Shown here in pieces: positions 1-64,000 of a DNA stretch of 64,000 nucleotides. Positions within the stretch are counted from its first letter, which is position 1. The number at the start of each line of letters is the position of its first letter. Origin of the DNA: Synechococcus sp. PROS-7-1 (GTDB lineage Bacteria; Cyanobacteriota; Cyanobacteriia; PCC-6307; Cyanobiaceae); assembly GCF_014279795.1 (NCBI RefSeq), contig NZ_CP047945.1, forward strand, positions 330,572-394,571, given 5' to 3'. The notes under the pieces were generated by a model. That model saw nothing but the letters and a program-made list of their open reading frames with translations, did no database searches and was not told the DNA's origin. Made by a program: the position numbers and the translations under genes.

Positions 1-23
1 GTGGCACCTGCATGCAGGGCACC

Positions 24-668
24 TTAAGCCGGGCTCCCAAACCACGGAGGTTCTTGTCCGGGATGCCATTTGATGTTGCAGCCGATCGAGGGGTGCTGCT
101 GGTCTTCCAGCGGCTGACCAGCCAGGACGGCATCCATGGCATGCCTTAGATCGCGGCCATCGAGTTCCACGGCGCTTCCCGGCCGGCTGCCATCCAGTTG
201 CCCGCGATAGCGCAGGGTCTGTTGCGCGCTGGAATCCGGTGAGAACAGATAAAACTCCGGCGTACAGGCGCCGCGAAGCGCCATCGCCAGGCTCTGCTGC
301 TCGTCGAAGAGATAAGGAAACGCCCAGCCCAAGCGTTCGGCCTGCTGGCGCAGGCCTTCAGGTCCGTCCTGGGGATGGGTGATCACGCTGTTGCTCGAGA
401 CGGCGAGCAGGGAGACGCGCTGGCCGTAGTCGCGTTCCAGGCGGCTCAGTTCCGGTTCCACGTGCTTCACAAACGGGCAGTGGGAGCAGATCAGCATCAC
501 CAGGACCGGTTGGTTGGGCAGATCGTCGCGCCCCAGCTCGGGTATCAGCGAGGTTGTGCCAGGGGACCGCTGCGTCAGCGCGCCGCTCACGACGGGCAGA
601 CGGAAGGCGGGGAGTGGATGCCCAAGGGGAAGCATCGTGGATGGAGTGAGCACCATGCGACCGGCCAA
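24..668 (-). CDS. Thioredoxin-fold redox protein (AhpC/TSA-like)
   Basis: A 214-residue thioredoxin-fold protein. It has a CSHC redox pair at residues 61-64 after a hydrophobic strand, and a cis-proline-type C-T-P at 135-137, as in redoxins that use a peroxiredoxin/TlpA-like scaffold. No signal peptide is obvious, so it is probably cytoplasmic. A second methionine at residue 5 is an equally plausible start. It is divergent from the lipoprotein gene that follows. The substrate is unknown; a thiol-disulfide or peroxide-linked role is inferred from the fold and CxxC motif. Confidence 0.8.
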   Translation of the reverse strand: MAGRMVLTPSTMLPLGHPLPAFRLPVVSGALTQRSPGTTSLIPELGRDDLPNQPVLVMLICSHCPFVKHVEPELSRLERDYGQRVSLLAVSSNSVITHPQDGPEGLRQQAERLGWAFPYLFDEQQSLAMALRGACTPEFYLFSPDSSAQQTLRYRGQLDGSRPGSAVELDGRDLRHAMDAVLAGQPLEDQQHPSIGCNIKWHPGQEPPWFGSPA

Positions 669-723
669 GAGCCTGCAGTGTCGCTGATCTTGCTTCAGAA
701 TCCGGCACTCCTGCGGTGAGGCG

Positions 724-1248
724 TTGGTGCGCTGGGTTCAAAAGGCTCCTGCAGGCTTGGCTGCAATGGCTTTCACCTTGGCGGGTTGTGGTGCATCTCC
801 TGAGGCCTCCTGGGCGGTGTTCCCGCTGCAGCGGAGAGTTCCCCATGACGGGCTGGCTGTGGTCAGCCAACCCGATGGATTCGGTCTTCATTTGTTCTTG
901 GAAACGGATACCCGTGATCCGGCGGTCTGCAAACCGCGCTGGTTTGTGGATGCCGCTCGTCTCTTTAACGGCAATGGCACGGCACCGTTCAGTGCTGGCC
1001 TGGCCCCGCGTTCGGAGTTTTTTGACGTTGTTCAGCGTGGATCTGTTCTGAAGGCGCTCCAAGAGGAGTTGAAGGCTCTGTGTGCAGACCGGGCGCCGAA
1101 GGCCCGCTGGCAGTGGGTTCAGCCGCCGACCAAGGCATCGGAGGTGGTCCCCGTTGCGCTCCCTGCCCTGGAGGAAGAAGACTTGCTCACCGATCCCGCT
1201 GAGGAGCTCAGGAGGGAAGAGGCGCTGCTGAAGGACGATGCGTCATAA
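724..1248 (+). CDS. Hypothetical lipoprotein
   Basis: A 174-residue protein with a short basic N-terminus, a hydrophobic stretch and a lipobox-like L-A-G-C ending at Cys22, which suggests a lipid-anchored envelope protein. TTG at 724 is used as the start; GTG at 727 is the next codon and cannot be excluded. The mature part has no motif I recognise and ends in an acidic tail. It converges on the photolyase antenna gene with only 2 nt between them. Function unknown. Confidence 0.65.
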   Translation: MVRWVQKAPAGLAAMAFTLAGCGASPEASWAVFPLQRRVPHDGLAVVSQPDGFGLHLFLETDTRDPAVCKPRWFVDAARLFNGNGTAPFSAGLAPRSEFFDVVQRGSVLKALQEELKALCADRAPKARWQWVQPPTKASEVVPVALPALEEEDLLTDPAEELRREEALLKDDAS

Positions 1249-1250
1249 AC

Positions 1251-1679
1251 CTAAAAGCCTTCCCAGACCACCGGTTCTGCTTCACGCCAGTAACGGCTGA
1301 AGCGGCCCAGGCGCGGTGGCCGCGGCAGGCTCACGAAAGGCTCCGGCTCCAGTCGTTCCAGGGGGTATTGGCTCTCAACCCGTGCTGCGATTCCCGCCAG
1401 GCGGGGGTCCACGGGCACGCTGGTAACGACTCCATCGGCCTGATGCCGCTGGGCAAAACGGATCACCTCGGCCGCCACATCTCCTTTGCGCAGGGTCACC
1501 GCACACTCCAGGGCGCTCTCGTAGAGAAAGCCCAGGCGTTTGCGGCTGATGCCGTCGTTCTCGATCCACTGCGTGTCGAACACAAACAGGGCTGGGGCGT
1601 CAGGCCAGGCGAGCCGGGCAGGGTTTCGGGGGCCAAGGGCTTCCTCGTGGATCCAGAGGATCGGGTTTTGGAATGGCAT
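1251..1679 (-). CDS. Stand-alone photolyase N-terminal (antenna) domain protein
   Basis: A 142-residue protein resembling only the N-terminal alpha/beta antenna domain of DNA photolyases/cryptochromes: an I-L-W-I-H opening strand, a P-A-L-F-V-F-D strand near residues 28-34, an R-K-R-L-x-F-L-Y-E-S helix near 46-55 and a G-V-V-T-S-V-P-V-D segment. No FAD-binding domain follows. The separate FAD-domain gene lies just upstream on the same strand, 24 bp away, so the two domains are encoded as two genes in reversed order. A bipartite enzyme is inferred. A frameshift cannot explain the order. Confidence 0.72.
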   Translation of the reverse strand: MPFQNPILWIHEEALGPRNPARLAWPDAPALFVFDTQWIENDGISRKRLGFLYESALECAVTLRKGDVAAEVIRFAQRHQADGVVTSVPVDPRLAGIAARVESQYPLERLEPEPFVSLPRPPRLGRFSRYWREAEPVVWEGF

Positions 1680-1703
1680 GGGTATTTGGGGGGAATCGGA
1701 GGC

Positions 1704-2633
1704 TCAGCGCTTCGGTCGGGCGAAGGCGGCGCTGGCACTGCCTCGGGAGTTGCTGTTGCGGCCTCGGCTGGGGACATCCCGGATTGCGGGCTGGGGCGCG
1801 AATAGCTGCGACTCCAGCTGGTCGTAACTTCCCTCGAATGGGCAGGTGTCCGCGCTCGGGCAGCTCTTGCAGTACTTGCCGTCGCTGTAGCGCTCCAGGT
1901 TGCCGCGGTTAAAGAAGTACGGCTTGTGGCTGAAGCTGCTGGCAACCCATTGCCAGCTGAGGTGGTTGCTGGCGGGGTCGCCGTCAAGCAGGTGCTCCAG
2001 GAACCAGTCAGCTCCTGCTTTCCAATGCACCCGGCGCCAGTGCACCAGATACGCCGCCATCCACATCCGTGCGTGGTTGTGGAGCCAGCCGCTACTCACC
2101 AGCTCCTCGCTGAATCCATCCATACAGGCCAGGCCCGTGCGGCCTTCGCGCACGTCGTCGGGAAGCTTCCGGCTGTAGCTGGCGGGATCGTGGCCGGTCT
2201 TCAGCTCCTCTTGGCTCTCATGGATGCCATCGCCGAGATCGCCCCACATCCGCTGCCAGAAATCACGCCAGCCCAGCTCATTGATCAGCTTGCCGCCGTC
2301 CTCCCTGCTCTGGCCGCGATCTCGCAATTGGGCAAACACCGCCTCCCTGATCTCCGCCAGGGTGAGCACGCCGTGTCGAATCCAGGGGGACAAGCGGGTG
2401 ACGGCACCCTTGAGATGGTTGCGGCTGCGGCCGTAACGCTTCGCATCCACACGGCGCAGCTGGCTTTCGGCCGCTCGCCTGCCACCTTGGATCCCACTGA
2501 GTGGCCCCTGGGCGCTGGGGAATTCGTTGGCCAGGAGTTGATCGAGTGCGTTGCGATCCGGCAGGTCTCGCGGCAGATCCCCTGGCTGTTCAGGCCAGGA
2601 CAGGGGTGTGACGGGGGGTAAGGGCAGCACCAC
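1704..2633 (-). CDS. Photolyase/cryptochrome FAD-binding domain protein with iron-sulfur-type cysteines
   Basis: A 309-residue protein matching the C-terminal FAD domain of photolyases: G-G-R-R-A-A-E near 50-56, a conserved S-P-W-I-R-H-G loop near 82-88, E-L-G-W-R-D-F-W near 119-126, H-N-H-A-R-M near 185-190 and L-D-G-D-P-A-S-N near 216-223. Cysteines 170, 255, 258 and 264 are spaced like the four [4Fe-4S] ligands of FeS-BCP/PhrB-type photolyases (C-x84-C-x2-C-x5-C, including K-Y-C-K-S-C and C-P-F-E). No antenna domain is fused; it is encoded by the next gene. Start is GTG 2633, with GTG 2630 possible. Blue-light DNA repair or signalling is inferred. Confidence 0.8.
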   Translation of the reverse strand: MVLPLPPVTPLSWPEQPGDLPRDLPDRNALDQLLANEFPSAQGPLSGIQGGRRAAESQLRRVDAKRYGRSRNHLKGAVTRLSPWIRHGVLTLAEIREAVFAQLRDRGQSREDGGKLINELGWRDFWQRMWGDLGDGIHESQEELKTGHDPASYSRKLPDDVREGRTGLACMDGFSEELVSSGWLHNHARMWMAAYLVHWRRVHWKAGADWFLEHLLDGDPASNHLSWQWVASSFSHKPYFFNRGNLERYSDGKYCKSCPSADTCPFEGSYDQLESQLFAPQPAIRDVPSRGRNSNSRGSASAAFARPKR

Positions 2634-2749
2634 GGGATCACAGGAACGCCGTCATCCTGTCGATCGCTGAAGACAACTGCGACAGGCTTCTCAGGGCAGG
2701 GGTGCGGGATGGGAGAGAATCCCAGCACTGTTCAACGTCAGCCGGTCCG

Positions 2750-3532
2750 ATGCTTCTCGATCTCACGGGCAAGAAGATTCTCGTTACCGGCATTGCCAAC
2801 AACCGATCGATCGCTTGGGGAATCGCCCAGCAGCTCAAAGCCGCAGGGGCTGAGCTGGGCATCACCTACCTCCCTGACGACAAAGGTCGTTTCGAGTCGA
2901 AGGTGCGTGAGCTCACCGCACCCCTGGAGCCCTCCCTCTTTCTTCCTTTGAACGTGCAGGATTCGGCTCAGATGGAGGCCGTGTTTGCTGAGATCAAGAG
3001 CCAGTGGGGCGTTCTCGACGGCTTGGTGCACTGTCTGGCCTTCGCTGGTAAGGAGGAGTTGGTGGGCGATTACAGCGCCACAACGGCCGAAGGTTTCGCC
3101 CGTGCCCTTGAGATCAGTGCCTATTCCCTGGCCCCGCTTTGCCGCCATGCCAAGCCCCTGTTCAGTGAAAAGGCAGGGGTCGTCACCCTCACCTACCTCG
3201 GCGCTGAGCGGGCGATCCCCAATTACAACGTGATGGGTGTGGCCAAAGCGGCCCTCGAAGCCTCTGTGCGCTATCTCTCCGCCGAACTTGGCCCCGAGAA
3301 GCAAGTGCGCGTGAATGCCATCAGTGCCGGTCCGATCCGCACCCTGGCCAGTTCGGCCATCGGTGGCATTCTCGACATGATCCACAACGTGGAGGAGAAG
3401 GCTCCCTTGCGTCGCACGGTCACGCAGACCGAGGTGGGCAACACGGCGGCTTTCCTCCTCAGCGAGCTCTCCAGCGGCATCTCGGGGCAAACCCTTTACG
3501 TGGATGCCGGCTACTGCATCAATGGCATGTGA
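2750..3532 (+). CDS. fabI: Enoyl-[acyl-carrier-protein] reductase (NADH)
   Basis: FabI catalyses the last reductive step of type II fatty-acid elongation in the cytoplasm. The 260-residue protein has the FabI-type glycine motif T-G-I-A-N-N-R-S-I near 13-21 and the catalytic Tyr159-x6-Lys166 in the stretch ending G-V-A-K. Length is normal for the family. An in-frame GTG at 2702 exists, but ATG 2750 fits the M-L-L-D-L-T-G-K-K start of homologues. It is divergent from the photolyase pair and upstream of hisB. Confidence 0.95.
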   Translation: MLLDLTGKKILVTGIANNRSIAWGIAQQLKAAGAELGITYLPDDKGRFESKVRELTAPLEPSLFLPLNVQDSAQMEAVFAEIKSQWGVLDGLVHCLAFAGKEELVGDYSATTAEGFARALEISAYSLAPLCRHAKPLFSEKAGVVTLTYLGAERAIPNYNVMGVAKAALEASVRYLSAELGPEKQVRVNAISAGPIRTLASSAIGGILDMIHNVEEKAPLRRTVTQTEVGNTAAFLLSELSSGISGQTLYVDAGYCINGM

Positions 3533-3572
3533 GCCGGCATGATCAGCGCAGGCGTCCCCGATCCTGAGGCCG

Positions 3573-4184
3573 ATGAGTATGCGTACAGGTGAAATCCACC
3601 GGGTCACCGGAGAAACCGATGTGCAGGTGCGCCTGAACCTCGATGGCAGCGGTCAGTGCCAGGTCAGCACCGGAGTGGCCTTTCTCGATCACATGCTCCA
3701 TCAGATCAGCAGCCATGGCCTGATCGATCTGGAGATCAGCGCGCAAGGCGATACGCACATTGATGATCACCACACCAATGAAGACGTGGGCATCGCCGTG
3801 GGCCAGGCCCTGGCTCAGGCGCTCGGAGATCGCCGCGGCATTCATCGCTTTGGCCATTTCCTTGCGCCTCTCGATGAGGCCTTGGTGCAGGTGGCGTTGG
3901 ACTGCTCTGGTCGTCCGCACCTGAGTTACAGCCTCAGCATTCCCAGCCAGAAAATCGGCACTTACGACACTGAGCTGGTGAAGGAGTTCTTCGTGGCTGT
4001 GGTGAACAACAGTGGACTCACTCTGCACATCCGCCAGCTCGATGGCGCCAATTCCCACCACATCGTGGAGGCTTGTTTCAAAGCCTTCGCCAGAGCGCTG
4101 CGCCAGGCCACAGAGATCGACCCACGCAGAGCCGATGCGGTGCCAAGCAGTAAGGGGGTACTGGAGCAGGCCGGAATGAATTGA
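3573..4184 (+). CDS. hisB: Imidazoleglycerol-phosphate dehydratase
   Basis: The enzyme of the sixth step of histidine biosynthesis, converting imidazoleglycerol phosphate to imidazoleacetol phosphate. The 203-residue monofunctional form shows the family metal motifs: [15 protein letters not shown] and N-S-H-H-I-V-E, which supply Mn-binding histidines. No phosphatase domain is attached. It follows fabI by 40 bp on the same strand. Confidence 0.96.
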
Positions 4185-4196
4185 AGCGCGCGCTTC
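4183..4196. repeat. 14-bp perfect palindrome at the end of hisB
   Basis: GAAGCGCGCGCTTC is a perfect palindrome that overlaps the last two bases of the hisB stop and precedes the carotenoid oxygenase gene by 18 bp. It could be a protein site or the base of a weak hairpin; there is no U-run, so a classical terminator is unlikely. Confidence 0.35.
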
Positions 4197-4214
4197 ACAG
4201 TCCGTTACGAGAGG

Positions 4215-5726
4215 ATGGGGCTAACTGCTCCGTCTTCTGTGACCGTCGCTCCCGCCGTTGACCGTTTCGAACGGTCGGAATGGGCTAGTGCCTTTCGCAA
4301 TGTGGAGCAGGAGCTCACCGATGTGCCTCTGACCCCGGTGCGCGGCGCCATCCCTGCCGACTTGTTGGGAACCTTGTACCGCAACGGTCCCGGTCGGCTC
4401 GAGCGCAACGGCCAACGGGTGCATCACCCTTTTGATGGCGACGGGATGATCACGGCCCTTCGCTTTGAAGAGGGCACGCTTGCCTTGCGCAATCGCTTTG
4501 TGCGAACGGCCGGTTGGCAGGAAGAGGAAGCTGCGGGAAAGGTGCTGTATCGCGGTGTATTCGGCAGTCAGAAGCCCGGTGGGCCCCTGGCGAATGCCTT
4601 TGATCTTCGCCTGAAAAACATTGCGAACACCGGGGTGGTGCAGCTGGGCGATCAGTTGTTGGCGCTCTGGGAGGCGGCGGAACCGCACGCGCTTGATCCC
4701 CGCACCCTTGAAACCCATGGCATCAGCCTTCTCGGAGGAGTGCTCAAGAAAGGTGAGGCCTTCAGTGCGCACCCCCGCTTCGATCCCGGCCATCACGACC
4801 GTCCGCGCATGGTGACCTTCGGGGTCAAAACCGGACCACGCAGCACCATCCGCTTAATGGAGTTCGCCACCGAAACCGATGCTGCTGCGGGCATCACAGC
4901 TGGCGACCTTCTCTGTGAACGCAAAGACAGTTTCAACGGCTTTGCCTTTCTCCACGATTTTGCGATCACACCCAACTGGGCAGTGTTTCTTCAGAACGCC
5001 ATCGCCTTCAATCCCCTGCCATTCGTACTCGGCCAGAAGGGGGCTGCTCAGTGTCTGCAGTCGAAGCCGGATGGTCAGGCCAAGTTCTGGTTGATTCCGC
5101 GAGAAAGCGGTGCCTTTGCAGGGCAGCCGCCTCGCATTGTGGATGCCCCGGACGGTTTTGTGTTCCATCACCTCAACGCTTGGGAAGACGACGGCGATGT
5201 GGTGGTGGAAAGCATCTATTACAGCGACTTCCCCTCCGTCGGCCCAGAGATGGACTTCACTGCAGTGGATTTCGATCTGATTCCAGAAGGCCTGCTGGAG
5301 CAATGCCGTATCAACTTGGAACGTGGGGAGGTGAAGACCACGCGCCTGAGCGAACGCTGCTGCGAATTCGCCATGGTGAATCCTGATAAGGAAGGTCTCC
5401 CTTGCCGCTATGCCTGGATGGCCGCCGCCGCCCGGGAGCAGGGCAATGATCCCCTGCAGGTGATCAAGAAGCTGGACCTCAGTAACGGGGAACGCCGGAT
5501 CTGGAGTGCCGCACCCCATGGTTTCGTCAGCGAACCGCTGATGGTTCCCAGGCCCGGTGCCACCGCTGAGGACGATGGCTGGATCCTGGAACTGGTCTGG
5601 AATGGGGCCCGGGAAGGATCCGACTTGGTGATTCTTGATGCGGCCGATCTCAAGGAGGTTGCTGTGATTGAGCTGCCTCTGGCGATTCCCCATGGGCTGC
5701 ACGGCAGCTGGGTTGACGCCCGATGA
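4215..5726 (+). CDS. Carotenoid (apocarotenoid) cleavage oxygenase
   Basis: A 503-residue member of the carotenoid oxygenase/RPE65/lignostilbene dioxygenase family, which uses non-haem Fe(II) held by four histidines to cleave carotenoids or apocarotenals. Candidate iron ligands are in A-H-P-R-F-D, H-D-F-A-I-T, H-H-L-N-A-W and H-G-L-H-G-S-W close to the C-terminus. The early Y-R-N-G-P-G and H-P-F-D-G-D-G-M motifs are typical. No signal peptide. ATG 4215 is the natural start. Substrate, for example retinal formation from apocarotenal, cannot be decided from sequence. Confidence 0.92.
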   Translation: MGLTAPSSVTVAPAVDRFERSEWASAFRNVEQELTDVPLTPVRGAIPADLLGTLYRNGPGRLERNGQRVHHPFDGDGMITALRFEEGTLALRNRFVRTAGWQEEEAAGKVLYRGVFGSQKPGGPLANAFDLRLKNIANTGVVQLGDQLLALWEAAEPHALDPRTLETHGISLLGGVLKKGEAFSAHPRFDPGHHDRPRMVTFGVKTGPRSTIRLMEFATETDAAAGITAGDLLCERKDSFNGFAFLHDFAITPNWAVFLQNAIAFNPLPFVLGQKGAAQCLQSKPDGQAKFWLIPRESGAFAGQPPRIVDAPDGFVFHHLNAWEDDGDVVVESIYYSDFPSVGPEMDFTAVDFDLIPEGLLEQCRINLERGEVKTTRLSERCCEFAMVNPDKEGLPCRYAWMAAAAREQGNDPLQVIKKLDLSNGERRIWSAAPHGFVSEPLMVPRPGATAEDDGWILELVWNGAREGSDLVILDAADLKEVAVIELPLAIPHGLHGSWVDAR

Positions 5727-5832
5727 TCGGATGCACTCTGTGATAACTGCCGGCTGACGCGTCACCGTTCAGTCACCCGTCCATCGCCGGTGGGATTTAG
5801 ACAGCGTCCAGGTTGTGTCTTCGCCCTCCGCC

Positions 5833-6537
5833 ATGCGCATTGGGACATCTGCTGTTCGTCTCCTCGCCGTTCCGATGGCAGTCCTGGGGTTTCCCGCAGG
5901 ATTACTGCCGGCTCGGGCGCAGGTTCAGGGACCTCGCTGCAACGGCACCGTGCTGCAGCTCACTGTGCAGGAGCGAGGCGACACGCGCACCGACCGTTTT
6001 CGTTTCACGCTGCGTCTGGAGGCTGAAGCGTCCAACAGCGCTGCTGCCCTGGAGCAGCTCAATGGTCGTCTCGCGCGTGTGCGCACGGAGCTCACCCCAT
6101 TGGTGCAAGGCGATCTGGAAGTGCCGGCGCCGAGCACATTCCCCATCAGTCGATCGCAGTCTCCTGATCGCTACCGGGCGTCGACAACCATCCGAGGCTC
6201 GGTCAGTCGCAGCAATTACGACACGCTGATTCAGCGGGCCGGCCGGCTGCCCGGGGTTCGCCTGCAGGGCATGACCTCCCTGGCTTCAGTGCAGGGTCAG
6301 ACAGAGCTGGAGGAGCGCTTGCTGAAGCGGTCCTTGGAGCGTGGTCAGTCGCAGGCGGCGAGCACGGCTTCAGCCCTGGGGCTGTCCAAGGTGAAGCTGT
6401 TGCGCATTGATCAGCGCAGCCAGCCCGCGACCCGTGGGCTGGCGATGGCGGCAACGGCCGCTCCCCGCTTTAGGCCCGGGGAGGCTCCGCTCCCCACCGG
6501 GAGTCTGAGCCTCACCCTGGACTACTGCCTGTCTTAA
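5833..6537 (+). CDS. SIMPL-domain (DUF541) periplasmic protein
   Basis: A secreted-type protein of about 234 residues. ATG 5833 gives a clear signal peptide ending in an A-R-A-type cleavage site; GTG 5815 would add six residues. The body resembles SIMPL/DUF541 proteins: a duplicated beta-alpha pattern with repeated long helices (A-A-A-L-E-Q-L-N-G-R-L-x-x-V-R) and a late G-S-L-S-L-T-L-D-Y strand. Function of the family is poorly defined; envelope or oxidative-stress links are reported for some members. Confidence 0.65.
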   Translation: MRIGTSAVRLLAVPMAVLGFPAGLLPARAQVQGPRCNGTVLQLTVQERGDTRTDRFRFTLRLEAEASNSAAALEQLNGRLARVRTELTPLVQGDLEVPAPSTFPISRSQSPDRYRASTTIRGSVSRSNYDTLIQRAGRLPGVRLQGMTSLASVQGQTELEERLLKRSLERGQSQAASTASALGLSKVKLLRIDQRSQPATRGLAMAATAAPRFRPGEAPLPTGSLSLTLDYCLS

Positions 6538-6594
6538 GCCGCGAAGCACAACCCGATGATCACTTCAAACTGAGGTCGTTGCTGCTCGCTGGCT

Positions 6595-7827
6595 GTGCGT
6601 GATCGCCTGCTCTGGCTGTTCAGTCTTCTCTTTGTTCTCTGGCTGGTCTGGGTGGAGACCGGCTTTCAGTACTACGAACGGGCGCTCGGTTCGGAGCTGC
6701 TTGTCCGGCCAGCGGGTCTGGCGCTGATTGCAGGGAGCTTTCTGGTGCCCTACGGGCTTGTGCAGGTTCCCGTGGGGCGACTGATCGATCGCGGGCGGGT
6801 TGAGCTCTGGCTGCTTCTTGCTGCGTTGGTCGCTGCGAGCTGCAGCGTGGTGTTTGCTCGCAGTGAAACCCTGATGGGGTTGTTGCTCTCCCGCATCGGC
6901 ACTGGCATGGCCTGTGCCGTTGCATTCCCGGCATCGGCGGTCCTGGCGCGACGCACCCTGCCGACCCATCGCTTTGCGTTGGCGATGGGATGTACCGATG
7001 CTCTGGTGGGTTTGGGGGCTGCGCTCGCTGCGGTGGTTCCCCTGCTTCTGGGTCGCTCAGCCTGGCGGGGTTTGGTGCTGCTGCAGGGCCTTTCGCTGCT
7101 GCTGGTGGTGGCCTTGCCCGTGTTGCTCTTGAGCGTGTCGAGGCATGCGCGGGTCAGGGCGGATCGGCTGCCGATCGTCGCTTCTCCGGTGGACGTGCCG
7201 CGTTGGAGCCGGGGGGGAGTGCTGCGACTGATTCAGTGCTGCCTGCTGTATGCCTGGGGGCTGGGATTTGTGTTCGGGATGGCCCAGTACGGCCTTCTCT
7301 CCACCCTGAAGGGATGGCCCAGCCCCTTGATGGAAGGACTCACCCTCACCATGTCGATCGGTTTGATGGTGGGCATGGTCGGCAGTGGGGCGCTTGGTGG
7401 TCGGCCCCAGCGACGGGGCCGTGTGCTGCTGCTGGGGACCCTCATCACGCTGTTGTCCCTGCTTCTCCTGCTGACATCCTGGATTCCCCAACCTCTGCTG
7501 CAATTGCCTGCGCTCACATTCGGCATCGGCATGGGTTCGGCAGTCTTGGCCTTTCCGATTGCGGAGGCCTCGGCCCCTCTCGGGCAGACGGCGATGACCG
7601 TTTCGATCGTCAATACCTGCGGAACCCTGATGGGCGGAGTGATGAGCGTGGTGTCAGGCTTGATCCTGCAGGCTTCGCCAAGCGGTGATCTGTCGCTGGT
7701 GCTGGTGATCTACGGCGCGTTAGCCCTGTTCGGGGTGGTGATGGCGGGGTGGATCAGCTTGAACCCGGAGCTTGTTGACGCTGCTGCCATTCCTTCCAGG
7801 CCAGACGCGGTGCAGTCCAGAGAGTGA
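6595..7827 (+). CDS. MFS transporter
   Basis: A 410-residue integral membrane protein with about 12 hydrophobic segments and an MFS-like G-R-L-I-D-R-G-R-V loop between the second and third helices. GTG 6595 is the start. Its last 74 bp overlap the 3' end of the convergent BCCT transporter gene. Substrate unknown; possible exporter of small molecules, by family analogy only. Confidence 0.8.
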   Translation: MRDRLLWLFSLLFVLWLVWVETGFQYYERALGSELLVRPAGLALIAGSFLVPYGLVQVPVGRLIDRGRVELWLLLAALVAASCSVVFARSETLMGLLLSRIGTGMACAVAFPASAVLARRTLPTHRFALAMGCTDALVGLGAALAAVVPLLLGRSAWRGLVLLQGLSLLLVVALPVLLLSVSRHARVRADRLPIVASPVDVPRWSRGGVLRLIQCCLLYAWGLGFVFGMAQYGLLSTLKGWPSPLMEGLTLTMSIGLMVGMVGSGALGGRPQRRGRVLLLGTLITLLSLLLLLTSWIPQPLLQLPALTFGIGMGSAVLAFPIAEASAPLGQTAMTVSIVNTCGTLMGGVMSVVSGLILQASPSGDLSLVLVIYGALALFGVVMAGWISLNPELVDAAAIPSRPDAVQSRE

Positions 7828-9334
7828 TCAACACCAAAGGCGTGACCGGAACGGCTGAAATCACAATGAAGGCCTGCAGAGCATTAATCGACGTGCTGTC
7901 TCCCAGGCTGGTGCCGATGCGCAGCAGTACCAGGGTGAGGCTGCCAATCATCAGAGCCCAGAACAGGCGCAGAAGTGCGGGTGGCTTTCGCTGGGCACTC
8001 ACCACCATGGCGGCGGCGTAGCTCATCGAGTCGGCGCTGGTGGCCATGAACAGCACCACCAGAATCAAGCCAACAGGAATCAGCAGCCAGGGGAGTGGGA
8101 GCTGGCCAAGGATGGCGAGCAGAGCGCCCGCTTCGCCACTGGCAGCAAGAGGTCCACTGATGGCTCCTGGATTGCTCAGCTCCAGTTGCATGCCCGTGCC
8201 CCCCAGCAGGGTGAACCAAAGATTGGTCACGATTGGGCAGAGGATTGCCACGGCCAGCACCAGTTCGCGCAGGGTTCGGCCCCGGCTAACCCCTGCGGTG
8301 AACAGCCCCATCAAGGGGGCGTATCCCAGAAACCAGCCCCAGTAGAACACCGTCCAGGCATTGACCCAGTTGTCGGGTCCACGGTTGGGAGCCAGAGCCA
8401 TCGGCACCAAGTTGCTCACGTAGAGCGTGAAGGAACTGGCGAAGTGTTGAATCAGCCAAAGCCTTGGCCCCAGCAGAAGCAAGGCCGCGGCGAGGCCGAG
8501 CGTGAGCCAAACGTTCACTTCCGACAGCCACTTGATGCCCCGTTGAATCCCACTCACCGTGGAGGTGGCGAACACGGCGGTGAGCAGGACCACCACCAGC
8601 GACTGCAGGCCCGCGCTATCGCTGAGGCCTGGGAGCATGCCCGCGGCATTGCTGAGCTGCAGTGATAAGAAGCCGAGCGGCCCCACCGTGCCGGCAATGG
8701 CTGCCACCACAGACAGTCCGTCGGCGAGGTCTCCAAGCGGACCTTCGACCCATCGATGGGGAAGCAGTCCCACCAGAAGGGTGCGAGGCCGCAGCGGTTC
8801 ACCGCGTTGTTCCTGGATTGAGAGGGTGATCGTGACCGTGGTGGCCACCAGTGCCCATGCCAGAAATCCCCAGTGCAGGAAGCTCACGGCTAAAGAGGGA
8901 TCGACGGCTGCGGCTGTGGAGCCTTCAACGTTGCTGAAGTAAGGCGCCGGAGTGCGGAAGTGGAACAGCGGTTCAGCCGCTGACCAGAACACCCCGCCAC
9001 CGGCCAGCAGCGTGCAGATCAGCACGGCGCACCAGTCAAAGAATTTCAGGCTTGGTTTGGCGTCGACGCCTCCCAAACGCAGGCGGCCCACTGGACTGAT
9101 CGCCATCACCACGGCGATCACGAACAGCAACAGCACCATCCACTGCCACAAGCCGCCCAGGGATCCACTGACAATGGCCTTACCGGAGCTGGTGAATTGC
9201 TGGGCCAGTGCGAGGTCAACGGCCGCCAGCACCAGAAAGGCCAGCAGCGGGCCAGCACCGATCCAGAGGGGCGGGCGACGCCACCAGGGCCCTGCTGAAA
9301 CAGGTCCGTCGCCGAGGTTGGTTTGATCGCTCAC
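7754..9334 (-). CDS. BCCT-family betaine-type transporter
   Basis: A 526-residue secondary transporter with about 12 membrane helices of the betaine/choline/carnitine family. Family hallmarks include A-G-G-G-V-F-W-S-A-A-E-P-L near 111-123 and W-T-V-F-Y-W-G-W-F near 327-335. Against the BetP sequence I recall, the aromatic prism residues Trp189 and Trp194 are kept (W155, W160), but Tyr197 becomes V163 and Trp374 becomes F335. It is the last gene of the SABATH-dehydrogenase-flavoenzyme operon, 35 bp after the flavoenzyme. Uptake or recapture of a betaine-like solute is inferred; the changed prism hints at a substrate other than glycine betaine. Confidence 0.9.
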   Translation of the reverse strand: MSDQTNLGDGPVSAGPWWRRPPLWIGAGPLLAFLVLAAVDLALAQQFTSSGKAIVSGSLGGLWQWMVLLLFVIAVVMAISPVGRLRLGGVDAKPSLKFFDWCAVLICTLLAGGGVFWSAAEPLFHFRTPAPYFSNVEGSTAAAVDPSLAVSFLHWGFLAWALVATTVTITLSIQEQRGEPLRPRTLLVGLLPHRWVEGPLGDLADGLSVVAAIAGTVGPLGFLSLQLSNAAGMLPGLSDSAGLQSLVVVLLTAVFATSTVSGIQRGIKWLSEVNVWLTLGLAAALLLLGPRLWLIQHFASSFTLYVSNLVPMALAPNRGPDNWVNAWTVFYWGWFLGYAPLMGLFTAGVSRGRTLRELVLAVAILCPIVTNLWFTLLGGTGMQLELSNPGAISGPLAASGEAGALLAILGQLPLPWLLIPVGLILVVLFMATSADSMSYAAAMVVSAQRKPPALLRLFWALMIGSLTLVLLRIGTSLGDSTSINALQAFIVISAVPVTPLVLITLWTAPRLAWKEWQQRQQAPGSS

Positions 9335-9369
9335 GAAAACGCTTTAACGAAGAATTGACAGGTCGCGCT

Positions 9370-10557
9370 TCAGGCGCGCACGGCCTCGCGCTGGTGACTC
9401 CAGCAGGAGAGATCCACGGCCGGTGATTCTCCACAGGCCAATCGGGCGAGGGAATCGCCGACGAGCGGAGCAAATTTGAACGCCTGGCCTGAGCCCCCGG
9501 CAAACAGGCTGAGCTTTGGCGTGAGGCGATCAAGAACGAAGTTCACATCGCTCGTCATGGAGTACGGGCTCATCACCGTCTCCACCCGTTGCTGCACTCC
9601 GTCGAGTTCGTTGAACAGGAAGGTGTCGAGAAGTTCGACCAGTCGAGCCGGGGCTTCACTGCACATGGCATTCGGTTCAGCAACCCGCAGCTCCTTGGGA
9701 GCCCAGTCGATACCGGCCTTGATGCGCGGCCGTCCTTCCGCCGTGTGGCTGAGTACAGGGAATCCGTAGTACAGGCCGCCATCGTCGCCGCGTTCCCGTT
9801 GGAAGCAGAACCATTGCGGATAGCGATCCGCCAGGGAGGGGGCAACGGTGTAATGCGCCCACAACATGGGCCAGATCTCGAGCTTTGGAGACAGACCCAG
9901 AGGGGCCAGCAACAGATCGCTCCAGATGCCGCAAGCCACCACCACCTGATCGGCGGCGATGTGATGACCGTCGACCAATGTGACGCCGCCGCCGTCGGCA
10001 TCAACACCCTTCACTGGAGTGTCTTCCAGAAGGCGATGACCCGCCTGTTCCGCTGTGCGCCGCCAGTGGGCGATCACCTTGTCGCTGCGTACCGCTCCGG
10101 CGGTGGGTTCGAATAAACCTGTGAAGTCGGGCTTGGGTTTGAGCGGAAAGCGTTCGGCGATCTCCTTTGCGCTCAGAGCCTCGTAAGGAATGTTCTGTTC
10201 ATCCATCACCCGCCGGGCGCCAGGGATGGACCCTTCGATGGTTTCTTCGTCCCAGCTTTCGCCGTAGAACAGCAATCCGTGGGTTTCCCGCAGGGGCTCT
10301 CCGGCGTGCTTCTCTTCCTCTCGCCAGAGCCGATTGGCTTCCTGGGCCAGGCGGCAGAGCACCGGGTCGGAATACATTTCCCGGAACATGCGGGTTTCGC
10401 CGAAGCTGCTGGCCCGTGCATGGGCCAGGGTCTTCGCTTCCAGTAGCACCACATCACGCACTCCTCGCCGAGCCAGAGCGGCTGCACAGCTCAGACCGGC
10501 CATACCGCCACCGACGATCACGACCTCGGCTTGGACAGGCATTGGTGGTTGGCTCAT
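9370..10557 (-). CDS. Monomeric sarcosine oxidase/NikD-family flavoprotein amino-acid oxidase
   Basis: A 395-residue FAD amine oxidase. G-G-G-M-A-G at 16-21 binds FAD; S-S-F-G-E-T-R near 50-56, G-L-Y-Y-G-F-P near 261-267 and F-K-F at 360-362 match the MSOX/N-methyltryptophan-oxidase family. The cysteine that normally carries covalent FAD aligns with Ser330 in M-S-P-Y-S-M-T, so FAD is probably non-covalent. The MSOX active-site His269 aligns with Asp284, and Glu100 and Lys361 sit where NikD has Glu101 and Lys358, as I recall them. NikD oxidises piperideine-2-carboxylate to picolinate. The start overlaps the dehydrogenase stop (ATGA), indicating translational coupling. Plain sarcosine oxidase remains possible. 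Confidence 0.85.
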   Translation of the reverse strand: MSQPPMPVQAEVVIVGGGMAGLSCAAALARRGVRDVVLLEAKTLAHARASSFGETRMFREMYSDPVLCRLAQEANRLWREEEKHAGEPLRETHGLLFYGESWDEETIEGSIPGARRVMDEQNIPYEALSAKEIAERFPLKPKPDFTGLFEPTAGAVRSDKVIAHWRRTAEQAGHRLLEDTPVKGVDADGGGVTLVDGHHIAADQVVVACGIWSDLLLAPLGLSPKLEIWPMLWAHYTVAPSLADRYPQWFCFQRERGDDGGLYYGFPVLSHTAEGRPRIKAGIDWAPKELRVAEPNAMCSEAPARLVELLDTFLFNELDGVQQRVETVMSPYSMTSDVNFVLDRLTPKLSLFAGGSGQAFKFAPLVGDSLARLACGESPAVDLSCWSHQREAVRA

Positions 10558-11609
10558 GCCGCGTCTCCGAAACTCAGGCCGATCGGATCATGTTCCGGTT
10601 CTGCAGCCACTTCCACCAGGGCAGCCCCCACCGACAAGCCCTGATCACGCTGATTGAGATAGTTGGCGGCGCGTTGGCGCACTTCCTGGCGAACGAAGGC
10701 ATAGACATCGTTCGCACCTGCTCCTTCCCAGGCGTCCGGTGAAAAGCGTTCGATCGAATCGGCAATCACGGCGCCGGCATTGACCAGCGGGTCGGGAAGC
10801 ACCCGAATGCTGCGACGGCGCAGCTCGTCCGCGATCTGGGGTTGCTGGAAGGGGGCATTCGCTGCCGGTACCACCGCAGCAACCTTCAGGGCAGAGGCCA
10901 TGTCTGCGTTAATCAGCCCGGAGATGGAGCATGGGATCAGCAAATCCACCTTGATCTCCCACCACGGGCAGTTGCTTGGCAGGGGTGTGGCTCCAGGGAA
11001 ACTCGCGCGCGATCGGTCGAGATCGGCGGTGAACACGGTCCAACCGTGTTGGACCAGCACGCGGGCGACTGTGCCCCCCACGGCGCCGCAGCCATGGACA
11101 AGAGCGCGGCCAGGGGTGGCCTGACTGAGCTCAGCGTCCAACACGGCTTCAACGGCGCCCAAGGTTCCGTGGGCTGTGGCGGCACTGGCGTCCACCGGAC
11201 TTCCCACAGCAGCCAGCACATGGGGGGTGAGCGCCGTCAGGCGCTCCATGTCTTCCAGGCTGGTGTTCAGATCACAGCCAGTGATCATGGCGCCATCGAG
11301 AGATTCGAGTAGGCCGGCGGTGACGTGGATCAGTTCGTCCTTGACAGCCGCCGGTTCAGCGGCGCGCGCCACGATCTTGCCTCCGGCGAACCCCGTTCCG
11401 TAGAGGTCATGCTTGTGCGTCATCAGTCCAGCCAGACGTTCTCCGTCGGCGATGCACGCCTCGTCGCTTGGATAGTTGAGTAAACGCAGTCCGCCATTGG
11501 CGGGGCGAGCGGCGTCGGTGTTCTCAGCGACAACAAACACGGACAGATGATCGGACACGTGCTCAGCAAGCACCGACACGGTCGGCTTGGTTCGGGTGGT
11601 GGTTGTCAT
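10554..11609 (-). CDS. Glu/Leu/Phe/Val-type amino-acid dehydrogenase
   Basis: A 351-residue NAD(P)-dependent dehydrogenase of the leucine-dehydrogenase type. Lys66 (M-T-H-K), Lys78 (A-G-G-K) and Asp113 (G-C-D-L) align with leucine dehydrogenase Lys68, Lys80 and Asp115. The Rossmann motif G-C-G-A-V-G is at 173-178 with Asp196/Asp198 at the end of the second strand, which favours NAD. It sits between the SABATH gene (1-nt TGATG overlap) and the flavoenzyme (4-nt ATGA overlap). Reversible oxidative deamination of an amino acid is inferred; lysine is the candidate if the homarine idea is right. Confidence 0.85.
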   Translation of the reverse strand: MTTTTRTKPTVSVLAEHVSDHLSVFVVAENTDAARPANGGLRLLNYPSDEACIADGERLAGLMTHKHDLYGTGFAGGKIVARAAEPAAVKDELIHVTAGLLESLDGAMITGCDLNTSLEDMERLTALTPHVLAAVGSPVDASAATAHGTLGAVEAVLDAELSQATPGRALVHGCGAVGGTVARVLVQHGWTVFTADLDRSRASFPGATPLPSNCPWWEIKVDLLIPCSISGLINADMASALKVAAVVPAANAPFQQPQIADELRRRSIRVLPDPLVNAGAVIADSIERFSPDAWEGAGANDVYAFVRQEVRQRAANYLNQRDQGLSVGAALVEVAAEPEHDPIGLSFGDAA

Positions 11610-12646
11610 CAGGCCACTTTCTCCATCATCTGGTGGTGTTCGACGTAATCAAGGCTCCACTCGCTCGGCGCATCGGCGATGCGTTGCTGGAGGCGCTCAT
11701 AGACCAGGTCAGCAGCTTTGTCGCCCGCAGCACTGGCGAAGCTGTGTCGACTCCAGCTGCGGATCGTGGCCATCAGGCCCGCCGCGAAGGTGGCTGTGTC
11801 GCCATCCTCGTTCCAGCGCCTGCGGTAAGGGCACTTCACGTACACCGTGCGTTCATCCACCAGACGCAGACCGTTGCTGTACGGCGCTGATGATTCATCT
11901 TTCAGCGGCGCCATGAATTCGTCAGGAGATTTGTAGAAGTTGAGCACCGTGCCATTGCGGTACTGCTCTTCACTGATCACTCCTTCGTCGGCCAATCCAC
12001 GCCAAATCTGATGCAATTGGTCGTGCACATTGCGTGTCTCGCCGCCGTTGTGTCCGAGATAGCGGCCTTCGTTGTCCCGTGACAGGTTCACGGTCAACAG
12101 ACGACCACCCACGATCAGCTCACGGCTGCGCAGTTCGAGCACGTAGGTCCAGTCCTTAAGAGCCTGGGCGGTGAAGCGCTGCAGAGCATCGGCGTCGCCC
12201 GAGGCCAGCACATGCGTATGGGTATTGAGGGGGCCGGGCGACTGGCTCAGCCAATGCATGGCTGTCGCAGAAAAGCCGAAGCTGATGGTGTTGGGGCCAA
12301 CAGAGGGCTCGTAAAAACTGCGGGCACTCACCAGAACGGTGGGCTTGGGCTCCCTGGGAATCTGCAGAGCCAGGTTTTCGGCCAGGGCCACGTTGTCGTT
12401 GCTTGGCAGGTCGTTGCCGATCAGCGTGAGGTGAGCCTGCGGTTGATTGCCGTGCAGGCGATCGAGGATCTGGTTCCAGAGCCCTACGGCGGTACCTCCA
12501 TCGGCTGCTCCGTAATCGATCAGCACGTGGCTGTCAGATAAAGGAAGTTGATCTACACAAGTCAGGGCCCAGTCCGAGGCGGCTTCGATGCAGAGGAGAG
12601 CGCCTTCGGTCTGCGCGCTGTAACCCGTGGTCATGGCAATGGCCAT
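11609..12646 (-). CDS. SABATH-family S-adenosylmethionine methyltransferase
   Basis: A 345-residue methyltransferase of the SABATH (Methyltransf_7) family, best known from plant carboxyl- and N-methyltransferases for salicylate, jasmonate, xanthines and nicotinate. Signs are the N-terminal Y-S-A-Q (Gln12), the SAM site I-D-Y-G-A-A-D-G-G at 43-51, F-S-A-T-A-M-H-W-L-S-Q-S-P around Trp132, and G-G-R-L-L-T-V near 187-193. Gln12 and Trp132 correspond to the pair that holds the substrate carboxylate in salicylate methyltransferase. First gene of a coupled operon behind a CRP-type palindrome. ATG at residue 5 is an alternative start. The substrate is not known; picolinate is proposed. Confidence 0.87.
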   Translation of the reverse strand: MAIAMTTGYSAQTEGALLCIEAASDWALTCVDQLPLSDSHVLIDYGAADGGTAVGLWNQILDRLHGNQPQAHLTLIGNDLPSNDNVALAENLALQIPREPKPTVLVSARSFYEPSVGPNTISFGFSATAMHWLSQSPGPLNTHTHVLASGDADALQRFTAQALKDWTYVLELRSRELIVGGRLLTVNLSRDNEGRYLGHNGGETRNVHDQLHQIWRGLADEGVISEEQYRNGTVLNFYKSPDEFMAPLKDESSAPYSNGLRLVDERTVYVKCPYRRRWNEDGDTATFAAGLMATIRSWSRHSFASAAGDKAADLVYERLQQRIADAPSEWSLDYVEHHQMMEKVA

Positions 12647-12698
12647 AGACCTCGTCAGCGACAGCGTTCACGGTACAGGAGTCATCTGTCAGGACTTC

Positions 12699-12712
12699 GT
12701 GACATAGGTCAC
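12699..12712. promoter_or_regulatory. CRP/FNR-type palindrome upstream of the SABATH operon
   Basis: GTGACATAGGTCAC fits the CRP-family core GTGA-N6-TCAC exactly. It lies in the 76-bp gap between the rdgB stop and the SABATH start, 52 bp before the start codon. A cyclic-nucleotide or other CRP-family regulator is inferred; the flanking bases (C/C) deviate from the full TGTGA-N6-TCACA. Confidence 0.5.
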
Positions 12713-12722
12713 CACGGTAGCC

Positions 12723-13316
12723 TCAGGCCTTGAAGAGGAGTTGCCGGAGCTGGGGTTCCAGCAGGGCGAAGGCCCGGCCCCGGTGGCCTTGCGCTTTCTT
12801 CTCGGGTGTGGACATTTCGGCGAAGGTGCGTGCGGTGTCATCCACCTCGAAGATCGGGTCATACCCGAAGCCCCCCTCGCCTCTGGGGCTTCGGGTGATC
12901 TGTCCTTCGCAGCGTCCCTGCACCTCCAGCAGCACGCCATCGCCAGGTGCCGCCAGACATAAGGCGGCACAAAAATGCGCGCTTCGGTTGTCCTGATCTT
13001 TTAGAGCCTCGAGCAGTCGGCTGATGCGTTCCGGGTCGGTTGGGGCATAGCGGGCGGAATGCACCCCAGGGGCTCCGTTGAGAGCGTCAACGCTCAAGCC
13101 AGAGTCGTCCGCGAGGGCCCAGGACTCGGTGGCGTTGGCGACGGCTAAGGCTTTCAAGCGGGCATTGGCCGCGAATGTCTGCCCCGTTTCCTCCACCTCC
13201 AGCCCCTCCGGTTGGGCGGTGATTCGAAGCGGAAGACTGCTCAGAAGGTGTTCGAACTCTCGGATCTTGCCGCGATTGCCACTGGCGATCACCAACGTTC
13301 GCGGGGACGGACTCAT
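12723..13316 (-). CDS. rdgB: XTP/dITP diphosphatase (RdgB/HAM1)
   Basis: A 197-residue house-cleaning pyrophosphatase that removes non-canonical purine nucleotides. Starting at ATG 13316 it opens T-L-V-I-A-S-G-N-R-G-K, with A-L-A-D-D-S-G-L-S-V-D, G-A-P-G-V-H-S-A-R and G-F-G-Y-D-P-I-F, the standard Ham1 motifs. The longer upstream reading frame is only overlap with the mutase. Its ATG overlaps the stop of the upstream phosphohexomutase (ATGA). Confidence 0.95.
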   Translation of the reverse strand: MSPSPRTLVIASGNRGKIREFEHLLSSLPLRITAQPEGLEVEETGQTFAANARLKALAVANATESWALADDSGLSVDALNGAPGVHSARYAPTDPERISRLLEALKDQDNRSAHFCAALCLAAPGDGVLLEVQGRCEGQITRSPRGEGGFGYDPIFEVDDTARTFAEMSTPEKKAQGHRGRAFALLEPQLRQLLFKA

Positions 13317-14776
13317 GCTGCCTCCGCGAAGCTGCGGGCCCAGGCGAGCACTTCGGCTACACGCCCAGCGTCTGGCGCCTCGCAGTAGAGGCGCAACAGC
13401 GGTTCGGTTCCAGAGAAACGGAGCATTAGCCAATGGCTTGGGCCGAGTCGCAGTTTCACCCCATCGGTGGTGATCACCTCCTGAACGGCAACACCAGCCA
13501 CCGTCTGCGGTGGCTGGTCCCCAAGCAGTGCCTCGAGGCGGCGGCGCGAGGCCATATCGGGCAGGCGCAGGTCGAGGCGGTCGTAATGGCCGGCACCTCC
13601 GCAACGATCCCGCAATGCCTCGAGGCGTTTCCCCAGAGGCTTGCCGCCCTCCACAAGAGCCTCAAGAACCAACATCGCTGCGAACAGGGCGTCCCGTTCC
13701 GGTAGGTGCATGCCGAAGCCGACGCCGCCGGATTCCTCGCCGCCGATCAAGACATCTCCGCTCAACATCTCGGCAGCGATGTACTTGAAGCCCACGGGCA
13801 GTTCGAGCACGGTTCGACCGAGATCCTCGGCAACCAGGCGCATCAGGTCAGAGCCGCTCACGGTCTTCACAACAGTGCCCGGCAGCTTTCTGGACCCTGC
13901 CAGATGGTCGATCAGAAGAGGCATTAACTGCTGGGTGCTGCAGAAACAACCGGTTTCATCAACGGCCGCGATCCTGTCACCATCGCCATCGAACACCAGG
14001 CCGACGGCGGGCTCACCTGCCTGCGTGGAGGCCTGCACGGCGGCGATCAACTGTTCCAGATGGGGGGCCAGAGGTTCCGGCGGGCATCCTCCGAAGAGGG
14101 GATCGCGGACACTGCGAATTTCGGAGACGATTCCTTTCGCCTCTGCACCAAGGAGGTCCTGCACACAGCCGGCGGCGGAGCCGTGCATTGGATCCACGAT
14201 CACCTTCAGGCCCATGGATCTCAGGCCCTGAGTGATAGCGCTCAAATCAAGCTTGTTGCGCAGGCCCTGGAGATGCTCGTCCCGAGCATCAAAACGGGGC
14301 AGGTCACCAGCGACAGGAACGGTGATTCCCCCTGCGGCCAGCCGCTGTTCCACCGCAGCCGTGAATTCACCCTCCACGGAGCCGCCGAAGGGCCCTTTGA
14401 TCTTCAGGCCCAACCATTCCGGTGGGTTGTGACTGGCGGTGATCACGAGGGCGCCGAGGGCTTGGCGCTGCACCACAGCCCAGCTGCAGGCGGGAGTGGG
14501 CACCGGTGCGGTCGTAAGCAAGGGATCCAATCCGGCCCCGCGGACGGCCGCGGCGATCGCTTCGGCCAGCTCAGGAGCCAGAAAACGCCGGTCATAACCG
14601 ATCACGACCGTGCGGCTTTTAAGGCTCTCAGGTGCCTGATAGGCCAGTTCCCGGGCGGCTGCCGCCGCGACCGGCAGCAGCCGCTCCACGGTGATGTCCA
14701 CCCCGAGAATTCCGCGCCACCCATCGGTTCCGAAACGGATTGGTGCTGCCGTCAAGGGAAGAGGAGCCGACGCCAT
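13313..14776 (-). CDS. Phosphoglucomutase/phosphomannomutase family protein
   Basis: A roughly 487-residue alpha-D-phosphohexomutase. ATG 14776 is chosen because the upstream extension would run into the divergent nuclease gene and lacks homology. Motifs: F-G-T-D-G-W-R-G at the N-terminus, phosphoserine loop T-A-S-H-N-P-P, metal loop F-D-G-D-G-D-R and sugar loop G-G-E-E-S-G-G, then the phosphate-binding R-F-S-G-T-E-P near the C-terminus. It interconverts hexose 1- and 6-phosphates, probably glucose or mannose. A second paralogue, glmM, lies at the right end of the window. Confidence 0.9.
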   Translation of the reverse strand: MASAPLPLTAAPIRFGTDGWRGILGVDITVERLLPVAAAAARELAYQAPESLKSRTVVIGYDRRFLAPELAEAIAAAVRGAGLDPLLTTAPVPTPACSWAVVQRQALGALVITASHNPPEWLGLKIKGPFGGSVEGEFTAAVEQRLAAGGITVPVAGDLPRFDARDEHLQGLRNKLDLSAITQGLRSMGLKVIVDPMHGSAAGCVQDLLGAEAKGIVSEIRSVRDPLFGGCPPEPLAPHLEQLIAAVQASTQAGEPAVGLVFDGDGDRIAAVDETGCFCSTQQLMPLLIDHLAGSRKLPGTVVKTVSGSDLMRLVAEDLGRTVLELPVGFKYIAAEMLSGDVLIGGEESGGVGFGMHLPERDALFAAMLVLEALVEGGKPLGKRLEALRDRCGGAGHYDRLDLRLPDMASRRRLEALLGDQPPQTVAGVAVQEVITTDGVKLRLGPSHWLMLRFSGTEPLLRLYCEAPDAGRVAEVLAWARSFAEAA

Positions 14777-14828
14777 AGGAAGCCTGCAATGCACTGGATC
14801 TAGCAGCCGGCCGCCGTAACGTCGGCCC

Positions 14829-16307
14829 ATGGGTGACACCCGCTCTGCTGACAAGCCGCTCACAGACCGTCTGCTGCGCAGCTGGACGCGCTGTCGCCGA
14901 CGTGCCTGGCTGGATCGCCATGGAGATAACCAGTTGAGGCTTTACACGGCCCACAGGACGCTTCAGCTCGATGATCAGCAGCGCAGTTTTGTGGCTCTTC
15001 TGGCCAAGAAACCTGGTCATGGACTGCAGGCCTGTGAACAGGGAGAAAGTGGCGTGGTGGGATTGCGGCTGCGCTCCACCACCCGGGATGGTTTCCCTGT
15101 TGAGGCTCACCCTGCTCTTCTTCAGCGTCGAGAGGGGGCTAGCCGTTGGGGACGTTTTGTCTACCGACCTGTTCTGGCACGGCAGGGGCGACGGCTGACG
15201 CGTGAACACAGGCTGCAACTGGCTCTGGCCGGGCGTCTGCTCGAACGCCTCCAGCAGGCGCCTGTCATCGATGGCCTTGCTCTGGCTGGCTCCGGCCGAC
15301 GCCTCGAGCGGGAAACCGTGCCGCTTGGCGGCGGACTTCAGCATCAACTTGATGAGTCTCTCTCCAAGCTCGCGGCAGATCTGAGTCGCCCCACTCCGCC
15401 GGCTCTGGCGGCGGACCGACGCAAATGCACGTTGTGCTCATGGCGTGGCGTGTGCAATGCCGACGCTGCTCGTGAAGGCCATCTCAGTGAAGTGAGCGGC
15501 ATCGGTGCCAAACGCCGAGAGATGCTGATGGAGCTCGGCATTGATGGCCTGGCGGCTCTGGCCGACGCCGATCCGGAGCGGTTGGCGCTGCAGCTCGAGC
15601 GATTTGGTGAGCAGCATGGTGCTGTGGCGGCACCTCTGGTGGCTCAGGCACGGGCCCAACGCGATGGATGTGCAGAGCCACTGGCTGCACCACCAGCCCT
15701 TCCGGAACTGGCTGAAGCGCCTGGGGTGCTGTTGTATGACATTGAATCCGATCCCGATGCCCGCGACGATTTCCTGCATGGATTCGTGCGCTTGCCAAGA
15801 GGGCTTGATGGTCGCTGGGATCTCTCACTGGCGACCTATCAGCCTTTGCTGGCGCTGCAGGAGCATGGGGAGGGGGCTTGTTGGACGCGTCTCCAGCGGA
15901 TGCTGGGGCGTTACCCCGATTGGCCCGTGCTCCATTACGGAGAAACCGAATCCCTGGCGCTGCGTCGTATGGCCCAGCGTCAGGGGATTGGGGATGCGGA
16001 GCTGATGGCGTTGCGACGTCGGCTGGTGGATGTTCACGAGAGATTGCGCCGTCATTGGCGCCTGCCGCTGAACAGCTACGGGCTCAAGACCGTGGCCGAC
16101 TGGCTCGGCTTCCGCTGGGGACAGGCTGGAGTGGATGGTGCCAGGGCACTGCTTTGGTGGCGGCAGTGGCGGGGAACCGGCCTGGGGGACCGGGGCCACG
16201 TGCAGGCTTTGCGCTGGATTTTTGCCTACAACCGGGATGACGGCCTGGCGACCTGGGCGGTGGCCGCCTGGCTGTTGGCGCAAGACGAAACGAAGCGGAA
16301 GGGTTAA
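14829..16307 (+). CDS. TM0106-type RecB-like/DEDD exonuclease with a degraded RecB site
   Basis: A 492-residue three-part protein. Residues 1-215 resemble the RecB/Cas4-type nuclease domain: four cysteines (22, 200, 203, 209) fit an iron-sulfur cluster, but the expected metal-binding D and E-x-K residues are not visible (around 94 and 115-117 the sequence is H-P and V-L-A-R). Residues 219-255 form a helix-hairpin-helix (V-S-G-I-G-A-K-R). Residues 300-490 are a DEDD-type exonuclease with D304-I-E306, a later V-D-V-H-E and a C-terminal Y-N-R-D-D. DNA or RNA 3'-5' exonuclease activity is inferred from the last domain. Confidence 0.75.
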   Translation: MGDTRSADKPLTDRLLRSWTRCRRRAWLDRHGDNQLRLYTAHRTLQLDDQQRSFVALLAKKPGHGLQACEQGESGVVGLRLRSTTRDGFPVEAHPALLQRREGASRWGRFVYRPVLARQGRRLTREHRLQLALAGRLLERLQQAPVIDGLALAGSGRRLERETVPLGGGLQHQLDESLSKLAADLSRPTPPALAADRRKCTLCSWRGVCNADAAREGHLSEVSGIGAKRREMLMELGIDGLAALADADPERLALQLERFGEQHGAVAAPLVAQARAQRDGCAEPLAAPPALPELAEAPGVLLYDIESDPDARDDFLHGFVRLPRGLDGRWDLSLATYQPLLALQEHGEGACWTRLQRMLGRYPDWPVLHYGETESLALRRMAQRQGIGDAELMALRRRLVDVHERLRRHWRLPLNSYGLKTVADWLGFRWGQAGVDGARALLWWRQWRGTGLGDRGHVQALRWIFAYNRDDGLATWAVAAWLLAQDETKRKG

Positions 16308-17170
16308 CCCCCGCTTGGTGGTTCTTGAAAGGCTCCGGGGCGCTGCACGGTCACCGTCAATGGATGGGGCCGGGACTCCGTGGATTCGGTGTGCAGGGAT
16401 GTGGCCTCGAGTGCTTGGCGGCGGATTAGAGCTAAGCCATGCCGAGGTTCGCTCCCGTCGGGATCAGCAACGCTGGTGATGCGTCCGGCGCGTTCACCGT
16501 TCAGGGTCAGCCCATCCCCTGGCTTGAGCTCTGCGGCCTCTGGATCGGCGCATTGCCAGCAGCGCAACTGCTGTTTCACTGCACCGCGAGATCCCAGTTT
16601 GGCCAGGGTTTCTTGGCCCAGATAGCACCCCTTCTCGAGGTTCACCCACCCCGCCAGGCCCAGCTCAAAAGGATTGGTGTCGCCATTGATCTCTTCGGCG
16701 CCGAGGGGCCAGCCTTGCCAAAGCCGCCAGCGCTCAAGGTCGGCCGCGCTGCACGCTCGCATTCGACCCCACGGCGGAGGAGGGACGGCGGCGTCATCGA
16801 GCCACAGCACGGTCTCCACACCTGCTATCTGGTCGCTGTTCAGGTGCTGCAGGCGCCGTTGTTGTCGCGGCGCACCAAGCCTGACGCGGTCCGCTGGGAA
16901 GATCACCCGATCCAGGCCTATGGCTAGCTGGTCAGCGTCGCCGTTGAGCACCAGCACATCGGCGCCTTGATCGTCGAGGCGGAGCTCCAGCAGCGCCTGC
17001 ACCCGGCCCGTGGCATTCAGCCAGCACGCTTGAATCAATTGCCCTGAGGGTGTTCCCTCCACCTTGGCGCTCGTTTGGCCGTTCAGGAATCTTGCGCAGC
17101 CCGAACCCTCGAGTCGGACGACATCAAAGTGTGAGTCCCAGAGGAGGGCTTGTGGTTTCGATCCATCCAT
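16304..17170 (-). CDS. ygfZ: Folate-binding YgfZ/GcvT-like protein
   Basis: A roughly 288-residue tetrahydrofolate-binding protein of the YgfZ/IBA57 family, which assists assembly or repair of some iron-sulfur enzymes. The family signature K-G-C-Y-L-G-Q-E is present. ATG 17170 is preferred over the TTG at 17176 because it sits 2 nt after the pyrE stop and gives the usual short N-terminus. It overlaps the convergent nuclease gene by 4 bp. Confidence 0.88.
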   Translation of the reverse strand: MDGSKPQALLWDSHFDVVRLEGSGCARFLNGQTSAKVEGTPSGQLIQACWLNATGRVQALLELRLDDQGADVLVLNGDADQLAIGLDRVIFPADRVRLGAPRQQRRLQHLNSDQIAGVETVLWLDDAAVPPPPWGRMRACSAADLERWRLWQGWPLGAEEINGDTNPFELGLAGWVNLEKGCYLGQETLAKLGSRGAVKQQLRCWQCADPEAAELKPGDGLTLNGERAGRITSVADPDGSEPRHGLALIRRQALEATSLHTESTESRPHPLTVTVQRPGAFQEPPSGG

Positions 17171-17172
17171 CG

Positions 17173-17754
17173 TCAAGCCGTTAGCTCCTTGGCGCGGGTT
17201 GCCACCTGGTCCAGTTTGAACAGGCTGACCAGCTCGAGATCGGCCGCGGCCATCGCGGCGTTGCCCCCTTCCTCACGATCCACAATCGTCACAACCCGGC
17301 CCACGCTGTACCCCGCCTCACGGAGCTGCTGCACGGCTTTGATTGATGAGCCACCGGTGGTGACGACATCTTCCAGCACCGTGACGCGGGCGCCTGGTGC
17401 GGGCAAAGGCCCCTCGAGCCAGGCCCCAGTGCCATGGCCCTTCGCCTGTTTACGCACGATCAGGGCATCGAGTGCACGACCTTGCTGCGCGGCCGCCATC
17501 GCCACACCGCTCACCAAGGGATCAGCACCGAGGGTGAGTCCCCCCACGGCCACGGCCTCCACGTCCACCAGCGCGAGCATCGCCGGACTCAGCAGGGCCA
17601 GGCCGCTGCCACTGAGAGCGACGGGCTTGCAGTTCACGTAATGGTTGCTGCTGCGGCCAGAGGCCAGGGTGAAGTCTCCAAACCGATAGGCCTCCCGCGC
17701 CAGGCGGTCGAGAAGAACATCGCGATCCATGGATGGGTCGGAACGATCGGTCAT
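17173..17754 (-). CDS. pyrE: Orotate phosphoribosyltransferase
   Basis: The fifth step of UMP synthesis. Motifs: F-T-L-A-S-G-R-x-S-N-H-Y-V-N-C-K near the N-terminus and the PRPP-binding [11 protein letters not shown] loop. About 193 residues from ATG 17754; GTG 17769 would add five residues. It is directly upstream of ygfZ, probably co-transcribed. Confidence 0.94.
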
Positions 17755-17813
17755 GGGGGGCTGGTGCACGGCGAATCCTCTGCCTAGTTTGCGCGCAGAG
17801 TTGCCTTCGTTCT

Positions 17814-18335
17814 GTGGCCAGGCGTCGCCCCAGCCCCTTGCTTCTGTTCATTCCTCTGGCCCTGTGTCCCAAAGGACTGGCCAGGCCGATGGTCTGCACC
17901 ACCACATTGGAAGCACCTGCAGGGATCTCGGCTCCGGCTGAAGGCGTCGCCCAGCCTGTGGAGGTGACCCGCTGTGCTCCTGTGGAGACCACCGAAGCCC
18001 TGATCGAGCGTCGTTTTTACACCTGGACGTCGTCCTATGCCCGAGGGGTCGATCTTCTCCACCAGGTCACTGATTTGTTCGGAATCGCCCTGGCTGGGTC
18101 CGATGGCCAACGATTGATGGGTCTGGGATTCCCCGATCAGACCATCATCTGGGACGGATCCGCTCTGCAGAACACCACCCGGATCCTGCTTGAAGAGCAG
18201 AGCGCACCGATTCCCTGGCGCACGGTTGATTTGTCCAATGGATTTGGCAGCAGCCTGGCTGAGGAGATGCAGCAGCCCGAGCCCGTAGTCCAGCCGTCAC
18301 CAGACCCCTTTCCTGCTGTTCGGGCTCTGTGGTAA
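17814..18335 (+). CDS. Conserved hypothetical secreted protein
   Basis: About 173 residues. GTG 17814 yields an R-R-R-rich N-terminus, a hydrophobic L-L-L-F-I-P-L-A-L segment and a possible cleavage site near 23-24, so export is likely. The mature part has a Y[11 protein letters not shown] helix and a [11 protein letters not shown] segment but no family I recognise. The frame stays open back to 17733. It is divergent from pyrE and ends 12 bp before the tRNA. Function unknown; probably restricted to picocyanobacteria. Confidence 0.6.
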
Positions 18336-18347
18336 GACCTCGGTTGC

Positions 18348-18420
18348 GGGGGTCTAGCAATCTGGTGAATGCAGCGAACTCATAATTCGCCTAAGGCGAG
18401 TTCGATCCTCGCGACCCCCA
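18348..18420 (+). tRNA. tRNA with CAU anticodon (probably tRNA-Ile2, possibly Met)
   Basis: A 73-nt cloverleaf. Acceptor GGGGGTC (18348-18354) pairs with GACCCCC (18413-18419), discriminator A, no encoded CCA. The anticodon stem GCGAA/TTCGC holds loop CTCATAA, anticodon CAT, and the T arm is GCGAG-TTCGATC-CTCGC. The D stem is only three strong pairs. The CTCATAA loop and overall pattern resemble plastid trnI-CAU, whose C34 is modified to lysidine, more than elongator tRNA-Met, but identity needs a model search. Confidence 0.85.
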
Positions 18421-18433
18421 TCCCCTCCCCCGA

Positions 18434-19741
18434 ATGCGCCCCTTTCTGCTGATCGCGCTGCTGGTTCTACCGGCTCTGTTTTCGGCAGCCGAGGTGGCAT
18501 TGCTGAGACTCCGGCCCAGTCAGGTGCAGGAGTTCAGCGAGCAAGGTCGGCCCGGTGCTCAGGCGTTGCAGAGGCTGCAGCGGCGCTTGCCAACAGCGCT
18601 GCTCATGACCCAGTTCGGTACGTCGCTGTCGCTTGTGGCGCTCGGCTGGACAGGTCGGGGCTTCGGTCAGCGCTGGTGGCCCCTGGATATGCCTTCCGGT
18701 CGTTGGTGGGATCTGGCCTGGTTCCTTGTGCTGGTGGTGATGGCCACCCTGGTCGCTGGGATGTTGCCCCGGGCTTGGGTGCTCAGTCGCCCCGAACGGG
18801 CGGCGCTGCAGCTGGGGCCAGTGCTGGAGGGCGCGATCCGGGCATTGCAGCCCCTTCTCACGCTCCTCAACGGTCTGGCCAGCCTTCTTCTTCGTCTCGT
18901 CGGCCTCAGTCAACGCTGGGGCGCCACCGTTTCGGTGCTGTCGGCCAGTGAGCTGGAAACCTTGATCGAAAGCGGCGGTGTGACAGGGCTCAAGCCCGAT
19001 GAGCGCAACATCCTTGAGGGTGTGTTCGCTTTGCGCGATACCCAGGTGCGGGAGGTGATGGTGCCCCGCTCTGGGATGGTCACCCTGCCGGTTGAGGTGC
19101 GCTTCGCTGGGCTGATGGAGGCGGTGCATCGCACCCGTCATGCTCGTTTTCCCGTGATCGGTCAATCGCTTGATGACGTTCGTGGTGTTCTCGATCTCAG
19201 GCGCCTAGCCGAACCGATCGCCCGGGGAGAACTGAAGGAAGACTCTTCGTTAGAGCCTTACCTGATGCCTGCTGAAACCGTTCTGGAAACCAGCAACCTT
19301 GCTGACCTCTTGGCGATCATCCGTTCCGGTCATCCCTTGCTTTTGGTGGTGGATGAACATGGCGGTACCGAGGGACTGGTTACCGCTGCCGATCTCAACG
19401 GCGAAATCGTTGGCGATGAGCCTGCCGAGGAGAGCGACGAACCTGATCTTCAGGCGGTGGAAGGCCAACCGGGAGCCTGGCTTGTTGCCGGCGATCTGGA
19501 GATCTTCGAGCTCAACCGCCAGCTCTCTCTGGATTTGCCAGAGGCCAGTGATCACCACACCCTTGCCGGCTTCCTCCTGGAAAAACTCCAGCACATCCCT
19601 TCCCCCGGCGAAGCTCTGCGCCATGACGGTGTTCAGTTCGAGATCTTCGCCATGGCGGGACCTCGGATTGTGCGCGTGCGTCTGATGCTGCCGGACCAGG
19701 AGGTCGCCACCCAGGACTCTCCCAATTCAGAAGAGCCGTAA
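18434..19741 (+). CDS. CNNM/CorC (HlyC)-type membrane protein
   Basis: A 435-residue protein with the standard order: an N-terminal CNNM (DUF21) domain of about four membrane helices (1-170), a CBS pair (about 205-330, with V-M-V-P-R-S and G-G-T-E-G-L-V) and a C-terminal CorC/HlyC FAD-like domain that includes W-L-V-A-G-D-L. The family is linked to divalent cation (Mg2+, Co2+) efflux or homeostasis; 'hemolysin' labels are historical. It begins 14 bp after the tRNA. Confidence 0.9.
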   Translation: MRPFLLIALLVLPALFSAAEVALLRLRPSQVQEFSEQGRPGAQALQRLQRRLPTALLMTQFGTSLSLVALGWTGRGFGQRWWPLDMPSGRWWDLAWFLVLVVMATLVAGMLPRAWVLSRPERAALQLGPVLEGAIRALQPLLTLLNGLASLLLRLVGLSQRWGATVSVLSASELETLIESGGVTGLKPDERNILEGVFALRDTQVREVMVPRSGMVTLPVEVRFAGLMEAVHRTRHARFPVIGQSLDDVRGVLDLRRLAEPIARGELKEDSSLEPYLMPAETVLETSNLADLLAIIRSGHPLLLVVDEHGGTEGLVTAADLNGEIVGDEPAEESDEPDLQAVEGQPGAWLVAGDLEIFELNRQLSLDLPEASDHHTLAGFLLEKLQHIPSPGEALRHDGVQFEIFAMAGPRIVRVRLMLPDQEVATQDSPNSEEP

Positions 19742-19802
19742 TTCCGTTTCACTAACCGCCGCGTCGATCACCGATAATCAGCGCGTTCGCGCAGGCTCGC
19801 TG

Positions 19803-20807
19803 ATGACCGACACCATGGTTCCGGTGAAGGTCGGCGTGATCGGCATCGGCAACATGGGCTGGCACCATGCCCGCGTTCTCAGCCTTCTGAAAGACGCTGA
19901 TCTGATCGGTGTGGCTGATCCGGATTCCGCCCGTGGGAGTTTGGCCAGAGAGCAGTTCGGATGTCGCTGGTTCGCTGATTACCGCGACATGCTCGCTGAG
20001 GTCGAGGCCGTTTGCATTGCTGTTCCGACCCTGCTCCATCACTCCGTGGGTCTGGCTTGCCTGGAAGCTGGTCTGCACGTTCTGATTGAAAAGCCCATCG
20101 CGGCAAGTCAGGAGGAGGCTGCTGCTCTGATTGATGCCGCCAGCCGAGGTGGCCGTCTGCTTCAGGTTGGACATATTGAGCGCTTTAACCCTGCTTTCCG
20201 GGAGCTCACCAAAGTGGTGGCCAATGAGGAGGTTGTGGTGTTGGAGGCACGCCGTCACAGTCCCCATGCCGACCGCGCCAATGATGTGTCCGTGGTTTTG
20301 GATCTGATGATTCACGATCTCGACCTTGTGCTGGAACTGGCCGGCTCATCGGTGGTGCATCTGGCTGCGGCCGGTGGTCGCAGCTCGGCAGGCCCGATTG
20401 ACTATGTGAATGCCACGCTGGGTTTCGACAATGGTGTGGTGGCCAGTCTCACGGCCAGCAAGATGAGTCATCGCAAGATCAGAAGCCTCAGCGCGCACTG
20501 CCGCTCGAGTCTGGTGGAGACGGATTTTCTCAATCACAACCTGCACATCCACCGGCGTGCCCATGAGTGGTACTCGGCTGACCACGGTGAATTGCTTTAC
20601 AGAAACGACGGGTTCATCGAGGAGGTGAGCACCACGTCCATCGAACCCCTCTACGCCGAGCTCGAGCATTTCCTTCAGTGCGTGCGCGGCCGGGAGACGC
20701 CTGCAGTGGATGGGCAACAGGCTTCCAGGGCTCTGCGGTTGGCTGATCTGATTGAGCAGGCAGTGGAACAGCCTGGCGTTGGCATTCCGCTTGAGGCGCC
20801 GATCTGA
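19803..20807 (+). CDS. Gfo/Idh/MocA-family NAD(P)-dependent oxidoreductase
   Basis: A 334-residue sugar-type dehydrogenase. N-terminal Rossmann fold with V-I-G-I-G-N-M-G near 12-19; the conserved E-K-P-I-A at the nucleotide-binding edge (Lys is the usual catalytic residue); then a C-terminal alpha/beta domain with D-L-M-I-H-D-L-D. Substrate unknown; neighbouring polysaccharide genes (WecG-type transferase) make a nucleotide- or sugar-modifying role plausible. Confidence 0.87.
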   Translation: MTDTMVPVKVGVIGIGNMGWHHARVLSLLKDADLIGVADPDSARGSLAREQFGCRWFADYRDMLAEVEAVCIAVPTLLHHSVGLACLEAGLHVLIEKPIAASQEEAAALIDAASRGGRLLQVGHIERFNPAFRELTKVVANEEVVVLEARRHSPHADRANDVSVVLDLMIHDLDLVLELAGSSVVHLAAAGGRSSAGPIDYVNATLGFDNGVVASLTASKMSHRKIRSLSAHCRSSLVETDFLNHNLHIHRRAHEWYSADHGELLYRNDGFIEEVSTTSIEPLYAELEHFLQCVRGRETPAVDGQQASRALRLADLIEQAVEQPGVGIPLEAPI

Positions 20808-20832
20808 GTCGGGTCACTCGTGCCTCAGGGTT

Positions 20833-23800
20833 TCAGTTGAGAGTGTCCTGATCGGCGAGCTGACGCAGGGCCTCGATCTGCCAGTGCCGGCAGAGGGCAG
20901 GGGATGAGCGGTAAAACTGATCCCACGCACTGGCTTTGTGTTGGGCGTAATCAGCTTCGCTCACGTCGGGGTGGGTGGCGTGCCATCCAACGCGAACCGC
21001 ATGGCCGATCACGACGTCCAGAGCGATGTCGTCGTCGATCTGGATCCTAGGATTGGCGGTCGCAAAAGCCATCAGTGAGAGCAGGGTTTCCGTGCAAAGT
21101 TGCCGGTACTCGGGAGCGGTGATTCGGCTCAGAAGATGTTCAACTTGGATCGCGAAGTTGCGCTCGCCGGGGGTTTTCTCCAACAGAAGGGCGCTGGTCA
21201 GCCGATTGCGGCGTTCAAGTTTGTCACCAATCACCAGACCCCGGCAGTGGTGCAGAAGCGACCAGATGCCTGCATAAAACTCCTTGGGGACCTGCTGGAG
21301 GGAGCCCAGACGAATGCGGTGTTGGAGCCAGTCGTTGCCACCGGGGCCGGCTTCAAGGGGTTCCGGCACACTCCATTGCACCGTCCCGCGCACATGCAGC
21401 AACTCCCGCCGCTGCAAGGCGTCGCGGGCGTGATCGACATCCTCCAACACCGTGCGTAGCCGTTGGCCAAGGCGGTGCGGCGGTTCATCACACACGGCTT
21501 CGAAGGCTTCGTCCTGGCTGAGTTGTCGTTCAGCAGCAAGCTCTGATGTGAGCAGCAGCAGCAACTGCCCCAGCTGGAAGGTCAGAGAACCTCGGATCAT
21601 GTCCGGTTCGCGTCGTGCGATTCCGTCGAGCGCCAGCAAGAGTTCCTGCTGCAGCATCCACTCGCGACCATCACTGCCGCATGTTTGCTCGATCAGGGCT
21701 GCAATCGCCTGGCTGGACACGGGAGTGCTTAGTCGTGAGGCCTTGGTGTAATTCCGTCCAACCACCACCTGCTTTTGCCGGCTGAGCAGGTCGATGAGTG
21801 CGTCGTCCAGCTGCGGGTGAATGAGTCCCATGGCGCCGGCGCAGCGACGGGCCACGTTCCAGTCCTCCTGCTGCAGCCCCCGTCTGTAAATCTCCTCAAG
21901 CAGCGTTTTGATCTCCACCGGCGCACCCTGAGGGCCGCTCAGGATCGACGCGCTCCCCAGCTTGCGCGAGAGCAACTCCAGCACTTCGGCCTGCTCGCGC
22001 AGGGAGTTGCTGGACCAGATGCGCCGCCGCAGCTCCTCCAACGATGTGTCGTCCAGCTCCTGTTCCTGAGCAGCGGTGAGGTCACTCAGATCCGTTGAGG
22101 CCTTCAGCAGTTGCTTGGCATTGGCCGCGGCTGTCAGGTTCGAGGTCCCTGGCGATCCCGGCAGTTCATGCCACTGGGCGCGGGCCGCCAGGGTTTCCAG
22201 ATTGGCGAACTCCACGCGGACGTCTTCTACGCAACCACTGCGGAGACGCTCAGTGAGGGCGAGCAGATGGCTGTCACCCCGCTCCAGCAAGGAGGCTTGC
22301 ACCGGAATCAAGAGCAGGGGTGAGCCAGGCCCTTGCCAGTGCCTCTGCAGGAGATGCAGCTCGTTCACCACACTGTCCACCAGGTGTCTGGGGTCGTGAC
22401 TGAGGTAAAATGTCCCCTCTTCAAGAACGGCGGGCAGAAAGGCCAGCTGCCTGTCACCCAGTCGATAGAGCCTGGCACTGGCAGCCGTCTCAGGCCTCAC
22501 AGCTGGATGACCGCTCAGGCCGAGAGCCTCGTCCACGCCGACAGCGCCCAGGTGTTGGCGCAGGGCATCAGAGCTCAGAACTTCGATCCCTGCAGTCTCT
22601 GAATCGCTGACCGGAAGGCCCAGCTCCTTCAGCCGCGAGGCCACGCTGGACTCGTTCGGGACGAGGCAGACCAGCACCGACTCAGCGCCAAGAACGGAGG
22701 GCAGACGTCGGCCGCAGGGATCGAGGTCTGCCGCCTCGATCAGCCCATCCATCAGCATCTCTCCGAGCCAGGCCAGGCTCTGCGTCCAAAGCAGGGGGAC
22801 ATTGTCATTGGCGATCCGTTTCTGGCTCCCGGGCACTTGGCGTTCGCGCTCCAGGGCTTCTGCAGGAACCAGGTACAGCTCCGGGTAGAGCATCTGCCCG
22901 TTGCGTTCCACGCGCAGAGCTTCGAGGCGATGGCGCCACTGTCTGGCTTCATCCCAGCGCTCCTCAAAACAGGCGGTGACCAGTTCATAGGCCAAGAACA
23001 GGGGCCACTCCGACTCGACCCCTTCAAACGTGGCCAGTTCATCGCATTCGTAGTGCAGTCGGGTGATGTCTTCCACCACGGTTTGGTGGCCGTCGCGCCG
23101 AAAGCGCTTGTACCCGTAGAGACCGCCCAGCTCCCTGCGGATGCGTCGGGCCGTGCGTTCAACGAGCTCAGGATCCTCGAGAGCCCAGGCGGGATAGCCG
23201 ATCACCGAAAGGCAGGCGCTGTCCACCTCTTTGCTGGCGGATTCGCGAGGGAGAAGCCCTTGCAGCGCTCGCCGGAGACGCACCACCGCACCAGGGGGGA
23301 TCAGCACGGTCACGCTGCCATCGCCGTGTGCGGCGAAGAGATCCACGCCGTCCAGGGCCTCTAGAGCCGCCTTCGCCATGCCGATCGAGCTGGCATTGCG
23401 TTCTGGCAGTCCGTGGTTGCCCTTGTCTCCCCGTTCCCAGATGCCGTAATCGGGGGTCTGGTAAGCCCGGGCGACGTAATAAACCAGGTTCTGAATGAAG
23501 GCCGCCTCATGGCGGTTGTGGATCACGGCCAGGCCACTGCGGCTCAACTGGGCCAGTTGGAGCAGAAAGAGTGATGTGGCATCCAGCTGGAGGTGCCCCC
23601 AGCCGTCATCGGGCACCACCGGTTCACCATTGCGGCTGTCGTACTTGGCATGGAGTGCATCCAGCGGATCCAGGCTTTGCTTGAAGCGTTCAACCTTTTG
23701 CGCCTGCCGCATCATTGCGCTGAGCAGTCCGCGCATGAGGTCAACCACCCGCTGCTCCAGTTCCCAGCTGCGTTGGCATGGACCGAGGAGTTTGCGGTGG

Positions 23801-24018
23801 GCAATCGCCAGTCCCCAAACGCACTGGATCGAGTACACGCAGTCGCGAACCCAGGCATCGCCGTAGTTGCCGTGAACGGTGTGGGCTGTGCTCGCAGGAA
23901 GGAGTCCGCTGAGAGGGTTCTGCCGTTGCAAGACCACAGCTTCAATGGCGCTGTCCAGGTGCTGCAACTGGGCCAGCTTCTCTTGCTCATTCCCGGCAAC
24001 CGGATGGGACAGAACCAT
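20833..24018 (-). CDS. Phosphorylase-kinase alpha/beta-like GH15-domain protein
   Basis: About 1061 residues from ATG 24018. The reading frame is open to 24162, but that would overlap the divergent glycosyltransferase start, so the longer form is less likely. The N-terminal half resembles the glucoamylase-like domain of eukaryotic phosphorylase kinase alpha subunits: Y-G-D-A-W-V-R-D-C-V-Y-S, L-D-A-L-H-A-K-Y, D-D-G-W-G-H-L-Q-L-D-A-T-S, G-I-W-E-R-G-D-K and N-A-S-S-I-G-M-A-K-A-A-L-E-A-L-D. Similarity continues through a W-P-L-F and L-L-P-x-L-like middle region, so this is a full-length relative and not only a GH15 domain. Role in cyanobacterial glycogen or sugar metabolism is unproven. Confidence 0.82.
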   Translation of the reverse strand: MVLSHPVAGNEQEKLAQLQHLDSAIEAVVLQRQNPLSGLLPASTAHTVHGNYGDAWVRDCVYSIQCVWGLAIAHRKLLGPCQRSWELEQRVVDLMRGLLSAMMRQAQKVERFKQSLDPLDALHAKYDSRNGEPVVPDDGWGHLQLDATSLFLLQLAQLSRSGLAVIHNRHEAAFIQNLVYYVARAYQTPDYGIWERGDKGNHGLPERNASSIGMAKAALEALDGVDLFAAHGDGSVTVLIPPGAVVRLRRALQGLLPRESASKEVDSACLSVIGYPAWALEDPELVERTARRIRRELGGLYGYKRFRRDGHQTVVEDITRLHYECDELATFEGVESEWPLFLAYELVTACFEERWDEARQWRHRLEALRVERNGQMLYPELYLVPAEALERERQVPGSQKRIANDNVPLLWTQSLAWLGEMLMDGLIEAADLDPCGRRLPSVLGAESVLVCLVPNESSVASRLKELGLPVSDSETAGIEVLSSDALRQHLGAVGVDEALGLSGHPAVRPETAASARLYRLGDRQLAFLPAVLEEGTFYLSHDPRHLVDSVVNELHLLQRHWQGPGSPLLLIPVQASLLERGDSHLLALTERLRSGCVEDVRVEFANLETLAARAQWHELPGSPGTSNLTAAANAKQLLKASTDLSDLTAAQEQELDDTSLEELRRRIWSSNSLREQAEVLELLSRKLGSASILSGPQGAPVEIKTLLEEIYRRGLQQEDWNVARRCAGAMGLIHPQLDDALIDLLSRQKQVVVGRNYTKASRLSTPVSSQAIAALIEQTCGSDGREWMLQQELLLALDGIARREPDMIRGSLTFQLGQLLLLLTSELAAERQLSQDEAFEAVCDEPPHRLGQRLRTVLEDVDHARDALQRRELLHVRGTVQWSVPEPLEAGPGGNDWLQHRIRLGSLQQVPKEFYAGIWSLLHHCRGLVIGDKLERRNRLTSALLLEKTPGERNFAIQVEHLLSRITAPEYRQLCTETLLSLMAFATANPRIQIDDDIALDVVIGHAVRVGWHATHPDVSEADYAQHKASAWDQFYRSSPALCRHWQIEALRQLADQDTLN

Positions 24019-24067
24019 GGCCTCTCGTTCGACCGGACTTAGATTCTCTCTCGGAGCCGTTTCGGAG

Positions 24068-24814
24068 ATGGAAACAATCAGCACTGGCCCGCGAGATCGC
24101 CGTCGCTGCCACGTTCTTGGGGTTCCTGTTGATGCTTGCCGCGACGTGGCAGCTTCAGCCATCGGCCTGCATGAAGAAGGTGGGGGGCAGATCGTGACGC
24201 TTAATGCTGAGATGACGATGCGGGCCCGTCAGGACGCAGATCTGGGAGCGGTGATTGCCCAGGCCGACCTGGTGGTTCCCGATGGAGCAGGAGTGGTCTG
24301 GGCTCTCGGTCGCCAGGGGGTCAGGGTGCGTCGCAGCCCTGGTATTGAGCTCGCCTGGTCTCTGCTCAGCTATGCCGAAGTGCATAACTGGTCCGTCGCC
24401 CTGGTGGGTGGTTCACCCGAGGTGATGGAGCGTTTGAAAACCACGCTGGCTCAGAGCCATCCCCGCTTGCGGTTGCTGATGGCAGAGCACGGATTTCAAG
24501 CGTCAGATGCTTGGCCAGCTCTGGAGTCTCGCCTGCGTGGTCTGCGGCCTGATCTCGTGCTGGTGGCTCTTGGTGTGCCCCGTCAGGAAGTCTGGGCGCA
24601 GAGCATGCGTCAGTCACTTCCAGGTCTCTGGATGGGCGTGGGTGGCAGCTTCGACGTCTGGTCCGGCCTCAAGCAGCGCGCACCGGAGTGGACCAGTCGA
24701 CTGCAACTGGAATGGCTGTTCAGGCTGCTCCAGGACCCATCACGTTGGCGGCGTTATCTAGTGCTCCCCCAATTCGCTTGGGCTGTGCTTCGAGCTGGTA
24801 GTCGTCGGCGTTAA
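24068..24814 (+). CDS. WecG/TagA/CpsF-type glycosyltransferase
   Basis: A roughly 248-residue GT26-family enzyme, which adds a sugar (for example N-acetylmannosaminuronate or N-acetylmannosamine) to an undecaprenyl-diphosphate-linked acceptor at the inner membrane face. Motifs: V-T-L-N-A-E-M, V-V-P-D-G-A-G-V-V-W, L-V-G-G-S-P-E-V, A-L-G-V-P-R-Q-E and G-V-G-G-S-F-D-V-W-S-G. ATG 24068 gives the normal length. It is divergent from the phosphorylase-kinase-like gene and pairs functionally with the WecA-like transferase elsewhere in the window. Confidence 0.88.
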   Translation: METISTGPRDRRRCHVLGVPVDACRDVAASAIGLHEEGGGQIVTLNAEMTMRARQDADLGAVIAQADLVVPDGAGVVWALGRQGVRVRRSPGIELAWSLLSYAEVHNWSVALVGGSPEVMERLKTTLAQSHPRLRLLMAEHGFQASDAWPALESRLRGLRPDLVLVALGVPRQEVWAQSMRQSLPGLWMGVGGSFDVWSGLKQRAPEWTSRLQLEWLFRLLQDPSRWRRYLVLPQFAWAVLRAGSRRR

Positions 24815-24819
24815 CGCGC

Positions 24820-24963
24820 TTAACGAAAGCCCACAGAGGCCTGCCAAACGAAGGCCAGAAGCAGGAAAAACACTGGGATGATCGGCAGGATGTCGATCAG
24901 TGGGCCGAATGCCTGGTAGGCCTCGGGAAGTTGGGCCAGCAGGTCAAGGGAGAAGGCAGCCAT
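24820..24963 (-). CDS. psbK: Photosystem II protein PsbK
   Basis: A 47-residue PSII subunit with one membrane helix. After a short pre-sequence ([10 protein letters not shown]) comes the conserved L-P-E-A-Y and [21 protein letters not shown] segment. The frame is open further upstream to 25083, but that overlaps tgt. It lies 31 bp after the tgt stop on the same strand, an arrangement I recall from other cyanobacteria. Confidence 0.95.
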
Positions 24964-24994
24964 CCCGGCGAACAGTTCGGTCAGTGTGCGGACG

Positions 24995-26119
24995 CTACCA
25001 CGTGTGATGGGCCGGTGAGTCGTCGTTCCAGGGACGGAAATCCTCTGCAAAACAGCCATCGCGAATGGCGCGTTCCATGGCACTGGTGAAGCGGATCAGA
25101 TGCGTGAGGTTGTGCAGGCTCAACAGGGTCAGTCCGAGCAGCTCTTCACTGCGGATCAAGTGGTGCAGGTAGGCCCTGGTGTGCTGCTGGCAGGCGATGC
25201 AGGGGCATGTGGGGTCGAGCGGTGTGTGGTCGTGCCGGAAGCGGGCGTTGCGGAGGTTCCAGCGTTCCCCGGCCACCATGGCTGTGCCGTGACGCCCCAG
25301 GCGGGTGGGGAGCACGCAGTCGAACAGATCGATTCCATTGGCAACAGCAACGGCCATTTCCTGCAGCGTGCCGATGCCCATCAGGTACCGCGGACGGTCA
25401 TGCGGAAGCAGGGGCGTGACCTGCCGAACAATGCGGTGCATGTCCTCCACCGGCTCTCCCACGCTGACGCCGCCGATGGCGATGCCCGGGAGGTCGAAGT
25501 CGGCGACTGCCCTCGCGCTGGCTTCCCGCAGGTGGGGGAAGCATCCCCCTTGCACGATCCCGAACAAGGCTTGGTCGTTGCGCGTGTGGGAGGCCACGCA
25601 ACGTTCGAGCCAGGCATGGGTGCGCCGACTTGCTTCCTCCACATCATTTTCCGTGGCGGGGTATGGAGGGCACTGGTCAAACGCCATGGCCACATCCGCG
25701 CCTAGCGCCATCTGGATCTCCATCGACCGTTCCGGCGTCAGCAGGATGCGGCTGCCGTCCCGGGGGTTGCGGAAATCAACGCCATGGTCGTCGATGCGAT
25801 TGAGGTCCCCCAGGCTGAACACCTGAAATCCCCCTGAATCGGTGAGCATTGGGCCCTGCCAGCCCATGAAGCGATGGAGCCCGCCGGCGGCCTCCACCAC
25901 GGCTTCACCGGGTTGGAGATGCAGGTGGTACGTGTTTGAGAGCACCATCTGTGCTCCCGTGGTGGCCAGTTGATCGGCCGTGACGCCCTTCACGGTGGCC
26001 AGCGTTCCCACAGGCATGAATCGCGGCGTACTCACCGCTCCATGGGGAGTCTCAAAACAACCGCAGCGTGCAGCGGTGTGCCGGCATGTTGCGTTGATCT
26101 GGAAGTCGAACACCCGCAT
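24995..26119 (-). CDS. tgt: tRNA-guanine transglycosylase
   Basis: A 374-residue enzyme that exchanges guanine-34 of GUN-anticodon tRNAs for a queuosine precursor. Motifs: [20 protein letters not shown], the nucleophile segment [10 protein letters not shown], and a C-terminal zinc site (C-P-C-I-A-C ... H). Full length. It precedes psbK on the same strand. Confidence 0.95.
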
Positions 26120-26170
26120 CTCCGCCCAGGTCTTGACCCTACGGTGAGGTCAGACCGCCGATGATGCCCC

Positions 26171-26956
26171 CTGAGGATCGCTTCTCTGTTTTGGCTTCGG
26201 GATCTTGCCGGTGCCTGGATTTTCTATTCCGTTCTGCCCGCCTGGCCCTGGCCTTCACCACGGTTTGAGCGCATTGCTCGCTTTGCTCCCTGGATCGGTC
26301 TGGTGATCGGTGGCCTTCAGGCGTTGCTCTGGCTCGTGCTGAGTGCCATGAACTGGTCGGCTGAGAGCTGTGCCTTGATGGTCATCGCCCTGGGAGCCTG
26401 GCTTACGGGTGGATTGCATGTCGACGGCCTGATGGATACGGCCGACGGTCTGGCTGCAGGGCAAGAGCGATGCCTTGAAGCCATGGACGACAGTCGTGTT
26501 GGAGCTAGCGGTGTTCTGGCTCTCTTGCTTGTTGTGCTTCTGCAAGCGGGGGCCTTGATCAGGCTGGGGACATGGGGCCCGATTGCGCTGGTGATGGCTG
26601 CTGTGATCGGCCGGATGGCGCCTCTCGCTGCCATGGCACGGTTTCCTTACCTTCGCCAAGGCGGGACGGCGGCCTTTCATCGCCGGCACTGGCGTGGGAC
26701 CCAGGACTGGGTGCCGGCCATCACCCTGATCGTGCTGCTCCTGTGGGGTGCGGCCTTGTGGGGGGGCGGTCTCCTTCAGTCCTTGGCTTTGGTCTCGGTG
26801 GTGGGTCTGGGAGCGGCTTGGCTGGTCGTGGAGTGTCTCGGGAAACGCCTGGGTGGTCACACCGGTGACACCTACGGAGCTTGTCTGGTGTGGGGAGAGA
26901 CCGTCACTCTGCTGAGCGCAGCGCTGCTCTTTCCTGCGTTGTGGGGGGCAGGCTGA
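26171..26956 (+). CDS. cobS: Adenosylcobinamide-GDP ribazoletransferase, start codon unclear
   Basis: Membrane enzyme of the last step of cobalamin nucleotide-loop assembly. Motifs: W-L-T-G-G-L-H-V-D-G-L-M-D-T-A-D-G and D-S-R-V-G-A-S-G-V, plus G-G-x-T-G-D-T-Y-G-A near the C-terminus. The conserved N-terminus (D-L-A-G-A-W-I-F-Y-S-V-L-P) is encoded in frame from about 26201, but the first ATG/GTG/TTG in that frame is GTG 26303, inside the conserved region. The frame is open back to 26165 (stop TGA 26162-26164), with CTG at 26171 and 26186. I use CTG 26171 provisionally. A start at 26303 would delete a conserved segment. Confidence 0.75.
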   Translation: MRIASLFWLRDLAGAWIFYSVLPAWPWPSPRFERIARFAPWIGLVIGGLQALLWLVLSAMNWSAESCALMVIALGAWLTGGLHVDGLMDTADGLAAGQERCLEAMDDSRVGASGVLALLLVVLLQAGALIRLGTWGPIALVMAAVIGRMAPLAAMARFPYLRQGGTAAFHRRHWRGTQDWVPAITLIVLLLWGAALWGGGLLQSLALVSVVGLGAAWLVVECLGKRLGGHTGDTYGACLVWGETVTLLSAALLFPALWGAG

Positions 26957-28049
26957 GCAGGAAGGCATTGCCCTGATTTGGCAGACAGGGATCCAGGTCT
27001 GCCGGTGATCGCAGGAGCTCGAGCTGTCCTCCTCGTTGCCGGGCAAGCGTCTGTGCCAGGGCGAGACCGAGGCCTGATCCTGTTCGCTCGCCGCTGGTGC
27101 TCCCGCGGACCCCTTTCAGAAAAATCCGTTCTCGCTCGTTCTCGGGAATGGGCGGGCCTGCATCCCAAACGCACACCCCATGGTCAAGCAAGTGCAGGCC
27201 CAGGTCACAGCCATTGGGGCTGTAACGAAAGGCGTTTTCCAGCAGGTTGGCCACGATCTCAGCGGTTACAGCATCGGCGGCCGGGCGTTGTTTCTGCGTC
27301 CAGCTCGGCCATCGCTCCGGTTCTCGCCACAGCCGTCCCTGCAGCGCGGCCGTTGCAGCGGCGCGTTCCACGAGAGGGCTCAACAGGTCGGCGATCGTGA
27401 GATCGGGTGCGTCAGCAGGCACCGGTGGCAGCAGCAGTGGGGTGGCGTTCTCCGGCTCAAGCCGCAGCTCCTCCCTGCCGATCCTGTCGAGAGAGGTCAC
27501 ATAACGATCGAGCTCAACCTGTTCCCGGATCAGGTTCTCCACCAGTGGCCGCTGCTGGTCATCGGGACCGAGGCGCCGGAGCAGCAGCTGGGCGTAGGTT
27601 CTCAGGGCTGTCAGCGGATTACGGAGTTGGTGCACCATCACCGACAACTGCTGACGCTGGGCATCCAGCTGGCCATTCAGCCGGTTTTGCTCAAGTTCCA
27701 GTCCGCGAATGCAGGCGAGGGTTTCGGCGCAGGTTTGCAGGCGGCGGTTGTGGGCAGCGGCTTGCCCTCCGTCCTCACTCTGTTCAGCTCGCAGCACCCC
27801 AAGGAGCAAGGAGCGATAGCGCAGGGGGTACCAGCGTCGTTCCGGAGCAGCGCTGCGTAGGCTTGGATCCTGGGCGATTGAGTCAGGAAGGGCGACTTCC
27901 TGGGGGGACTGGGCGACGAGGGTGAGGCTCGGTGTAGCTCCTTCCTGCCGCTCCGTGAGGTAGAGGGCCAGGCGATCGGCGGCTCCGTCGGTGGTCAGGG
28001 CGTTGAGATGTTGCTGCGCCAGAGCCAGAAACCGATCGGAAAGATGCAT
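26904..28049 (-). CDS. Soluble sensor histidine kinase
   Basis: A 381-residue histidine kinase without membrane helices. An N-terminal GAF-like sensory part (about 1-110), a short coiled helix, a HisKA domain with the phospho-acceptor His140 in V-M-V-H-Q-L-R-N-P-L-T-A-L-R, and a C-terminal HATPase with N-L-L-E-N-A-F-R-Y-S, D-A-G-P-P-I and G-S-G-L-G-L-A-L. No response regulator lies next to it. Its 3' end overlaps the convergent cobS by 53 bp. Signal unknown. Confidence 0.88.
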   Translation of the reverse strand: MHLSDRFLALAQQHLNALTTDGAADRLALYLTERQEGATPSLTLVAQSPQEVALPDSIAQDPSLRSAAPERRWYPLRYRSLLLGVLRAEQSEDGGQAAAHNRRLQTCAETLACIRGLELEQNRLNGQLDAQRQQLSVMVHQLRNPLTALRTYAQLLLRRLGPDDQQRPLVENLIREQVELDRYVTSLDRIGREELRLEPENATPLLLPPVPADAPDLTIADLLSPLVERAAATAALQGRLWREPERWPSWTQKQRPAADAVTAEIVANLLENAFRYSPNGCDLGLHLLDHGVCVWDAGPPIPENERERIFLKGVRGSTSGERTGSGLGLALAQTLARQRGGQLELLRSPADLDPCLPNQGNAFLLSLPPTTQERAALRSAE

Positions 28050-28099
28050 CAGCTGGGCGGAGTTCGGAAACTGTCAAAGAGGCGACAGACGCCACTCGC

Positions 28100-28127
28100 T
28101 TGCCAATTCAGAAAAAAGTCTTAAGAT
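28100..28127 (+). promoter_or_regulatory. Candidate sigma-70 promoter before the DUF3155 leader
   Basis: TTGCCA (28100-28105) and TAAGAT (28122-28127) with a 16-bp spacer. A start near 28134 would give a leader of about 300 nt before the DUF3155 gene, covering the stem-loops annotated below. Prediction only. Confidence 0.45.
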
Positions 28128-28133
28128 CAGATG

Positions 28134-28330
28134 AACGACCAATGGCCCGACCTCGCGGAGTTCGGGTTTTGTCGATTGTTGGATCAAGGTTGCGCTTTAC
28201 GCACGACCAAGGTTACAGCAGAGGTTGATGAATCTTCTGTTGTCGTCAGCAGCCTTGCTGGCGAGTTCAACAGTGCGTGTCCAATCACGGAAGCAGCTTG
28301 CCTGCAATTCCGTGATTGGAGCGCTGAATT
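28134..28330 (+). ncRNA. Candidate structured leader or independent small RNA
   Basis: This is the main content of the 383-bp gap 28050-28432, the only gap above 300 bp. A nested rod can form: ACGCAC 28199-28204 with GTGCGT 28273-28278, CAAGG 28208-28212 with CCTTG 28253-28257, and ACAGCAGA 28215-28222 with TCTGTTGT 28236-28243 (one G-U pair). A second perfect 12-bp stem follows. A frame open through the region (28131-28592) has no recognisable protein and overlaps the DUF3155 start. 6S-like RNA or a cis-regulatory leader are both possible. Confidence 0.4.
28281..28319 (+). repeat. 12-bp perfect inverted repeat in the DUF3155 leader
   Basis: CCAATCACGGAA (28281-28292) and TTCCGTGATTGG (28308-28319) form a perfect stem with a 15-nt loop. 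There is no downstream U-run, so it is not a standard terminator. The element GCGCTGAATTC directly after it (28321-28331) recurs at 28362-28372. Confidence 0.6.
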
Positions 28331-28409
28331 CTGGATGCTTGTGATGAGCGTCCTGCGGTACGCGCTGAATTCACGGCTCTTCCCGCTTGTCCACTGTTTT
28401 TTCTTTCTC

Positions 28410-28421
28410 CCCCTAGAGGGG
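28410..28421 (+). promoter_or_regulatory. Small hairpin covering the likely ribosome-binding site
   Basis: CCCC-TAGA-GGGG forms a compact stem. The AGGGG arm is the only Shine-Dalgarno-like sequence before the DUF3155 ATG at 28433, so ribosome access could be limited by this pairing. Confidence 0.35.
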
Positions 28422-28432
28422 CGACCACCACT

Positions 28433-28801
28433 ATGTCTAAGAAGCGCAAGCGGATCAGCCGCCGACGTCTTGCCGGTCAACGGGTTCTTGCCCATGTGCC
28501 GACGTTCCATCTCGAAACCGGTGAGCACAAACCCGTCACTGCAGCCCGCCGCTTTATCGCTGAAGGCGGACTGGTGCCTCCTGCCCTTCTGAACGTGCGG
28601 CGCAACGAGCACACCACAGATCGTTTCTTCTGGGGAGAAAAGGGTCTGTTCAGCGCGCAATACGCCGAAGAAAACCATTTTCTGTTCCCCTCCTTGCGCT
28701 TGATTGTCGACAATGTCGGCGAAGAGGTGATCTTCGAAGGCCTCGAGCTTGCCTCCGACGACTGGGAGGAGATGGAGGAATACGAATACGCGTTCGTTTG
28801 A
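28433..28801 (+). CDS. DUF3155 family protein
   Basis: A 122-residue cyanobacterial protein with a strongly basic N-terminus (S-K-K-R-K-R-I-S-R-R-R-L-A-G-Q-R-V) and a very acidic C-terminus (D-D-W-E-E-M-E-E-Y-E-Y). The middle contains F-I-A-E-G-G-L-V-P-P and an R-R-N-E-H-T-T-D-R-F-F-W-G-E-K-G-L-F-x-A-Q-Y segment. I recall this pattern as DUF3155; function is not known. The basic start might bind nucleic acid. Long structured leader upstream. Confidence 0.8.
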   Translation: MSKKRKRISRRRLAGQRVLAHVPTFHLETGEHKPVTAARRFIAEGGLVPPALLNVRRNEHTTDRFFWGEKGLFSAQYAEENHFLFPSLRLIVDNVGEEVIFEGLELASDDWEEMEEYEYAFV

Positions 28802-28810
28802 GCCGACTTG

Positions 28811-29434
28811 CTAAGGGTCCTGTCTGATTGGCTTCAGCCAGGACTGCAGGGCCTGAACCATCCGAGATTGCGTGGTATCAGGAATGGTGTGCCCTCCTGA
28901 GAAGGTGATCAGACGGCATGTCTCACTCTCACCGCCCAGTTGTTCGGCCAATTTTGTTTGCGCTTCGACGGGAACAACCTCATCACTGCGGCCGTGAATG
29001 AGCAAGACCGGAGGTCGCTCGGTTTTTGGTTGCCAATCGGGATGGGGATAGGCGCTGCAGCCGATGATTCCCGCCAAAGGGAGTTGGCAGCCCACGTCGA
29101 GGGCCATGGCGCCTCCCTGGGAAAAACCCAATAACACCGTGCTTGAAAGCGGAATCTGCCGCTGATCGATTGCCTCGATGCGCTCTTTGAGCTGGTTCAC
29201 CGCTTGGGGAACATCGGCCCACTGAGGCGGAAATAACCCGTACCACTCACGCCCAACGCCTGCCGGGTGAGGCAATGGTGCCTCCAAGGCCAGGCACTCC
29301 ATCGCCAATCCAGAGCGAGTGCCGAGGGATTCGCCCATGGGCATCAGATCGCTGGCATCGGCCCCCCAGCCGTGAAGAAGCACCAGGCGTGTCCGAGGTT
29401 GTTCCTCGCCGCAGTGGATCAGGAGGTCGTTCAT
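28811..29434 (-). CDS. Alpha/beta-hydrolase (carboxylesterase/phospholipase type)
   Basis: A roughly 207-residue hydrolase. L-L-H-G-W-G-A-D is the oxyanion region, G-F-S-Q-G-G carries the nucleophile Ser, with a downstream D in H-G-R-S-D-E-V-V and H in G-G-H-T-I-P completing the triad. ATG 29434 is preferred; the frame extends to 29545 across the purH start and is less likely. It resembles carboxylesterases and acyl-protein-thioesterase-like enzymes; substrate unknown. Confidence 0.83.
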   Translation of the reverse strand: MNDLLIHCGEEQPRTRLVLLHGWGADASDLMPMGESLGTRSGLAMECLALEAPLPHPAGVGREWYGLFPPQWADVPQAVNQLKERIEAIDQRQIPLSSTVLLGFSQGGAMALDVGCQLPLAGIIGCSAYPHPDWQPKTERPPVLLIHGRSDEVVPVEAQTKLAEQLGGESETCRLITFSGGHTIPDTTQSRMVQALQSWLKPIRQDP

Positions 29435-29493
29435 CAAAATCTTGACCGACTGCTGCGTAGGTTGGCGAAAGGTGTCCCCTGTGTCCTGCTGCC

Positions 29494-31080
29494 ATGGCCC
29501 CCACAGCGCTGCTGAGTGTGTCTGACAAGAGTGGTCTGGTGCCACTGGCCCAGACCCTGCACGAGCGTCACGGGTATCAGCTTCTTTCCAGTGGCGGTAC
29601 CGCCAAGGTGCTGCAGGAGGCCGGGCTACCGGTCACGCCTGTGGCCGAGCACACCGGTGCCCCGGAGATCCTGGGTGGTCGGGTGAAGACACTCCATCCC
29701 CGCATCCATGGCGGAATCCTGGCCCGCCGCGGTGATCCAGAGCATGAAGCAGATCTGCAGGCTCAGCAGATCACGCCGATTGATGTGGTGGTGGTCAACC
29801 TGTATCCCTTCCGTGAGACCGTTGCCGATCCCGCTGTGAGCTGGGAGCGGGCGATTGAGAACATCGACATCGGCGGCCCCACGATGGTGCGCTCTGCAGC
29901 CAAGAACCATGAATACGTGGCTGTACTGACCGACCCCGACCAATACGACCGCTTCCTCCAGGACCTGTCTGAATCGGGAGGGACCGTGAGTTCTGCGCTG
30001 CGGCGGCGGCTCGCCCTGGAGGCCTTTGCTCACACAGCGGCTTACGACGCTGCGATCACGCGCTGGATGCAGACCCGGCCTGAGTTGCAGCCTGTCGATG
30101 ATCCATCAGCCTCTCCACTCCCTTGGCTGGAAGCCCTGCCCCTGCGACAGCGGCTGCGTTACGGCGAGAACCCTCACCAAGGTGCGGCTTGGTACAGCAC
30201 ACCCAAGGCTGGTTGGGGAGGCGCCATTCAGTTGCAGGGGAAGGAGCTGAGCACCAACAATCTCCTCGATCTCGAAGCAGCTCTCGCCACGGTGCGGGAG
30301 TTCGGCTACGGCCAGAGTGGCAGCCATCCCGCTCAGCGGCCGGCGGCTGTTGTGGTGAAACACACCAATCCCTGCGGTGTGGCGGTTGGCGATGGAGAAG
30401 CGGCCGCTCTTACTCGAGCCCTGGACGGCGATCGTGTCAGCGCCTTCGGGGGCATTGTGGCGGTGAATGGCCGCGTGGATGCTCCTGCTGCCCGTGAACT
30501 CACCAGCTTGTTCCTGGAGTGCGTGGTGGCGCCGGAGTATGCGCCCGAGGCCCGGGAGATTCTCGCGTCGAAAGGCAATCTCAGGGTTTTGGAGCTCCCG
30601 CCCACGGCTATAGATGCGGCCGGGCATGACCATGTGCGCAGCATCCTGGGTGGTCTGCTGGTTCAGGATCTCGATGACCATCCGGTTGCCATGGACGCGT
30701 GGACCGTGGCCACCGAGCGCGCTCCCAGTCAGGCTGAGCGCGATGACCTTTGCTTCGCCTGGCAGTTGGTCCGTCATGTCCGCTCCAATGCCATCGTTGT
30801 GGCCAGAGACGGTCAGAGCCTCGGAATTGGTGCGGGGCAGATGAACCGGGTTGGGTCAGCTCGGATTGCCCTCGAGGCGTCAGGGGATCGAGCTCGTGGT
30901 GCCGTTCTCGCCAGTGATGGCTTCTTCCCATTCGATGACACGGTGCGATTGGCGGCGCAGCACGGCATCACGGCTGTGATACATCCGGGAGGCAGCAAAC
31001 GTGACGAGGATTCCATCAAGGCGTGTGATGAACTCGGGCTGGCGATGCTGCTCACGGGGCGGCGGCACTTCCTGCATTGA
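29494..31080 (+). CDS. purH: Bifunctional AICAR formyltransferase/IMP cyclohydrolase
   Basis: A 528-residue bifunctional enzyme for the last two steps of IMP synthesis. The N-terminal cyclohydrolase domain opens [11 protein letters not shown] and contains L-S-S-G-G-T-A-K and G-R-V-K-T-L-H-P. The C-terminal formyltransferase domain contains [16 protein letters not shown] and D-G-F-F-P-F-D-D. Full length. It is divergent from the esterase gene with a 59-bp gap. Confidence 0.97.
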
Positions 31081-31149
31081 GTTCTTGGGTGTCGCTTCGA
31101 ATGACCACGGAGTCCTAGCCTCGCCCCAGCTTCCACGCGATGACTTGTG

Positions 31150-31611
31150 ATGACGCTTGCCGCGCTGCCTTTCGCCCTGAGTTTCGTTCACCCACTGATG
31201 ATGTGGGTGCTGCTCTTGGCGTCTGCCTATGCGATGTATCTGGGGATTAAAGCCAAGAAGACCCGCACGGGAACGCCTGAACAGCGCAAAGCTTTGATTC
31301 CTGGAAAGTTCGCCCAGCGTCATTTCCGTTGGGGTGGGCTGCTGCTTGGACTGATCGTTCTCGGCAGCATTGGTGGCATGGCGGTCACCTACCTGAACAA
31401 CGACAAGTTGTTCGTGGGTCCTCACCTCCTTGCCGGACTGGCCATGACGGCCATGGTTGCGGTGGCGGCGTCCCTGTCACCCTTCATGCAGCAAGGCAAT
31501 GTGATCGCCCGCAAGGCCCATGTCGGTCTCAATATGGGGATGATGACTCTTTTCCTCTGGCAGGCGGTCAGCGGAATGGAAATCGTCAACAAGATCTGGT
31601 CGAGTCGCTGA
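31150..31611 (+). CDS. DUF4079 membrane protein
   Basis: A 153-residue cyanobacterial/plastid-type membrane protein with about four hydrophobic helices. Conserved histidines fall in F-V-H-P-L-M-M-W, R-H-F-R-W-G, G-P-H-L-L-A-G and R-K-A-H-V-G-L-N, a spacing that could bind haem as in cytochrome-b561-like folds, but this is inference. GTG 31147 is an alternative start. Function unknown. Confidence 0.75.
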   Translation: MTLAALPFALSFVHPLMMWVLLLASAYAMYLGIKAKKTRTGTPEQRKALIPGKFAQRHFRWGGLLLGLIVLGSIGGMAVTYLNNDKLFVGPHLLAGLAMTAMVAVAASLSPFMQQGNVIARKAHVGLNMGMMTLFLWQAVSGMEIVNKIWSSR

Positions 31612-31626
31612 CCGCTCGCGAGGCGA

Positions 31627-32295
31627 TTAGAAGGTGGCCCGTCGTCGCGGCGGGCATACAAGCCCATGGCTTCCATGGAAGTCTTCTTGCACCTTCCAGG
31701 TGAGCCTCCGTGAGATTTGCCTCACGATCTGACGCAGCAGTCGATCGCCGCTGGATTGCACCAGGCCATCGGGGAGCATGGTGATCACCTTGGGAAGTGA
31801 GATCCAGATGGTGAGATCCAGCTCCCAGCGCACACAGGTCGCAGGTCGACCCTGCTCAACGTCGTCGATCAGGGTGAGGCCAGCCTGAAAATCAACGTCA
31901 TAGAGCGCGGCCAATGCTGGATCTGCTGCTGGCAGCGTCACCGTTTCAATGGCGTAGCTGCCCTCATGTCCAGGCAGCAGGCGCAAGGCGATTGTGGGCT
32001 CCACCTCGAAGCCAAAATTTCCGAATCGCCCAAGGGTCAGGACATAAGCCTGCGAATCAAGAGCCTGCACCTCCATCGGTGCGGCGCAACGGCGGAACCA
32101 TTCGTCATGTCGATCGAGATAGCTGGCCACCACAGCTGAACTGGCGCGCATCTCCATGCAGTCACTGAAGTGGCTGCGATAACAGCGCACCTGTGGATCC
32201 TGGCCATGGAAGGTGCGAAGGGAATCGGCTGGTGGTCTCGACAAGAGCAACACAGATGAGCGTCCCTGGCAGGGGTGATCCCCAAGATGAACCAA
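31627..32295 (-). CDS. DUF1997 family protein
   Basis: A 222-residue protein matching the cyanobacterial/plant DUF1997 pattern: a START-like SRPBCC-style beta-alpha fold with Y-L-x-R-H-D-E-W-F-R-R-C, F-G-N-F-G-F-E-V-E-P and a late I-S-L-P-K-V-I-T-M-L-P-D helix. The exact start is uncertain; methionines near residues 47-49 are alternatives. It lies 18 bp before the ispH stop on the same strand. Function unknown; lipid or pigment binding is only a guess from the fold. Confidence 0.7.
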   Translation of the reverse strand: MVHLGDHPCQGRSSVLLLSRPPADSLRTFHGQDPQVRCYRSHFSDCMEMRASSAVVASYLDRHDEWFRRCAAPMEVQALDSQAYVLTLGRFGNFGFEVEPTIALRLLPGHEGSYAIETVTLPAADPALAALYDVDFQAGLTLIDDVEQGRPATCVRWELDLTIWISLPKVITMLPDGLVQSSGDRLLRQIVRQISRRLTWKVQEDFHGSHGLVCPPRRRATF

Positions 32296-32313
32296 TGTAA
32301 AGCGAACAGGTCT

Positions 32314-33513
32314 TTAGTTTGTCTCGCTGAGACTGATTAATTGCTGGATGACGTGTTCCACAACACGATCCGGGGTCGAGGCGCCGGATGTGATGCCCAC
32401 CGTGACGGTCCCTCCCGGCAGGAAATTCTGTTCGCGGATGAGCTCTTGGCCCAGAGGCTTGTGTTCGATGCTGTTGTCGGCACTGATGCGCTCTGGTGTG
32501 TCGATGTGGAAGGAGCGGATGCCGCGGTTGATGGCGATTTCCTGAAGGTGCGTGGTGTTGGAGGAGTTGTAGCCGCCGATCACCACCATCAGGTCGAGGG
32601 GTTCATCCACAAGGGAAAACATTGCGTCTTGGCGTTCCTGGGTGGCATCGCAAATGGTGTTGAACGCCAGGAAATGCTCATTGAGTTGCGTTGGGCCGAA
32701 TTTGCTGAGCATGGTGCGTTCAAACAGGCGACCGATCTCTTCGGTTTCCCGTTTGAGCATGGTGGTCTGATTGGCAACGCCGAGTTTTTCAAGATCCTGA
32801 TCCGGATCGAAGCCCGGGGAACATGCTTTGGAAAAGCGAGCCATGAAGCTGCTCCGGTCTCCTTTGCCGAGGATGTAATCCGCGACGATCTGCGCTTCTT
32901 CAAGGTCAAGAACCACAAGGTAGGTTCCAGCGAAGGAGCTGGTGGCCAGGGTCTCCTCATGCTTCACCTTGCCGTGAATGATTGAGGTGAATGTCTGCTT
33001 CTTGTGCTTCTCCACGGTGTTCCAAACCTTGGAGACCCAGGGGCAAGTGGTGTCAACGATGTGGCATCCCCGTTCATTGAGCAGCTGCATCTCCTGAACC
33101 GTTGCGCCAAATGCGGGAAGGATCACCACATCTCCCGAGGTGACACCGGAGAAGTCCTTCACACCTTGCTCAACCGGGATGAATTGAACGTTCATCTCCC
33201 GGAGGTGGTCATTCACGGAAGGGTTGTGAATGATCTCATTGGTGATCCACAAGCGTTCACTGGGGTAGTGCTTTCGAGTCTCATAGGCCATGGCGACCGC
33301 GCGCTCCACGCCCCAGCAGAAGCCGAAGTCCTTGGCGAGGCGCACTTGAAGCCGACCGTGGTTCAGGCGGTACCCGTTGTCACGAATGGATCCAATCAGG
33401 CTGCTCTGGTAGGCCTGCTCCAGGCTTCCGGCCACTTCTTCTGCACGTCCGAACCCTCGGCGGTTGTAGCGGTCGGAATGGTGCAGGGAGCGCTTGAAGG
33501 CGTGGGTATCCAT
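32314..33513 (-). CDS. ispH: 4-hydroxy-3-methylbut-2-enyl diphosphate reductase
   Basis: The last enzyme of the MEP isoprenoid pathway, a [4Fe-4S] protein making IPP and DMAPP. The 399-residue length is the longer cyanobacterial/plant type. Cysteine ligands are visible in [13 protein letters not shown] and C-D-A-T-Q-E-R. It begins 80 bp downstream of the amt terminator, so it is probably transcribed separately. Confidence 0.94.
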
Positions 33514-33592
33514 GGTCGCGACGACGATGCGATGACTCTATGGGCTGCGGGTCAGGCTTGACTCCCCTCTTCTGAGAGGAGCTCACCGGTCC

Positions 33593-33625
33593 AAAAAAAA
33601 GCCCTGGCTGTAGGGCCAGGGCTTT
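33593..33625 (-). terminator. Rho-independent terminator after amt
   Basis: On the minus strand an 11-bp perfect stem (arms 33615-33625 and 33598-33608, 6-nt loop) is followed by a run of Us from the A-run 33593-33600. It lies 20 bp after the amt stop and insulates ispH. Confidence 0.9.
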
Positions 33626-33644
33626 GGATCGCTGAAACAGGGAA

Positions 33645-35117
<1,473 letters not shown>

Positions 35118-35176
35118 GAAAAGAAAGCGGAACTGCGGTTCGGACTGTCGTGAAGACCGTCTCACGAACCCAAGAT

Positions 35177-35190
35177 GTACTTCGGCGTAC
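35177..35190 (-). promoter_or_regulatory. NtcA box upstream of amt
   Basis: GTACTTCGGCGTAC matches GTA-N8-TAC exactly, in the 92-bp gap between the sfsA stop and amt start. NtcA itself is encoded at 54993-55736, so this is a likely target. I could not find a clear TA-N3-T -10 element at the expected distance. Confidence 0.7.
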
Positions 35191-35209
35191 ACTTCTCGAG
35201 TCGCCGTTG

Positions 35210-35974
35210 TTACCAAACCGGCGATTGCCTTTCCTGGACGGCGCGCTTGCCTCGCCAGAGAACTTTGTCTTGCTCGAAGCGGAATGCGCTGGGGAAGACT
35301 TCCACTCCTTCCAACAGTGCTTGTCGGAAGAGTTCTCCATAGTGGGGATCCGCGCTGTCTCCCGGTGCGAATGCGCTGAGGTCATCGCGGCTTAGGCAAG
35401 GCACAAGAAGGGCTCTGGCGTTGGGCAGCACGCTCATGAGTTCCCGGAGATGTTTCTGGCCGCGTTCGGTGACGGTGTCGGGGAAGAGAGCCAGTGATCC
35501 TTCGCACCACGTTGTGTTTTTAATTTCTACATAGATTTGTCTTGGATCCGCGGCATCGGCCGATGGCGTAAGCAAGAGATCGATCCGACTGCGTTTGTTC
35601 TCGCCGTAGACAACTTCGGCTTTGATCTCGCTGATCGGACCGACGATCTCCTTCATGAGGCCTGCTTCAATCGCTGCCCTGATCAGCCGGTTGGGTAAAG
35701 CGGTGTTGATCCCAACCCAACAGGGATTCCCATCAGCGCCGGGTACTTCGGCCTGTTCCCAGGTCCAGGCCAGCTTGCGGGTTGGGGAAGGGGCATGGCG
35801 CAGGCGCACCCGCTGGCCAGGAATCAACACGCCGGTCATCGGTCCGGTGTTGGCGCAGTGGGCGGTCACGCACGATCCGTCCTCCAGCTCGATGTCTGCC
35901 AGAAAGCGCTTGTAGCGCTTGATCAAAATCCCCTCCGTGAGCGGTTCAAATGAGAGGAGAGGGGTGCCGGTCAT
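35210..35974 (-). CDS. sfsA: SfsA-family sugar-fermentation-stimulation/DNA-binding nuclease-like protein
   Basis: A roughly 254-residue SfsA. Family features: F-L-A-D-I-E-L-E-D-G, H-C-A-N-T-G-P-M-T-G-V, S-R-I-D-L-L-L and V-E-I-K-N-T-T-W, a PD-(D/E)XK-like E-x-K arrangement. ATG 35974 is preferred over the open frame to 36109. It is upstream of amt but the NtcA box and gap make amt independently controlled. Biological role is uncertain; a nucleic-acid-binding or nuclease function is suggested by the fold. Confidence 0.86.
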   Translation of the reverse strand: MTGTPLLSFEPLTEGILIKRYKRFLADIELEDGSCVTAHCANTGPMTGVLIPGQRVRLRHAPSPTRKLAWTWEQAEVPGADGNPCWVGINTALPNRLIRAAIEAGLMKEIVGPISEIKAEVVYGENKRSRIDLLLTPSADAADPRQIYVEIKNTTWCEGSLALFPDTVTERGQKHLRELMSVLPNARALLVPCLSRDDLSAFAPGDSADPHYGELFRQALLEGVEVFPSAFRFEQDKVLWRGKRAVQERQSPVW

Positions 35975-36050
35975 GGGGGCGGGCAAGTTGAGGCCATGGT
36001 GCCTGGAAATCAACCGAGAATTGGAGCAGTAGTGGCGGCTGGCAGCGCTG

Positions 36051-37658
36051 ATGGCGAGATCTCTCAAGCGCATTGCTCTGGTCGTCACCGTTGGGACCCT
36101 TTTCAGCAAATTCGGTGGCCTTGTCCGCCAATTGGTGATTGCTGCAGCGTTTGGCGTCGGCGCTGCCTATGACGCTTACAACTACGCCTATGTGCTTCCG
36201 GGTTTTCTCCTCATCCTTCTGGGGGGCATCAATGGCCCCTTCCACAGCGCGATGGTGAGTGTGCTCAGCCGCAGGCCCAGAGACGAAGGCGCCCACATCC
36301 TGGCCACCCTGAACACCACGGTGAGTGCCCTGCTTCTGGTTGTCACGGTGGTGCTGGTGATGGCTGCCGGTCCATTGATCACCCTGGTCGGGCCAGGCCT
36401 TCCGCCCGAGCTGCATCGCATCGCTGTCGCGCAGTTGCAGGTGATGGCCCCGATGGCCCTGCTCGCCGGTCTGATCGGTCTGGGCTTTGGATCGCTCAAT
36501 GCCGCCGATGAATTCTGGATTCCAGCGATCTCGCCGCTGATGTCCAGCCTGGCGCTGATTCTCGGTGTCGGATTGCTCTGGTGGCAGCTCGGGTCTGCCA
36601 TCGCCCTGCCGGAGCATGCCCTCTGGGGAGGGGTGGTGCTGGCCTTGGCCACGCTCTCTGGAGCCGTCCTGCAGTGGTTGTTGCAGTTGCCGGCCTTGAT
36701 TCGGCAGCGACTGGCCCGGTTCCAGTTGTCATGGGACTGGCGTCACCCCGGCGTGCAGGAGGTCTGGCAGGTGATGGGCCCCGCCACCCTGTCCTCCGGA
36801 ATGCTGCAGATCAATGTGTTTACCGATCTGTTCTTCGCCTCGGGGATCCTCGGCGCAGCCGCAGGACTTGGTTACGCCAATCTTCTGGTGCAGACGCCGC
36901 TCGGATTGATTTCCAATGCCCTGTTGGTGCCGCTTCTACCCACGTTCTCCAGGCTCACGGCCCTGGAGGATCGCCCTCAGCTGATTGCCAGGATCCGTCA
37001 GGGCCTGATGCTCTCCACCGCCTCGATGCTGCCGTTGGGCGCTTTGTTTCTGGCGTTGGCTGCTCCGATCGTGTCTCTCGTTTATGAGCGCGGTGCCTTT
37101 GATGCTCAGGCGGCGCAATTGGTGACCGGGCTCTTGATGGCTTACGGAATCGGCATGCCGGCCTATCTCGGTCGCGATGTGCTCGTGCGGGTGTTTTACG
37201 CCCTCGGAGACGGCACAACTCCCTTTCGACTGTCGATGGCCGGTATCGGTCTGAATGTGCTGTTCGACTGGGCCTTGGTTGGGGGACCCTCCCCATGGGG
37301 GCCTCAGCTGCCCTTCGATTTCGGGGCGCCTGGGCTCGTGCTGGCCACGGTATTGATCAATGCCCTCACCTGTTTGGCGCTTCTTCTCGTGCTCCAGCAA
37401 CGCCTGGGAGGCCTCCCTCTGCGTAGCTGGGGGGTTGACGCCTTGCGACTCACCGCAGCGGCAGCGCTGGCAGGTTGTGCTGCTTGGGGTCTCAGCACAA
37501 CGGTGCAATGGCCTTCTGATCTGATCGGCCGTGGGCTCCAGGTGGCTCTCTCCGGAGGCTTCGGCGGGGTTCTTTTTGCGTTGGGCGGGCAGGCGCTCGG
37601 GATCGCTGAAGTCGTTGAGATCAATCAGGGGATTGCGCGGCGCTTCAGTCGTCGCTGA
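36051..37658 (+). CDS. murJ: Lipid II flippase MurJ
   Basis: A 535-residue MOP-superfamily protein with about 14 membrane helices that flips lipid II for peptidoglycan synthesis. Typical features: an N-terminal R-S-L-K-R-I-A-L-V-V-T-V-G-T-L-x-S-K-x-x-G-x-x-R and P-F-H-S-A-M-V; later Y-A-N-L-L-V-Q-T-P and R-V-F-Y-A-L-G-D-G-T-T-P. Full length. Its 3' end overlaps the next, opposite-strand gene by 14 bp. Confidence 0.92.
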   Translation: MARSLKRIALVVTVGTLFSKFGGLVRQLVIAAAFGVGAAYDAYNYAYVLPGFLLILLGGINGPFHSAMVSVLSRRPRDEGAHILATLNTTVSALLLVVTVVLVMAAGPLITLVGPGLPPELHRIAVAQLQVMAPMALLAGLIGLGFGSLNAADEFWIPAISPLMSSLALILGVGLLWWQLGSAIALPEHALWGGVVLALATLSGAVLQWLLQLPALIRQRLARFQLSWDWRHPGVQEVWQVMGPATLSSGMLQINVFTDLFFASGILGAAAGLGYANLLVQTPLGLISNALLVPLLPTFSRLTALEDRPQLIARIRQGLMLSTASMLPLGALFLALAAPIVSLVYERGAFDAQAAQLVTGLLMAYGIGMPAYLGRDVLVRVFYALGDGTTPFRLSMAGIGLNVLFDWALVGGPSPWGPQLPFDFGAPGLVLATVLINALTCLALLLVLQQRLGGLPLRSWGVDALRLTAAAALAGCAAWGLSTTVQWPSDLIGRGLQVALSGGFGGVLFALGGQALGIAEVVEINQGIARRFSRR

Positions 37659-37908
37659 GGGTCACAGTCCTGTCGTCGCGCACTTGGATCGGTAACTCAA
37701 GCTGCTGCCGGCCCACGAGCTGTGGCCCCTGCACTGAAACGATCCTGGCTTCAATTCCGAATTCACGGAAGGCAGTGTCAAGTTCCTGAATCAGGGCCTT
37801 CTCCACCTGCGCTTCGGGGTCCACGACCTTGCCAATCAGGCGCTCTCCAAGGCGGCCGATGCGCTGACGCACCACTTCACGTGCGTTGGTGACTTCAATG
37901 ATCAGCAC
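37645..37908 (-). CDS. Small conserved hypothetical protein
   Basis: An 87-residue soluble alpha/beta protein: L-I-I-E-V-T-N-A-R-E, a long charged helix, then V-G-R-Q-Q-L-E-L-P-I-Q-V-R-D-D-R-T. I recognise no family with certainty; it looks like a cyanobacterial conserved protein. It sits 24 bp after the preceding small gene on the same strand, and its 3' end overlaps murJ. Confidence 0.6.
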   Translation of the reverse strand: MLIIEVTNAREVVRQRIGRLGERLIGKVVDPEAQVEKALIQELDTAFREFGIEARIVSVQGPQLVGRQQLELPIQVRDDRTVTLSDD

Positions 37909-37932
37909 GCGCGTTCCCAGATCGGGTGCACC

Positions 37933-38223
37933 TTATCGGCAGTGGTCCTCAAGAATCTGTTCGAGGTCGGAAAGTTGCGAGGACGGCAACAGCCTTGCCA
38001 AAGGCAGCCGACTGCTTCCGCCTCCGATCGAGACCTGGACACGTTCGAGAGCCTGGCGAGCAGCGATCTCAGCTCCCTGATCGATGAGTGCGCTGCATTC
38101 GATCGCGAGGGCTTCGGCCAGGCCTGCATCTTTCAGATACAGGTGCCAACCGGAGACCTGCAGGTACAGACGATCGCCGAGGGCCGAGGTCAGATCGTGC
38201 AGATCAGCGGCATCCATGGTCAT
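37933..38223 (-). CDS. Small conserved protein, DUF3181-like
   Basis: A 96-residue protein (L-T-S-A-L-G-D-R-L-Y-L-Q-V-S-G-W-H-L-Y-L-K-D-A-G-L-A and a C-terminal L-S-D-L-E-Q-I-L-E-D-H-C-R). It resembles what I recall as DUF3181, cyanobacterial and uncharacterised. The start ATG at 38223 is the last of several ATGs created by a 16-bp tandem repeat that runs into the gene; see the repeat entry. Confidence 0.65.
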   Translation of the reverse strand: MTMDAADLHDLTSALGDRLYLQVSGWHLYLKDAGLAEALAIECSALIDQGAEIAARQALERVQVSIGGGSSRLPLARLLPSSQLSDLEQILEDHCR

Positions 38224-38276
38224 GGCAAGCAGTGGTCAAGGCAAGCAGTGGTCATGGCAAGCAGTGGTCATGGCAA
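38221..38276 (-). repeat. 16-bp tandem repeat spanning the DUF3181-like start
   Basis: Three copies of CATGGCAAGCAGTGGT (the middle one CAAGG instead of CATGG) plus an 8-bp partial copy. On the minus strand each full copy starts a possible ATG (TTG in the variant). ATG 38255 opens an 11-codon frame whose TGA overlaps the gene's own ATG; ATG 38271 opens another 11-codon frame. The unit is not a multiple of three, so copy number changes would change the leader. Confidence 0.85.
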
Positions 38277-38301
38277 ATGGCCAGACAGTTGCATGTTGGC
38301 T

Positions 38302-38556
38302 TCACGTCGCCGGGTTGTCTGTATCCAGCTCTGGACGAAGTTTCAGTACCAACGTGAGATGCACAGCTAGCCCAACCAGCCAAAGACCAGTCAGAACATT
38401 GAGATGGTTCCAGGGATGGCGCATCTCTTGCAGGAACCAGAGCCCGCTGTTCACTGCAGCAAACACCATGCCGTGAAGCGTGAGATTCACAACCCGGTTG
38501 AAATGCCGATAGGTGGGATCAGTGGGGTCAGCAGGCCCGTACCAGCGGATCGGCAT
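38302..38556 (-). CDS. Small two-helix membrane protein
   Basis: An 84-residue protein with two predicted membrane segments ([12 protein letters not shown] and [16 protein letters not shown]). The N-terminal P-I-R-W-Y-G-P-x-D-P and F-N-R-V-V-N-L look conserved. No named function is recognised; it could be a 2TM-domain-type protein. It lies between the repeat region and tRNA-Arg. Confidence 0.6.
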
Positions 38557-38650
38557 GGAGGGAGACCGAAAGGAATGGAAACGATTCTGGCGTGGGGATG
38601 TGCCCCAGTTGACGAAGGGCCCCTTCGTGGGGTCAGATAGTGGGACGCCA

Positions 38651-38724
38651 GCGCTTGTAGCTCAGCGGATTAGAGCATCTGACTACGGATCAGAGGGTCG
38701 GGAGTTCGAATCTCTCCAGGCGCG
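38651..38724 (+). tRNA. tRNA-Arg (ACG)
   Basis: A 74-nt cloverleaf. Acceptor GCGCTTG pairs with CAGGCGC (38717-38723; one T-G pair), discriminator G, no encoded CCA. The anticodon loop CTACGGA has anticodon ACG, whose A34 is expected to be inosine. Followed at once by a strong terminator. Confidence 0.95.
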
Positions 38725-38730
38725 CTATTC

Positions 38731-38755
38731 AACTGCCTTCGGGCAGTTTTTTTTT
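38731..38755 (+). terminator. Rho-independent terminator after tRNA-Arg
   Basis: AACTGCC (38731-38737), TTCG tetraloop, GGCAGTT (38742-38748) and a long T-run to 38755. It ends the tRNA transcript and separates glyA. Confidence 0.93.
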
Positions 38756-38815
38756 GGTTCGGCACTGCTGCTGTTGACCGTTGCTTACCATCCAATCAAC
38801 GCATCGAGGCAACGC

Positions 38816-40105
38816 ATGGTGGATTTCGAAACCGCTCCGATCAATGCATCACTGGCAGACTCCGACCCTGCGATTGCCCGTTTAATCGATCAGGAGCGCG
38901 ACCGCCAGGAAACCCATCTTGAGCTGATCGCGTCGGAGAACTTTGCATCGAGCGCCGTGATGGCTGCTCAGGGTTCCGTATTGACCAACAAATACGCGGA
39001 AGGCCTGCCAAACAAGCGTTACTACGGCGGTTGTGAGCACGTCGATGCCATCGAGGAACTGGCAATCGAGCGGGCCAAGGAGCTCTTCGGTGCAGCCTGG
39101 GCCAACGTTCAGCCTCACAGTGGCGCCCAGGCCAACTTCGCTGTCTTCCTGGCCTTGCTTCAGCCGGGCGACACGATCATGGGTCTGGACCTGTCCCATG
39201 GCGGGCACTTAACCCATGGTTCACCGGTGAATGTGAGTGGCAAATGGTTCAACGTTGTCCAGTACGGGGTTGATCGGGAAACCCAGCGGTTGGATATGGA
39301 GGCGATCCGTCAGCTGGCTCTCGAGCACAAGCCCAAGCTGATCATTTGCGGTTATTCGGCTTACCCCAGAATCATTGATTTTGCGGCTTTTCGTTCGATT
39401 GCCGATGAAGTTGGGGCCTGCCTGTTGGCCGATATGGCACACATTGCAGGCCTTGTGGCAGCGGGCGTCCATCCCAGCCCTGTTCCCCATTGCGATGTGG
39501 TGACCACGACGACGCACAAAACCCTGCGCGGTCCCCGCGGTGGTCTGATCCTTTGCCGGGATGCTGAGTTCGCCAAGAAATTCGACAAAGCCGTGTTCCC
39601 CGGCACGCAAGGCGGGCCTCTTGAACATGTAATCGCGGCCAAGGCTGTGGCCTTCGGTGAGGCTCTCAGGCCATCATTCAAGGCCTACAGCCAGCAGGTG
39701 GTGGCCAATGCCCAAGCCCTGGCCGACCGACTCATGGCCCGCGGCATCGATGTGGTGAGTGGAGGGACTGATAACCACGTGGTGCTGCTTGATCTGCGCA
39801 GCATTGGCATGACAGGCAAGGTGGCTGATCTCCTTGTGAGCGACGTTCACATCACCGCCAACAAGAACACGGTCCCCTTCGATCCTGAATCTCCGTTCGT
39901 GACCAGCGGGCTGCGTTTAGGCACTGCTGCTCTCACCACCCGAGGCTTCGATGCTGATGCCTTCGCTGAAGTGGCTGAGGTGATCGCTGATCGCTTGCTC
40001 AATCCTGAGGACGATGCGATTCAGTCACGTTGCCTGGAGCGTGTGGCGAGTCTTTGTCGTCGTTTTCCCCTTTACGCAACGTCGACTGAGCCGGCGCTTG
40101 TCTGA
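38816..40105 (+). CDS. glyA: Serine hydroxymethyltransferase
   Basis: A 429-residue PLP enzyme interconverting serine and glycine with tetrahydrofolate. Motifs: [27 protein letters not shown], and the PLP lysine in [16 protein letters not shown] 38816 gives the normal length; the open frame further upstream runs through tRNA-Arg and is not coding. Confidence 0.96.
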
Positions 40106-40195
40106 CTGGTCCAAGCAGGCCTGGATTCCGAATTCAGGTCTGCCTACATTGGATGAGATCTGCCCCTTCCTGGGCCGCCCTCACCGGAGTTTTGC

Positions 40196-41341
40196 GTGAC
40201 CATCGCGAGCACTCCTCTCGCAGTCGCTGTTGTGATTTTTCTGGCGGCGGCCCTGGTCACCATGGTGACCGTGCCGCTGGTGCGCCGGCTCGGCCTTCGC
40301 CACGGCTTCACCGATGCCCCTGACTCCCGCAAGCAGCACAGCGTGCCGATGGTCCGTCTCGGTGGTGTGGCCATGGTGCTCGGGTTCAGTGTCGCGCTTG
40401 GTCTCACGTGGTTGGCCGGTGGTTTCGGCATGCTCATCCCCGCGCGGGATCAGTTGATCTGGACCACGCTTGCCGGGTCTCTGTGTTTCTTCATCATCGG
40501 TTTGGCCGATGATCTCTTTTCCCTGTCACCGTGGCCTCGTCTGGCGGGCCAGGTGGCGGTCGCCATGGTGGTCTGGTCTCAGGGCGTGAGGATCGGTGCC
40601 ATCGATTTGCCTTGGGCTTCCAGCACCGCTGACGCTGTTGTGCTTCCGGGTTTGGTGAGCCTGATCGCCACTGTGATCTGGCTTGTGGGCATCACCAACG
40701 CGATCAATTGGCTCGACGGACTCGATGGCCTGGCGGCCGGAGTCGCTGGAATCGCGGCCATCGGACTGGTGTCCGTGAGTTTCTCCCTGCATCAGGTCGC
40801 TGCTGCGTTCCTGGCGGCAGCGTTGGCTGGGAGTTGTCTTGGTTTCCTCCGGCACAACTTCAATCCTGCGCGGATTTTCATGGGTGATGGCGGGTCTTAC
40901 TTCCTCGGCTTCAGCCTCGCTGCCATCAGCATCGTTGGCCCAGCGAAGGGCCTCACCACGGTGAGTTTGCTGCTGCCTCTGCTGATTCTTTCTTTGCCCC
41001 TAGCCGACATGTCGGCCGTGATCATGGGGCGCTTGAGTTCCGGACATTCCCCCTTCTATCCGGATCGTCGCCATTTGCATCACCGGCTGCTGAGAGCGGG
41101 GTTCAGCCATCGTCGCACCGTGTTGCTGATCTATGTGTTCACCCAGTGGCTTGCTGCCTTGGCCATGGTGGTGGCCAATGTGGAAATGCGCTTTCTCTGG
41201 TTAGGGCTAGCGACGGCCATCCTCGTTGGCACTGTGGTGGTGATGCAGAGGCAGAAACAGGCAGAGCTGGCTCAGGAAGCGGCGGCAGAGGATGCCCTTC
41301 CGGGGAATCGGCAATCCTGCTCCTGCGATCACCATGGCTGA
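40196..41341 (+). CDS. Undecaprenyl-phosphate glycosyl-1-phosphate transferase (WecA/MraY type)
   Basis: A 381-residue integral membrane enzyme with about 10-11 helices that attaches a sugar-1-phosphate to undecaprenyl phosphate. Motifs: [33 protein letters not shown] and the cytosolic H-L-H-H-R-L loop seen in WecA-type proteins. GTG 40196 is the start. It likely initiates surface polysaccharide synthesis. It overlaps cinA by 8 bp. Confidence 0.88.
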
Positions 41342-42659
41342 CGGTGCAGACCGTACTGGCGTGGAGATTCTCTGCATCGGTACGGAGCTTTTGCTCGGAA
41401 ATATCGTGAACGGCAATGCACGCTGGCTTGCCGAGGAGCTGGCTGCTCTGGGTTTGCCTCACTTCCGGCAAACCGTTGTGGGAGACAACCGGGATCGTTT
41501 GATCGCTCAGGTGCGGGAGATTTCCTGTCGTTCCAGGGTTTTGATCACCACGGGTGGTTTGGGCCCGACCCCTGATGACCTCACCACCGAAGCGATCGCT
41601 GCGGCCTTCGCGACTCCCCTCGAGGAGCGGGCCGACGTCTGGGCTGACATCACGGCTAAGTCACGCAGCCGTGGAAGGGAGCCGGGCCCGGGGACCAGGC
41701 GGCAGGCCCTCCTGCCTGTCGGCGCGACGTTGCTTCCCAATCCCACGGGAACGGCGCCGGGGATGATCTGGTCCCCCACCGACAACTTCACGGTGCTCAC
41801 CTTCCCGGGCGTTCCCAGTGAGATGCGTGCGATGTGGCAAGCCACCGCGGCTCCTTGGTTCAGCCAGTCGGGACTCTCCCGTGGGGTGTTTGTGAGCCGG
41901 TTGCTTCGCTTCTGGGGAATCGGCGAATCAACCCTGGCTGAACAGGTCAGTGATCTGTTGGATCAGGCCAACCCCACCGTTGCTCCCTACGCCGGCCGCG
42001 GCGAGGTGAAGCTGCGCATCACTGCCTGTGCGTCTTCGGAGCCCGAAGCTCGTGCGCTCGTGGATGAGACCGAACGAGATCTCCGGGATCGAACAGGCGA
42101 TCTCTGTTTTGGTGCCGACGATGATTCACTCGCTTCGGTGGTGCTGAAGCATCTACGCGTGCGTGGGGAGACCCTGGCTGTGGCGGAATCCTGTACAGGT
42201 GGCGGGTTGGGCTCCGAGCTCACCGCCGTTCCTGGTTCCTCGGAGGTCCTTCTCGGCGGTGTGATCGCCTATGCCAATGCAGTGAAGTGTGAGTTGCTGG
42301 GTGTTCCCTCCTCCCTCCTGGAAGAAGTCGGCGCTGTCAGTGCCCCGGTCGCCCAGGCGATGGCTGAGGGAGTGCGACGGCTGACAGGCAGCGATTGGGC
42401 CCTCGCACTCACGGGAATCGCCGGTCCGGGTGGCGGTAGTGATGAGAAACCGGTCGGGCTGGTGCATATCGCTGTGGCAGGACCGGATGGCTGCGAGAGT
42501 CACCCCATCCGGCTGGGTTCGTCCCGAGGACGGGACTGGATCCGGCTGGTGAGTGCTGGGGAGGCACTGAACCGCCTGCGGTTGCGGTTGATGGCTCTCG
42601 AGTCGGGGCGAGGCAATCGTTCAGGCGACAAGCCGTTAGGGTTGGGGGCTCACAGCTGA
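41334..42659 (+). CDS. cinA: CinA-like competence/damage-inducible protein
   Basis: A roughly 441-residue two-domain protein: an N-terminal MoCF-like domain ([29 protein letters not shown]) and a C-terminal CinA domain with the nicotinamide-mononucleotide deamidase pattern ([19 protein letters not shown]). A role in pyridine-nucleotide salvage is expected. ATG 41334 overlaps the upstream gene by 8 bp. Confidence 0.9.
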
Positions 42660-42665
42660 CCTGGA

Positions 42666-44087
42666 ATGAGCAGCGGGACCCTCTACGACAAGGTTTGGGA
42701 TCTGCATCGCGTTGCTGATCTTCCTGGTGGATCCACCCAGTTGTTCATCGGCCTGCACCTGATTCATGAGGTGACCAGTCCTCAGGCCTTCGCGGCCCTT
42801 GAAGACAAGGGACTTGCGGTGCGCTGTCCGCAGCGCACCGTGGCCACGGTGGATCACATTGTTCCAACCACCAGTCAGGCCAGACCGTTTGCGGATCCAC
42901 TCGCAGAGGAGATGCTGAGCACACTGGAGCGAAACTGTGCCAACCACGGCATCACCCTGCATGGTCTCGGCAGTGGTCGCCAGGGAATCGTGCACGTGAT
43001 TGCGCCGGAGCTCGGTCTCACGCAGCCAGGAATGACAGTGGCCTGTGGTGACTCGCACACGTCCACGCATGGGGCCTTCGGGGCCATCGCTTTCGGGATC
43101 GGCACCAGTCAGGTCCGCGATGTCCTCGCCAGCCAGAGCCTGGCGATGAACAAGCTCAAGGTGCGTCGGATCTGGGTGGAGAACAAGCTCAGCCCGGGCG
43201 TGTTCGCCAAGGATTTGATCCTGCACGTGATTCGCTCATTGGGTGTGAAGGCGGGGGTGGGACATGCCTATGAATTTGCTGGTCCAGCCATCGAGGCCCT
43301 GTCGATGGAAGAGCGCATGACCCTCTGCAATATGGCGATTGAAGGAGGGGCACGCTGCGGCTATGTGAACCCTGATCAAACCACCTTCGACTATCTCCAT
43401 GGGCGTGCTGAGGCGCCTTCGGCAGAGGCCTGGGACCGGGCGGTGACCTGGTGGCGATCCCTGGCTTCCGGTGCTGATGCCCGCTTCGATGACGAGGTGC
43501 GCTTTGACGCGGCCACCATCGCTCCCACGGTGACCTGGGGCATCACACCCGGTCAGGGAATCGGTGTTGATGAGACGGTGCCCACGCCCGACCAGCTTGA
43601 TCCGGCCGATCGCCCCATCGCCGAGGAGGCTTATCGCTACATGGATCTGGCGCCCGGTCAGGCCATCGCAGGGGTGCCTGTGGATGTGTGCTTTATCGGC
43701 AGTTGCACCAATGGACGGCTCAGTGATCTGCAGGCTGCTGCTGCGGTGGCCAGGGGACGTCATGTGGCCTCGGGCATCCGGGCTTTTGTTGTTCCTGGAT
43801 CGGAACAAGTGGCCCGGGCTGCTGAAGCCGAAGGGCTTGATGCTGTGTTCCGCGAGGCCGGATTTGAATGGCGGGAACCGGGCTGCTCCATGTGTCTGGC
43901 CATGAATCCCGATCGGCTGGAGGGGCGCCAGATCAGTGCCAGCTCAAGCAATCGCAATTTCAAGGGCCGGCAGGGTTCGGCCAGTGGCCGAACCCTGCTG
44001 ATGAGTCCCGCGATGGTTGCTGCCGCCGCCATCACAGGTCAGGTTCGTGATGTGCGGCAGCTGAACTGCATGACTTCCGATGACTGA
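42666..44087 (+). CDS. leuC: 3-isopropylmalate dehydratase large subunit
   Basis: A 473-residue [4Fe-4S] isopropylmalate isomerase large subunit in leucine synthesis. Cluster ligands in C-F-I-G-S-C-T-N-G and C-S-M-C-L-A-M-N; also [11 protein letters not shown]. Its 3' end overlaps leuD by 8 bp, so the subunits are probably coupled. Confidence 0.97.
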
Positions 44088-44694
44088 GAGCACTCCGTTC
44101 CCGCAAGGTTCGATCGCGATGGTGAGGGGGCGCGCACTCGCGCTGCGCGGCGATGACATCGACACCGATCGGATCATTCCCGCCCGCTTCCTCAAATGCG
44201 TCAGTTTCGAGGCTCTCGGAGCACAGGCCTTTGCGGATGATCGCCAGGAGCTGGCCGGTCGCCATCCCTTTGATCAGTCGGTGCATGCCGGGGCCTCGAT
44301 CCTGGTGGTCAATGACAATTTCGGTTGCGGGTCCAGCCGTGAGCATGCCCCCCAGGCGCTGATGCGCTGGGGGATCAGGGCTCTGGTGGGTGTGAGCTTT
44401 GCCGAGATCTTTTATGGCAACTGCCTTGCGCTCGGGATTCCCTGTGCCACCGCCTCGTCGCAGCAGGTCAGCCTCCTTCAGGATGCTGTTGCTGCGGATC
44501 CTTCAGTGAACTGGGCGCTCGATCTCAACGGTCTTACATTTTCAGCTGGTGCCGTGTCCGAGCCAATTCAGGTGGCCGCGGGTGCTCTCGACATGCTGCG
44601 CAGTGGTCAGTGGGATGCCACAGGCCAGCTGGTGGCACGCGATGCGGAACTCACACGCACCATGGAGAACCTTCCTTACCTTCGCGGGTTCTGA
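44080..44694 (+). CDS. leuD: 3-isopropylmalate dehydratase small subunit
   Basis: A 204-residue LeuD swivel-domain subunit: [25 protein letters not shown] and F-A-E-I-F-Y-G-N-C. It works with the overlapping leuC gene. Confidence 0.96.
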
Positions 44695-44709
44695 CGCGGC
44701 AGCCGCGTC
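44693..44709 (+). terminator. Possible GC-rich hairpin after leuD
   Basis: GACGCGGC-A-GCCGCGTC is an 8-bp inverted repeat starting inside the leuD stop codon. No U-run follows, so termination is uncertain. Confidence 0.3.
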
Positions 44710-44746
44710 CAGGATTGTCTATGAATGAGACAGAGGGTCTCAGGTC

Positions 44747-45217
44747 ATGGTGAATCTCAAGGCGACTTCATGGGTTGCTGCATTGCTGACAGCACTGCTG
44801 ACACCCTCGGCTCTCCAGGCTGGAACGCCACAATCCATCGAGGTTGTTCCCTACGGGACGCCGCAGGAGCGATTGCTTCAGCTAGGAGCCTGTACTGGAT
44901 GCGATCTGCGTGGGCTGAGCCTTCAGGGAGAGCATCTGATTGGTGTGGATTTGCGCGACGCCGATCTACGCGGAGTGGATCTTCGGGAGGCCAATCTCGA
45001 AGGGGCCGATCTCAGTGGTGCTCGGCTCGATGGAGCGGATCTGCGCGGAGCACGGCTCAGCAATGCCGACCTCACGGACACGGACCTGCGACGGGCTGAC
45101 CTGCGCGACGCGGTGGTGATCAATGCCTATGCACCGAATGTGCGAACGGATGGCATGCGTTTTGCCGGGGCCGACCTTACAGGGAGTCATCTGATCTATG
45201 GCGGCGGTCCCGACTGA
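44747..45217 (+). CDS. Secreted pentapeptide-repeat protein
   Basis: A 156-residue protein with a signal peptide (A-L-L-T-A-L-L-T-P-S-A-L-Q-A cleavage region) followed by a run of A(D/N)LxX pentapeptide repeats from about residue 58 to 125 that should form a right-handed quadrilateral beta-helix. A C-x-x-C (C-T-G-C) precedes the repeats. Periplasmic or lumenal location is expected. Function of this common cyanobacterial family is unknown. Confidence 0.85.
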   Translation: MVNLKATSWVAALLTALLTPSALQAGTPQSIEVVPYGTPQERLLQLGACTGCDLRGLSLQGEHLIGVDLRDADLRGVDLREANLEGADLSGARLDGADLRGARLSNADLTDTDLRRADLRDAVVINAYAPNVRTDGMRFAGADLTGSHLIYGGGPD

Positions 45218-45228
45218 TCCGCAGCGCT

Positions 45229-48200
45229 TTAGAAGGGGCGACGGTCGAGGACGTTGGGGAGAGGATCTGACGAATAGGGAATGAACGGTCGACCGGTTCC
45301 GGTGAAGTTGAAGTCGTTGAGGCGGAAGCGGAATCCACCGATGCCCTCATAGGGGTTGTAGTAGAAGCCGAGGTCATAACTGCGTCGCTGCCAGCGCAGT
45401 TCGATGTTCGAATTGATCACATTGCCGTAAAACTCCGACGCTGGATCGATGTTCACGCCTACGCCGGCATTCAGCAGCAGAGGACCTGCAATCTGCTGTG
45501 TGAGGCCGATCCCCAAGGTGCCGAGGTCGATCGCTTGATCGAATTCGAAAGGACTGGATCCCTGCTTCAACGTGCCTCCACCTGCGATCGAGAGTTGGGT
45601 GTAATCCAGGAAGGGTTTGCTGAAGGTGCCGAGGGTGAGGGTGGGTCCCCCCGTGAGGCTGATGGTGTTCTGGCGGTTGCCATCACCGAATGCTGCCAGC
45701 GAGGTGTTCACGTTGGTGCGCAGCTCCAGCCCAGGAACAATCGCCACGGGGCTGTAGCGGTAGGCCGCTTCAGGCGTTAGCTCCGCTGGCTGACCTCGCC
45801 AAAGTTGGTAGCGGCTGTTGAGCGATCCATAGAAGTTGGCGCGCAGGGTGTCGATCAGGTTGGTGCTGGTGAAGCTTTCAGCTTGGTAATTGCCCACGCC
45901 GAAACGCCAGATGTAGTCGTTCTTCAGTTGTCCCCAGCGCCAGTTGCCTTTCTGTTCTGCAAAACCGCCGTAGGCGCTGTACACATCGGTTTCACCCAAC
46001 GATCCGTTCCAGGTGCGGTAGCGATAGGCGCCGAACACGCGTGCGCTTACGTCTCCGATCCACGGGAGGGTGAAGGTTCGTCGTGTCGTGCCCCAGAAGC
46101 GGCTGCCGTCGCTGAAGTTGCTGGGATTGAAGGTGCTGATGTCAGCTTCAATCTTGGTTGATAAGCCAAGGAATTCGCTGTTGAGCTCCGCTTCCAGGCC
46201 GAACAGATCACCGACGGTGTTGTCCTGGGTGACCTTGTCGCTGTCGATGGAGGATCCGGGCGCCACGTAGCTGTTGTTGTCACCATTAACGGCACGCTGC
46301 AACAAGAACTGGGGTTGAAGCTCGAGCACGAGGTCTTCCGAGAACTCGATCGGTCGCAGGTTGCGGCCGATGAAGAAGCCACTGCGGTCGTCGTTGTCGA
46401 TGCCGAAGACCCAACGGTTCTCCACCTCTTCCTGTTTCTGAATCCTCTGTGTTCGCGATACGGGAATCGGCAGTCGCTCCTCAACAATCAGGCGATTGCG
46501 TTCACTCTTAATCAGGATGTCTCCGTTTTCTTCTTCCGTTGCCACCACGTTTTCAGCATCGATGCGGGTCTGCGCCGGGGTGAATGGATCGTTGGTGAAC
46601 CCCATCCGATCGGCACTCCACCCATCAGGGGTGAGCCGGACTTTGGCGGCCTGAATGCGCCAGCGGCTGATTTCACCCGTGATGAACTGGGTGCGCCCTT
46701 TTTGTTCGAGCTGGGAGGGTCTCACGCCGCCGTATTGATTGGCTGCCAGCACTTCGTTGTTGCGGAGATTGTCAGATCCACGGCTGCGTTCAAACACGAG
46801 GCGCTGCTGCAGCTGAATGCTGCTGATGCGCTGATCGATGGCGGCGATGGCTTCGGCTCGCAGCCGCTCTTGTTCCCGAAGGGACAGTTTGGAGTGTTGT
46901 GTTTGGGAGAGGACTGGGGCGGATGGTGCGTTGGCGGAGGTCGATGGCGCTGGGCGCATCGGGTTGCCGAGTGTGATGTCTTCGAGTTGCTCGTTCAGGC
47001 TCTGGGGGGAGACACGCGCGCTGCGTCCTGGGTCAGGGCAACCCAGTGGGGGTGGTGCCTGCGGTGATAAAGCTTCGGGCCTGTCCTGCCCCCAGCGGTA
47101 GCGGATGCCGATCAGGTAGGCGTTACTTCCCTCCTTCACACCGCTGTAGGTGCCGAATGCACCGGATCGGTGGTGGATACGTCCAACCAAGGAGAGTTCT
47201 GGAGACACAGCTGCCTCCAGTTCAAACGCGAGGTAATTGAGGAGTTGGGCGAAGTTCTCCCGGTAGGTGCGTTCGTAGTTGCTGACGGCGGTGTAATAAC
47301 TGATCCCTTCAACAAAGCCGAAGCTCAGCCATGGTTGAAGCCAGAGGCGTGCACCGATGCCGATGATGCCTTCTGCGAAGGCTTGCGTGGGGGTGTCGGC
47401 ATTGGGAACGCTCTGGTTGAAGGGGCCGCCTTGCTGTTGGTAAGCCTGGTGACCGAATAGATCGGCTTCCAGTTCGATCGCAAGGGGGCCTGCCCTCCAG
47501 ATGCGCTTCTGCATGCTCACGCCCAGCAGATATTCCGGACGCAAGCGACCATTGAACAGAAAGGTGTCACCGAAATTGGAATCGATCATCTGGCCGCCCC
47601 AGGCGGTGATCGCCCAGGGATGGGGATGCCAGTCGGGAATCGGAGGGAGCTCCGGCGGACACGCCATGCCGTCTTGATCTTCAGATGCTTGAGGGGGCGA
47701 AACCTCAGGCACCAGCCATTCCGGAGAGGGGGGAATCTCCAAATCCCAGAACGTGCTGTCATCCCCTTGCGGACTCAGGCGCTCTGCGCTGCTGGCATCA
47801 AGGTCGATGTCCAGAGCAGTTGGAAATCCAAGTCCACTGCTTTCCAACACCGGGAGCCTTCGCTCGGGAGCCTCCAACGGCTGACGTGGTTGCCCACGGT
47901 CGGCATTGCCTGTGGAGGGGAAGGGATTGAAATCAACGGCCGCTGTGTCCAGATCCAAGACGCCGTAAACGTCTTCCATCTCTCCACTGCCCTGGATCAG
48001 GCTTAAGCGCAGGGTGCTGGCTTGGAAGTACTGGGCCCCCCTGCGAAAGCGCACACTGCCGCGTGCAAAGAGCGTGTTGAACGCAGCGTCGAATTCGATG
48101 CGGTCGGCCTGGAGAACCCCACCGTTGAGGGTGACTTGCACATCACCTGTTGCAATGAACAGGTTGCGGCGGGCGTCAAAAGACTGGCTGTTGGACCGCA

Positions 48201-48438
48201 GCAGCAGTTCAGCAGGCGGTTGAATTGCTGGTGGCTGAAGATCCTGCGGATCACTGGATTGGGCTGACGGCTCTGGATCGTCCCCAGCGGTCTCTTCAAC
48301 GAGAACCTCCGCATTGGACTCAGGAACGACCCCGAAATCCACCAACTCTTCTCCCTCCGCCGCTCTGACAGGAACGATCAGAGCTGAGGCGATGGCCAGC
48401 AGACCAGTGATGGTGATTGGCGCCCGGAAGGCTGGCAA
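45229..48438 (-). CDS. LptD-like outer-membrane protein (DUF3769)
   Basis: A 1069-residue protein with an N-terminal signal region and two parts. Residues about 100-160 resemble an LptA/OstA-type beta-jellyroll (L-F-I-A-T-G-D-V-Q-V, G-G-V-L-Q-A-D-R-I-E-F, A-R-G-S-V-R-F). The rest, rich in aromatic strand-like segments (W-R-W-G-Q-L, Y-R-Y-R-T-W), is probably an outer-membrane beta-barrel. I recall this as DUF3769, the cyanobacterial counterpart of the LPS export protein LptD. It is downstream of psbI on the same strand, 108 bp away. Confidence 0.8.
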   Translation of the reverse strand: MPAFRAPITITGLLAIASALIVPVRAAEGEELVDFGVVPESNAEVLVEETAGDDPEPSAQSSDPQDLQPPAIQPPAELLLRSNSQSFDARRNLFIATGDVQVTLNGGVLQADRIEFDAAFNTLFARGSVRFRRGAQYFQASTLRLSLIQGSGEMEDVYGVLDLDTAAVDFNPFPSTGNADRGQPRQPLEAPERRLPVLESSGLGFPTALDIDLDASSAERLSPQGDDSTFWDLEIPPSPEWLVPEVSPPQASEDQDGMACPPELPPIPDWHPHPWAITAWGGQMIDSNFGDTFLFNGRLRPEYLLGVSMQKRIWRAGPLAIELEADLFGHQAYQQQGGPFNQSVPNADTPTQAFAEGIIGIGARLWLQPWLSFGFVEGISYYTAVSNYERTYRENFAQLLNYLAFELEAAVSPELSLVGRIHHRSGAFGTYSGVKEGSNAYLIGIRYRWGQDRPEALSPQAPPPLGCPDPGRSARVSPQSLNEQLEDITLGNPMRPAPSTSANAPSAPVLSQTQHSKLSLREQERLRAEAIAAIDQRISSIQLQQRLVFERSRGSDNLRNNEVLAANQYGGVRPSQLEQKGRTQFITGEISRWRIQAAKVRLTPDGWSADRMGFTNDPFTPAQTRIDAENVVATEEENGDILIKSERNRLIVEERLPIPVSRTQRIQKQEEVENRWVFGIDNDDRSGFFIGRNLRPIEFSEDLVLELQPQFLLQRAVNGDNNSYVAPGSSIDSDKVTQDNTVGDLFGLEAELNSEFLGLSTKIEADISTFNPSNFSDGSRFWGTTRRTFTLPWIGDVSARVFGAYRYRTWNGSLGETDVYSAYGGFAEQKGNWRWGQLKNDYIWRFGVGNYQAESFTSTNLIDTLRANFYGSLNSRYQLWRGQPAELTPEAAYRYSPVAIVPGLELRTNVNTSLAAFGDGNRQNTISLTGGPTLTLGTFSKPFLDYTQLSIAGGGTLKQGSSPFEFDQAIDLGTLGIGLTQQIAGPLLLNAGVGVNIDPASEFYGNVINSNIELRWQRRSYDLGFYYNPYEGIGGFRFRLNDFNFTGTGRPFIPYSSDPLPNVLDRRPF

Positions 48439-48546
48439 ACCCGCTCAGCAGTGGCCGGCGATCCTCCCATGGGCAGGAGCGTCACAAGCCGTTCGATGAC
48501 CAGTGATCGGCGTGGACCCGACCGATGGAACTTCAGGGGGTGGTGG

Positions 48547-48666
48547 TCAATCTTCGAGGTCCTTACGGCTCGGTGTGCGGCTGGGGTCGCTCGCGAGGAA
48601 GCCGAACACGAAGATCCCGAGGAAAAAGAAGACGACCGAGTAAACGGAGATCTTGAGGGCGAGCAT
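48547..48666 (-). CDS. psbI: Photosystem II protein PsbI
   Basis: A 39-residue PSII core subunit: [12 protein letters not shown], a single membrane helix ([11 protein letters not shown]) and S-D-P-S-R-T-P at the lumenal/stromal edge. Short but a full match to the family. Divergent from the mannosidase gene. Confidence 0.97.
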
Positions 48667-48727
48667 GGAGACCGACCGGCGTCTGGGACAGCGTCATCAT
48701 CTTATGGGTCAAGGATGTGAGTTCACG

Positions 48728-51700
48728 ATGCAGGACCCTCTGCAGCCCCGGCGATTGGCGTGGATTGAAACGTTTCGGTGTCGCAGTCGCCTGGATCTCC
48801 TGCCCAAGTGGCATCGCTGCGGTGATCATCAGCAACGGTCTGTGCTGACGGAACCCTGGGGGGCAATCCACCGGCCTGACTGGGCTGAGCGGGGGTTGCT
48901 GATCTGGCCCAGAGGTGGCGTTTGGCTGGACATTGAGCAGGTGATCCGCTGGCCGTCGCATTGGCTTCAGAGCTCAAACCAGCAGGAGCGCCTTGTGCTC
49001 AGTTGGTGGGCGGATGAGGTCCGGGTCTGGGTCGATGATGTGCTGGTCCACAGCGGTGACCTGTTCGATACCCGTTGCCGTTGGGTTCTGCCGGAGCGTT
49101 GGCGCAGCAGTTCTGGATTGCGGGTTCGGCTTCAGCTCCGCAGCCCATGCCATGACGATGGCGCTTTGATCAGCAGCCAGTTGGTGAGGGAGCCGCTGAA
49201 TCCAAAGGAGGACCCTGACGGTTGCCTCCTGCCGGAGGCGTTGGATCTTCTGCAGCTCAGCCAGCCTCAAATCCCTGAGTCGTGGCTCGACAGTGAGCCC
49301 AGTTCTGACCAGGCCGTTGCCTTGGTGCAGTCCCATCTGGCTGAGCAGGCTCCAGCCAATGGTGTCTTGCATTGGGTTGGCCATGCCCACCTTGATCTGG
49401 CCTGGCTCTGGCCAGTGGCCGATACCTGGCAGGCGGCCGAGCGGACGTTCCGTTCAGCCCTGGCGTTGATGGAGCGCTGGCCGGATCTGCATTTCGCCCA
49501 TTCCACACCAGCTCTTTATGCCTGGATGGCCCAGCATCGGCCTGCGCTGTTTGCCCGCATTCAGGAGGCCAGTCGCAAGGGGCGCTGGGAGCCCATCAAT
49601 GGCCCCTGGGTCGAAACCGACTGCGTTTTGATCAGCACAGCCTCCTTGTGGAGGCAGTTCGATTGGGGGCAAAAGTTCAGTCGCCAGCACTTTCCTGAAT
49701 GGAGGCATGATCTGGCCTGGCTGCCTGACAGCTTCGGTTTTGGTGCCGGGCTTCCAGCGGTCGCTAACGCCACCGGCGTGCAGTGGTTCTGCACCCACAA
49801 ACTGGCTTGGAACGCGACAAATCCATTCCCCCACAGGTTGTTTCGCTGGCGAGGCCGCGGCTCCGCCGAGGTGATGGCCCTGATGCTTCCTGGGATCGGC
49901 ACCGATGCCGACCCCGTGGCGATGGGGGCTGAGCAGCTCAAGTTTCAACAGAGCACTGGTATCGACCGGGCGTTGTGGCTCCCCGGAGTGGGAGATCATG
50001 GTGGTGGCCCGACGGCCGAGATGCTGGAGCAGTTGCAGCTCTGGCAAGACCATCCTCAGTCTCCGGCCCGTGAAGGTGGCACCGTGCGTGGCTTTCTGCA
50101 GCACCTGGAACCTCTGCGCACGGGGTTACCGGTTTGGCGTGATGAGCTCTATCTCGAGCTGCATCGGGGTTGTGCCACCTCCCGCCCCGATCAGAAACGC
50201 CACAACCGAACCCTGGAACGACTGCTGCGGGAAGCCGATCTCGTGGCAGCACTGCTAGGCCAGGAGGGGCAGGACTGGGCCTGGTTGGTTCTGCTCTTTC
50301 ATCAATTTCATGACATTCTCCCCGGCACGGCCATCCCAGAGGTGTTTGATCAGGCCGAACCGCAGTGGCGCGCCGCCCGTCGCGCGGCTGCGGCTGCCCG
50401 TGATGCAGGCCTGAAGCATCTTCTTTCTGGTAACAGTCCAGCTGGGAATCGTCCAGGTCATGGCGGTGAACGCTTTGCTCCGGAGCGCTGGGCCTGGTGT
50501 GCGTTGCAGCCCTTGCCGCGTTGGTCGCCGCTACTAAGGCTTCCGCGAGGGCAATGGTCCAGCGCCGGTCGGCGGCTGCCGGTGCAGGCAGCAGCTGCCG
50601 GCGGTGTTTGGGTGCAGCTGCCCATGGTCGATGGAGTGAGTGCGGTGCCGCTAGCGCGCGCACTCCATCGTTCCGAGCCTTGCCAAAGCGCTGAGGCTGT
50701 GCGCGACCCCGTCCAGGTGACAGCCCTTGAAAGCGGAGGTTGGAGGTTGTCCAACGCACAACTCTCAATCGACGTTGGGCCTCTGGGACTGATCGGTCTC
50801 CGGGATGCTGGGGGAGGTGACTGTCTGGCGGCTCCGCTGCGCTTAAACCGCTACCGCGATCACGGTGAATTCTGGGATGCCTGGGATCTTGCTGAGGATT
50901 ACCGGAAGCATCCGTTGCCCATGCCAGAGCGTTGGCAGGTGCAACTGCAGGACTCTGGCCCCTTGGTGGCCCGCGTCACGCTTCGCGGGCAGTTCGGGGT
51001 CAGCGCACTGCGAATGGATGTGCTGCTCTGTGCTGACTCTCCGCACGTGGAGCTGCTCCTCAGTGTTCAGTGGCGCCAGTCTCATGAGCTGTTGCGCCTT
51101 GAGTGTCCTCTGCTGAGCCCTGCAGTGCGCTGGGCCTCCGACACCAGCGGTGGTGTGATCGAGCGACCTGCTGTGCCGCGCACGCCCATGGAGAAGGCCC
51201 GATGGGAGGTGCCTGTGATCTCCTGGCTGGCCAGCGTTCCTGCCGCGCCAGGAGGCGGGCTGGCCCTGTTGCTCGATGGACCCCAGGGCGTTGATGCGGG
51301 GTCTGATCACCTCGGGGTGTCCCTGCTCAGAGGTCCCACCTGGCCCGACCCCTCGGCCGATGCCGGTTGGCATCGGCAGCGTGTCGCCTTGATGCCGCTG
51401 GCGGATGGATGGATGCGCAACGGTGTGCCGCAAGCGGCCATTCGATTCCGAGAACCGGGGTGGCACGGGCCTGTGGACCTACAAGATTTCTGGCAGGGGC
51501 TTCCCGCTGTCCCCGATGGCCTGATCCCCCTGGCCATGAAGCCCTCGATGGCCGCTGATGGAACGATGCGTTCAGCAGCCTCGGCGTTGATGATTCAGCT
51601 GCTGAACCCCGGGGCTCAGCGCTTGCGTTGGCTCCTTGATGATGGCTGGACGATGCCAACAGGGGAGACCAGCATCCAATTAATGCCCGGTGAACTCAGG

Positions 51701-51730
51701 GAGGTGCGGTTGGTCCGTCAGTCCTCGTGA
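48728..51730 (+). CDS. GH38-family alpha-mannosidase
   Basis: A roughly 1000-residue glycoside hydrolase. The catalytic domain has the zinc motif [17 protein letters not shown] and the nucleophile region [10 protein letters not shown]; the C-terminal half is the mannosidase beta-sandwich. ATG 48728 is chosen; earlier in-frame ATGs at 48653 and 48665 overlap psbI. No signal peptide, so probably cytoplasmic degradation or recycling of mannosyl compounds. Substrate unknown. Confidence 0.9.
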
Positions 51731-51858
51731 TCGTCGAAGGGGTCGTCGAGGCGTTTCGAGGGCGGACCAAATGCTGTGTAAACCCCAAAACCGGTGAGTC
51801 CAAGCAGGGCAGCCAGAACGGCAATCGCGACGGACAGGGCCGGCGAAGAACTTTCCAT
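51718..51858 (-). CDS. psbN: Photosystem II assembly protein PsbN
   Basis: A 46-residue single-helix protein ([25 protein letters not shown]) that assists PSII assembly. ATG 51858; the open frame upstream is psbN/psbH spacer. Its stop overlaps the GH38 gene end by 13 bp. It is divergent from psbH. Confidence 0.96.
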
Positions 51859-51943
51859 CACATCTCTCGACAGGATCGGCCTCTTCCGGGCCGGGACCCC
51901 TAGAGTATCTGGACTGAACTTCACCCGAGACCCAAGCGCCGTT

Positions 51944-52144
51944 ATGGCTCAACGCACTCGTCTGGGCGATCTGCTCCGTCCCCTTAATTCTGAGTACGGC
52001 AAGGTTGTGCCTGGCTGGGGAACCACTCCAGTGATGGGAATTTTCATGGTGCTGTTCCTGGTGTTCCTGCTCGTGATCCTGCAGCTGTACAACCAGTCCC
52101 TGATCCTGGAAGGGATCAACGTCAACTGGAACGGGGCCGGCTGA
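51944..52144 (+). CDS. psbH: Photosystem II protein PsbH
   Basis: A 66-residue single-helix PSII subunit: [20 protein letters not shown], then [10 protein letters not shown] and a membrane helix, ending [13 protein letters not shown] 51944. Followed by tatA and pth on the same strand. Confidence 0.97.
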
Positions 52145-52179
52145 TTGTTGCCGGCTCATCCCTCTCTGGGGCGAGGCTC

Positions 52180-52425
52180 ATGAACGTGTTTGGAATCGGC
52201 CTTCCTGAGATGGCCGTGATTGGTGCCGTTGCATTGCTTGTGTTCGGTCCGAAGCGTCTTCCCGAGCTCGGCCGAACCCTGGGGAAAACCTTGAAGGGGT
52301 TTCAATCCGCTTCCAAGGAATTTGAGCGGGAAATCAACAAAGCCATGGCTGAGCCTGAGGTGCTTCCTGAGGCTTCTGAGCCCACGACGGACACCACGCC
52401 GTCGAAAGGCGCCAGCGCTGACTGA
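52180..52425 (+). CDS. tatA: Twin-arginine translocase subunit TatA/E
   Basis: An 81-residue TatA: short N-terminus, one membrane helix (M-A-V-I-G-A-V-A-L-L-V), the F-G-P-K-R-L-P-E-L-G hinge and an amphipathic helix. It forms the thylakoid/plasma membrane Tat pore for folded proteins. Same-strand neighbours psbH and pth. Confidence 0.93.
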   Translation: MNVFGIGLPEMAVIGAVALLVFGPKRLPELGRTLGKTLKGFQSASKEFEREINKAMAEPEVLPEASEPTTDTTPSKGASAD

Positions 52426-52427
52426 TC

Positions 52428-53057
52428 GTGATCAACTCCGGCGACCTCCGATTGGTGGTGGGTCTTGGCAATCCGGGTGACCGTTACGCCTCGACCCGTC
52501 ACAACGTGGGGTTCATGGTTCTTGAGCAGCTTGCTGCGCGGGAACATGCACGGTTCAGACCCATGGCCAAGCTCCAGGGTGATCTTGCGGATATCGGCGC
52601 CGGCCCCGATCGTTTGCGCCTGTTGATGCCCAAGACCTTCATGAATGAGAGCGGCCGATCGATCCGGTCCACCCTCGACTGGTTTGGTTTGAGCTTGGGA
52701 CAGGTCATCGTCCTCGTTGATGACATGGACCTGCCTCTGGGACGCCTGCGCTTGCGGGCTCAAGGCAGTGCCGGCGGTCACAACGGCTTGAAAAGCACGA
52801 TTCAGCATCTCGGCACCCAAGAGTTCGCACGTCTTCGCATTGGTATTGGCGCTCCGGGGCGTTCGCCTGAGGAGCGGCGGGCTCGCACCGTGTCCCATGT
52901 GCTGGGGCCGTTCAGCCGTGAGGAAGAGCCTTTGCTGAAGGAGGTGTTAAACGAAGTTCTCGCCGGGCTGGAACGAATCCAGCGTCAGGGATTGGAGAGG
53001 GCAGGGAATCACATCAATGCCCTGAATCTCGCCCCTGCTCAGAGTGAGTCGGGTTGA
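52428..53057 (+). CDS. pth: Peptidyl-tRNA hydrolase
   Basis: A 209-residue Pth that frees tRNA from peptidyl-tRNA: V-G-L-G-N-P-G, R-H-N-V-G-F (catalytic His), P-K-T-F-M-N-E-S-G and G-G-H-N-G-L-K-S. GTG 52428 is the start, 2 nt after tatA; the gene ends at or next to the DUF3146 start. Confidence 0.94.
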   Translation: MINSGDLRLVVGLGNPGDRYASTRHNVGFMVLEQLAAREHARFRPMAKLQGDLADIGAGPDRLRLLMPKTFMNESGRSIRSTLDWFGLSLGQVIVLVDDMDLPLGRLRLRAQGSAGGHNGLKSTIQHLGTQEFARLRIGIGAPGRSPEERRARTVSHVLGPFSREEEPLLKEVLNEVLAGLERIQRQGLERAGNHINALNLAPAQSESG

Positions 53058-53314
53058 TGGCGCCATTGCCCGTCACCACGGCACATCTAAGGGTGCATCG
53101 CCAGAGTTTCAGCGACCAGTGTTTGGAAGGTGAGGTTCAGGCCGGTGGCTTTGTCTGGGAGTTTCAGTGGTTCTTCAACCGCGGTGAGCTCAGCGTTGAG
53201 CCTTCGCTCGGACGCGCCCTGATCCAGGATGCGTTGCTGCGATTTTTGGTGAGGTCCGATTACCGGCTGGAGGCTGGAGGGGATTACAGCTTCACGGTGA
53301 GAGCCAAGTTCTGA
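53057..53314 (+). CDS. DUF3146 family protein
   Basis: An 85-residue cyanobacterial protein. Conserved-looking segments are G-G-F-V-W-E-F-Q-W-F-F and R-G-E-L-S-V-E-P-S-L-G. I recall it as DUF3146; function unknown. ATG 53057 overlaps the pth stop by one base; its 3' end overlaps the convergent RuvC-fold nuclease gene by 31 bp. Confidence 0.75.
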   Translation: MAPLPVTTAHLRVHRQSFSDQCLEGEVQAGGFVWEFQWFFNRGELSVEPSLGRALIQDALLRFLVRSDYRLEAGGDYSFTVRAKF

Positions 53315-53733
53315 TGTGGGGGGGCTGGCGCAGGCCATTGGAAACGGCAGTTGAGCGCAGATTCGAGTATCACCAGTGCTGCAACAGCATCGAGATCGCA
53401 GGGGGGGATGCGTAATCCCTCAGGCAGCAGTCGCCGCCAGCCTCTGGGAGGCCAGAGCTCCCAGTAGCGACTCCTTGCCAGAAGGGTGGTGCCGCGTTCG
53501 TCAACAACGGTGAGCTGCAGATCCGCCGGTAGCTGCTCACTCCAGTGCTCACTGGCTGTGCCGTTGCCCATCACGATGCGATCAAGAGGGGCCTGCGAGC
53601 GCCACTGCTCCAGAGTTTCCAAGACGGAGCCTGTTTGGACGACCTGGCCCTCAAGGACGACCTCCAAATCCGTGTCGACGAGCACGAGCCCGCACTTGCT
53701 TCGGCCTGGATCCAGAGCGGCGATGTGGGTCAA
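53284..53733 (-). CDS. RuvC/YqgF-fold resolvase-like protein
   Basis: A 149-residue RNase-H-fold protein with acidic residues in the expected places: A-L-D-P-G-R-S-K-C-G (Asp), V-V-D-E-R-G-T-T (Glu) and C-D-L-D-A-V-A-A-L (Asp). Holliday-junction or rRNA-processing nuclease activity is suggested by family. Its ATG overlaps the DUF3084 stop (ATGA), so it is coupled with that gene. Confidence 0.78.
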   Translation of the reverse strand: MTHIAALDPGRSKCGLVLVDTDLEVVLEGQVVQTGSVLETLEQWRSQAPLDRIVMGNGTASEHWSEQLPADLQLTVVDERGTTLLARSRYWELWPPRGWRRLLPEGLRIPPCDLDAVAALVILESALNCRFQWPAPAPPHQNLALTVKL

Positions 53734-54935
53734 GGAGAGTCCTCCGCAGGGGTGGGCTTGAAGCTGCGTTGAAGCCGAATCTCAATCGCCACGGGGTCGG
53801 CTGTTTCAGTGCCGCCGAGTGCCACCGCTTCCAGTTCAACCCGACCAGTGCTGCGATCGATCAGGGTCTGTCCAAGCGCGTTCAGCGCCTGGGAGTCGAA
53901 TTGCAATCCTTTGCTGATGGATCCGCGCCGTTGAATCTCCGCCAGCGTTGAGGCCAGTAGCAGGTTCAGCCTGTTGCGGACCTGTTCCGCGGATGTTTCT
54001 CCGCTGGCCAGGGCGGTTGATGCAAGCACCTCGCCATCACGGGTGATGGTGAGGTTCGGCCTGACCTCAGGAAAGGCATACACAACCGTTTCTCCCTGCA
54101 GCACGTTGGCGGCCGAGCGCAGCAGCACAACCCACGTGCCTGGTTTGCGGATGGCGTCTTCCAGGCGTTTGATGTCCTGACGGGGCACCAACAGGATCTG
54201 CTTGTCGGGCGCTTGCCCTGGGAGAACCTGCTGGTAAGCCTGCAAATTGGCCTCTCTCAGCACCTGGTCGATCACCTGACGCGCCTGGTCAGGACGTTCA
54301 AGCTTGAGGGTGGCTGTTGCGAGGGGCTGGCCACTGCTGATGGCCACATTGCCGCGGCGCAGGGCCAGAAGATTGCCTTCCAGCTGTTTCAACTCGGCTT
54401 CGCCGGAGCGGATGCGATTGCGCACCGCGGCAAGCTCACGGTCGGTTCTGCGGATTTCGTCGTCGCGTTGGCGAACGTCCTGGCTCAGGCGCAGTCGTTC
54501 AGCTTCCAGTCGGCGCGTTTGCTCCTGTAGGGGTTTGAGTGTTTCTCTCAGCTGGTTGGCTTGCTTGCGCGCTTCTTCCAGGCGTCTGCGCGCTTCGATC
54601 TCATCCTTGCGCGCTGTCTCGAGTTGTTGTCTGGATTGTCTCTGCGCCGCCCGGCTGGACTTCAGGTCCGCCCGGCTGTTGCGCAGCCTGGCCTGGAGGT
54701 CATTCAGTTCAAAAAGGCCAACGCGCAACTGCCGACTCACGAGAAGCATCAGGCCCAGGGAGAGGACGCTGATCAGACTGCCGGTGAGCACCGTGATCAC
54801 CACCGCGGTCTGACGGGGACGCAGGCCGAAGAGGCTCAGCCGAGCCTTGCCCACCCTGGATCCGAGGCGATCCCCCAGGGTCGAGAGCACGCCTCCGAGG
54901 ACCAGCAATGACAGCAGCAGTAACCAGCCGGTCAC
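53730..54935 (-). CDS. DUF3084 coiled-coil membrane protein
   Basis: A 401-residue cyanobacterial protein: two N-terminal membrane helices (W-L-L-L-L-S-L-L-V-L-G-G-V-L, then V-L-T-G-S-L-I-S-V-L-S-L-G-L-M-L-L), a long charged coiled coil (about 80-195) and a C-terminal globular DUF3084 domain. Located between ntcA and the coupled RuvC-fold gene. Function unknown; a membrane-anchored scaffold is inferred. Confidence 0.82.
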   Translation of the reverse strand: MTGWLLLLSLLVLGGVLSTLGDRLGSRVGKARLSLFGLRPRQTAVVITVLTGSLISVLSLGLMLLVSRQLRVGLFELNDLQARLRNSRADLKSSRAAQRQSRQQLETARKDEIEARRRLEEARKQANQLRETLKPLQEQTRRLEAERLRLSQDVRQRDDEIRRTDRELAAVRNRIRSGEAELKQLEGNLLALRRGNVAISSGQPLATATLKLERPDQARQVIDQVLREANLQAYQQVLPGQAPDKQILLVPRQDIKRLEDAIRKPGTWVVLLRSAANVLQGETVVYAFPEVRPNLTITRDGEVLASTALASGETSAEQVRNRLNLLLASTLAEIQRRGSISKGLQFDSQALNALGQTLIDRSTGRVELEAVALGGTETADPVAIEIRLQRSFKPTPAEDSP

Positions 54936-54992
54936 AGTGAATTCATTGCAGGGCGTGCAGGTTAAACGCCGCTATCTTCACCCGTCCGACGG

Positions 54993-55736
54993 TCAGCTGA
55001 AACGTTTGGCCAGGGCGATCGGATCGAGCACTGTGATTTTTTTGCGGTCAATCTCGACAAGTCCTGAATTGCGTAGGTCTCCGAGGAGGCGGGTGATCGT
55101 GACCCGGGTGGATCCAATGGCCTCGGCGATGGCTTGGTGCGACAGCCGTAAATCGATCGTGATCCCCTGGTTCCCAGGAATGCCGAAGTCGCGGCAGAGC
55201 ACCAGCAGAAAACTCACCAGGCGGGACGACATGTCGCGGTGGGTGAGTGTTTCGATCATGGTCTCCGTTTGGAGGATTCGGCTTGAGAGTCCCTGCAGCA
55301 AGAGCAGTCCAACCGAGGTATCGGCTTCGATGGCCTGTCGGACCGATGTGGCAGGCGCCGTGACCATTTCCACTCTCGTGAAGGCCACTGAGTGGTAAAA
55401 GCGATCAGAGCGATGGCCGGTCAGCAGAGAAAGCACACCGAACAGGCTGTTCTCTCGAAGCAGCGCCACGGTGATCTCTTCCCCTGACTCATAAACGCGA
55501 GAGAGGCGCACTGCACCTCGGCGGATTAAGTAGACGCGCTCGGCGGGATCGCCCGGAAAGAAGATGGTCTTGTTGCGTTCCACCAGCTCCGTGTTGGCGC
55601 CATCCAGATCTCGGATCACCTCCAACAAGGTTCTGCTGGAGGGGGCGGGTGCGTTGGCCAGGCTCACATTGGTGGGTCGACCGGGCTGGGGCACCGTGCG
55701 ACTGAAGCCGCGGATCACTTCGGGCATGGCCAGCAC
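54993..55736 (-). CDS. ntcA: Global nitrogen regulator NtcA
   Basis: A roughly 247-residue CRP-family activator that senses 2-oxoglutarate and binds GTA-N8-TAC. The cyclic-nucleotide-fold N-terminal part ([21 protein letters not shown]) is followed by the helix-turn-helix ([21 protein letters not shown]). A near-consensus box lies upstream, consistent with autoregulation. ATG at residue 4 is an alternative start. Confidence 0.96.
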
Positions 55737-55776
55737 ATCGCTTCAGGGAAGTTAAGGAGCGATCGACTCTCACCCT

Positions 55777-55790
55777 GTAGCAACGCACAC
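55777..55790 (-). promoter_or_regulatory. Near-consensus NtcA box before ntcA
   Basis: On the minus strand GTGTGCGTTGCTAC fits GT-N10-AC and differs from GTA-N8-TAC at one half-site base. It is 40 bp upstream of the ntcA start. Autoregulation is known for ntcA in cyanobacteria, so this is plausible but weaker than the amt box. Confidence 0.45.
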
Positions 55791-55802
55791 GGTTCGAAGG
55801 GC

Positions 55803-56528
55803 TCAGCGCAGTAGCAAAGCCTCGTTCTGGGCTTTCATTAGCTGCTTCAGCCCAGGTTCCGCTCGGTCGAGGAGTTGGTTTAGTTGTTGCCTGCTGAAGG
55901 CTGCCCCTTCCGCTGTTCCCTGCAGTTCCAGCAGGTCACCATCGTCGTTCATCACCACATTGAGATCGACATCAGCCCGGGAATCCTCGCTGTAATCCAG
56001 ATCGAGCAGGGCCTCCCCCTCAAGCAGTCCCACCGACACAGCCGCCACCTGGGAGCAGACCGGATTGGTTTGGAGGATCCCCTGCTGAACGAGGGACTCG
56101 CAGGCGTGATGCAGGGCCAGCCAGGCTCCGGTGACGGAGGCGGTACGAGTGCCTGCGTCGGCCTGAATCACATCACAGTCGACAAGCAGGGTGTTCTCTC
56201 CCAGCGCCTCCATGGAGAGTGCGGCTCGCAAGCTGCGGCCGATCAGGCGTTGGATTTCCTGGGTGCGTCCAGAGAGCTTGAGCCATTCCCGTCGCTGGCG
56301 TTCGGGGGTGGAGCCAGGCAGGAGCCGGTATTCCGCGCTGAGCCAACCGAGGCCCTGATCACGGCGCCAACGTGGCACGCCTTCTTCGCGGCAGACGCTG
56401 CAGAGCACAGCGGTCCGGCCGGTGCGAACGATCACGGAGCTGAGGGCGAAGCCCATGGGATTCCATTCGACGGCGAAGGGCCTCAGTTCGGACGCTTGGC
56501 GTCCGTCTTTGCGGGAGATGGTGTTCAT
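55803..56528 (-). CDS. rph: Ribonuclease PH
   Basis: A roughly 241-residue phosphorolytic tRNA 3'-processing exonuclease: R-K-D-G-R-Q-A-S-E-L-R, T-A-V-L-C-S-V, D-V-I-Q-A-D-A-G-T-R-T-A-S-V-T-G-A. ATG 56528 gives the normal length; the frame is open further to 56825 but runs into the divergent gene. Same strand as ntcA. Confidence 0.94.
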   Translation of the reverse strand: MNTISRKDGRQASELRPFAVEWNPMGFALSSVIVRTGRTAVLCSVCREEGVPRWRRDQGLGWLSAEYRLLPGSTPERQRREWLKLSGRTQEIQRLIGRSLRAALSMEALGENTLLVDCDVIQADAGTRTASVTGAWLALHHACESLVQQGILQTNPVCSQVAAVSVGLLEGEALLDLDYSEDSRADVDLNVVMNDDGDLLELQGTAEGAAFSRQQLNQLLDRAEPGLKQLMKAQNEALLLR

Positions 56529-56672
56529 GCCTGGCGACGATGGCTTGACTGAGCCTGCCAGTTGGGCGGAGACACCATGGATGGTGTCAAAGGGCTTGTG
56601 GATCGGATTCGCACCGCTAGATTCAAACTCTGCTGGGCCGTCTGGACACCAGCCCTGACGCCAGCGAACGAG

Positions 56673-57281
56673 ATGACAACCAGCCTGAGCCCCAGCCATC
56701 GATCCCGAGACGTCCGCAGTGCGGATCACCGGACGCTGGAGCAAGCCGGTTTGCGTGGCCTGCCTGCCCTCGAGCCGAGGCCACCGCTGCACTTGGTGGC
56801 TCAGGAGGGACAGCTGCAGGTGCACACGGCCCCGTACCGCGGCAGTTACGGAACCGTGTTAAGCCAGGCGTTGCGCAGCGCAGGGCTGGGGAGCCGGGTG
56901 ATGGTTGCCCAGTTCCTCAAAGGAGGGGTGGTTCAGGGGCCTGATGCAGCCGTCACGCTTTGTGACCGTCTCATCTGGATGCGTCCGGCCGTGCTCGAGT
57001 GCCTGTCTCAACCTGCTGCTCAAGCGGAATCCGCGGTTGTGGAGGCTGTGCAATCAATCTGGAACGCCTGCTCCACCCACCTGAGGCGTGGAGATCTGGA
57101 TCAGTTGGTGCTCGATGAGCTCGGTCTGGCCATTGCATTCGGCTACCTCGATGAGCAAGAGGTGCTGTGTCGTCTGGAGCAGCGTCCGGCATCGATGGAT
57201 GTGATCATCACAGGGCCATCCATCCCCGACTCACTCATGGCTCTGGCTGATCAGGTCACGGAATTGCGCAGGGGGTTCTGA
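56673..57281 (+). CDS. BtuR/CobO-like protein with a degraded P-loop
   Basis: About 202 residues, with the adenosyltransferase-like pattern G-S-R-V-M-V-A-Q-F-L-K-G-G, L-D-Q-L-V-L-D-E-L-G-L-A-I and a final A-D-Q-V-T-E. Where corrinoid adenosyltransferases have a G-x-G-K-(G)-K-T-T P-loop, this reads P-Y-R-G-S-Y-G-T-V, with no lysine. ATP-dependent adenosylation therefore looks unlikely; a different corrinoid or regulatory role is inferred. ATG 56673; it overlaps dcd by 1 nt (TGATG). Confidence 0.72.
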   Translation: MTTSLSPSHRSRDVRSADHRTLEQAGLRGLPALEPRPPLHLVAQEGQLQVHTAPYRGSYGTVLSQALRSAGLGSRVMVAQFLKGGVVQGPDAAVTLCDRLIWMRPAVLECLSQPAAQAESAVVEAVQSIWNACSTHLRRGDLDQLVLDELGLAIAFGYLDEQEVLCRLEQRPASMDVIITGPSIPDSLMALADQVTELRRGF

Positions 57282-57874
57282 TGCTGAAAAACGATCGCTG
57301 GATCACCGAGCAAGCTGCTCAGGGAATGCTTGAGCCCTTCCAGGCTGGGCTCGTGCGTCATCTGGAGCCTGATCAGAAGCTTCGCCCAGTGTTGAGTTTC
57401 GGCTGTTCGTCCTACGGCTACGACCTGCGCCTCTCACCGCAGGAGTTCCTGATCTTCAAGCACGTGCCCGGCACGGTGATGAATCCCAAGCGGTTCAACC
57501 CCGCCAATCTGGAACCCACCGAACTGCATCACGACGAGGACGGCGACTACTTCATCCTTCCGGCTCATTCCTATGGATTGGGTGTGGCTCTCGAAAAGAT
57601 GAAGGTTCCCGCGAACATCACAGTGATCTGCTTGGGCAAGAGCACCTATGCCCGCTTGGGCATCATCGTGAACACCACGCCCGCGGAAGCGAGCTGGGAA
57701 GGGCACCTCACCCTGGAGTTCAGCAACAGCTCAGGGGCTGATTGTCGTATTTACGCCAATGAAGGCATCTGCCAGCTGCTGTTTTTTGAAGGTGACCCCT
57801 GTGACACCACCTACAGCGATCGCCAGGGCAAGTATCAACATCAGCCCGAGAGGGTCACCCTTGCCAAGGTTTGA
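57281..57874 (+). CDS. dcd: dCTP deaminase
   Basis: A 197-residue trimeric deaminase giving dUTP, the precursor of dTMP: F-G-C-S-S-Y-G-Y-D-L-R, G-K-S-T-Y-A-R-L-G and P-A-E-A-S-W-E-G-H-L-T-L-E-F. It complements the adjacent convergent thyX. Coupled by a 1-nt overlap with the BtuR-like gene. Confidence 0.95.
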   Translation: MLKNDRWITEQAAQGMLEPFQAGLVRHLEPDQKLRPVLSFGCSSYGYDLRLSPQEFLIFKHVPGTVMNPKRFNPANLEPTELHHDEDGDYFILPAHSYGLGVALEKMKVPANITVICLGKSTYARLGIIVNTTPAEASWEGHLTLEFSNSSGADCRIYANEGICQLLFFEGDPCDTTYSDRQGKYQHQPERVTLAKV

Positions 57875-57896
57875 AAGCTTGTGAGGTGACCTGATT

Positions 57897-58622
57897 TCAG
57901 GGCGCCAGCCTGGCTTTATGAAGTCGGCTCTTCTCGTACCAGGCCGCAAACTCAGGAGCCCATTGCTGCAGGTGCGGCCACATCAGGTCGCACAGTTCGC
58001 GGATCTCCTGCTGAGCATCGAGCTTGGCGCGGAGGTCCATGAAGTGCAGGAAGGCTCGCAGGCTGAAGCTCACCACGAAGTGCTGGCGGTAATCAAAGGG
58101 AAGAATGCCCCGGGCATGTTCCTCAGCGAAGCCGGCGCGCAGTAGATCCCGATAGCGCTCGGCCGCCTGCCTGCAAAGCTGCAGATCCTGCGACCGCATC
58201 GCCTCGCTGTAGGTGTATTTCTTGCCTTGGCGATCGCTGTAATCCCCCACTGGCCTGAGGTAGAAAACATCCTCTAGATCCAGGTCGCCATCGGCCGCTC
58301 TGGCAATGCGCTCGCCCGTGTAGCGCATCGACTGCACATCGAAGCTCACCCCCACCCGGTGGGTGCGGGCCTGCTGCATCACCGAGTGGGGAAACCAGCC
58401 CACATTGAGCACGATCTGGGCGTGTTCGAGCGGACCGTAGTGACCGCGCTCTCCCGCTAGGAGACGCTTCACGCAGATCTCGCCGGCTTTGGTTTCGTCA
58501 GGCCAGTCGGCGCGGTCGGCAGCCACAAAGCCCTCGCTGTAGTCCTGATGCATGCCGGCATACACGCACTGCTGCGGGTTCGGCGTTGCAGCAATCAGGT
58601 CGACGCGGAAGCGGGGATCCAT
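57897..58622 (-). CDS. thyX: FAD-dependent thymidylate synthase
   Basis: A roughly 241-residue ThyX making dTMP from dUMP with FAD and methylene-tetrahydrofolate. The family motif appears as R-T-H-R-V-G-V-S-F-D-V-Q-S-M-R-Y: eight residues between the motif Arg and Ser, and T before H, whereas the textbook motif is R-H-R-x7-S. G-I-L-P-F-D-Y-R follows later. ATG 58622; upstream frame to 58742 is less likely. Probably the sole thymidylate synthase. Confidence 0.93.
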   Translation of the reverse strand: MDPRFRVDLIAATPNPQQCVYAGMHQDYSEGFVAADRADWPDETKAGEICVKRLLAGERGHYGPLEHAQIVLNVGWFPHSVMQQARTHRVGVSFDVQSMRYTGERIARAADGDLDLEDVFYLRPVGDYSDRQGKKYTYSEAMRSQDLQLCRQAAERYRDLLRAGFAEEHARGILPFDYRQHFVVSFSLRAFLHFMDLRAKLDAQQEIRELCDLMWPHLQQWAPEFAAWYEKSRLHKARLAP

Positions 58623-58671
58623 GGTCACGTCGGATTGGGTAACAGGCGTGTGGTGATCATGCCCGGTTTGC

Positions 58672-59220
58672 TTAGGAATGGCTGCGCGGGCCAGCGGCCG
58701 AATCCATCGTGGTCGGCTCGGGCAAGGGGCTGGTCGTTCCAACTCCCGTCAGCGTTGGCAAGGCTGCATTCGTTACCAGCGCGGCGGCCAGTGTGTTCAG
58801 TTCGCTTTCCGTGCGACCACCAATCGAGCGCCCCCGCAGCTCTCCATCAGCAGCGAAGAGGTTGAGCTGGGGGATGCCCGTCACGTCGTAGCGATCCGTG
58901 AGGTCAAGCCAGCGAGGGTTGTCGATGTTCACGAGCACCACATCGAGTTCGCCTGCGTGGGCGTTTTCCATCGCCAGCATCGCGGGAGCCATCTCCCGGC
59001 AGACCTCGCACCAATCGGCGTAGAACTCCAGGATTGTGGGTCGTCCATTGCTGAGAGCAACCTCTGGCGCCAGCGAGCGACGGGCCAGCTGGTCGAGGGG
59101 TGATTCCGCCATCCCTCCGTTGCGCACCAGAAACAGACTGACGGCTAACGCAATGGCCGAGACGAGCAGAAGACCTTTCTGCAGGGATGTGAGGCTTGTG
59201 CTCTCGGGAGTGCCAGTCAT
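58672..59220 (-). CDS. Membrane-anchored thioredoxin-like protein (HCF164/TxlA type)
   Basis: A 182-residue protein: one N-terminal membrane anchor (L-L-L-V-S-A-I-A-L-A-V-S-L-F-L-V) and a thioredoxin domain with W-C-E-V-C and cis-Pro G-I-P-Q. This matches TxlA/HCF164-like thylakoid or periplasmic reductants used for cytochrome and photosystem biogenesis. ThyX is downstream on the same strand with a 49-bp gap. Confidence 0.85.
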   Translation of the reverse strand: MTGTPESTSLTSLQKGLLLVSAIALAVSLFLVRNGGMAESPLDQLARRSLAPEVALSNGRPTILEFYADWCEVCREMAPAMLAMENAHAGELDVVLVNIDNPRWLDLTDRYDVTGIPQLNLFAADGELRGRSIGGRTESELNTLAAALVTNAALPTLTGVGTTSPLPEPTTMDSAAGPRSHS

Positions 59221-59335
59221 CCAGGAGAGGGATCAAACCTCATCTTGACAGGACAAACCAGTTGCTGTTGCTAGCGTTTAGTCGCGGATTCTGCATCGCT
59301 ATCCGGTCTATCCATCAGGGAACCCCGCCACGCTG

Positions 59336-59806
59336 ATGCCTCTTCTGCGCTTTCTGCTGCTGCCCCTCAGAGCTCCTTCGCTTCTGGTGCTCTTCGGTGT
59401 GTCCCTATTTCTCGGTCACCACTGGGCCATACAGGAAGCCTGGCTTTCGAAGGCCCATCAGATGAGTGTCCACGTGTTCTGGACGATCGAGCTGATTCAG
59501 GCGTTCGTGGTGGTGGTGATCTGCACCATGCCGGATCTGCTGCTGCGTCAACTCTCCTTGCTGATGGCCTCCAGTCGGGTGCTCAGCCTGGTGGTCACGC
59601 TCACCTTGGTGATCACCGTCGGCTTGTATGTGCTCAGTCTCAGCCTGCTCTCTGATGTGTTGATTCTGGCGTCTGCCACCCTCCTGGCTCGGCTGGATCT
59701 CACCAGGATCAAGGTGGTGCCGGCTCCCCAGATCACAGCCTTTTGGCTGGCCTTGATTGTGATCAGCGGGATCTGGATCGGTCACGACCTTCCCAGTCCG
59801 GTTTGA
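59336..59806 (+). CDS. Hypothetical membrane protein
   Basis: A 156-residue protein with about four hydrophobic helices (F-L-L-L-P-L, F-V-V-V-V-I-C-T, V-V-T-L-T-L-V-I-T-V and A-F-W-L-A-L-I-V-I). No recognised motif. Its 3' end overlaps the convergent lytic transglycosylase by 44 bp. Confidence 0.6.
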   Translation: MPLLRFLLLPLRAPSLLVLFGVSLFLGHHWAIQEAWLSKAHQMSVHVFWTIELIQAFVVVVICTMPDLLLRQLSLLMASSRVLSLVVTLTLVITVGLYVLSLSLLSDVLILASATLLARLDLTRIKVVPAPQITAFWLALIVISGIWIGHDLPSPV

Positions 59807-61850
59807 GATAAGCCCAGAGATTTCCAAGCACCTTTTTGGTGTAGAGCCTCGTCTCCGGGTAGGGAATCCGTTCAACCCAAAGTTCTGGATCTTGTGCGAG
59901 TTCCTCAGTCCACCAGGAACCAGCGGCTCCTGGCCCAGCGTTGTAACTGGCGGCGGTGAGCCAGGGATTTCCCTGCCATTCCTCGAGTAACCAGGCCAGG
60001 TAGCGCGCTCCAAGGGTTGCGTTGCGCCCGGGTTGCTTGAGCTCAGCATCACTGAGAGGGGCTCCCGCCATTTCCGCTGCGGTGGCTGGCATCAGCTGCA
60101 ACAGGCCCACAGCTCCTACCGGCGATTGCACGCCCGGGGAAAAACGAGATTCCTGACGGGCGATCGCCAAGAGCAATTCCAGGCGCACTGCTTCCTGCTG
60201 CGCTGCGGAGCTGAACTCAGGAAGAAGGGGGCGGGGATGCTGGCTCTGGTGCAGCTGCAGCTGCGTGTCGTCGTCGGGAGAGACAAGCCGCAGGTTGGCC
60301 CTCCACAGCCGACTCAGGCCTGTCCAGTAGTCCTGCACGCCCAGGCGCAGCCGACCTTCGATGAGTTGGCTCTGCGGGGATGGTTTGGCCGTGGCCTGGC
60401 TGCTGCGCCAGGTGTCCCAGGCCTCCTGGCGCAACCCCAGTCTCCAGAGTTGATCCACCAAGCGATTGCCGCTGTTCAGAGGGCTCCAGCCCTGGCGCTC
60501 CCAGGCGTCGTTAGGGGCAGTGATTGTTCGGGTTGCAGTGGCAGCCGCTTCCCCGTGCAGTGCGGGCAGATCGCCCCCTCCAAGACGGGCCTCAGCACGC
60601 CAGGTGTAATACCCCGGGGGATAGGCCTTGACGAGGGCATCCCAGACGCGCTCTGCCTGCTCCTGTCTCCCCAGCTTGGCCAGACTGAAGCCGATCCAGA
60701 ACTGCTGCCGTGCGGCCAGGGGATCGGGCAGCTTGTTCCCGGGGATGGTGTTCAGAACGCTGAGGGCCTGGTTCCACTGGCCTTCCAATAACGCGCTGCG
60801 GGCCAGATCCCATTGCAGCTGCCAGATCGCTGGGTGATCCGGCCATCGTTTCAAGACCTCCAGCCCGTTTCGGTTGCCGTTCAGGCGAACGCGGGCTGCG
60901 GCCACATCAGCTGAACGCTCTTGCAGCTGTTGCGGCAAGGCATCCAACAGCGCCTGCTTCGGCCTTAGCGGTTCACTCAGCAGAGCCGCTGCCCTCAAGG
61001 CTTCCTCGGATTGAGGATGGGCGTTGGCCAGCTGCACAAGCATCGCTTCCCCGCGACGTTTCTGGGCTGGGGTTCCGCGCCACAGGGTGCGGCCGATGAT
61101 CAGCGCCTGGGGCGGTTGCAGCGGGGTGCCCTGTAGGCAGAGCTCCGAGGCCGTGCCATCGCCGAGTTCTGCCAGGGCAGAGGCCAGGTTGAGCCGTTGC
61201 TCTTGAGACAGTCCTGTGCCGGTGATATCCCCACAGGTGCGGCGAATGAGGCTGGATGCTCCAGGCCAGCGGGGGCCCCAGCGTGCCAGGTGCAAGGCGT
61301 TGGCCTGAAGGGTGTCCTGGTTGGCGTCATCGGGGAGTTCTGCAGCCGCCGCCAGGGTGGCGGGATGGGCAGGCTGCTGGGACAGCAACTGTTGTTTCAG
61401 TTGCGCGTCGTTGCCCTTGAGGTAATAGCGGGCATCGGCGCTGGCGGCACTGGTTGGGAAGCGCCCGAGCAGGCTTTGCCAGCGCTGCTCTGCTTCGGCG
61501 CTCTGGCCGACCCGCTGAGCTGCCAGGGCCTGCTGCTTGAGTGCCACGGCCGCCAAGGGTGCCGGTCCCCATCCCTGGCCAGCGAGCAAACGTCGCTGGC
61601 GCTCTGGTGAGTCCTCACTGCGACTGGCCAGGAGCAGGGCCGCTTCCCTGCGCTGCAGCGGGTCAATCGACCAGCGATAGCGCGCCCAAACCTTCGCGCT
61701 CTCCATGCGAGCGGTCACAGGGACGTGACGCTGACGGAGCAGCCGCTGGCCCCCGACGATCGCCATCACCGTGAGAATCGACGTGCCTCCGAGGAGCAGC
61801 AGTCCGCGGGTCGGTCCAGCACTCACACACGGTCTTTGAACTGCTGCCAT
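59763..61850 (-). CDS. Soluble lytic transglycosylase (Slt type)
   Basis: A roughly 695-residue peptidoglycan lytic transglycosylase. After a short N-terminal hydrophobic segment comes a long alpha-helical TPR-like region, then the SLT domain with catalytic Glu in A-R-Q-E-S-R-F-S, P-V-G-A-V-G-L-L-Q-L-M-P-A-T-A and S-Y-N-A-G-P-G. ATG 61850 leaves 24 bp to the divergent small gene; an open frame extends to 61871. Confidence 0.9.
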   Translation of the reverse strand: MAAVQRPCVSAGPTRGLLLLGGTSILTVMAIVGGQRLLRQRHVPVTARMESAKVWARYRWSIDPLQRREAALLLASRSEDSPERQRRLLAGQGWGPAPLAAVALKQQALAAQRVGQSAEAEQRWQSLLGRFPTSAASADARYYLKGNDAQLKQQLLSQQPAHPATLAAAAELPDDANQDTLQANALHLARWGPRWPGASSLIRRTCGDITGTGLSQEQRLNLASALAELGDGTASELCLQGTPLQPPQALIIGRTLWRGTPAQKRRGEAMLVQLANAHPQSEEALRAAALLSEPLRPKQALLDALPQQLQERSADVAAARVRLNGNRNGLEVLKRWPDHPAIWQLQWDLARSALLEGQWNQALSVLNTIPGNKLPDPLAARQQFWIGFSLAKLGRQEQAERVWDALVKAYPPGYYTWRAEARLGGGDLPALHGEAAATATRTITAPNDAWERQGWSPLNSGNRLVDQLWRLGLRQEAWDTWRSSQATAKPSPQSQLIEGRLRLGVQDYWTGLSRLWRANLRLVSPDDDTQLQLHQSQHPRPLLPEFSSAAQQEAVRLELLLAIARQESRFSPGVQSPVGAVGLLQLMPATAAEMAGAPLSDAELKQPGRNATLGARYLAWLLEEWQGNPWLTAASYNAGPGAAGSWWTEELAQDPELWVERIPYPETRLYTKKVLGNLWAYLKPDWEGRDRSRSR

Positions 61851-61874
61851 TCTGTTCCCAGTGGCAGGCAATGG

Positions 61875-62078
61875 ATGGGTGCGGATCAGCGCACGCCCCG
61901 CCCGGGGCGGCCGCAGCGACTGCGTTGCGCGATTGTCTGCGGTGTGGCCCTTGTGTTGTGGGGGATGCGCTGGGTCTGGCCGTTGCAGTGGCTGCCTGGA
62001 TGGATGGTGTTGTTGGTTGGCGCCTGGGCGTTGCTGGAACTGGCGGCCATCCTCTTGACCCCCCAGCGTTGGCGTTGA
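61875..62078 (+). CDS. Small two-helix membrane protein
   Basis: A 67-residue protein with a basic start (R-P-G-R-P-Q-R-L-R) and two hydrophobic helices (V-C-G-V-A-L-V-L-W-G and W-M-V-L-L-V-G-A-W-A-L-L-E-L). ATG 61875 fits; earlier in-frame starts extend into the divergent gene. Function unknown. Confidence 0.5.
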   Translation: MGADQRTPRPGRPQRLRCAIVCGVALVLWGMRWVWPLQWLPGWMVLLVGAWALLELAAILLTPQRWR

Positions 62079-62166
62079 ACGCTTGGCGTGCAGCTATTGG
62101 CCTGTCCTTGCGCTGAAGTTCTAATGCTGTCGGGCCTTTTAAGGTTCATCCCATCAATGAGACTCC

Positions 62167-63555
62167 ATGGCCTCACCTGCATTCCATCCCCTGGATTGTC
62201 CTGATCCTGCCCAGGTGAGTTTTGGCACCGATGGCCTGCGGGGCCATGTCGGTACGGCGATCACCTCCACGCTGGCTTTGCAGGTGGGGTTTTGGTGTGG
62301 ACGGGTGCTTCCCGCTGATGGGCCTGTGCTGATCGGGATGGATTCGCGCACGAGCGGATCCATGCTCGTGTCGGCACTTGCGGCCGGCCTGACCGCAGCG
62401 GGGCGGGAGGTTTGGACCCTTGGGCTGTGCCCCACCCCGGCAGTCCCTGGCCTGATCCGCCGGTTTGAAGCAGCTGGTGGCTTGATGGTGTCCGCCAGCC
62501 ATAACCCACCGGAGGACAACGGCATCAAGGTGTTCGGTGCCGATGGCAGCAAGCTCGGCTCTGCCCTTCAGTCGCGCATTGAAGCCGGTTTGCGCGGTGA
62601 GGAGCCGAAGACACCTCAAGCGCATGCGTTCGGGGTGTCACACCAGCGTTCTGACCTGCTCGATCTCTACAAACAAGACCTTCTCAAAAGCGTCCAGCAT
62701 CAGCGGCTGGATGGTGTGCCGATTGTTCTGGACCTTTGCTGGGGCTCGGCCACAGCCTGCGGGGCCGCGGTGTTCTCCGAGCTCGGTGCCGATGTCACGG
62801 TGCTCCATGGCGAAGCCGATGGTGAGCGGATCAATGTGGGTTGCGGGTCCACCCATCTCGAGCCCTTGCGGCAGGCCGTGTTGGAGCGTGGGGCGACCAT
62901 GGGTTTCGCCTTTGATGGCGATGCCGACAGGATGCTGGCGGTTGATGGCCGGGGCCGCATCGTCGATGGTGATCATGTGCTCTTCCTTTGGGGCTCAGCG
63001 CTGCAGGACAGCGGCGTGCTTCCTGACCAGAGGCTTGTGGCCACGGTGATGTCCAATCTGGGTTTTGAACGGGCCTGGCAGGCGCGAGGCGGGCTGCTTG
63101 AGCGCACTCCGGTTGGTGACCAGCATGTGCACGCCGCCATGGTCCGCAATGGTGCGGCTCTGGGCGGCGAGCAATCCGGCCACATTCTTTCCTCAGCCCA
63201 TGGTCTGTCGGGTGATGGGGTGCTGACGGCCCTGCAATTGGCCAGCCTTTGCCATGGCCAAGGGATCACCCTGGCCGATTGGTTGGATCGCAGCTTTGAG
63301 GCCTATCCCCAGAAGTTGGTGAATGTGCGGGTGCCCGATCGGTCACGCCGCAAGGCCTGGGCAGACTGCCAACCTCTCGCCGATTTAGTGCAAGAGGCTG
63401 AGCGCAGCATGGCCGCCGACGGGCGGGTGCTGGTGCGGGCCAGTGGCACCGAGCGACTCCTGCGGGTGATGGTGGAGGCGGCCGATCCCAAGGCCGTTGA
63501 GCACTGGACCCAGTGCCTGGCTGAAGCGGCGGACCAGCACCTCAACGCGGCTTGA
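62167..63555 (+). CDS. glmM: Phosphoglucosamine mutase
   Basis: A 462-residue GlmM converting glucosamine 6- to 1-phosphate for UDP-GlcNAc and peptidoglycan. Motifs: F-G-T-D-G-L-R-G, phosphoserine loop S-A-S111-H-N-P-P-E-D-N-G, metal loop F-D-G-D-A-D-R and sugar loop G-G-E-Q-S-G-H (the GlmM-type version). The phosphate site R-A-S-G-T-E follows. Overlaps the next opposite-strand gene by 14 bp. Confidence 0.95.
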   Translation: MASPAFHPLDCPDPAQVSFGTDGLRGHVGTAITSTLALQVGFWCGRVLPADGPVLIGMDSRTSGSMLVSALAAGLTAAGREVWTLGLCPTPAVPGLIRRFEAAGGLMVSASHNPPEDNGIKVFGADGSKLGSALQSRIEAGLRGEEPKTPQAHAFGVSHQRSDLLDLYKQDLLKSVQHQRLDGVPIVLDLCWGSATACGAAVFSELGADVTVLHGEADGERINVGCGSTHLEPLRQAVLERGATMGFAFDGDADRMLAVDGRGRIVDGDHVLFLWGSALQDSGVLPDQRLVATVMSNLGFERAWQARGGLLERTPVGDQHVHAAMVRNGAALGGEQSGHILSSAHGLSGDGVLTALQLASLCHGQGITLADWLDRSFEAYPQKLVNVRVPDRSRRKAWADCQPLADLVQEAERSMAADGRVLVRASGTERLLRVMVEAADPKAVEHWTQCLAEAADQHLNAA

Positions 63556-64000
63556 GCTGACAACAATCGCGGGCCATGGCCAGGGCGCCATCACAGGCGT
63601 CTCCAAGGGGTTGGGCCCAGCGAGCACCGGGCAAGTGCTGCTGCATTGCCTGGCATACGGACCGGTTGAATTCCTTCAGATTCAGAAGTGCGCCTCCGTG
63701 GGCGCAGAGGCTGGGTTCCTTCAGGTGCAGCTGCCTGGCCACGGCGCTGGCGGCTTCGGCGAGAGCGAATGCCGATCGATCAAGGATTGTTCGGGCTTCC
63801 CGATCTCCCTGGGCGGCGGCTTCATCCACCAGAGGTGCCAGGCGCGCCAGATCGGCAGGTTGATGATCAGGCTGCACCACCAGGGTTTTGAGGTCGTTGG
63901 CAGTCCGGCAGCCGAGGTGTTCCCACAGCGATTGGCGCAGGGGGCCATCTGCCAGACGCCCATCGGCCATGCGCAGGCTCACTTGCAGGCCCTGGTGCCC
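63542..64000 (-). CDS. N-acetylglucosamine-kinase/BadF-type ATPase, 5' end outside the window
   Basis: The frame runs off the right edge: codons are open to 64000, and 63982 is only an internal GTG. The visible C-terminal part (about 153 residues) has R-S-A-F-A-L-A-E-A-A, C-A-H-G-G-A-L-L and D-A-C-D-G-A-L-A-M-A, consistent with the BadF/BadG/BcrA/BcrD or N-acetylglucosamine-kinase fold. The partial length prevents a firm substrate call; proximity to glmM favours an amino-sugar role. Confidence 0.7.
   Translation of the reverse strand, partial: GHQGLQVSLRMADGRLADGPLRQSLWEHLGCRTANDLKTLVVQPDHQPADLARLAPLVDEAAAQGDREARTILDRSAFALAEAASAVARQLHLKEPSLCAHGGALLNLKEFNRSVCQAMQQHLPGARWAQPLGDACDGALAMARDCCQLKPR

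Follow-up and report, generated by a model that had tools for sequence, protein, structure and literature searches.

Which genes make homarine (N-methylpicolinate), an osmolyte of the ocean, in marine Synechococcus, and could a four-gene operon in strain PROS-7-1 encode the whole route? Excerpts from Heal et al. (PMC8269262) report homarine in both Synechococcus strains tested, WH8102 and WH7803, as well as in diatoms and Emiliania huxleyi, which agrees with the first-pass annotation of this DNA in naming marine Synechococcus as homarine producers. Corrected values reach up to 18 mM, with about 0.2 mM in WH7803, and homarine made up as much as 0.25% of particulate carbon (corrected value) along one North Pacific transect (PMC10134881). 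The biosynthetic pathway or its genes are stated as not known in excerpts from two 2021 field papers, including PMC8269262. Among the matches listed from openly licensed PubMed Central papers, no homarine biosynthetic genes or operon were found, in line with the annotators knowing of none.

The window, i.e., the whole stretch of 64,000 nucleotides that was analysed, carries the following genes, the first four all assigned to the minus strand by its list of open reading frames:

11609..12646, minus strand: MT, SABATH-family SAM-dependent methyltransferase (345 aa; PF03492), proposed picolinate N-methyltransferase (homarine synthase)
10554..11609, minus strand: DH, ELFV (leucine-dehydrogenase-like) amino-acid dehydrogenase (351 aa; PF00208/PF02812), proposed L-lysine 2-dehydrogenase yielding piperideine-2-carboxylate
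9370..10557, minus strand: OX, NikD/MSOX-family flavoenzyme (395 aa; PF01266), proposed piperideine-2-carboxylate aromatase yielding picolinate
7754..9334, minus strand: BCCT, secondary transporter (526 aa, GTG start; PF02028), proposed homarine importer/re-uptake protein
12723..13316, minus strand: rdgB/HAM1-like NTP pyrophosphatase gene (open reading frame and genome comparison)

The MT stop and DH start have 1 nt in common, the overlap between the stop of DH and the start of OX is 4 nt, and 35 nt separate the OX stop from the BCCT start, so that coordinates and Pfam confirm the genes, families and spacing first described. An rdgB-like gene, absent from that description, lies 76 nt upstream of MT on the same strand; its start and function, assigned by eye, are presumably as given above. 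It may lead the transcript without belonging to the pathway, and is retained beside the empty site in one genome (G225). Rfam at gathering thresholds found no RNA element and sigma-70-type scans found no promoter. In WH8102, excerpts from Mao et al. (PMC2874817) place SYNW0229, annotated BetT, within an operon SYNW0229-0233, and by gene number in the published operon table these genes would correspond to BCCT-OX-DH-MT-rdgB. WH7803 carries the operon, despite a homarine content nearly 100 times below that of WH8102.

Our preferred reading, to which we give a probability of about 0.7, is that the operon is a homarine unit, leading from lysine through piperideine-2-carboxylate and picolinate to homarine, plus transport. 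Its substrates, products and transport specificity are what we infer from the evidence below.

Co-occurrence of the genes and the transporter

MT and OX occur in an identical set of 70 of the 400 genomes of the family, including most marine Synechococcus genomes examined, while DH occurs in those 70 and in one more (G030), where MT and OX are absent and the neighbours of the lone DH were uninformative as to its role. The MT-DH-OX block is contiguous in 70/70 carriers, counting three genomes (G327, G239 and G242) entered with one of two gene pieces, and its largest gaps are 32 nt (MT-DH) and 141 nt (DH-OX); the grouping therefore exceeds chance, and the survey of co-occurrence proposed in the first-pass annotation bears out the association. 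Our literature search turned up no list of strains that lack the trio and do not produce homarine, and the viral contigs scanned held no relative of MT.

The transporter follows the trio closely. It was found in 47 of 50 high-quality genomes bearing the three enzymes, adjoining OX in 46, versus none of 16 chosen genomes lacking them, although these are mostly from other genera and shared descent therefore accounts for part of the contrast. High-quality trio-bearing Prochlorococcus lacked it in three of four cases, and in the fourth it was unlinked. In PROS-7-1 it is the sole BCCT of the genome and matches PF02028 at full length (1e-126, 423.7 bits, positions 4-483 of 485), as do the betaine transporters TmaT, DddT, BetP and CaiT. 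Its score against the glycine-betaine family NF047988 (297.8 bits) falls below the equivalog cut-off of 650.

The protein may bring homarine into the cell; that it instead imports glycine betaine or DMSP, leaving a pathway of enzymes only, is in our judgement unlikely, though to be taken seriously. Among solved structures the protein comes nearest to TmaT, DddT and BetP, and the BetT annotation of SYNW0229 (PMC2874817, in excerpt) and a 2026 paper whose excerpts infer DMSP import from Synechococcus BCCTs (PMC13310141) both favour such a role, as does the presence of proU betaine uptake genes in only 28/48 marine Synechococcus (PMC10087775, in excerpt). Against this, the gene is bound to the trio as described, and the title of PMC10087775 has the ProX of marine Synechococcus solely preferring glycine betaine. 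Moreover, the eighth transmembrane segment reads (Y/F)WGWFL(G/S)Y in 30/30 aligned operon-linked members, so that the second Trp of the Trp pair is Phe throughout, whereas TmaT has WAWWIAW and DddT WAWWIVY.

The three enzymes

MT is a SABATH protein both by sequence (PF03492, 1.4e-21, 77.5 bits where 29.8 would suffice) and by fold, since the best fold match of its model (pLDDT 91.4) in the PDB is the fatty acid methyltransferase FAMT (5f2k; 1.2e-28), which is also its best PDB match by sequence. Trigonelline synthase is itself a SABATH enzyme, and MT shares fold and family with the solved plant caffeine-type N-methyltransferases, but no solved plant enzyme comes as close to it, in sequence or in fold, as this mycobacterial fatty acid O-methyltransferase, and its target ring nitrogen, unlike that of trigonelline synthase and the caffeine-type enzymes, would adjoin the carboxylate. 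The column of SAMT Gln25, which we take to be a carboxylate ligand, holds Ala (Ala16) in 22/22 aligned MT homologues, whereas FAMT and SAMT both have Gln; MT thus lacks the ligand of an SAMT-type carboxyl methyltransferase.

DH matches both domains of its family (PF00208, 5e-16; PF02812, 2.3e-6), carries the GxGxxG motif as GCGAVG, and retains Lys66, Lys78 and Asp113, presumably the catalytic residues, in 14/14 sequences, which together place it among the ELFV dehydrogenases. Its score against the tryptophan dehydrogenase ScyB (NF035922) is 96.4 bits, far below the equivalog cut-off of 600. In the substrate pocket, a Leu of leucine dehydrogenase is replaced by Asn38 in 43/44 sequences (the remaining one has X) and an Ala by Gly111, the residue that tryptophan dehydrogenase also has. 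These replacements are no more than suggestive of an L-lysine 2-dehydrogenase (EC 1.4.1.15), and L-lysine is weakly indicated as the substrate; the column of leucine dehydrogenase Val294 is uncertain, with a two-residue gap, and DH Asp284 carries no weight.

The three enzymes could form a single path on another amino acid, with a different N-methylated ring or else a methyl ester as its product (e.g., ornithine-derived pyrrole-2-carboxylate, or N-methyl-pipecolate), with homarine coming from elsewhere. Sequence does not fix the substrates of DH and MT, the closest solved relative of MT is an O-methyltransferase of fatty acids, and the same chemistry on ornithine would give a five-membered analogue. 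Nevertheless, we regard this as improbable, given the Gln25-to-Ala replacement in MT, the closeness of OX to NikD, and homarine being the N-methyl pyridine reported in two Synechococcus strains in the excerpts from PMC8269262.

OX belongs to the MSOX family (PF01266, 5.3e-48), and within it NikD is the best match by phmmer, by profile (160.2 bits, against 135.2 for MSOX and 114.8 for MTOX) and by fold, where NikD takes the four best matches with a small margin over sarcosine oxidase. Arg53, Glu101, Tyr258 and Lys358 of NikD are kept in 43/43 OX homologues, and the Asp276 column, placed by HMMER alignments and misplaced by MAFFT, is likewise Asp in 43/43, where MSOX has His269; OX thus has the full NikD-type set, of which positions 101 and 276 presumably have a special active-site role. 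Residues 101-109 of the OX model, which include the Glu101 equivalent, have pLDDT below 50, so the fold does not confirm the placement of Glu101. The flavin-linking Cys, which NikD (presumably at Cys321), MSOX and SOX all carry, is replaced in the 43 homologues by Ser (42) or Asn (1) and never retained, at a position aligned with the Cys of sarcosine oxidase. All 43 have Gln where NikD has Trp355. The initial description of OX as NikD-like therefore stands for family, fold and active-site residues, and does not extend to the flavin Cys or Trp355.

OX might instead oxidise sarcosine or N-methyl-amino acids, in an operon that turns over betaines or detoxifies while MT and DH catalyse side reactions unconnected with it. 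This would suit the family membership, the modest NikD margin and the best NCBIfam names, neither of which reaches its threshold: N-methyl-L-tryptophan oxidase (190.9 bits against 257) and soxA_mon (151.7 against 479.65). It is, however, very improbable, since OX has the Asp of NikD in place of MSOX His269 and a NikD-like Glu101, lacks the covalent Cys of sarcosine oxidases, and is strictly linked to MT and DH.

Methyltransferase relatives outside the family

All four genes recur in the same order in one Myxococcales metagenome-assembled genome (identities of 46% for MT, 49% for DH, 54% for OX and 48% for BCCT), with no second carrier among the 240 genomes of its class. The nearest MT outside such a cassette, at 39% identity, is that of Electrothrix gigas, and it begins 23 nt after a second NadA (quinolinate synthase) that retains three Cys; this position behind an extra quinolinate synthase indicates a pyridine-carboxylate substrate. 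Again, no second carrier was found among the 59 genomes of the family, Electrothrix itself included, and both outside cases therefore rest on single metagenome-derived genomes. At 36 wider proteobacterial loci with MT relatives (L046-L081), the fetched DNA held no DH, OX or this BCCT at E<=1e-10, and neighbour families, scanned via representatives, defined no substrate. Neighbours at these loci include TRAP transporter parts, DUF3726, an aminotransferase (a cluster at five loci) and a 2OG oxygenase (L066).

Least probable of all is that MT turns nicotinate into trigonelline, or quinolinate-derived picolinate into homarine, while DH and OX make pipecolate-type compounds: the Electrothrix linkage, the quinolinic acid origin that Heal et al. 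quote from shrimp work and the like amounts of homarine and trigonelline in subtropical samples (0.07 nM each, corrected; excerpts from PMC8269262, with PMC10134881) speak for it, but in the 400 genomes an MT match of this strength is always accompanied by OX and DH, and nicotinate methylation requires neither.

The proposed route and what it means

In the homarine reading, DH would remove the alpha-amino group of L-lysine by oxidation, and the resulting 2-keto-6-aminocaproate would close spontaneously to piperideine-2-carboxylate. OX, acting as NikD does, would oxidise this ring twice to picolinate, and the irreversible aromatisation would draw the otherwise unfavourable deamination forward. 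MT would then transfer the methyl group of SAM to the pyridine nitrogen of picolinate, giving the zwitterion homarine, and uptake or recapture by the BCCT would retain it as a compatible solute. On known chemistry, the three enzymes would thus cover lysine to homarine without a missing step. The protein families, the NikD-type residues, the co-occurrence, a BCCT near-private to the operon, the Electrothrix NadA and the homarine of WH7803 and WH8102 agree with this reading, which was that of the first-pass annotation and is thus supported in part, while the flavin Cys and Trp355 count against it, as do the low homarine of WH7803, the lone DH of G030, the Prochlorococcus genomes without a linked BCCT and the homarine of diatoms and Emiliania huxleyi.

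The same lysine C2 deamination, closure to piperideine-2-carboxylate and flavoenzyme ring oxidation are proposed for nikkomycin (NikC and NikD) and caerulomycin (CaeP1 and CaeP2) in excerpts from PMC11446937 and PMC8149447. If our reading holds, the operon would be a new variation on this nikkomycin-type route, in which an ELFV dehydrogenase replaces the aminotransferase, OX is without the flavin-linking Cys, and an N-methylated end product would be kept as a free solute rather than enter an antibiotic. We lean towards the fuller claim that one operon holds the complete pathway, with an alpha-lysine dehydrogenase whose gene is identified, a NikD-like aromatase that binds its flavin non-covalently, an N-methyltransferase for picolinate and a BCCT specific for homarine, that it belongs to the core genome of marine Synechococcus and has a patchy distribution in Prochlorococcus, and that a related N-methyltransferase is separately paired with the quinolinate route in a cable bacterium.

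Were this true, the BCCT of marine Synechococcus would be reinterpreted from a betaine/DMSP importer to a homarine transporter, and the locus, which is cleanly absent from some strains, would offer a target for knock-out. Genomes would then predict homarine production, and metatranscriptomes could track it.

Arrangement of the operon

The four genes that the first-pass annotation read as a candidate homarine (N-methylpicolinate) pathway are arranged in the sequence as it had described, all on one strand:

12646-11609, minus strand: SABATH methyltransferase (MT)
11609-10554, minus strand: ELFV dehydrogenase (DH)
10557-9370, minus strand: NikD-like flavoenzyme (OX)
9334-7754, minus strand: BCCT-family transporter (BCCT)

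The junctions also agree, with MT and DH overlapping by 1 nt, DH and OX by 4 nt, and 35 nt separating OX from BCCT. The family of each protein is clear as proposed; gene identities and linkage are firmly established. In the proposed route, DH would convert lysine to piperideine-2-carboxylate, OX would yield picolinate and MT would methylate it to homarine, with BCCT as the importer.

An rdgB-like gene lies on the same strand, 76 nt upstream of the operon, and the 3' end of BCCT is overlapped by 74 nt (7754-7827) by a convergent MFS transporter gene (6595-7827, plus strand). The source genome is one contig of 2,565,218 bases, and its MT and that of Synechococcus WH7803 share 97% identity. G+C is even throughout the operon region (0.60-0.65), thus composition shows no sign of recent arrival.

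Genome searches for MT, DH, OX and BCCT found no cassette in genome G225, and its empty site (L109 11779-15830) holds rdgB, a match to window 5815-6537 (assigned by eye), an open reading frame and an orthologue of window 4215-5726; the MFS neighbour was not found in this fetched stretch. Two genomes, G242 (L084 4201-5231) and G239 (L085 2096-3129), have an MT frameshifted over two frames in an otherwise complete cassette, and these are either natural mutants or sequencing errors.

Distribution and co-occurrence

Species genomes were scanned for MT relatives, the best 80 of 174 confirmed loci were kept, and all four proteins were compared by tblastn with these loci and the own-genome locus. Among these best 80, the cassette was found in 30 Synechococcus loci (L002-L031; a contig end falls inside BCCT in L003 and inside OX in L021) and one Myxococcales MAG (L043) holds the full set of four, while 12 Prochlorococcus loci (L032-L042, L045) carry MT-DH-OX without BCCT in the fetched DNA. 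L044 has an MT fragment alone, at a contig end, and the other 36 loci (L046-L081) have MT alone at 34-39% identity. TRAP transporter parts (DctQ, DctM; scanned as cluster representatives) lie near the MT relative in gammaproteobacterial L049, L061, L069, L070 and L077.

Co-occurrence of the three enzymes had been put forward as a check on the pathway, and it held in 400 family genomes sampled from a larger set. MT was matched in 72 of them, or 70 after setting aside G102 (E 2.9e-8) and G194 (E 7.9e-11), whose matches were left out as distant SABATH proteins; OX (E <= 1e-60) was found in 70 and DH (E <= 1e-30) in 71. Each of the 70 MT genomes also has OX and vice versa; DH adds G030 only. The trio shares one contig in 70/70 genomes, the widest gaps being 32 nt (MT-DH) and 141 nt (DH-OX); here G239 and G242 were entered with one of their two MT pieces, and for G327 the OX fragment adjoining DH at a contig end was used, a longer OX match on another contig being left out. 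A hypergeometric figure for this co-occurrence takes no account of shared descent and is left aside as evidence. A distant SABATH-like protein (23-29% identity) is present in G102, G194, G222, G271 and G289, three of which also carry the operon MT, and a lone DH homologue (L083 8549-9673; 58-61% identical), adjoined by a helicase-like gene, occurs in a genome that lacks MT, OX and BCCT alike.

By genus, OX is present in 6/59 genera of the family sample. The trio is in 30/31 genomes drawn from genus g1 (the exception, G332, is 58% complete), DH is in 28/34 genomes of g5 (17/19 among high-quality ones), and g10 is represented by one genome with the trio (G092) and one lacking it (G009). MT was found in 9 of the 151 genomes searched of the Prochlorococcus genus (4/51 among high-quality ones). 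On these per-genus counts, most genomes of two marine Synechococcus genera carry the cassette, which is patchily distributed in Prochlorococcus.

PF02028 was searched in every high-quality genome of the 400 that bears the trio (50) and in 16 trio-lacking ones, likewise of high quality, which were hand-picked and mostly belong to other genera; BCCT was found in 47/50 vs 0/16. It adjoins OX in 46 of the 50 trio-bearing genomes (gap <= 112 nt between matched stretches). G270 has a single BCCT away from the trio, 62% identical to that of the window and with the same TM8 motif, G025 has two extra BCCT fragments, and the search found no BCCT in trio-bearing Prochlorococcus G229, G348 and G364. The operon-type BCCT of G273 (C1:2315349-2316812) was read through one in-frame TGA stop and may be broken.

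Predicted activities of the four proteins

NikD ranks first for OX by phmmer, profile and fold, with sarcosine oxidases close behind. Across 43 OX homologues (30 Synechococcus, window included, 12 Prochlorococcus and 1 Myxococcales), NikD Arg53, Glu101, Tyr258 and Lys358 are conserved in 43/43, and the Asp276 position is likewise Asp in 43/43, as in NikD, whereas monomeric sarcosine oxidase (MSOX) has His269. We take Glu101 and Asp276 to have special roles. In the OX model (mean pLDDT 80.8), residues 101-109, the site of the Glu101 equivalent, are poorly modelled, so that this match rests on sequence. Unlike NikD, OX has Gln at Trp355 (43/43) and Ser (42/43) or Asn (1/43) at the flavin-linking Cys, and its FAD is expected to be non-covalent. 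One study describes how MTOX, MSOX and NikD each hold the carboxylate of their substrate with an Arg-Lys pair (PMC6222107).

DH retains both catalytic Lys and the Asp, and its best profile matches, to leucine (133 bits), tryptophan (123) and phenylalanine (119) dehydrogenases, indicate a divergent subfamily. The pocket Leu of leucine dehydrogenase is Asn38 in 43/44 DH sequences (X in the remaining one) and its Ala is Gly111 in 44/44, tryptophan dehydrogenase also having Gly; both columns presumably have substrate-pocket roles. Such a polar pocket might suit a polar side chain, e.g., that of lysine.

The MT model has a SABATH fold (pLDDT 91.4), matching the mycobacterial fatty acid O-methyltransferase and plant N- and O-methyltransferases. 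In 22/22 aligned homologues the carboxylate ligand column of SAMT is Ala, which argues against SAMT-like carboxyl methylation by MT, and His131-Trp132 is invariant in the same set. Cyanobacterial, Myxococcales and Electrothrix MTs form one group in the tree (45 rows, 100/100), where the program warns of long branches.

In Candidatus Electrothrix gigas, a second, divergent quinolinate synthase (NadA; L046 8865-9962) lies directly upstream of the SABATH methyltransferase, which starts 23 nt downstream. It is the weaker of two NadA copies (285.6 vs 378.1 bits) and retains three Cys common to the other, which we take to be cluster ligands; the sole NadB above cut-off sits in the same region. Among 59 genomes of that family searched, MT was found in this one only. 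The pairing, in one genome, suggests that MT acts on a pyridine carboxylate, which Electrothrix would reach by another route, and possibly represents another N-methyl-pyridine pathway.

TM8 reads (Y/F)WGWFL(G/S)Y in 30/30 aligned operon-linked BCCTs and differs in solved relatives (TmaT WAWWIAW, DddT WAWWIVY). This would fit a substrate unlike glycine betaine.

Homarine as the putative product

Heal et al. detected homarine in WH8102 and WH7803, the two Synechococcus strains of their study (PMC8269262). A correction to that paper divides homarine values by 25, giving up to 18 mM, with WH7803 at ~0.2 mM (PMC10134881); WH7803 carries the operon. For WH8102, Mao et al. describe a predicted operon SYNW0229-0233, with BetT as SYNW0229, and view the other four genes as possible missing betaine-transporter subunits (PMC2874817); by gene number, SYNW0229-0233 fits the five genes expected. 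Boysen et al. state that, for homarine, genetic information is lacking (PMC8269247). In keeping with the claim that no biosynthetic operon is described, none was found among the matches listed from openly licensed PubMed Central papers.

Compared with the nikkomycin-type route from lysine to picolinate, the proposed operon has a dehydrogenase replacing the aminotransferase, and adds a SABATH N-methyltransferase and a linked transporter. Homarine is the most economical reading of the operon product, a predicted activity to which we give a probability of about 0.7, and it agrees with the two strains having data.
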